IMG/VR virus record: IMGVR_UViG_3300025083_000250
Location: 1-22,252 of that record
Reading direction: 5' to 3' (one strand)
DNA length: 22,252 bases
DNA from: a virus
How positions within the stretch are numbered: position 1 is the stretch's first letter; every line of letters starts with the position of its first letter. Below, piece after piece: positions 1 to 22,252 of this stretch. The position numbers were made by a program, and so were the translations under genes. The notes under the pieces were generated by a model. It was not told the DNA's origin. It ran no database searches and saw nothing but the letters and a program-made list of their open reading frames with translations.

Positions 1-1
1 T

Positions 2-499
2 TTATGCAACCTCCTGTGCTGTCCACCAAGTAGGCTTAGTTCTATTGCGTTCCCATTTGGCATAGTGTTTTTCGTTAATGCAGTAATCACGATAAGCAAT
101 GATAGCATCCTCATTCTTATACTCCTCAGGCATAGCCTGTGCTAGTGGTGTCATGCTTGTATGTGTAATGTTATCGGGCATCTTACTCAATGGTTCTTCT
201 AGCTTGACAACACTTGCATGTTTTCTACCATACCTATACTCATACTCCAAACCTAGTGCTAGGAAGTGTCGATACAACCATGAGTAGTTAGAGCTAGATT
301 CTCTAGCCCATATAGTACATGGATGATTCCAGTATGCACGTTTGTAAAGTCCATTAGCATCTGCGTACTCATCACCATCTAGTTCTCGGTGTGCTGTGCA
401 TAACATCTGTGCTGTTTCTAGTGGCATCTTAACTAACATCTTATCAGGCTGTGCTTCTGCTGATATAGTCGGACACTCATCAAAATAAAATATGTTCAT
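2..499 (-). CDS. Conserved phage protein of unknown function (165 aa)
   Basis: I recognise this as a widespread uncharacterised family in tailed phages, usually opening MNIFYxDxxP; I know of no experimentally proven function. Visible family motifs are DKMLVKMPLETAQMLCTAH (residues 19-37), NHPCTIWAR (58-66), NYSWLYRHF (71-79), RYGRKH (89-94), AMPEEYK (122-128) and a C-terminal YRDYC...EKHYAKW block (136-149). The many conserved His, Asp, Glu and Trp residues suggest an enzyme or nucleic-acid-binding fold, but that is inference. There is no signal peptide or membrane segment. The stop codon lies at positions 2-4, so the gene is complete. Its ATG overlaps the stop of the upstream 40-aa gene (ATGA), so it is probably co-translated as a late member of the leftward operon. 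Confidence 0.85.
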   Translation of the reverse strand: MNIFYFDECPTISAEAQPDKMLVKMPLETAQMLCTAHRELDGDEYADANGLYKRAYWNHPCTIWARESSSNYSWLYRHFLALGLEYEYRYGRKHASVVKLEEPLSKMPDNITHTSMTPLAQAMPEEYKNEDAIIAYRDYCINEKHYAKWERNRTKPTWWTAQEVA

Positions 500-618
500 T
501 CGTTTTCCTCATCATCATCCTCATCGTCTGTCAAAACTTCAAGATGCTCATTCAACCAAGCCTTGTCTATACCTTGACTGACTAATTTTTCTTTTAATAA
601 TTTTTCTATATCATTCAT
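496..618 (-). CDS. Small acidic-tailed hypothetical protein (40 aa)
   Basis: Short open frame fitting exactly between two neighbours. Its ATG overlaps the TGA of the 49-aa gene upstream, and its own TGA overlaps the ATG of the 165-aa gene downstream, both as ATGA. The product begins MNDIEKLLKEKL, a likely amphipathic helix, and ends in a run of Asp/Glu (residues 31-40). Such tiny acidic proteins are common in phage early regions and cannot be assigned by eye. Support comes from the two precise stop-start overlaps and the absence of any other explanation for this stretch; no homologue is recognised. Confidence 0.65.
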   Translation of the reverse strand: MNDIEKLLKEKLVSQGIDKAWLNEHLEVLTDDEDDDEENE

Positions 619-764
619 TTACCTTGCCCTCGATATTTTTTTAAGTTGGCTTTTTTATTTTTGTTCATGGTAGATGTGCCAACGTTACCTCTACCTTGAC
701 TTGTCTTTTTACCTCTGCCTTGTGTAGCAGAAGTATATGTACTCTTAGTCCACGTCTTCGCCAT
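615..764 (-). CDS. Small basic phage protein with RGxG / YRGQGK motifs (49 aa)
   Basis: Very basic product beginning MAKTWTKSTYTSATQGRGKK. It carries QGRGKK (15-20), QGRGNVGTSTMNK (23-35) and the C-terminal KKYRGQGK (42-49). I recall similar small Gly/Arg/Lys-rich proteins ending YRGQG(K/R) in marine phage genomes; their function is unknown. Composition suggests binding to nucleic acid or the ribosome, which is inference only. The start codon lies inside the 3' end of the 69-aa gene (20-nt overlap), and the TGA overlaps the ATG of the following 40-aa gene, so translation is probably coupled along this stretch. Confidence 0.75.
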   Translation of the reverse strand: MAKTWTKSTYTSATQGRGKKTSQGRGNVGTSTMNKNKKANLKKYRGQGK

Positions 765-954
765 AATACTCCTCTATATTTTTCTTACGCTTATCGTTAA
801 ACTCTGTAACTCTTCTACCCGAAACATAATCAGTTGTGCTCTCTGTCCATTTACCATCATTGATTCTTATGTCAATATATTTTACTTGGTTATCTTCAGC
901 TTCTTTTTTTAATATTTCTTTTTGCTTTTCAACAGCTTCATAAAACTCAGTCAT
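745..954 (-). CDS. Hypothetical charged protein (69 aa)
   Basis: Unrecognised. The first 20 residues (FYEAVEKQKEILKKEAED) form a charged, probably helical segment. A short region follows with alternating hydrophobics (VKYIDIRINDGKW, about 24-36) that could be a beta hairpin, and the tail is charged. No membrane segment or signal peptide. It overlaps the 3' end of the upstream membrane-protein gene by 8 nt and the start of the downstream 49-aa gene by 20 nt, which fits the compact leftward operon. Confidence 0.7.
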   Translation of the reverse strand: MTEFYEAVEKQKEILKKEAEDNQVKYIDIRINDGKWTESTTDYVSGRRVTEFNDKRKKNIEEYYGEDVD

Positions 955-1153
955 TGTTTATCTCCCTTTGTTTTTTAAGTTCCATCAACTCATTCCACTT
1001 GTAAAACTTTTTAGTCTCTGCATCCCAAAAGTTTCCACGCTGTACTCTTGGTGGTACATAAGGTTCTATTTTATTCTTGTCAACCAAGTACATATACAGC
1101 CCTGTCATTGCAACAAGTAATACACCTGCTATGACTACTAATATTATTTCCAT
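947..1153 (-). CDS. Small single-pass membrane protein (68 aa)
   Basis: The N-terminus is a clear hydrophobic helix: residues 2-24 run MEIILVVIAGVLLVAMTGLYM with no charged residue between E2 and the D at about residue 25. A soluble, charged and Trp-containing C-terminal part of about 43 residues follows (GNFWDAETKKFYKW). The segment lacks a cleavage site or lipobox, so it is more likely an N-terminal anchor (N-out/C-in) than a signal peptide. Unknown role; possibilities include an inner-membrane superinfection or accessory protein, but nothing in the sequence decides. It overlaps its upstream neighbour by 10 nt and its downstream neighbour by 8 nt. Confidence 0.75.
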   Translation of the reverse strand: MEIILVVIAGVLLVAMTGLYMYLVDKNKIEPYVPPRVQRGNFWDAETKKFYKWNELMELKKQREINND

Positions 1154-1494
1154 TCTATAAAACCCATGTATGGTTCTTCTCTGTGTCCTTCTGATAAAAA
1201 CTCTACTCTGTCAACAACTTCTTGTAAGTCATATGTTGTTGCAGTTGTTTCGCCTTCATCATCATGCCCCATAATCAAGCCTTTACCTGCAAAGTTTCTA
1301 CCCGACCAACTAAAGTATCTTTGATTACCTTCAACCAATAGTCCTTCATCATCTACATACAAATCATCTGCATCAGATAGACTTACTACATCAAAGGTAC
1401 TGCATTCTATTAGATCATAGATTTCTTTATAGTCCCCACCATATACGACTTCTTTGACTGTCTCGTCAAATGGATTTACTAAAATTACTCGCAC
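1144..1494 (-). CDS. DUF3846-like protein (116 aa)
   Basis: The layout resembles the DUF3846 type found in phages and plasmids: an N-terminal beta strand (MRVILVNPFDETVKEVVY), then a short helix (YKEIYDLI), then LYVDDEGLLVEGNQRYF (about residues 45-61), then a Gly-rich FAGKGLIMGHDDEGET (about 68-83). The DDEG and G(K)GLI(M/L)G elements are what I relied on. The family's function is unknown. The C-terminal 30 residues (LQEVVDRVEFL) are probably helical. The gene overlaps the upstream 84-aa gene by 29 nt and the downstream membrane-protein gene by 10 nt. The family assignment is tentative; the reading frame is secure. Confidence 0.7.
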   Translation of the reverse strand: MRVILVNPFDETVKEVVYGGDYKEIYDLIECSTFDVVSLSDADDLYVDDEGLLVEGNQRYFSWSGRNFAGKGLIMGHDDEGETTATTYDLQEVVDRVEFLSEGHREEPYMGFIEWK

Positions 1495-1720
1495 TTATTA
1501 TCTCCTTAAATTTAACACCAAGTAGTTTATGTATCCTGTCTTCAAACAAACTGACATGATCTTTAACTGCTTCTTGTTCTTTTGTTGTCATTACATCCCA
1601 ATCATCTACTATAGATTTAGGGTCTATCTTTAAAGTATCAAACACTTTCATAAGCTCATCTGATATTATATGTTTAGCTTTTACTTTTGCTGTTACTTTA
1701 ATTTCTTTATATTGTATCAT
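1466..1720 (-). CDS. Hypothetical protein (84 aa)
   Basis: Unrecognised soluble protein. Starts MIQYKEIKVTAKVKAKHI with a likely beta strand. It then shows helical segments (DELMKVFDTLKI; TTKEQEAVKDHVSLFEDRIHKLLGVKFKEI) rich in Lys, Asp and Glu. No cysteine clusters, membrane segment or motif. Separated by only 12 nt from the upstream 85-aa gene and overlapping the downstream DUF3846-like gene by 29 nt, so it is an operon member. Confidence 0.7.
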   Translation of the reverse strand: MIQYKEIKVTAKVKAKHIISDELMKVFDTLKIDPKSIVDDWDVMTTKEQEAVKDHVSLFEDRIHKLLGVKFKEIISASNFSKSI

Positions 1721-1732
1721 AAAATATTTTAC

Positions 1733-1990
1733 CTAGTCAATAGACACATACTTAAAAGGTTTAACAGACATCATGTTTTCTAAAAAGAATTGTCTGTAAT
1801 CACCATCAGTATTGATACAACCACCTACTAATATATCATCATCAGAGTTGTATTTAATATCTGATACAGTCAACAGCATTCGTTGTTCATGCTCACCTGT
1901 TTCAATTTTGTGATACTTAAACATCAAACCATAGCCATTAAAGAATGCTTTTGCTACTGCTTTTTCTATTATTGTGTATTCTTTATCCAT
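1733..1990 (-). CDS. Hypothetical protein (85 aa)
   Basis: Not assignable with confidence. The first half (IIEKAVAKAFFNGYGLMFKYHK) is followed by a run of likely beta strands, including ILVGGCINTDGDYRQFFLENMMSVKPF (about 53-79). The order 'short strand, G/N-D turn, YRxFxLexI.SVxPF' loosely resembles the end of WYL-type small beta-barrel domains that bind nucleic acid or ligands, but the protein is too short for a whole WYL regulator and the likeness may be chance. It overlaps the upstream coiled-coil gene by 8 nt. Confidence 0.65.
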   Translation of the reverse strand: MDKEYTIIEKAVAKAFFNGYGLMFKYHKIETGEHEQRMLLTVSDIKYNSDDDILVGGCINTDGDYRQFFLENMMSVKPFKYVSID

Positions 1991-2219
1991 CAGTTAGTTC
2001 CTCCAATTTATCTTGTAGTTCTTGAATAATATCTTGTAAGTCTTCAACAGTTTGTCTTAACTCAACAACCTCATTGTTTAAATCTATGATGTCGTCTTGT
2101 GCATTATCAATGCAAGACTCTACATCTTCTTGTCTAAAGGTTAAGTCTCCAATCCTATCATGTATTTTTTTATCTAATTTTTCTAAGTCTGTTAGTGTTG
2201 TTTCGTTTACTGCATACAT
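1983..2219 (-). CDS. Coiled-coil protein (78 aa)
   Basis: Almost entirely a predicted coiled coil: from about residue 8 to the end the sequence keeps heptad-like hydrophobics (LTDLEKLDKKI; IDLNNEVVELRQ; VEDLQDIIQELQDKLEELT) with Glu, Asp and Lys between. No enzyme motif or membrane segment. Likely an oligomerising or partner-binding small protein; exact role unknown. Its ATG shares a base with the stop of the upstream GP88-like gene (TAATG at 2217-2221 on the - strand), and it overlaps the downstream gene by 8 nt, so translation is probably coupled. Confidence 0.75.
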   Translation of the reverse strand: MYAVNETTLTDLEKLDKKIHDRIGDLTFRQEDVESCIDNAQDDIIDLNNEVVELRQTVEDLQDIIQELQDKLEELTDG

Positions 2220-2944
2220 TATATTGCCCTCGCATTTATTAAATCAATTACAAAGCCTGAAGTATCCTTCTTGGCTTCACCTTTTTCGATAAGACCTACC
2301 ACCACTTGAGTTTCATCCAAGAATCTCATGTCATGTTTGTCCCCATCAATTACTTTAAATCCTTTGAACACTTTAGGTAGAGCATCACGAAAGACTACTG
2401 CTATGTTGTTTGATACTTTATCAATTAGAGAAGCATACTTATCATCAGCTTCGGAATAACTCCAAGTCAAATGATAATTAGGTATGTGCTCTACCTTTCG
2501 TGTTGGAATTTTTGTGTAGTCATAGAACTGAATCTGTGGAAACATGGCAAAGATGTTTTCATGTCCATTAACCTCGATATGTTCCCACTGAATATCACTT
2601 GTACCATTAAGGCGTAGGGCAGGTTTTTTACCAAGCCTATCACATTCCTTCAAGAATTTATTTACATCTTGTACAAGCTGTCTCATGAACTCCTGCTGGT
2701 CATTTAAAAACAGTAGAGTTTTCCTGACTCTAGCCTTGCGAACATTAGAGAATTTACCCATACCTGCTGTGTCTAAACATGGCTCACTGCACTTGGCAAT
2801 CTTAGCATAAGGACATACAGTTCTCTTACCATCTGCTTCATCATCAGAAGCTAGATAAATTATACGACTAAAGTATTCGTCAGATAGCTTGTTGCTTTTT
2901 TCAATCTTGGTGCTACCACTAGATAGCAAATTATATTTAGGCAT
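2219..2944 (-). CDS. GP88 / DUF7227-like protein (241 aa)
   Basis: Recognisable from an ordered series of motifs: a cysteine cluster C-x7-C-x3-C (Cys44, 52, 56), then FSNVRKARVRKTLLFLND (65-82), RLNGTSDIQWE (111-121), QFYDYTKIP (139-147), YHLTWSYSE (157-165), AVVFR (182-186), VIDGDKHDMRFLD (198-210) and GEAKKDTSGFV (222-232). This is the phage family known as Gene product 88 or DUF7227. Its biochemistry is unproven; the N-terminal cysteines and repeated beta/alpha elements suggest a metal- or Fe-S-binding enzyme, which is inference. Length is about that of complete family members. ATG overlaps the end of the 74-aa gene by 8 nt; TAATG overlap with the coiled-coil gene downstream. Confidence 0.75.
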   Translation of the reverse strand: MPKYNLLSSGSTKIEKSNKLSDEYFSRIIYLASDDEADGKRTVCPYAKIAKCSEPCLDTAGMGKFSNVRKARVRKTLLFLNDQQEFMRQLVQDVNKFLKECDRLGKKPALRLNGTSDIQWEHIEVNGHENIFAMFPQIQFYDYTKIPTRKVEHIPNYHLTWSYSEADDKYASLIDKVSNNIAVVFRDALPKVFKGFKVIDGDKHDMRFLDETQVVVGLIEKGEAKKDTSGFVIDLINARAI

Positions 2945-3161
2945 TGTCTTTCTCCATGTGTTCTAAATCTTGAGTTGATATTGCTTGACTACAATGCTGA
3001 GATAAAAACTCAATCATTGCATAGGGTACAGGTGTATGAATATTTTCATAACAATACTCTAGGCAATCAGCTTCTAAGTCTGGTCGACTGTCAAGTACCC
3101 ATAGCTCATGTACATTATCTCTCATGTTGTCCATGATAGTGCTGTTAATCTCGTTACTCAT
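2937..3161 (-). CDS. Hypothetical acidic protein (74 aa)
   Basis: Unrecognised, probably all-helical. It starts MSNEINSTIMDNMRDNVHEL and contains LEADCLEYCYENIHTPVPYAMIEFLSQHC with three cysteines, followed by STQDLEHMEKDNA. A good Shine-Dalgarno (ataGGAGaaactt) sits just upstream of the ATG. The same leader sequence recurs before the 46-aa gene at 4850. It is the first gene after the 407-nt non-coding region and overlaps the GP88-like gene by 8 nt. Confidence 0.75.
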   Translation of the reverse strand: MSNEINSTIMDNMRDNVHELWVLDSRPDLEADCLEYCYENIHTPVPYAMIEFLSQHCSQAISTQDLEHMEKDNA

Positions 3162-3234
3162 AAGTTTCTCCTATAAAATTAAGTGGTAGTTTTTTAGTTC
3201 CGAAGATGACTACCAACTCCTCCAACAGCAACAT
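3154..3234 (-). CDS. Possible leader peptide (26 aa)
   Basis: Short frame on the - strand starting at the ATG at 3234-3232 and ending in a TAA that overlaps the ATG of the 74-aa gene by 8 nt. The product begins MLLLEELVVIFGTKKLPLNF. It covers the Shine-Dalgarno of the next gene, so translation here could regulate that gene in the way of a leader peptide. Against it: no clear ribosome binding site of its own, very short length, and no homologue I can name. Kept at low confidence. Confidence 0.25.
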   Translation of the reverse strand: MLLLEELVVIFGTKKLPLNFIGETYE

Positions 3235-3568
3235 AACTATCGGTTTTTATAGTGCCTGTCAACACTGGTTTTTCAGTAAACCAAACTCCCTATTTTAGAT
3301 TTATACTCACACTCTAGGGACTGATGAGTCTTGTCCATTCCTTACTCGGACAAATTTGTAGTTAGTGCATGGTGGTTTAGTTCTCATTTACTTTTATCCT
3401 TAACTCGCACTTCAGACATATAAGACCAGTGGGATTTTACAAAGGCTCACTCCTAACTACAAAGTGTAGTGGTAGTTTTTTCTCCACAGTAAACTACCAA
3501 ATTCTGCACCTTGTTCTTGAGATACATGGACAGGTATTTTAATCCATGCACTACCTAGATTATTACGA
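3162..3568 (-). other. 407-nt non-coding region rich in inverted repeats
   Basis: No convincing gene. Several pairings are visible. A 10-bp long-range inverted repeat TAGTGCATGG (3363-3372) / CCATGCACTA (3544-3553) encloses most of the right half. Hairpins inside or near it are GGTAGTTT/AAACTACC (3471-3478 with 3491-3498), ACTACA/TGTAGT with a 3-nt loop (about 3456-3470) and TTGTCC/GGACAA (about 3330-3352). A further GGTAGT/ACTACC pair lies at 3185-3190 and 3209-3214, so the GTGGTAGTTTTTT sequence occurs twice, about 285 nt apart. The flanking genes are both leftward, so a structured RNA or processed leader read on the - strand is the simplest reading. No U-tract terminator or convincing promoter was found. 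Confidence 0.4.
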
Positions 3569-3994
3569 CTAGGAATTTAAAGTCATAGGAACTCCAAATA
3601 CTATTCTATTGAATAGTCTTTTAAGATACCCTGTTTCAGTTACATATTTAATATGTTGTAAAGAACTTAGTGTATTGTCAACATTCATTTTTACACGATT
3701 CATTTCAAGTATTTGCATTCCTTTATTTTGTTTAGTTAATGGAATTTTTCTTGAAAAATATAAAGCTCTTTGAGGATTTGATCTTTGACGATAAACTGAA
3801 ACTTTTCCATAATGAAATGAATCAAAAGTCTCGCCTTGCTCATAACCAAATCTATCTTCAATTGCTCTTATTCTTACAATATTTGCATTTAGTTGTTTAT
3901 GTGAAAAGTCCCACAACCATTGTGGAACAGGCGATGCAGTTTTAATAGCTTGAGTAGTTTTACTACCATTTCGACTGTAAGTTGTTTTTGACAT
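3569..3994 (-). CDS. Hypothetical basic protein (141 aa)
   Basis: Unrecognised. The product is basic (many Lys/Arg), starts MSKTTYSRNGSKTTQAIKT and contains PVPQWLWDFSHKQLN (about 22-36) and YGKVSVYRQRSNPQRALYFSRKI (about 62-84). It ends with a helical, Leu/Val-rich stretch (LKRLFNRIVFGVPM). No catalytic motif or membrane segment. A Shine-Dalgarno-like GAGG lies about 9 nt before the ATG. It lies downstream of the promoter at 4273-4302 and the terminator-like hairpin at 4045-4078, so its transcription may depend on read-through or antitermination at that hairpin. Bordered downstream by the inverted-repeat-rich gap. Confidence 0.65.
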   Translation of the reverse strand: MSKTTYSRNGSKTTQAIKTASPVPQWLWDFSHKQLNANIVRIRAIEDRFGYEQGETFDSFHYGKVSVYRQRSNPQRALYFSRKIPLTKQNKGMQILEMNRVKMNVDNTLSSLQHIKYVTETGYLKRLFNRIVFGVPMTLNS

Positions 3995-4044
3995 AATGTA
4001 CTATCCTCATAGTTTAGTATAGTTCCAAAGAACTAAATATTAAT

Positions 4045-4078
4045 AAAAATGCTAGTTATTTGTACCCATCAACTAGCA
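4045..4078 (-). terminator. Intrinsic terminator
   Basis: On the - strand an 8-bp perfect stem TGCTAGTT / AACTAGCA (4078-4071 with 4057-4050), 13-nt loop, is followed at once by TTTTT (4049-4045) and further A/T-rich sequence. It ends the candidate RNA and lies 51 nt before the ATG of the 141-aa gene. A second small hairpin TAGTTC/GAACTA follows at 4020-4035. Confidence 0.65.
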
Positions 4079-4266
4079 ACTGGGAATTTTCTATATAATC
4101 GCAATGATGTCTATATAGATCGGGTGAGTTTCTTGCAGATTGTCTTTAAATTATTGTATGCTGGAGTTTCTCATTATCCCTTGATAAGCAAGTTAATCAT
4201 TATATCCGAGTTTATTATCGGCTCTTTTAATGCTTATCCAAATAAATTGTTGTTGTCTTCGTTTGC
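4045..4266 (-). ncRNA. Candidate structured small RNA or attenuated leader (about 222 nt)
   Basis: Read on the - strand, this stretch begins just after an extended -10 promoter and ends at an intrinsic terminator. No gene-like frame fills it. The + strand 76-aa frame over it has no ribosome binding site and runs against all neighbours. Visible pairings are an 8-bp stem GATAAGCA/TGCTTATC (4231-4238 with 4183-4190), closing over a CCGA/TCGG hairpin (4206-4209 with 4218-4221); CTATATA/TATATAG (4091-4097 with 4112-4118); and the terminator stem. The 5' end is A-rich and unpaired. It could be a free small RNA or the regulatory 5' leader of the 141-aa gene starting at 3994. I do not recognise a known RNA family. 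Confidence 0.5.
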
Positions 4267-4272
4267 TAAAAC

Positions 4273-4302
4273 AGTATAGCATGGCAAAAAACAATCTGTC
4301 AA
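4273..4302 (-). promoter_or_regulatory. Sigma70-type promoter with extended -10
   Basis: - strand: TTGACA (4302-4297), an 18-nt spacer, TATACT (4278-4273) preceded by TG-C, giving an extended -10. The -35 is a perfect match and the -10 has 5 of 6 bases. The expected start is near 4266. It sits directly behind the stop codon of the 86-aa gene and points into the candidate structured RNA. Confidence 0.75.
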
Positions 4303-4313
4303 GCCACCCACAC

Positions 4314-4574
4314 TTAATTTTCATAAGCTAATAAGGTTCCCATATCATAAGGTTCCCAATACCACCCTGCATCATCTAATATTTTTTCTAATTCAGGATG
4401 AATATAATCATTATAGCCACAGCTTTCAAATATAAGCTGATCTTTATAAATATTTCCACTACCTTTAAACCAAATACCTTTGTAAGTATCATTATCATAA
4501 AACTCTGATAATGGAACAGCATTAGCTTTTGGTATTAAACGGTTTATTTTATTAATTAAATGTCCTTGTTTCAT
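4314..4574 (-). CDS. Hypothetical protein (86 aa)
   Basis: Unrecognised function. The N-terminus is basic (MKQGHLINKINRLIPKANAV); the second half is acidic and aromatic, with DTYKGIWFKGSGNIYKDQLIF (about 29-49) followed by IHPELEKILDDAGWYWEPYDMGTLLAY (about 58-84). The latter reads like a compact alpha/beta domain rather than disorder. A weak ribosome binding site (AAGGAAAATT) precedes the ATG. Upstream are about 135 nt without a gene, containing tandem decamers; immediately downstream lies the promoter at 4273-4302. Confidence 0.7.
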   Translation of the reverse strand: MKQGHLINKINRLIPKANAVPLSEFYDNDTYKGIWFKGSGNIYKDQLIFESCGYNDYIHPELEKILDDAGWYWEPYDMGTLLAYEN

Positions 4575-4634
4575 AATTTTCCTTGTAATTTAACATTAGT
4601 TGTGATATAATCTCTATAAAGTTTTATAAAGCTA

Positions 4635-4666
4635 AACAGTAAAGAACAGTAAAGATAACAATAAAG
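4635..4666. repeat. Tandem decamer repeats, iteron-like
   Basis: AACAGTAAAG occurs at 4635-4644 and again at 4645-4654, and a variant AACAATAAAG at 4657-4666. The last copy forms a small hairpin AACAAT-AAAG-ATTGTT with the following bases. It lies in the 135-nt gap between the 46-aa and 86-aa genes. Such arrays can be protein-binding sites or origin iterons; here nothing further supports either. Confidence 0.45.
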
Positions 4667-4709
4667 ATTGTTAAACAGTTGCTCAATACTGCTTAGTCTA
4701 TATAGCTTA

Positions 4710-4850
4710 TCATTTCTTGTCAAAGTTTGTCAAGTCTTGATCAATACTATCAAATTCTTGATATTCATTTCTAAATTCTTCTATGGTTTTAAGTTTTAAT
4801 ACTTCTTGTTCCATAAAATCTTTAAAAACTTCCCAATCATCGTTTTCCAT
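4710..4850 (-). CDS. Small acidic hypothetical protein (46 aa)
   Basis: Starts MENDDWEVFKDFMEQEVLKL and is rich in Glu, Asp, Phe and Trp; probably helical throughout. The Shine-Dalgarno and leader (ataGGAGaaacttATG, allowing for an insertion further upstream) match the one before the 74-aa gene at 3161, which supports real translation. It lies 15 nt downstream of the 106-aa gene, in the same direction. No homologue recognised. Confidence 0.6.
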   Translation of the reverse strand: MENDDWEVFKDFMEQEVLKLKTIEEFRNEYQEFDSIDQDLTNFDKK

Positions 4851-4865
4851 AAGTTTCTCCTATAA

Positions 4866-5186
4866 TTAAAATTCTAATGTTGGAATATTGTAAACACAAT
4901 TGAAAGGATTGTTACCTAATTGAGAATACTTTAAATCTCTAGCTTTGATATTAAAATCATTCAAAGGTGTTTCAATTCTTGTGAAGCCTAAACAAGTTGT
5001 TTGTCTAGGGGATACATTACAATGAGTAACTTCAGAAATATAAAGATCATTTGAAGTTTGCTTGTTGTAATCTTTGGCTTTGTTGATGTAATCCTTGTAA
5101 TTATTAGACTTTACTGTTTGAATACTCTCAACTTGGCGTGAGCCATTTTGATTTCGTTCTTTAAATATATACTTGATTTGTATCAT
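4866..5186 (-). CDS. Hypothetical protein, first gene of the leftward arm (106 aa)
   Basis: Unrecognised. The sequence alternates likely strands and helices (MIQIKYIFKER; VESIQTVKSNNYKDYINKAKDY; DLYISEVTHC) and carries three cysteines (HCNV, TTCLG, FNCVY) without the spacing of a known zinc site. No membrane segment. It has an AGGA ribosome binding site (taAATAGGAAAATCACATG) and is the first gene behind the leftward promoter in the divergent control region, so it is likely expressed early. Confidence 0.7.
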   Translation of the reverse strand: MIQIKYIFKERNQNGSRQVESIQTVKSNNYKDYINKAKDYNKQTSNDLYISEVTHCNVSPRQTTCLGFTRIETPLNDFNIKARDLKYSQLGNNPFNCVYNIPTLEF

Positions 5187-5238
5187 GTGATTTTCCTATT
5201 TAAATATCGGCAACAACATTGTTCCTCGATGTTTTTCT

Positions 5239-5267
5239 ATTTTGGCACGACAAAAAAACTTTGTCAA
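5239..5267 (-). promoter_or_regulatory. Leftward sigma70-type promoter
   Basis: - strand TTGACA (5267-5262), 17-nt spacer, CAAAAT (5244-5239) preceded by TG-C. The -35 is perfect; the -10 matches 4 of 6, partly compensated by the extended TG. It would start transcription about 45 nt upstream of the 106-aa gene and drive the leftward arm. Confidence 0.5.
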
Positions 5268-5314
5268 TACCCCTCTGAAACCTGCGTGGTTGTGGGCTTT
5301 GTTGCAATCTTGTG

Positions 5315-5334
5315 GTTACTATAGTAACTATAGT
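5315..5334. promoter_or_regulatory. Overlapping palindromes, candidate operator
   Basis: GTTACTATAGTAAC (5315-5328) is a perfect 14-bp palindrome, and the self-complementary octamer ACTATAGT occurs at 5318-5325 and again at 5327-5334, nine bases apart. It sits between the divergent promoters and is flanked by the two GTTGCAATC copies. Likely a binding site for a dimeric regulator; the regulator is not in view. Confidence 0.45.
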
Positions 5335-5428
5335 ATTATAAGTCTGATTTATAATGGTCGTTGCAATCCTTTGAATATTTAAGTAATTTTACTAAAAGGG
5401 GCTGAAAAAAAGATTGAAAAAAAATTAT

Positions 5429-5458
5429 TTGACATCTGAAATTTTTTTTTGCTAGAAT
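5429..5458 (+). promoter_or_regulatory. Rightward sigma70-type promoter with extended -10
   Basis: TTGACA (5429-5434), 18-nt spacer, TAGAAT (5453-5458) preceded by TG-C. Perfect -35, 5 of 6 in the -10 and an extended TG: the same design as the promoter at 4273-4302. The expected start is near 5465, so the hairpin and LexA box that follow lie in the initially transcribed region of the 98-aa gene. Confidence 0.75.
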
Positions 5459-5467
5459 GGGTCAACC

Positions 5468-5481
5468 GATCAGAAATGATC
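5468..5481 (+). promoter_or_regulatory. Inverted repeat with U-tract, operator or early attenuator
   Basis: GATCA-GAAA-TGATC: a 5-bp stem with a GAAA (GNRA) loop directly followed by ATTTTTT (5482-5488). It lies a few bases after the expected transcription start, so it could act as a weak attenuator or as a DNA operator beside the LexA box. Confidence 0.4.
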
Positions 5482-5492
5482 ATTTTTTAACA

Positions 5493-5508
5493 CTGTATAT
5501 ATATACAG
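5493..5508. promoter_or_regulatory. LexA (SOS) box
   Basis: CTGTATATATATACAG is a perfect palindrome, matches the gammaproteobacterial LexA consensus CTGT-(AT)4-ACAG at every position, and the flanking bases (CA...TA, 5491-5510) nearly complete the 20-bp version. It lies between the promoter and the ribosome binding site of the 98-aa gene, where bound LexA would block transcription. Low-complexity AT sequence can mimic such sites, but the CTGT/ACAG arms and position argue against chance. Confidence 0.7.
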
Positions 5509-5529
5509 TATTTTATAGGAAAATATAAT

Positions 5530-5826
5530 ATGAAAAAATCTAACTCACAACTAAACGCAGTAGAAACTAGCGATGTTTACAAGTTAATCAATAAGGTCTG
5601 TTGGCATCTAGCTAATGATGTTTCAGATGCACCCAAGGAAACTTCAGCAAAAAAACAAAAATTTGCTGAATTAAGACGGCTAATCAGAGCTGAATTTTTA
5701 ACTTATGATCGAGAAACTAAACTAGCTAGACTGAATAAAGATATTGCAGTCCTTGATAAATATCTAACAGTGAAAAGAATGCCTAAGGCTTTTCAACCTA
5801 GCACTGCAAAAACTAAAAGAATCTAG
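5530..5826 (+). CDS. Putative SOS-controlled hypothetical protein (98 aa)
   Basis: Unrecognised basic, probably all-helical protein. Residues 14-30 (SDVYKLINKVCWHLAND) and 41-78 (KKQKFAELRRLIRAEFLTYDRETKLARLNKDIAVLDKYL) look like long helices; the ends are Lys-rich. No HTH signature I would defend, no membrane segment. It is the only gene of a self-contained unit: extended -10 promoter, LexA box, AGGA ribosome binding site (taGGAAAATATA before ATG) and a strong terminator 19 nt after the stop. LexA control suggests expression after DNA damage. Known LexA-controlled phage genes of this size, such as Tum of coliphage 186, are antirepressors, but no similarity is seen here, so function is open. 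Confidence 0.8.
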   Translation: MKKSNSQLNAVETSDVYKLINKVCWHLANDVSDAPKETSAKKQKFAELRRLIRAEFLTYDRETKLARLNKDIAVLDKYLTVKRMPKAFQPSTAKTKRI

Positions 5827-5844
5827 CAACTAGATTTTTAAATT

Positions 5845-5873
5845 AAAGGGATTCTACGGAGTCCCTTTTTTTT
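5845..5873 (+). terminator. Strong intrinsic terminator with UACG tetraloop
   Basis: Ten-pair stem AAAGGGATTC (5845-5854) / GAGTCCCTTT (5859-5868) with one G-U pair, C(UACG)G loop (5855-5858) and a run of eight T (5866-5873). It closes the 98-aa gene unit. Confidence 0.9.
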
Positions 5874-6310
5874 GTCCAAAATAAACCCCATTTAATCAAT
5901 TTCAATAAATTTAAGTATCAAATATTAAAAATAACTCTGAAGCTCTGAGAAGCTCTGTATTGAACGCTAATATTTTTCTAGTACTTACCTAGCCACCCTA
6001 TACCCTATCGTTTAACAGTGAAGCTCTAAGAAGCTTCTAGCTGTTATTTTGATCTAGTTAACGCCTAGATTTTCATGATCTGTTTAATTTGCTGAGATTT
6101 TAAGGGGTATCTTGCTGCAGTCCTTTTAGTTTCAATAAATTTATTGAGTTCTGTTAAGTCCTACCAAGTACTGAAAATTAAATATTACAGACTTAATAAG
6201 TTTATTTGGAATTGTTAAAACTTTTCAGGTCTCATCAGTCTTGATCGGAACACTTAAAAATTATTGATAGTCTTTTCAAGTCTATTAAGTTTTTGAAGTG
6301 GTGCCCTTAA

Positions 6311-6340
6311 AGTTCTTTTAAGTTCTTTTAAGTTATTTAT
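6311..6340. repeat. Tandem decamer AGTTCTTTTA
   Basis: Two exact copies (6311-6320, 6321-6330) followed by a degenerate third copy AGTTATTTAT (6331-6340). They abut the hairpin element at 6338. Confidence 0.55.
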
Positions 6341-6382
6341 ATAGGGGGAGGCAGGATCCACCCTACGGGGTACCCCTATATA
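6338..6382. repeat. Nested hairpin element
   Basis: Outer 10-bp inverted repeat TATATAGGGG (6338-6347) / CCCCTATATA (6373-6382) encloses an inner hairpin ACCC-TACG-GGGT (6360-6371) with a stable C(UACG)G loop. It is the most GC-rich, structured spot in the otherwise AT-rich gap. No U-tract follows, so it is unlikely to be a terminator. Confidence 0.6.
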
Positions 6383-6623
6383 TACTACTGATCGAACATT
6401 TCAAGCTATTTTCGAGTGTTAAAACCACAGGGCTAAACAGGTTAGATCGGGCTTGTGTAACTTTATAGCTCTTTAAAGTACTCTGAAGTGAGTGTTAGGA
6501 TAAGAAAGGCTAGGAGGGGTGGTTATATACTATACAACCGGGGGAGCCTACAATGTTATTGTATACTCTTTTTCCTGTTTTGTCAAGGGGTTTATAAAAA
6601 TAATATAAAAAACTATAAAAAAC

Positions 6624-6651
6624 TTGACAAATAATTATCCAGATGTATAAT
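6624..6651 (+). promoter_or_regulatory. Consensus promoter of the late operon
   Basis: TTGACA (6624-6629), 16-nt spacer, TATAAT (6646-6651): both hexamers are perfect. The expected start (6-8 nt after the -10) is at 6657-6659, at or one base from the ATG of the small terminase gene, implying a leaderless mRNA. Confidence 0.8.
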
Positions 6652-6658
6652 AAAGAGT

Positions 6659-7072
6659 ATGAACAATTTACCAACGGAACGTAGATTAACAGAAAAACAA
6701 CAGTTATTCTTGGATAATATTATTGAAACCAAGGGTAATCTGAAACTTTCAGCCGAACTTGCAGGATACTCAGGCAATCACTACCAAGTAATTAAAAGTC
6801 TAAAAGACGAAATAGTTGAGTTAGCCTCAAATGTACTTGCAAGGGAAGCCCCTTCAGCAGCTTTTAAGCTTGTTGAAGTTATGGCTACTGCTGATGCTAT
6901 GCCACAAGCCAACGTAAAGCTTCAAGCAGCTCAAACTATTCTTGATAGAGTTGGTTTAGGTAAACAAGAAAGAATGTCTATAGATCATAACGTTTCTGGT
7001 GGTATATTTATTCTCCCTGAGAAAAAGGCGATTGACATTGTAGCCGATGATGCGGACTACGAAGAACTATAA
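6659..7072 (+). CDS. terS: Terminase small subunit (137 aa)
   Basis: DNA-recognition component of the packaging motor. The N-terminal LTEKQQLFLDNIIETKGNLKLSAELAGYS (residues 11-38) is the helix-turn-helix typical of phage small terminases. A helical region follows with APSAAFKLVEVM and VKLQAAQTILDRVGLGK (about 64-101), the usual oligomerisation and tail segment. Length is normal for the family, and TerL lies downstream. No Shine-Dalgarno is seen: only GAG two bases before ATG. Since the promoter -10 ends 7 nt before the ATG, translation is probably from a leaderless transcript. No other in-frame ATG precedes the HTH. Its stop overlaps the next ATG (TAATG). Confidence 0.85.
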   Translation: MNNLPTERRLTEKQQLFLDNIIETKGNLKLSAELAGYSGNHYQVIKSLKDEIVELASNVLAREAPSAAFKLVEVMATADAMPQANVKLQAAQTILDRVGLGKQERMSIDHNVSGGIFILPEKKAIDIVADDADYEEL

Positions 7073-7197
7073 TGGAGCTATTCGTACTCTTAATTATTTT
7101 AAATTATGTTCCTTGTGAGCATCAAGGTTCTTTAGAAACTTGGACAACTGTACATGGTAATACTTCTACTATGACATCAACGTCTACAGGAACTTAA
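7072..7197 (+). CDS. Small hydrophobic-N-terminus protein (41 aa)
   Basis: Starts at the TAATG overlap with terS. The product begins MELFVLLIILNYVPC, a short hydrophobic stretch, followed by a Ser/Thr-rich tail. It could be a small membrane or exported peptide; the Cys15 context does not fit a good lipobox. The gene ends one base before the next ATG. No homologue is recognised, but the exact junctions on both sides support it. Confidence 0.6.
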   Translation: MELFVLLIILNYVPCEHQGSLETWTTVHGNTSTMTSTSTGT

Positions 7198-7198
7198 T

Positions 7199-7408
7199 AT
7201 GAAGATATTTCTGACTGAGATCGAAGCATACGGGACAACCTTTGCAGGTCCTAACATCGTAGCTTCATCTTATGAAAAAGCAGAGATAGCTGCAGCCCAG
7301 AATCATCTGGTTGTTGTAGGTGAGTTAGATAGCATCTATGTAGATGATGATCTAGAAAAAGAATACTTAAATACTATACCTAAAAAAGAAGACAGGACAA
7401 TACACTAA
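7199..7408 (+). CDS. Hypothetical protein (69 aa)
   Basis: Unrecognised small acidic protein. MKIFLTEIEAYGTTFAGPNIVASSYEKAEIAAAQNHLVVVGELD suggests a compact beta-alpha-beta fold: strand, loop with GPNI, helix SYEKAEIAAAQN, strand LVVVGELD. The tail is charged. Similar small proteins with '(A)GPNIxAxSxxxAExxA' are frequent in environmental phages, without known function. ATG lies one base after the previous stop; the TAA overlaps the next ATG. Confidence 0.75.
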   Translation: MKIFLTEIEAYGTTFAGPNIVASSYEKAEIAAAQNHLVVVGELDSIYVDDDLEKEYLNTIPKKEDRTIH

Positions 7409-7734
7409 TGTTAAAAGAAAGACTACAACTTAGAAAAGGTGGCAAGGCTAAAAAGAAAGACTCAAGACTTGAAAGAGCTGGAGTTAGTGGTTATAATAAA
7501 CCTAAGCGTACACCTAATCACCCTAAGAAATCACATGTGGTTGTTGCCAAAGAAGGTGACAAAGTTAAAACTATTAGATTTGGTGAGCAGGGAGCTAAGA
7601 CTGCAGGTAAACCTAAAGCAGGTGAGTCAGCACGTATGAAAGCCAAACGTAAATCGTTTAAAGCTCGTCATTCTAAAAACATTAAACGAGGTAAAATGTC
7701 AGCAGCTTACTGGGCTGATAAGGTAAAGTGGTAA
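7408..7734 (+). CDS. Small basic conserved marine-phage protein (108 aa)
   Basis: Highly basic. Motifs: RAGVSGYNKPKRTPNHPKKSH (about 23-43), VVVAKEGDKVKTIRFGEQG (44-62), then SFKARHSKNIKRGKMSAAYWADKVKW (83-108). I recall this combination from many environmental phage genomes, where it is uncharacterised; it is most often seen near terminase or structural genes. Charge suggests nucleic-acid binding (inference). Both ends form TAATG overlaps with neighbours. A competing + frame over 7439-7639 is a shadow: this one has the conserved motifs and precise junctions. Confidence 0.8.
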   Translation: MLKERLQLRKGGKAKKKDSRLERAGVSGYNKPKRTPNHPKKSHVVVAKEGDKVKTIRFGEQGAKTAGKPKAGESARMKAKRKSFKARHSKNIKRGKMSAAYWADKVKW

Positions 7735-7907
7735 TGCAACCTCAAGTTGAAAATGCTACACCCGAAGAGTTTGATGAATGGCAACAGACTGAACTAAACT
7801 GGTGGGCAGATAGACAGTTAAGCATTGTTGCTTTGATGTCAGTTGTTCAAGTAGCAGTGTTTGGTTTAATGTTATTAGTATTTTATATAAACTCAAAAGT
7901 ATTTTAA
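7734..7907 (+). CDS. Small C-terminally anchored membrane protein, holin-like candidate (57 aa)
   Basis: Begins at a TAATG overlap. Residues 1-29 are polar and acidic, with three Trp (MQPQVENATPEEFDEWQQTELNWWADR). Residues 30-52 form one uncharged transmembrane helix (IVALMSVVQVAVFGLMLLVFY), and the last five are NSKVF. Single-helix proteins near terminase genes include T7-type holins, and size and position would allow that here. However, no lysin is visible in the window, and the polar N-terminus would also suit a simple membrane anchor. Function is inferred only. Confidence 0.65.
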   Translation: MQPQVENATPEEFDEWQQTELNWWADRQLSIVALMSVVQVAVFGLMLLVFYINSKVF

Positions 7908-7908
7908 T

Positions 7909-8082
7909 ATGGGAAAACAAATAGGAACAGACGAAAAGCCAGTTTCATTTAGAAACCACGTCTATAAAAAATCAGATAGTAAAGGTGCTAATCCTAGACC
8001 AGGATTTTATACGCAAGACTATAGAGATAATTGGGATAGAATATTTGGAGAAAAAAATGCCAAGAAAGAAAACAACAACTAA
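7909..8082 (+). CDS. Small hypothetical protein (57 aa)
   Basis: Starts one base after the previous stop (TAATATG) and ends inside the next gene (26-nt overlap). Product MGKQIGTDEKPVSFRNHVYK continues with SNPRPGFYTQDYRDNWDRIFG-like sequence rich in Asp, Tyr and Trp, a composition typical of small soluble phage proteins. No family is recognised. The frame is supported by junction spacing and by filling the only gap in this run of genes. Confidence 0.6.
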   Translation: MGKQIGTDEKPVSFRNHVYKKSDSKGANPRPGFYTQDYRDNWDRIFGEKNAKKENNN

Positions 8083-8260
8083 ACCTAAAAAGAAATCTAC
8101 GGTCAACAAAGCTGGTAATTACACCAAGCCAAGTATGCGTAAGAGACTTTTCGAGAAGATCAAAGCTGGTACAAGAGGAGGTAAAGCCGGACAATGGTCA
8201 GCTCGGAAAGCCCAGCTTTTAGCAAAAGAATATAAAGCTGCTGGTGGTGGATATAAATAA
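8057..8260 (+). CDS. DUF5872-like basic protein (67 aa)
   Basis: The reading frame is open from 7985, but the ATG at 8057 (MPRKKTTTKPKKK) is the likely start. It has a Shine-Dalgarno GGAG at 8047-8050 with six bases of spacing, whereas the 7985 start would lie deep inside the previous gene. The C-terminal RKRLFEKIKAGTRGGKAGQW followed by SARKAQLLAKEYKAAGGGYK is the signature of a small conserved phage and environmental family, which I believe is DUF5872. Function unknown; strong positive charge suggests DNA or RNA contact. Stop overlaps the next ATG (TAATG). Confidence 0.8.
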   Translation: MPRKKTTTKPKKKSTVNKAGNYTKPSMRKRLFEKIKAGTRGGKAGQWSARKAQLLAKEYKAAGGGYK

Positions 8261-8508
8261 TGGCACTTAAAAAATCTCAGAAGTCTTTAAGGGCTTGGAC
8301 CAAACAAAAATGGAGAACCAAGTCTGGAAAGAAATCTTCTGAGACTGGAGAACGCTATTTACCTGAAAAAGCTATTAAATCTTTATCAGCTCAAGAGTAT
8401 GCAGCTACTTCAAAAAAGAAAAGAGAAGATACTAAAAAAGGCAAACAACATTCTAAACAACCAAAAAAGACTGCAAGAAAAGTTAGGAAGTATAGAAAAG
8501 TTAAGTAA
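8260..8508 (+). CDS. Conserved small basic phage protein (82 aa)
   Basis: Motifs WTKQKWRTKSGK (13-24), ETGERYLPEKAIKSLSAQEYAATSKKK (28-54) and KKGKQHSKQPKKTARKVRKYR (59-79) are those of a family I know from marine and environmental phages, often beside DUF5872-type genes. Not functionally characterised. Nearly one residue in three is Lys or Arg. It is joined to both neighbours by TAATG overlaps, the downstream one to terL. Confidence 0.8.
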   Translation: MALKKSQKSLRAWTKQKWRTKSGKKSSETGERYLPEKAIKSLSAQEYAATSKKKREDTKKGKQHSKQPKKTARKVRKYRKVK

Positions 8509-10283
8509 TGTCTGATATTCCAAAAGATTATCTTAAGAAGAAAGGAAGAATTATACCTTTCGGCTATGAAATAAGTGAAATAGAAGGTTATTTTAAACCT
8601 ATACCACAAGAATTAGATATTCTAAATAAATACCTTAAAGGTATTAAACAACAAAAATATTCATTAAGAGAAGCTGCAAGATTAATTCAAAAAGAATCAA
8701 ATCGTAAAATTAGCCATGTTTCGTTAAAAAACTATTTAGATAGTGGTTCTTCTTTAGAAGTTAAACATAAAAAAACTTTAGAAAAAAAGAAGAAAAAAAT
8801 TGATAAGGCAAAACAAAACTTACAGCAAAAAGAAAAAAGATTAAAACAACAACAAGAAGTTTTAAAAAAAGCTACAGAAAAAACAACATCAAACATTGTT
8901 AGTGATGAAGAGTTACAAACTGTAGAGCCTACTATACAAGAACAACTTAAAAACTCTAAAGTTATTTTTCACGCTAACGAAGGACCTCAAACAGACTTCC
9001 TTGCTGCCGGTGAAAAAGATGTACTTTATGGTGGAGCTGCCGGTGGTGGTAAATCATTTGCTATGATCGTAGACCCACTAAGGTATTGCCACAAGAAAGC
9101 ACACAGAGCTTTAATCCTCAGACGTTCTATGCCAGAACTTCGTGAAATGATTGACAAGTCTCGTGAACTATATCCACAAGCATTTCCCGGTGCTAAGTTC
9201 AGAGAAGTTGAAAAGCTTTGGAATTTTCCAAGCGGTGCAAAGGTTGAGTTTGGATTCCTTGAAAGGGATGCAGACGTGTACAGGTATCAAGGACAAGCCT
9301 ACTCTTGGATAGGGTTTGATGAAATTACTCACTTGCCCACAGAGTTTAGCTGGAACTATTTAGCTTCTCGTCTTCGTACCACTGACCCCGAAATAGAAAC
9401 TTACCTTCGATGTACTGCCAACCCCGGTGGTGTTGGTGCACATTGGGTTAAAAAAAGATATATCCAACCTTCAGAATTTAATCAGTCTTTTGTAGGGAAT
9501 GATGGATTAACACGTAAGTTTATTCCGGCTAAGTTAGCTGATAACCCTTACCTTGCAGAAGACGGTGTGTATGAGCAGATGCTTAAATCTTTACCGCCTA
9601 TTCAACGTAGACAACTGCTTGAAGGTAACTGGGAAGTATCCGAAGGAGCAGCCTTTGTAGAATTTGATCCAAAACTACATATTATAACACCTTTTGAAAT
9701 ACCTTTACCATGGGAAAGAGTAAAAGGTATTGACTATGGTTATGCTTCAGAAAGCTGTTGTTTATGGGGAACTATAGATGTAAATGATGGAACTTTAATA
9801 ATTTATAGAGAATTATACAAAAAAGGCTTGACAGGAGAAGAATTAGGGACTATAATAGGAGATATGGAACTCGTGGACCCTTTTTCGGTTCCCGGTGTAT
9901 TAGATACAGCAGCGTGGGCAAAAACCGGTACAACCGGACCTACTGTTGGCGAAGCCTTAGTAAGAGCAGGTCATAAGTTAAGACGTGCTGATAAAAATAG
10001 AATACAAGGTAAAATTCAAATACATGAGTTTCTAAAGGTTAGAGAAAACGGTAGACCAAAGCTGCAAATATTTAATACTTGCCCTAATCTAATACGAGAA
10101 CTCCAAAGTATACCGTTATCTAAAACTAACCCTGAAGATGTAGATACACATGCTTCAGACCACGCATATGATGCTTTGCGTTATATGATAATGAGCAGAC
10201 CAAGAATGGAAAGCCCATTAGAAAGACTTAGAGGAATTAAAAGAGAAATACATCTTCCTTCTGACTCTACATTTGGATATTAA
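8508..10283 (+). CDS. terL: Terminase large subunit, ATPase/nuclease (591 aa)
   Basis: Packaging motor. ATPase part: Walker A GGAAGGGKS (175-183), Walker B IGFDE (268-272) and the coupling motif CTANPGG (302-308). Nuclease part (RNase H-like): acidic residues in GIDYGYA (Asp409), VLDTAAW (Asp466) and DHAYDALRY (Asp551, Asp555). The N-terminus is extended by about 150 residues compared with minimal TerL proteins. It carries a likely HTH YSLREAARLIQ...ISHVSLKNYL (51-77), like those of recombinase DNA-binding domains, then a Lys/Gln coiled coil (about 85-125). The start at the TAATG overlap keeps this domain. Complete, with no frameshift. Confidence 0.95.
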   Translation: MSDIPKDYLKKKGRIIPFGYEISEIEGYFKPIPQELDILNKYLKGIKQQKYSLREAARLIQKESNRKISHVSLKNYLDSGSSLEVKHKKTLEKKKKKIDKAKQNLQQKEKRLKQQQEVLKKATEKTTSNIVSDEELQTVEPTIQEQLKNSKVIFHANEGPQTDFLAAGEKDVLYGGAAGGGKSFAMIVDPLRYCHKKAHRALILRRSMPELREMIDKSRELYPQAFPGAKFREVEKLWNFPSGAKVEFGFLERDADVYRYQGQAYSWIGFDEITHLPTEFSWNYLASRLRTTDPEIETYLRCTANPGGVGAHWVKKRYIQPSEFNQSFVGNDGLTRKFIPAKLADNPYLAEDGVYEQMLKSLPPIQRRQLLEGNWEVSEGAAFVEFDPKLHIITPFEIPLPWERVKGIDYGYASESCCLWGTIDVNDGTLIIYRELYKKGLTGEELGTIIGDMELVDPFSVPGVLDTAAWAKTGTTGPTVGEALVRAGHKLRRADKNRIQGKIQIHEFLKVRENGRPKLQIFNTCPNLIRELQSIPLSKTNPEDVDTHASDHAYDALRYMIMSRPRMESPLERLRGIKREIHLPSDSTFGY

Positions 10284-10286
10284 AAT

Positions 10287-12488
10287 ATGGCAGATAATGA
10301 GAATACATTTTTAAACGCTGACTATATCTATGAAGATGTAGAAGGAGAAGCGGGTAAAACCTTAGCTTTAGAGCTAGAACAAAAAAGTAATCTTGTTGGA
10401 ATAATTCAAAGTAGATTTTATCAAGCAGAAGATGCTCGTAATTCAGATGAAAGAAGATGGCTCAAGGCTTATGAAAACTACAGAGGTCTTTACAATAAGT
10501 CTGTTAAATTTAGAGACTCTGAAAAGTCTCGTATCTTTGTTAAGATTACTAAAACAAAAGTACTTGCTGCTTTTGGTCAACTAGTTGATGTAATCTTTGG
10601 TACAGGTAAGTTTCCAATTGGTATTGCTGAAACTAAAATACCTGAAGGTGAACTAGCTAACGCACACTTAGACACTCAAACAGGTGCACCCGGTATTGAA
10701 AGTACTATGGGTGGTGGTGAGTTACCAGATGATATTGGTAATAGAATAGAAAACCCATATGATGTTGGATATGAGGGTGATGGTAAAGTTCTTAAACCCG
10801 GAGCTACATTCCAAAAAGGAGTATTCACCGATACTATTGAAGATCAAGTTGAAGATCAATTAGTTGAAGGATTAACTCCTATACCAACAGCATTAGAAAT
10901 TTCTCCAGCACAAAGAGCTGCTAGGAGAATGGAAAAACTTATTCATGATCAAATAGATGAATCAAAGGGTTCATCAGAAATTAGAAATGCTCTTTTAGAA
11001 TCTTCTCTACTTGGTACAGGGATTGTAAAAGGACCATTTAACTTTAATAAAAAACTTCATAAATGGGAAACTGATGAAGACGGTGAAAGAAGTTATAACC
11101 CATTAGAAGTTAGAGTACCTAGAATTGAGTTTGTAAGTTGTTGGGATTTTTATCCAGACCCTGCAGCTACTAGTATTGAAGAATGTGAATTTGTTGTACA
11201 CCGACATAAAATGAATAAATCACAACTTCGACAACTTAGAAATATGCCTTACTTTAATGAAGATGCAATACGTGCATGTTTAACAGAAGGTCCTAATTAT
11301 ATTGAAAAAGATTTTGAATCTCAACTTAAAGATGATGCTCGTACTGATGAGTATCAAACAAACTTTGAAGTAATTGAGTATTGGGGTATTATGGATGCCG
11401 AGTACGCTAGAGAAGTTGGAATTGAATTAGATGAAAATATTGATGATTTAGATGAAGTACAAATTAATGCATGGGTATGTGGTAATCAGTTACTTAGAGC
11501 AGTAATCAATCCCTTTACTCCTTATAGAATACCTTATCACGCTTTCCCCTATGAAAGAAATCCCTACAACTTTTTTGGTATTGGCGTAGCTGAGAACATG
11601 GATGATTCTCAACAGATTATGAACGGTCATGCAAGAATGGCTGTAGATAACCTAGCAATGGCTGGGTCTTTGGTGTTTGATGTAGATGAGTCTGCTTTAG
11701 TTGGTGGACAGTCTATGGAAATATATCCGGGTAAGATATTTAGAAGACAAGCTGGTATGCCCGGACAAGCTATACATGGTTTGAAGTTTCCTAATACAGC
11801 ACCAGAAAATATGATGATGTTTGACAAGTTTAGACAACTTGCAGACGAACAAACTGGCATACCTAGTTATTCACACGGACAAACAGGTGTACAAAGTATG
11901 ACAAGGACTGCTTCGGGCATGTCAATGTTATTAGGTGCATCAAGTTTAAATATTAAAACAGTCGTTAAAAACCTTGACGACTTTTTATTAAGACCTCTAG
12001 GAGAATCTTTCTTTCAGTGGAACATGCAGTTTTTTGAAGGTGGTCTAGATGTCAAAGGTGATTTAGAAGTTAAAGCTACTGGAACAAATAGCTTAATGCA
12101 AAAAGAAGTACGTAGTCAAAGACTTACTATGTTCTTACAAACTGCACAAAGTCCAGCTATTGCACCGTTTGTTAAAATTTCTAAACTTGTTAGTGAACTA
12201 GCCTATAGCTTAGACTTAGACCCGGATGAAATACTTAATGACCCCGAAGAAGCAGCTATCATGGCACAAATAATAGGAATGCAAAATGCTGGACAAACAA
12301 CTGGCGAGGAAGCTCAACCCGATAGTCAACAACCCGGAGGTATGGGAAGCCTTGCAGGAACACCTGCACAACCTCAAGACCTTGGACCTACAGGCACTGG
12401 CGGTGGCAACATCGGAATCGGAAATGTTCCGGTTGCAGGGGAAGATCAATTCTCTGGTACGCTTAGAGCAGCTCCCGGAGCAGGTTAA
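10287..12488 (+). CDS. Portal protein, P22-like (733 aa)
   Basis: Ring at the unique head vertex through which DNA enters and leaves and on which the tail is built. The length equals that of P22-type portals (about 725). The middle part has the usual acidic, Tyr/Trp-rich stem and clip sequence, for example CWDFYPDPAATSIEECEFVVHR. Before the C-terminus lies the family-typical RTASGMSMLLGASSLNIKTVVKN followed by a helical LDDFLLRPLGESFFQW. The last 67 residues are Gly/Pro/Gln-rich and probably disordered; that part is also read in another frame as a separate gene. Three bases after terL, no strong Shine-Dalgarno. Confidence 0.9.
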   Translation: MADNENTFLNADYIYEDVEGEAGKTLALELEQKSNLVGIIQSRFYQAEDARNSDERRWLKAYENYRGLYNKSVKFRDSEKSRIFVKITKTKVLAAFGQLVDVIFGTGKFPIGIAETKIPEGELANAHLDTQTGAPGIESTMGGGELPDDIGNRIENPYDVGYEGDGKVLKPGATFQKGVFTDTIEDQVEDQLVEGLTPIPTALEISPAQRAARRMEKLIHDQIDESKGSSEIRNALLESSLLGTGIVKGPFNFNKKLHKWETDEDGERSYNPLEVRVPRIEFVSCWDFYPDPAATSIEECEFVVHRHKMNKSQLRQLRNMPYFNEDAIRACLTEGPNYIEKDFESQLKDDARTDEYQTNFEVIEYWGIMDAEYAREVGIELDENIDDLDEVQINAWVCGNQLLRAVINPFTPYRIPYHAFPYERNPYNFFGIGVAENMDDSQQIMNGHARMAVDNLAMAGSLVFDVDESALVGGQSMEIYPGKIFRRQAGMPGQAIHGLKFPNTAPENMMMFDKFRQLADEQTGIPSYSHGQTGVQSMTRTASGMSMLLGASSLNIKTVVKNLDDFLLRPLGESFFQWNMQFFEGGLDVKGDLEVKATGTNSLMQKEVRSQRLTMFLQTAQSPAIAPFVKISKLVSELAYSLDLDPDEILNDPEEAAIMAQIIGMQNAGQTTGEEAQPDSQQPGGMGSLAGTPAQPQDLGPTGTGGGNIGIGNVPVAGEDQFSGTLRAAPGAG

Positions 12489-12519
12489 AGAAGCAGTAAA
12501 TAGAAAAGAGGAATTATAA
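12286..12519 (+). CDS. Overprinted helical protein in the portal 3' end (77 aa)
   Basis: A separate frame (+1 relative to the portal) sharing 203 nt with it. The product looks like a real, well-mixed helical protein (LNPIVNNPEVWEALQEHL; LDLQALAVATSESEMFRLQGK; SLVRLEQLPEQVKEAVN), while the overlapping portal tail is low complexity. An AGGA (12275-12278) lies seven bases before the ATG, an in-frame TAG at 12274 makes this the only ATG start, and the stop overlaps the next ATG as TAATG. I recall similar 'LQALAVAT...E.xRLQGKI..L..L..LPEQVK' small proteins after portals in podoviruses. Function unknown, perhaps structural or assembly-related. Confidence 0.8.
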   Translation: MLDKQLARKLNPIVNNPEVWEALQEHLHNLKTLDLQALAVATSESEMFRLQGKINSLVRLEQLPEQVKEAVNRKEEL

Positions 12520-13514
12520 TGCTATTATCAGACGACAAAAAAAGATACGGAATGAAAGAAGGTGGTCCGGGTATAGAAGCTTTACGAAAAGAAGCACCTG
12601 AAGTTGTAGAACGTATGGGCTATGAAGAAGGTGGAATATTAAAAGATGATAGAGAAACATATGCAGTTGGAAGTATTGTAAGTCGTCTTGCTAATAAAGT
12701 AATGAAAAAAACACCTACAAATAATGCCGGTACTCGATCAGCTATAACAGAAAGTGAAGCATCTATACAAAATGAAATGTCTAAAAATGCTAATGACTTA
12801 AAACAAAGAGGTTTTTCTGATGAAAGAATTGAAGAACTTTTAGAAGAAGCTTATGAATTAGGAGAGCCTAACGATCTAATTATTGCTTTACAACAACCTA
12901 TTATTAGAAAAAATAAAGCAGAAGGTGGAGAACTAGAAAACCAAATGTCTATGTTAATGCCTGACCAACCTCAAGAAGAAATGCTTCCAGAAACTCCTAT
13001 GGAGTCAGATGAAGACATGGAAGATAACTATTTAGATTTTATAATTGACGAAGCATTAAGCGAAGAAGAAGAAGATATGCTTATGTCAAAACTAGAACAA
13101 GACGAGCAATTATCTATGCTTTTTGATAAAGTGATAGAAGTTGCTTCAGAATTTGCTGGGTCTGGTCCTGTTGAAGGTCCGGGCACAGGAGTCTCCGACA
13201 GTATACCTGCAAGGTTATCTGATGGAGAATTTGTCTTCACTGCTAAGTCTGTAGAAGAAATTGGAGCCGACAACTTAATGGCAATGATGAAAGATGCAGA
13301 AATGAAAGCAGATGATAGACAAGGTTTAGCTGAAGGTGGAGAACCTGAAGAAGAAGAGACTGTTGTAATGCCGGTTGAACAACCTGCTTCTCAACAAGAC
13401 ATTCGTGTTACTAAGACAACCGTAGGTGCTCAAGCTTCACAGCAAGAGCAAGACGATTTAGTAGACGATGAAGTCAAAAAGTCTATGCTTCGAGGGAGCA
13501 GAAACTTAGGCTAA
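12519..13514 (+). CDS. Acidic virion-associated-type protein (331 aa)
   Basis: Between portal and scaffold. It starts MLLSDDKKRYGMKEGGPGI, a Gly-rich 'YGMKxGG' style shared with the 51-aa protein at 15566. The centre is strongly acidic (DEDMEDNYLDFIIDEALSEEEEDM). Near residue 220-240 it carries GTGVSDSIPARLSDGEFVFT, a motif that recurs in many phage structural and tape-measure-like proteins; a C-terminal acidic tail follows. The exact role is unknown: a head-interior, ejection or assembly protein is plausible from position and motif. A Shine-Dalgarno GAGGAATTATA precedes the ATG, which overlaps the stop of the overprinted gene. Confidence 0.75.
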   Translation: MLLSDDKKRYGMKEGGPGIEALRKEAPEVVERMGYEEGGILKDDRETYAVGSIVSRLANKVMKKTPTNNAGTRSAITESEASIQNEMSKNANDLKQRGFSDERIEELLEEAYELGEPNDLIIALQQPIIRKNKAEGGELENQMSMLMPDQPQEEMLPETPMESDEDMEDNYLDFIIDEALSEEEEDMLMSKLEQDEQLSMLFDKVIEVASEFAGSGPVEGPGTGVSDSIPARLSDGEFVFTAKSVEEIGADNLMAMMKDAEMKADDRQGLAEGGEPEEEETVVMPVEQPASQQDIRVTKTTVGAQASQQEQDDLVDDEVKKSMLRGSRNLG

Positions 13515-13651
13515 ACAAACTTAACGGTAGGGCTACCTTATGTCATAAGCACCCTATCATTTTTAAACCGAAAGGCTACCTTTACAAGACAAGCCCTGCA
13601 AGTGCACACCGCAGCTACCTTGTTAAATGAAAGCCCCCGTAGGAGAAGAAT
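13515..13651 (+). other. Structured leader before the scaffold gene with three GCTACCTT repeats
   Basis: GCTACCTT occurs at 13532-13539, 13575-13582 and 13614-13621. The first copy sits in a stem: TAGGG (13528-13532) / CCCTA (13552-13556) around CTTA/TAAG (13537-13549). The second is itself a hairpin AAAGG-CTA-CCTTT (13571-13583). The third lies upstream of the scaffold Shine-Dalgarno GTAGGAG and can pair CTAC with its GTAG. No frame of note. It could be an RNA regulator of scaffold and capsid synthesis or an RNA processing signal. No promoter of consensus quality is seen inside. Confidence 0.45.
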
Positions 13652-14509
13652 ATGACTACTGAAGTACAAGAGGAAAATGCCAATCCTTACAACCAAAAGA
13701 AATCTTGGCACACGGATATAGAAGACAACTTTGAAGACTCTAACGGTCTTTACTTTGAAAAGCCAAAAGCTAAATCAAAAAAAGTAGAAGCTGTATCTGA
13801 AGAACCTGTAGAACAGGAAGCAACTAGGGATGAACCTTACAAGCGACCAGACTACAAGAAACGTTACGATGACTTGAAAAAGCATTATGACTCTAAACTA
13901 AATGAGTTTAAAAGTAGAGAACAAGAGTTAATAGAAGAAGCTACTAAAAATAGACAAAGCTACAAAGCTCCTAAGTCTGCTGAAGAACTTGAACAATTTA
14001 GGAAAGAGTATCCTGATGTCTACGAAGTTGTAGAAACTGTTTCTCACTTACAGTCCGAAGAGAAATCTAAAGACTTGAGAGAGAAGCTTGAAAGACTGCA
14101 ACAACGTGAGCAAGAATTAGTTCGTAAAGATGCTGAAAAGCGATTGATGGATAAGCATCCTGATTTTGAAGATATTCGCAATAGTGATGATTTTCATGGT
14201 TGGGCAAAAGAGCAGCCTAAGTCTATCCAAGATTGGGTATACAAAAATGCTGACGATGCTGATCTAGCTTCAAGAGCTTTAGATTTATTTAAGAAAGATA
14301 TTGGTATAGATGTACCGAAGAAGTCAAATTCTAAAAGGTCCAAAAAGTCTGCTGCTGATATGGTCTCGACTAAAACAACAACGGTTGAACCAAAGCAAGA
14401 CAAAATTTGGACAGAGAAGGAAATTGCAGCTATGTCTATGGATGAATTTGACCGGCACGAAGCCGAGATAAGTGAAGCCATGCAACAAGGCAGAATTGCA
14501 AAATCATAA
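13652..14509 (+). CDS. Scaffold protein (285 aa)
   Basis: Called from position directly before the capsid gene and from sequence character. It is highly charged and almost free of hydrophobic core, with a long coiled coil (YKKRYDDLKKHYDSKLNEFKSREQELIEE, about 73-101; then SEEKSKDLREKLERLQQREQELVRKD, about 135-161) and a Lys/Arg/Glu-rich helical C-terminus (EKEIAAMSMDEFDRHEAEISEAMQQ), as usual for scaffolds whose C-terminus binds coat protein. It would guide procapsid assembly and then leave. The Shine-Dalgarno AGGAG is eight bases before ATG. Confidence 0.85.
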   Translation: MTTEVQEENANPYNQKKSWHTDIEDNFEDSNGLYFEKPKAKSKKVEAVSEEPVEQEATRDEPYKRPDYKKRYDDLKKHYDSKLNEFKSREQELIEEATKNRQSYKAPKSAEELEQFRKEYPDVYEVVETVSHLQSEEKSKDLREKLERLQQREQELVRKDAEKRLMDKHPDFEDIRNSDDFHGWAKEQPKSIQDWVYKNADDADLASRALDLFKKDIGIDVPKKSNSKRSKKSAADMVSTKTTTVEPKQDKIWTEKEIAAMSMDEFDRHEAEISEAMQQGRIAKS

Positions 14510-14540
14510 TTATTAATTTTTAAACTTAGGAGAATATCAC

Positions 14541-15512
14541 ATGGCTCAATATTTTGAACCTTCAACTGATACCGATGCTAACTTTGCAAACTCTGTAAGT
14601 GGACAAACTAATAGTTTCTTCCTACCTTCGATTTATTCTAAAAAGGTTTTAAACTTTTTCAGAAAGTCTTCGGTTGTAGAAGCTATTACTAACACCGACT
14701 ATTCCGGTGAGATATCTGCTTTTGGAGACTCAGTTAAAATCATTAAAGAACCCGTAATCTCTGTCTCTGATTATACCAGAGGTAGTGACACGACTGCAAC
14801 AAAACTAACAGACCAAGAACTTACTATGGTTGTTGATAGTGCTAAAGCTTTCAAATTCATCGTAGATGATATTGAGACTAAAATGTCACACGTCAACTTC
14901 AAAGAAGTAGCTTCTAGTTCTGCTGCTTATGCGTTGAAAGATTCTTTCGATGCTGCTGTTATCGCTAACATGTTTAGTGGTTTGTCTGCTTCTTCACCCA
15001 ACCACGTGTTAGGTGCTGATAATGCGACTGCTTTAGGTGCTAACGTATATGACGGTACTGGTTCTGTTGACATTGGTTTATCAAGTGAAACTGACCCTCT
15101 TAACCTTATGGCTAGAATGGCAAGACTATTAGACGAGCAAAACGTACCTGAAGAAGGTCGTTGGTTCGTTGCTGGTCCTGATTTCTACGAGCAACTAGGA
15201 CAATCAAGTTCTAAACTGCTTTCTGTAGACTTCAACGCTGGTCAAGGTTCTATAAGAAACGGTCTAGTCTCAAGTGGAAAACTCAGAGGATTTGATATGT
15301 ACAAATCTAACAATATCGCTGCGACATCAAACGCAACTGGTAAAGTGTTAGCTGGACATATTTCATCTACTGCAACTGCTCAAACTATCATTTCAACTGA
15401 AGTCCTTCGTGACCCAAGTTCATTTGGTGATATCGTTAGAGGATTGCACGTTTATGGTTCTAAGGTACTTAGACCAGAAGCGATAGTAGGTGCTTTCTAC
15501 TTAATCGACTAA
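14541..15512 (+). CDS. Major capsid protein (323 aa)
   Basis: The HK97-fold coat protein by position (after scaffold) and composition: MAQYFEPSTDTDANFANSVSG opening, SIYSKKVLNFFRKSSVVEAI (about 30-50), then DSVKIIKEPVISVSDYTRGS and DQELTMVVDSAKAFKFIVDDIE, the beta-rich E-loop and P-domain type sequence seen in marine podovirus coats. A long helical spine follows (FKEVASSSAAYALKDSFDAAVIANMF). The C-terminal part ends VLRPEAIVGAFYLID. Complete, with a Shine-Dalgarno AGGAG before ATG. Probably the most highly expressed gene: a terminator follows eleven bases after the stop. Confidence 0.9.
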   Translation: MAQYFEPSTDTDANFANSVSGQTNSFFLPSIYSKKVLNFFRKSSVVEAITNTDYSGEISAFGDSVKIIKEPVISVSDYTRGSDTTATKLTDQELTMVVDSAKAFKFIVDDIETKMSHVNFKEVASSSAAYALKDSFDAAVIANMFSGLSASSPNHVLGADNATALGANVYDGTGSVDIGLSSETDPLNLMARMARLLDEQNVPEEGRWFVAGPDFYEQLGQSSSKLLSVDFNAGQGSIRNGLVSSGKLRGFDMYKSNNIAATSNATGKVLAGHISSTATAQTIISTEVLRDPSSFGDIVRGLHVYGSKVLRPEAIVGAFYLID

Positions 15513-15523
15513 TTGTTGAACAC

Positions 15524-15552
15524 GGGGGAGTCTTCGGACTCCTCCACTTTTT
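15524..15552 (+). terminator. Intrinsic terminator after the capsid gene, UUCG loop
   Basis: Nine-pair stem GGGGGAGTC (15524-15532) / GACTCCTCC (15537-15545) with one G-U, C(UUCG)G tetraloop (15533-15536), then AC and TTTTT (15548-15552). The T-tract is short, so partial read-through to the tail genes is expected. Confidence 0.85.
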
Positions 15553-15565
15553 ATAGGATAGAATT

Positions 15566-15721
15566 ATGAAAAAAATGAAATACGGATACAAACACGGTGG
15601 ACCAGCAGGACACGATGGTAACAAACATGCTAGACGTGAATATAACTATGGTGGTAAAGCTACTAAAGGTACACAGCCAGAATATAAGTCTGGTGAAATG
15701 CCTAAGTGTATGCCTAAGTAA
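15566..15721 (+). CDS. Small Gly/Lys/His-rich protein (51 aa)
   Basis: Not in a longer frame, but clearly placed: Shine-Dalgarno AGGATAG six bases before ATG, stop overlapping the next ATG (TAATG). Sequence MKKMKYGYKHGGPAGHDGNK continues with YNYGGKATKGTQPEYKSGEMPK. 'YG(Y/M)KxGG' also opens the 331-aa protein, so this may be a minor virion or assembly peptide, but that is inference. First gene after the capsid terminator. Confidence 0.65.
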   Translation: MKKMKYGYKHGGPAGHDGNKHARREYNYGGKATKGTQPEYKSGEMPKCMPK

Positions 15722-15867
15722 TGAAAGTTAAAGCCCCAAAAGGACACCATTGGATGAAACAAAAAAATGGTAGTTATAAACTAATGAAACATACTGGTAA
15801 GTTTGTCAAGCATAAAGGTGCTACATTAGAAGCAAACTTCCCAATTCAAAAAACTCATAAGAAATAA
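15721..15867 (+). CDS. Small basic protein (48 aa)
   Basis: MKVKAPKGHHWMKQKNGSYK then LMKHTGKFVKHKGATLEANFPIQKTHKK. Lys and His rich, with a 'PKGHHWMKxKxGSYKLMKHxGKFxxHKGA' pattern I have seen in small phage proteins between capsid and tail genes. No function known. TAATG overlaps on both sides bind it to the 51-aa gene and the tail adaptor, so it is almost certainly translated. Confidence 0.7.
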   Translation: MKVKAPKGHHWMKQKNGSYKLMKHTGKFVKHKGATLEANFPIQKTHKK

Positions 15868-16634
15868 TGGCAACAACATACTTAGATTTAACTAACGAAG
15901 TACTAAGAGAACTCAATGAGATACCTCTTACTTCTGCAAACTTTGCAAACGCTGTAGGACTTCAACAGTTTGTCAAGGATGCCATCAACAAGTCTATATT
16001 CGATATAGCAAATGAAGAACCACAGTTACCATTTTTCACAGCAGGTGAAAGTGGTGCAACTGACCCGTTCTATGGAAACGTGACCGTAGCTACAACAGCA
16101 GGTACTAGATGGTACGAACTAAAAGAAAGTAGCTCAAGCATCGCAGATGATTACGGTTCGATAGACTGGGATGATTTTTATTTAACCACGATTAACGTCA
16201 GTGGTGAATCAGCTCCTTTTGTCTCTAAAGGTTTAAAGTTTTTAAACTTAGCTGATTGGAAAAGATATTATAGAGACAATGAAAATGCAGATGATGCAAA
16301 CACACAGGCATATGGTGAGCCTAAGTTTGTAATTAAATCACCTGATGCAAGGAAGTTTGGATTAAGTCCAATACCTGATAAAGTATATAACATACACTTT
16401 TATGCATTTGAAAAGCCTACAAAACTTGTAGCACACGGAGACACAGTTGTCTTCCCCGAACAATACACGAATGTCATAACTGCTAAAACAAGATATTACA
16501 TTTGGCAGTTTAAAGAATCTCCACAACAAGCAGCTTTTGCTATGGATGATTATAAAAAAGCTATGAAGAGTATGAAATCTAATTTGATTAACCCTACTCC
16601 TCGTGCAATGACAGACGATAGAAGATACTTTTAA
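15867..16634 (+). CDS. Head-tail adaptor / tail tubular protein A-like (255 aa)
   Basis: Forms the ring under the portal in short-tailed phages (gp11-type tail tube A of T7, gp4 of P22 in function). Typical start MATTYLDLTNEVLRELNEIPLT, a helix with N-E-x-L-x-E-L, then QFVKDAINKSIFDIANEEPQLPFF. Later a beta domain (YGNVTVATTAGTRWYEL), and the C-terminal 'FPEQYTNVITAKTRYYIWQFKESPQQAAFAMDDYKKAMKSMK' helices with the final R-x-MTDDRRYF, as in podovirus adaptors. Length fits. TAATG overlap with the 48-aa gene; the next gene starts three bases after the stop. Confidence 0.85.
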   Translation: MATTYLDLTNEVLRELNEIPLTSANFANAVGLQQFVKDAINKSIFDIANEEPQLPFFTAGESGATDPFYGNVTVATTAGTRWYELKESSSSIADDYGSIDWDDFYLTTINVSGESAPFVSKGLKFLNLADWKRYYRDNENADDANTQAYGEPKFVIKSPDARKFGLSPIPDKVYNIHFYAFEKPTKLVAHGDTVVFPEQYTNVITAKTRYYIWQFKESPQQAAFAMDDYKKAMKSMKSNLINPTPRAMTDDRRYF

Positions 16635-16637
16635 TTT

Positions 16638-18242
16638 ATGGCACGTTCACAACCTTATACAGTTGCATGTACAGGTGGCTTAATTAAGTCTGCTAATTCA
16701 ATAGACTTACTTAAAACACCGGGAGCAGCTCGAGAACTTAGAAACTTTGAAGTCTCTATTGAAGGTGGATACAGACGTATTAATGGATTTGAAAAGTTAG
16801 GTGGTGCTAGTGCAACGATTCCCGGTGGAAGTGCTGGAACAATATTAGGTGTTACACCTTACGCTGATGGAGTTATTGCTTGTATTAGTGACGATATTTA
16901 TTTTAGTCAAGATGGAATTACATGGTTACAAATAAATAAAGTTTCACATAGTAATGGTGATGATTACGCTACCTTTACAGGTAGAAGTGCTACAGTTAGA
17001 ACTGGACAAGGACAAATACAATTTGCAATGTTTGAAGGAGCTGGACACGACTACGGTGATATTGTTATTGCTGATGGAGCTAATAAACCTTTTATGTTTA
17101 GAATGGAAGGTACAGGAGCTTTAAGTTCAAGAACATATCACAGTCAAGAAATAGATGTTGATAGTACTAAGTATGCAACTTTTATAACTTCACACGACCA
17201 TCACTTAATAGCTGCTGGTGTTGAAGGTAGTGAGAATACAGTTTACTATAGTGTTTATAATGACCCAAGTGACTTTGGTGGAACTGGAGCAGGGTCAGTA
17301 ACAATCTCAGATAGAGTTGTAGGCATTAGAGGATTCCGTGAAGACTTATTTGTATTTTGTGAAAATAGTATTCACAAGCTTATAAATATTAACGATGCAC
17401 AAACTGTAGCTATTGTACCTGTTGCAGAAAACGTAGGCTGTTTAAGTGGCTATAGTATTCAAGAGATAGGTGGTGACCTTATCTTCTTAGCACCAGACGG
17501 ACTGAGAACAGTTGCTGGTACTGCAAGAATTGGAGACGTTGAGTTAGGAACAATATCTAAACAGATACAGCCTTTGCTTACAGACCTTGCAAACGATGTA
17601 AACAGCTACACGATTAGTAGCATGGTACACAGAGACAAGTCTCAATACAGATTATTTTATACAGATACTACACTAAATGCAAATCAGCAACGTGGTATCA
17701 TAGGAACACTAAGACCCGATGGATTTCAGTGGTCAGAGACAAGAGGAATAGAAGTAACAGAAATAGGAACAGGGTTTAATGAGATTGGAGTTGAAGAGCA
17801 TTATCACGGGTCTACTACAGGTTATGTGTATATACACGATTCAGGTAATACTTTTGATGGCACTGCTATTTTAGCAAGATATGCTACACCCGATTATGAC
17901 TATGGAGACTTAGGAACTTTAAAAACTTTACACTACCTTAAAGTCTCTTCAAGTGCTGAAGGTGTTGTAGAACCAGATGTCCAAGTTAGATTTGACTTTG
18001 GTAGTACAGATATACCACAGCCACCAGAATTATTTGATTTAGGTGTTATAAATCCTCCATCGTTATTTGGTGAAGCGATATTTGCTACTAACGTATTTGG
18101 TGGAGCTGAAAGTCCTTTGACAAGAATACCTCTTTATGGTAGTGGACACAGTAACAATTTTACATTTATAAGTGAGGATACAAAACCTCCATACACAATT
18201 AATGGTCTTTACGTAGACTTTATACCTTCAGGCAGGAGATAA
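16638..18242 (+). CDS. Tail tubular protein B-like / nozzle protein (534 aa)
   Basis: Follows the adaptor gene, as tail tube B follows A in podoviruses. Opening SIDLLKTPGAARELRNFEVSIEGGYRRINGFEKLGG (about 19-54) is a common signature of this family in marine podoviruses. The rest is beta-rich with repeated G-V and Y-D turns (propeller-like: ILGVTPYADGVIACISDDIYFS; GDDYATFTG; DIVIADGANKPFMFR; LIAAGVEGSENTVYYS; VGIRGFREDLFVFCENSIHKL). It would form the tail nozzle or hub. Assignment rests on context and fold type, not on a single catalytic motif. Confidence 0.8.
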   Translation: MARSQPYTVACTGGLIKSANSIDLLKTPGAARELRNFEVSIEGGYRRINGFEKLGGASATIPGGSAGTILGVTPYADGVIACISDDIYFSQDGITWLQINKVSHSNGDDYATFTGRSATVRTGQGQIQFAMFEGAGHDYGDIVIADGANKPFMFRMEGTGALSSRTYHSQEIDVDSTKYATFITSHDHHLIAAGVEGSENTVYYSVYNDPSDFGGTGAGSVTISDRVVGIRGFREDLFVFCENSIHKLININDAQTVAIVPVAENVGCLSGYSIQEIGGDLIFLAPDGLRTVAGTARIGDVELGTISKQIQPLLTDLANDVNSYTISSMVHRDKSQYRLFYTDTTLNANQQRGIIGTLRPDGFQWSETRGIEVTEIGTGFNEIGVEEHYHGSTTGYVYIHDSGNTFDGTAILARYATPDYDYGDLGTLKTLHYLKVSSSAEGVVEPDVQVRFDFGSTDIPQPPELFDLGVINPPSLFGEAIFATNVFGGAESPLTRIPLYGSGHSNNFTFISEDTKPPYTINGLYVDFIPSGRR

Positions 18243-18248
18243 ACAAAG

Positions 18249-19178
18249 ATGGCAATAACAAAAGTTTCAAGAAATTTATTAAGTACAGGTATAGATGACC
18301 AATCTAATGCAACTGCTATAACCATTGATAGTTCTGAGCAAGTTGGAATTGGAACTGCAAGTCCTAGCACAAGAACACATATATATAGTTCAGCTATCTC
18401 AACGCCTTTAATAGTTGAATCTACAGCAAATACTTATGTAGGAATAAAAAATACTACACAAACAGCTTATATTGGTGCTGTTACAAGCAATATGACTTTT
18501 GAGAACAATGGTTCAGAACGCATGAGGATTACAAATGCTGGATATTTACAAATAGGTTCTGCTTCTGGTGATACTATGCTTAACGTATTCCAATCTGCTC
18601 AAAATTGGACTACAAGTTTTAACAACACCAGTAGTCAGCCGTATGGCATGGTTATGAATTTTACTGCTGCTGCACCAAATAATACGACAAATAAATTTTT
18701 CCAAATGGGAGACAGTTCAGCAACAAGAGCTGTCTTTTACTCTAATGGTGGACTAGGTAACTATCAATCAAACAATGTTAATCTTTCTGATGAAAGAGAA
18801 AAGAAAAACATTGTAGATGCAGATGCAGCTTGGGATGATGTCAAAGCTTGGAACATTAAAAAATTCCATTACAACGAAGAAAGTGACTCAGACCCAAAAA
18901 GACTTGGCGTAATTGCTCAAGACCTTGAAACTGACAACCCAGAACTTATTTCAGATTTTCCAAAACAAGCAGCAGCAGATGAGGTTTTTTGGACTGAAGA
19001 AGATGAGCTTCCAGAAGGTGTTTCAGTTGGGGATGTAAAAACACCAGCAGTTGAAGAAATAACAAGGAAAGGTGTTAAAGAACAACAAATGAATTGGGTA
19101 GCTATCAAAGCATTGCAAGAAGCATTAACAAAAATTGAACAACTAGAATCAAGAATAGAAACATTGGAGAACGCATAA
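18249..19178 (+). CDS. Short fibre-like protein with C-terminal S74 intramolecular chaperone (309 aa)
   Basis: The C-terminal third is the S74 chaperone of phage fibres: LSDEREKKNI (179-188) with the self-cleavage Ser180-Asp181, LGVIAQDLE (219-227), then a trimerising coiled coil ALQEALTKIEQLESRIETLE (289-308). The N-terminal part is a beta-rich, Ser/Thr/Asn-rich fibre segment with ATAITIDSSEQVGIGTASPS (21-40). That segment is nearly repeated inside the longer fibre gene downstream. It likely makes a trimeric tip or accessory fibre released by autocleavage. Short for a fibre; it could be a duplicated C-terminal module. Confidence 0.85.
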   Translation: MAITKVSRNLLSTGIDDQSNATAITIDSSEQVGIGTASPSTRTHIYSSAISTPLIVESTANTYVGIKNTTQTAYIGAVTSNMTFENNGSERMRITNAGYLQIGSASGDTMLNVFQSAQNWTTSFNNTSSQPYGMVMNFTAAAPNNTTNKFFQMGDSSATRAVFYSNGGLGNYQSNNVNLSDEREKKNIVDADAAWDDVKAWNIKKFHYNEESDSDPKRLGVIAQDLETDNPELISDFPKQAAADEVFWTEEDELPEGVSVGDVKTPAVEEITRKGVKEQQMNWVAIKALQEALTKIEQLESRIETLENA

Positions 19179-19179
19179 C

Positions 19180-22100
19180 ATGGCAAGTTACACTAGACAG
19201 AGTTCGTTTGCAGACGGAGATACAATAACTGCAGCGTTATTTAATAACGAATTTAACCAACTTGTAAACGCTTTTCACAACTCTACAGGGCACAAACACG
19301 ATGGCACAACAGCCGAAGGACCTGTTATAGGACTGATAGGTGATGCAGGAGAAACTTCTCCGAACAATAAAGTACTAATAGATACAACCAATAACTTTAT
19401 TGAATTTTATGTAGAAGTATCTTCAGCTCCTGTACAACAGTTATATATATCCGATGGTGCTATTATACCTGTTACAGACAGTGATGTTGACTTAGGTACA
19501 ACAAGTTTAAGATTTAAAGATACCTATACAGATACAGTTACTACAACTGGTAACGTAAGTGTTGGTGGTAATCTTACAGTCACAGGTAACGCTACTATCT
19601 CCGGTAACCTTACATTTGGTGATGCAGACACTGACAGCATTAACTTAGCTGCAGAGATTGATTCAGACATCATACCAAATACAGATGGTACTTACGATTT
19701 AGGAAGTGCTACAAAAGAATGGCAAGACCTCTACATAGATGGTACTGCCAACATTGACAGCTTAGTAGCTGATACAGCAGACATTAACGGTGGTACAATT
19801 GATGGAGCTACCATAGCAACCTCAGATATTACTGTAGGTTCTGGTAAAACTTTAGACGTTTCATCAGGTACACTAACTTTAGCAGATGACCAAATCTCAG
19901 GTGATAAAGTTGAAGGTGGTACGATTGCTGCTACAACTATTACAAGTTTAACAGCTACAAGTGCAGACATTAACGGTGGTACAATAGACGGTACAACCAT
20001 TGCTACATCTGACATAACTGTAGGAGCTTCTAAAACTTTAGATGTCTCTGCAGGTACTCTAACACTTGCTGATAATCAAATTAGTGGTGACAAGGTTGAA
20101 GGTGGCACAATAGCTGCAACAACCATAACAGATTTAACTTTTGGTAGCCTTAACGATGGCACTATAACTGCTACAGCTTTTGTCGATGAAGATGATATGT
20201 CTTCAGACTCTGCAACTCTTATACCGACACAGCAATCTGTAAAGGCTTATGTAGACTCTCAGGTGACTGCACAGGACTTAGATTTCCAAGGAGATAGCGG
20301 AGGTGCACTTTCAATTGACCTCGACTCAGAGACTCTCACAATAGCTGGTGGAACAGGTTTAGATACAGTAGGTTCAGGTAACACCGTAACAGTTAATATA
20401 GACTCTACAGTTGCTACGCTGACAGGCTCACAGACTTTAACAAATAAAACCATAGATGTTGATAACAATACTGTATCCAACATTGAAGTAGACAACCTTA
20501 AATCAGGTGTCCTTGATACAGACTTAACAAGCGTTGCAGCTACTGACACAACTTTAGCATCGGCTAAAGCTATTAAAACTTATGTAGATGCTCAGATAAC
20601 TGCCGAAGACTTAGACCTAACAACAGACAGTGGTACAATAGCCATTGACTTAGATAGTGAAACTTTAAGTATTTTAGGTGGTACAGGTCTTGATAGTTCT
20701 GCTACAGGTAACGCTGTAACAATTGCTATTGATTCAACTGTAGCAACTCTTACAGGTACGCAAACACTTACAAACAAAACTATTGATGCTGCTTCAAATA
20801 CTTTAAGCAACATTGCTAATAGTTCTCTTACAAACTCTACAGTTTCATACGGTGGTGTAAGTTTAGCACTAGGTGCTTCAGATGCTACACCAGCCTTTGA
20901 CCTTACTGATGCAACGAATTACCCGACAAGTTCTTTAACAGGAACTATAACTAATGCACAACTTGCAGGGTCTATTGAAGTTTCTAAAACTTTATTAGCT
21001 GCAGGTACAGGTCTAACATTAACTACAGATACACTTTCTGTAGATGCAGCTCAAACACAAATAACTTCTGTAGGTACTCTAGGTTCTTTGACAGTCTCTG
21101 GAGACTTAACCATAGATACAAATACTTTAGTTGTTGACAGTACTAATAATCGTGTAGGTATTCTAAATGCTTCTCCAGATGTTTCATTAGACGTTGGCAG
21201 TGCTACAGATGCTATACACGTACCAAGTGGTACAACAGCTCAAAGACCTACAGGTGCTAACGGTTACTTCAGATACAACTCTGAAGATGCTCAGTTTGAA
21301 GGTTATGCTGATGGTGCTTGGGGTGCTATTGCAGGTTCAGGTGGTGGTGGTTCAGCTATTGAACCTCAAATCTTTGCAGGTGATGGTTCAACTGTAGACT
21401 TTACATTAACTTCAGCACCGACAAGTGAAAATAATTTACTTGTGTTTATTGATGGTGCTTTCCAAGCTCAAGATTCTTACAGTGTTTCAGGTACAACTTT
21501 AACGTTCTCAGAAGCTCCGGCTAATACTAGAGTCGTTACAGTCTACCATGCAAGAAGCAGCATTAGTGGTTCTAATATGATTGTTGACACTATGACAGGT
21601 GACAACAGTGATACAACCTTAACACTGTCTGTAGCTCCTGTAAGTGAGAACAACGTTCAAGTATACTTTGATGGAGTTTATCAGAGCAAAGCTAACTATA
21701 GTATCTCTGGAACTACCTTAACATTCTCTACAGCCCCTGCAACGGGTGTAGCTGTAGAAGCTATTTCATTTACACAAACAAGTGTTAATGCTCCAACCAA
21801 TGATTCTGTAGCAACTGCTACAATTCAAGACGGTGCAGTAACTGCTGCTAAACTAGCAAGTGGTGTAGGTGGTGTAGCAGGTATTGTTTCTAGTGCTGAT
21901 GCAACTGCTATAACCATAGATAGTTCTGAGAATGTTGGTATTGGTACTACCAATCCTAGCAGTGGTGGTGGCTTATTAAATTTAGAAACAAGCTCCAGTT
22001 CGGTTGTTAATTACAATAGCACCAATGCTAATGGTGGATTTATCAAGTTTCAAAGAAGTGGAACTACAAAAGGTTATGTGGGAACACCAGCAGGTTTTCT

Positions 22101-22252
22101 TGGTGGTGGTGATGCAGATGATTTAGGAATTAGAGCACAAGCAGATTTTACAGTTGCGACAGGTGGTGCGAATGAACGCTTTAGGATTACATCTGATGGA
22201 AGAGGAGTTTCGCAGTTTACTGCTCACGCTTGGGTAAATTTTAATGGTCAAA
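19180..22252 (+). CDS. Long tail fibre protein, N-terminal 1024 codons (truncated by window edge)
   Basis: Starts one base after the previous stop; the frame stays open to the last base. N-terminus MASYTRQSSFADGDTITAALF with FNQLVNAFHNSTGHKHDGT (about 29-47) is the virion-attachment type found at the start of many marine podovirus fibres. The remainder is repetitive beta sequence: two 62-residue copies of ADINGGTIDG...TITxLT, two copies of an YVDxQ(V/I)TAxDLD...QTLTNKTID block, and two copies of a ligand-binding-like SENN(L/V)xVxxDGx(Y/F)Q module, followed by IDSSENVGIGTTNPSS, shared with the 309-aa protein. An S74 domain probably follows outside the window. Host recognition. Confidence 0.85.
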   Translation, partial: MASYTRQSSFADGDTITAALFNNEFNQLVNAFHNSTGHKHDGTTAEGPVIGLIGDAGETSPNNKVLIDTTNNFIEFYVEVSSAPVQQLYISDGAIIPVTDSDVDLGTTSLRFKDTYTDTVTTTGNVSVGGNLTVTGNATISGNLTFGDADTDSINLAAEIDSDIIPNTDGTYDLGSATKEWQDLYIDGTANIDSLVADTADINGGTIDGATIATSDITVGSGKTLDVSSGTLTLADDQISGDKVEGGTIAATTITSLTATSADINGGTIDGTTIATSDITVGASKTLDVSAGTLTLADNQISGDKVEGGTIAATTITDLTFGSLNDGTITATAFVDEDDMSSDSATLIPTQQSVKAYVDSQVTAQDLDFQGDSGGALSIDLDSETLTIAGGTGLDTVGSGNTVTVNIDSTVATLTGSQTLTNKTIDVDNNTVSNIEVDNLKSGVLDTDLTSVAATDTTLASAKAIKTYVDAQITAEDLDLTTDSGTIAIDLDSETLSILGGTGLDSSATGNAVTIAIDSTVATLTGTQTLTNKTIDAASNTLSNIANSSLTNSTVSYGGVSLALGASDATPAFDLTDATNYPTSSLTGTITNAQLAGSIEVSKTLLAAGTGLTLTTDTLSVDAAQTQITSVGTLGSLTVSGDLTIDTNTLVVDSTNNRVGILNASPDVSLDVGSATDAIHVPSGTTAQRPTGANGYFRYNSEDAQFEGYADGAWGAIAGSGGGGSAIEPQIFAGDGSTVDFTLTSAPTSENNLLVFIDGAFQAQDSYSVSGTTLTFSEAPANTRVVTVYHARSSISGSNMIVDTMTGDNSDTTLTLSVAPVSENNVQVYFDGVYQSKANYSISGTTLTFSTAPATGVAVEAISFTQTSVNAPTNDSVATATIQDGAVTAAKLASGVGGVAGIVSSADATAITIDSSENVGIGTTNPSSGGGLLNLETSSSSVVNYNSTNANGGFIKFQRSGTTKGYVGTPAGFLGGGDADDLGIRAQADFTVATGGANERFRITSDGRGVSQFTAHAWVNFNGQ
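19777..20148 (+). repeat. Two tandem 186-bp repeats in the fibre gene
   Basis: Unit 1 19777-19962 and unit 2 19963-20148, each 62 codons, beginning ADINGGTIDG and containing ITVG(S/A)(G/S)KTLDVS(S/A)GTLTLAD(D/N)QISGDKVEGGTIAATTIT in its reading. Differences are mainly third-position and a few residues, so the duplication is old enough to have diverged but the protein is kept. Confidence 0.85.
20248..20811 (+). repeat. Diverged repeat pair in the fibre gene
   Basis: Blocks starting at 20248 and 20581 (333 bp apart, 111 codons) share Y-V-D-x-Q-(V/I)-T-A-(Q/E)-D-L-D, then IDLDSETL, a GGTGLD turn and IDSTVATLTG(S/T)QTLTNKTID. About 75-80 codons per copy are alike; the sequence between is unique. 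Confidence 0.75.
21379..21780 (+). repeat. Two copies of a beta-sandwich-like module in the fibre gene
   Basis: Copies start at 21379 and 21598 (219 bp, 73 codons apart). Shared pattern: GD-(G/N)S-T-x-x-TL-xxAP-x-SENN-x-x-V-(F/Y)-(I/F)-DG-x-(F/Y)-Q, then Y-S-(V/I)-SGTTLTFS-x-AP. This module recurs in fibres of environmental phages. Confidence 0.75.

Follow-up and report, generated by a model that had tools for sequence, protein, structure and literature searches.

What does a phage encode in a gap that carries a promoter and several stems and no convincing gene? The locus considered here lies in a 22,252-nucleotide stretch of viral DNA, analyzed at its full length and referred to as the window. 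A sequence-only reading had proposed a new structured RNA with its own promoter, which is borne out: a folded RNA of approx. 190 bases is encoded on the minus strand at 4238-4050 of this marine phage window, behind an extended -10 promoter, and it is conserved as a structure, not as a protein. The RNA is previously uncatalogued and lies outside known families, and both its fold and its conservation can be demonstrated. Promoter and RNA comprise the following elements, in the direction of transcription.

4297-4302, minus strand: -35 box TTGACA (promoter scan; enrichment across homologues)
4273-4278, minus strand: -10 box TATACT, extended (TG), spacer 18, predicted start near 4266 (promoter scan)
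4231-4238, minus strand: P1 5' strand GATAAGCA (strand-pair test, numbers below)
4222-4228, minus strand: conserved single-stranded motif AAAAGAG (AAGAG invariant in 31 of 31 sequences)
4206-4221, minus strand: P2 hairpin CCGA/TCGG, inside P1 (three pairs changed on both sides; 95% paired)
4183-4190, minus strand: P1 3' strand TGCTTATC (strand-pair test and covariation)
4161-4180, minus strand: P3/P4 5' strands GGG, TGAG, CT and CAG (P3 pair 101-165, four Watson-Crick types)
4120-4138, minus strand: P4/P3 3' strands CTG, AG, CTCA and CCC, then invariant GA (helices 4, 5 and 6, 100% of cells paired)
4090-4119, minus strand: P5 hairpin TCTATATA/TATATAGA, exchangeable domain (six of eight pairs changed on both sides; 76% paired)
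4081-4085, minus strand: pseudoknot strand a TCCCA (partner at 4064-4068; compensatory sets in relatives)
4050-4078, minus strand: P6 stem TGCTAGTT/AACTAGCA, whose loop holds pseudoknot strand a' TGGGT at 4064-4068 (H-type pseudoknot)
4040-4049, minus strand: tail TTTTTATTAA (T-run not conserved)

The folding energy of the window RNA as a single sequence is ordinary (z -0.97), and the case for an RNA therefore rests on comparison. Homologues were gathered from IMG/VR by their neighboring genes and by sequence pattern, which yielded 36 distinct full-length, motif-based homologues from an HMO-2011-related group of marine phages. Three variants (L096, L104, and L109) have a different 3' stem, and a distant group, type II, comprises L030, L033, L043, and L228-L235. 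Distant relatives retrieved with a covariance model, the E-values of which are rough, keep the architecture with different sequences. When each phage record was searched whole, it contained one strong match to the RNA.

Covariation was assessed in an alignment of 31 sequences (A2) with a hand-written structure of 45 pairs that includes the pseudoknot. In this alignment, 90.6% of paired cells can pair, compared with 79.0% after shuffling and 31-40% when the partners are slid by one to three columns; since the structure was derived from the same sequences, this percentage alone is biased, and more weight attaches to the number of different compensated alleles. The compensatory changes that had been named as the check in related contigs were found: 22 of the 45 pairs show changes on both sides, and the covariation score of 0.282 (0.090 in shuffled alignments) was reached by none of 500 shuffles. 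In particular, P1 occurs as 16 distinct strand pairs that are 92% paired, as opposed to 54% when strands are crossed between alleles, a difference matched by none of 5000 shuffles. The P3 pair 101-165 is GC in 17 sequences, AU in seven, UA in six, and CG in one, without exception, and the adjoining P3/P4 pairs also change in step; in distant relatives, P3 reads CTGTT/AACAG. The pseudoknot strands a and a' vary in the same manner, with the compensatory sets ACCATG/CATGGT and AACCAC/GTGGTT in homologues and TACTC/GAGTA in type II, of which L231 and L233 combine AGTG/CACT with a GTGGGTA/TACCCAC stem. Pairing in P5 is lower (76%), since this domain has been exchanged and several of its alleles are aligned by position only. 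RNAalifold was uninformative on the raw alignment, as the P1 strands are anchored by distance and not by sequence, and strand-pair tests were used in its place. Within this covarying scaffold lie the conserved unpaired motifs AAAAGAG, AAGGG, GAGAAA/GAAACTC, CCCGA, and AAAT. The three independent stems proposed earlier are all present as P1, P5, and P6, each supported by homologues. The covariation is strong enough to define a new RNA family, in a field in which structured RNAs of phages are poorly catalogued.

It is the structure, rather than a protein frame, that is conserved. The RNA strand contains stop codons in all three frames in 36 of 36 sequences, those on the opposite strand are, with one exception, closed too, and the lengths of the 36 sequences fall in all three phases. 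Coding on either strand is ruled out by these broken frames and lengths. The absence of a known family, also claimed from the sequence, agrees with the searches: the Rfam 15 covariance models gave no family at the gathering cut-off anywhere in the window, and at E<=5 nothing appeared on the RNA strand of the region, where the best match was an opposite-strand snoRNA (18.9 versus 48 bits). ARAGORN matched neither tRNA nor tmRNA in the window, nor tRNA in ten related loci, and the RNA is not described in the main texts of the papers found.

The near-consensus extended -10 promoter holds up as well. TTGACA-18-TATACT, with TG before the -10 box, has 11 of 12 matches and is joint best among 30 promoter-like sites in 3000-6000, where shuffled sequences contain 15.4 such sites. 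Across 42 homologous loci, scored in the 90 nucleotides upstream of the RNA with a cut-off of 9.5, a promoter score of at least 9.5 was found in 74%, compared with 7.6% of base-shuffled sequences, and these promoters occur in several unrelated sequence contexts. Thus, most loci have their own promoter directly upstream of the RNA, whereas type II RNAs follow the stop codon of a gene and lack a recognizable promoter.

The 3' end of the RNA had been read as a clean intrinsic terminator, and here the comparison leads elsewhere. The hairpin has a 13-nucleotide loop, was not flagged by a terminator scan, and is not followed by a conserved U-tract; it forms instead an H-type pseudoknot in which TCCCA/TGGGT covaries. 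After P6, the T-run is four or longer in 16 of 36 copies, three in 15, and one or two in the remaining five. The hairpin of the window copy is followed by T5ATT, and some members have five or six T, so that partial termination is possible at their 3' hairpin; a hairpin joined to a conserved U-tract, as in Rho-independently terminated small RNAs, is not a feature of the family. A canonical terminator of quite different appearance (GGGCTACT..AGTAGCC followed by T8-T9) stands directly upstream of the RNA in L073, L180, and L188. Moreover, the stem core TTG[GC]TAGT/ACTA[GC]CA recurs 21-40 nucleotides before the start codons, with Shine-Dalgarno (SD) sequences, of many different phage genes. In 29 distinct modules, for which the stem was chosen first and a/a' pairing tested afterwards, the a/a' score was 5.90, compared with 2.93 +/- 0.47 in shuffles (maximum of 1000 shuffles, 4.41); relatedness among the modules, some of which duplicate the 3' domain of the RNA itself, means that the shuffles overstate their independence. 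Located in 5' UTRs, the recurring modules are predicted to fold as H-type pseudoknots whose last loop is rich in A. A discrete, terminated transcript of approx. 222 nucleotides, as first proposed, is therefore unsupported, because the 3' hairpin is a pseudoknot module shared with the 5' UTRs of other genes. One such module is found elsewhere in the window.

3183-3226, minus strand: H-type pseudoknot module, stem GGTAGT/ACTACC, approx. 22 nucleotides before the start of a 74-amino acid gene (listed as L107 2999)

A further H-type pseudoknot-like module with a GGTAGT/ACTACC stem was noticed at 3469-3507 on the minus strand. In the HTVC115P record (L219/L224), a 400-nucleotide non-coding gap at 7518-7922 precedes a gene for an ssDNA-binding protein and holds, near 7798, a possible H-type pseudoknot GTTGG..CCAAC with the stem AGTAGT/ACTACT.

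If the RNA does not end at a terminator, its relation to the next gene becomes decisive. That gene lies on the same strand, as listed below.

4003-4008, minus strand: SD-like GAGGAT of the downstream gene (sequence)
3569-3994, minus strand: 141-amino acid gene (no Pfam or PHROG match; often, not always, follows the RNA)

In most loci, the RNA ends 32-55 nucleotides before the start codon (start codons in IMG/VR loci were annotated in the present analysis), a distance too short to accommodate a further promoter. The RNA thus has the position of a structured 5' leader: on the same strand as, and closely upstream of, a start codon with an SD sequence. Linkage to one downstream gene was considered and rejected. 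The 141-amino acid family is encoded in 65 loci, of which 44 carry the RNA nearby; it occurs without a detected RNA in L084/L256, L022/L280, L276, and L294-L302, and, conversely, eleven RNA-bearing records, several of them fragments, lack the family (G001, G004, G006, G007, and G009-G015). Across loci, the first gene after the RNA is one of at least six that appear unrelated. This independent presence marks the RNA as a cassette that heads a gene without being tied to any single one. The predicted structure of the 141-amino acid protein (mean pLDDT 67) gave no significant PDB match and no functional clue. Particularly informative is L084 (5690-5800; also L256), whose GP88 protein is 96% identical to that of the window and in which the promoter and the gene leader are joined, GGGCAGAAGCCTTCAC then ATTTATTAACC, with the RNA precisely absent. 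Judged from this junction, L084 appears to be a naturally occurring allele that lacks the RNA and whose promoter directly serves the gene.

What is observed, then, is a conserved fold with recombining domains (see below), usually directly behind its own promoter and with its end approx. 30-60 nucleotides upstream of a start codon. We consider it the probable explanation, with moderate confidence, that this new modular family of structured RNAs in HMO-2011-related marine phages is the 5' leader of a leftward mRNA and probably a protein-binding element that acts on translation or stability. A cis-acting leader is favored since the RNA stays before a start codon while the gene changes and since L084 lacks it; type II RNAs that follow a gene stop without a recognizable promoter are expected of an intercistronic leader. 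Under this mechanism, the RNA would be read through into the downstream gene and act in cis. The 3' pseudoknot and the AU-rich stretch before the SD sequence might form a platform for an RNA-binding protein of phage or host origin, the binding of which would set translation or stability of the leftward mRNA, and the upstream domains may add affinity or protect the 5' end. As the 3' module is reused before many phage genes, one common factor could coordinate them. The alternative of a leader, raised in the sequence-only reading, has therefore proved the better reading as far as a leader-type element is concerned; its classical attenuator or riboswitch form has not, as neither a terminator nor SD sequestration was found (SD pairing was inspected by eye, and no alternative fold was seen).

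The platform proposed for this leader resembles a known system. The pseudoknot in the leader of T4 gene 32 mRNA is the autogenous translational operator of gp32. In both systems, an H-type pseudoknot precedes an AU-rich stretch that is followed by the SD sequence of a phage gene, and this arrangement can be recognized in the marine sequences. In contrast to T4 gene 32, the marine module recurs ahead of many genes, carries a conserved TTG[GC]TAGT stem, and is joined to P1-P5 in the RNA family; the gene downstream of the RNA carries no ssDNA-binding annotation. It may be speculated, tentatively, that the 5' leaders of these phages hold exchangeable RNA cassettes, in which several unrelated structured RNAs (the RNA of 4238-4050 and a second one at 3463-3355) share a pseudoknot module before the SD sequence, one RNA-binding factor of phage or host origin coordinates many phage genes, and swapped upstream domains tune or diversify the response. 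If the shared module is a common operator, it offers a testable handle on gene coordination in these phages.

A serious rival to the leader, which we hold to be possible and give a minority share of our confidence, is a trans-acting small RNA of the phage, transcribed from its own promoter and set free at the 3' pseudoknot hairpin, either by termination or by processing, to act on host or phage targets; the next gene would then lie downstream merely because phage genes are packed in one direction. The sigma-70-type promoter in about three quarters of loci, the complex multi-domain fold, and T5ATT after the hairpin of the window copy all suit such an RNA. The inconstant downstream gene speaks against a leader, and the independent presence of RNA and gene, including the RNA-bearing records without the 141-amino acid family, also fits action in trans. 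However, the T-tract is not conserved, and in several copies a T-run is absent altogether; termination would be senseless ahead of the start codons before which the same 3' module recurs; type II members lack a recognizable promoter; and the gene has no other promoter between the RNA and its start codon.

A metabolite riboswitch in the leader seems unlikely. Its appeal lies in the highly conserved unpaired motifs inside a covarying scaffold and in a general resemblance to the preQ1-I, SAM-II, and SAM-V riboswitches, in which an H-type pseudoknot with an A-rich third loop lies near the SD sequence. Unlike these, the marine RNA has a longer second stem and leaves the SD sequence outside the knot, and it matches no such family. 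Structured leaders are known in marine phages: the manA and wcaG motifs, recognized by comparative sequence analysis, occur in cyanophage and marine metagenome sequences, in potential 5' UTRs of phage genes (PMC2864571). The RNA described here has no Rfam match and thus belongs to a different family, and it does not precede exopolysaccharide or photosynthesis genes. Neither a constant class of downstream gene nor a conserved expression platform was found: the terminator is unconserved, the SD sequence is apparently free, the downstream genes are apparently unrelated and lack metabolic annotation, domains are swapped between alleles, and no Rfam riboswitch matches.

Processive antitermination by an RNA element early in a leftward operon, in the manner of the put RNAs of phage HK022, is very improbable. 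The RNA does follow a promoter immediately and lies close to the start of the leftward gene cluster, and the strong terminator in L073, L180, and L188 stands just upstream of the unit; against this, type II members lie between genes without a promoter, no downstream terminator that would need to be passed has been shown, and the genes upstream in the window are transcribed in the same direction. Chance hairpins or a protein-coding stretch, for which the ordinary folding energy and a 76-amino acid open reading frame on the plus strand might speak, retain a negligible probability, already refuted by the covariation and the broken frames.

The RNA also has a mosaic history. Among 36 sequences, P1 has 12 alleles, P5 has 10, pseudoknot strand a has five, and the P3 pair has four, and they form 27 domain combinations. 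Four-gamete incompatibilities between P1 and P3, P1 and P5, P1 and the pseudoknot, and P3 and P5, together with these combinations, indicate that domains have been exchanged, apparently at the invariant joints AAAAGAG, AAGGG, CCCGA, and AAAT. As a consequence, tests that assume one tree are not strictly valid for this RNA. This shuffling clearly illustrates, from nature, how an RNA evolves when helical modules are swapped at invariant joints.

Regarding the phage itself, the terminase is closest to those of Pelagibacter phages HTVC115P, HTVC103P, and HTVC104P (68-69%), followed by HTVC033P and HMO-2011-type phages of Roseobacter and SAR116. HTVC033P is an HMO-2011-type pelagiphage, and this group has been described as dominant in the ocean, with a broad distribution (PMC9038755). 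The cultured phages HTVC115P, HTVC103P, HTVC104P, and HTVC033P contain no convincing copy of the RNA (best E 0.32), blastn searches with the region and with L126 revealed no homologue among deposited phages, and an exact-pattern search found no copy in bacterial genomes. The sole blastn match, in crAss-like phage cr53_1, was rejected as a short AT-rich chance match. Phage cr53_1 (L217) carries three Hatchet ribozymes and a RAGATH-14 RNA at 1301-2219 and 4110-4258, most of them inside a 2.2-kb region in which no genes are annotated. GOLLD, ROOL, and similar large RNAs resemble the marine RNA in being ornate, phage-carried, and of obscure role; the latter is far smaller, occupies a leader position, has no tRNA in ten related loci, and lacks an Rfam match.

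Other RNAs appear to be encoded in these phages. A second conserved structured RNA lies at 3355-3463 of the window (minus strand), with a closing stem of approx. 10 bp (TTTGTAGTTAG/CTAACTACAAA), a core that hardly varies, and an inner hairpin that does; it has no Rfam match and is present, at differing positions, in 15 or more related loci. A possible third leader element (GAAAACTTCCTA.. GGTGGAAG..) was noticed in L206 (approx. 890-1000) and L113 (approx. 5690-5830), where it adjoins pseudoknot modules and is sometimes in tandem with the RNA of 4238-4050.
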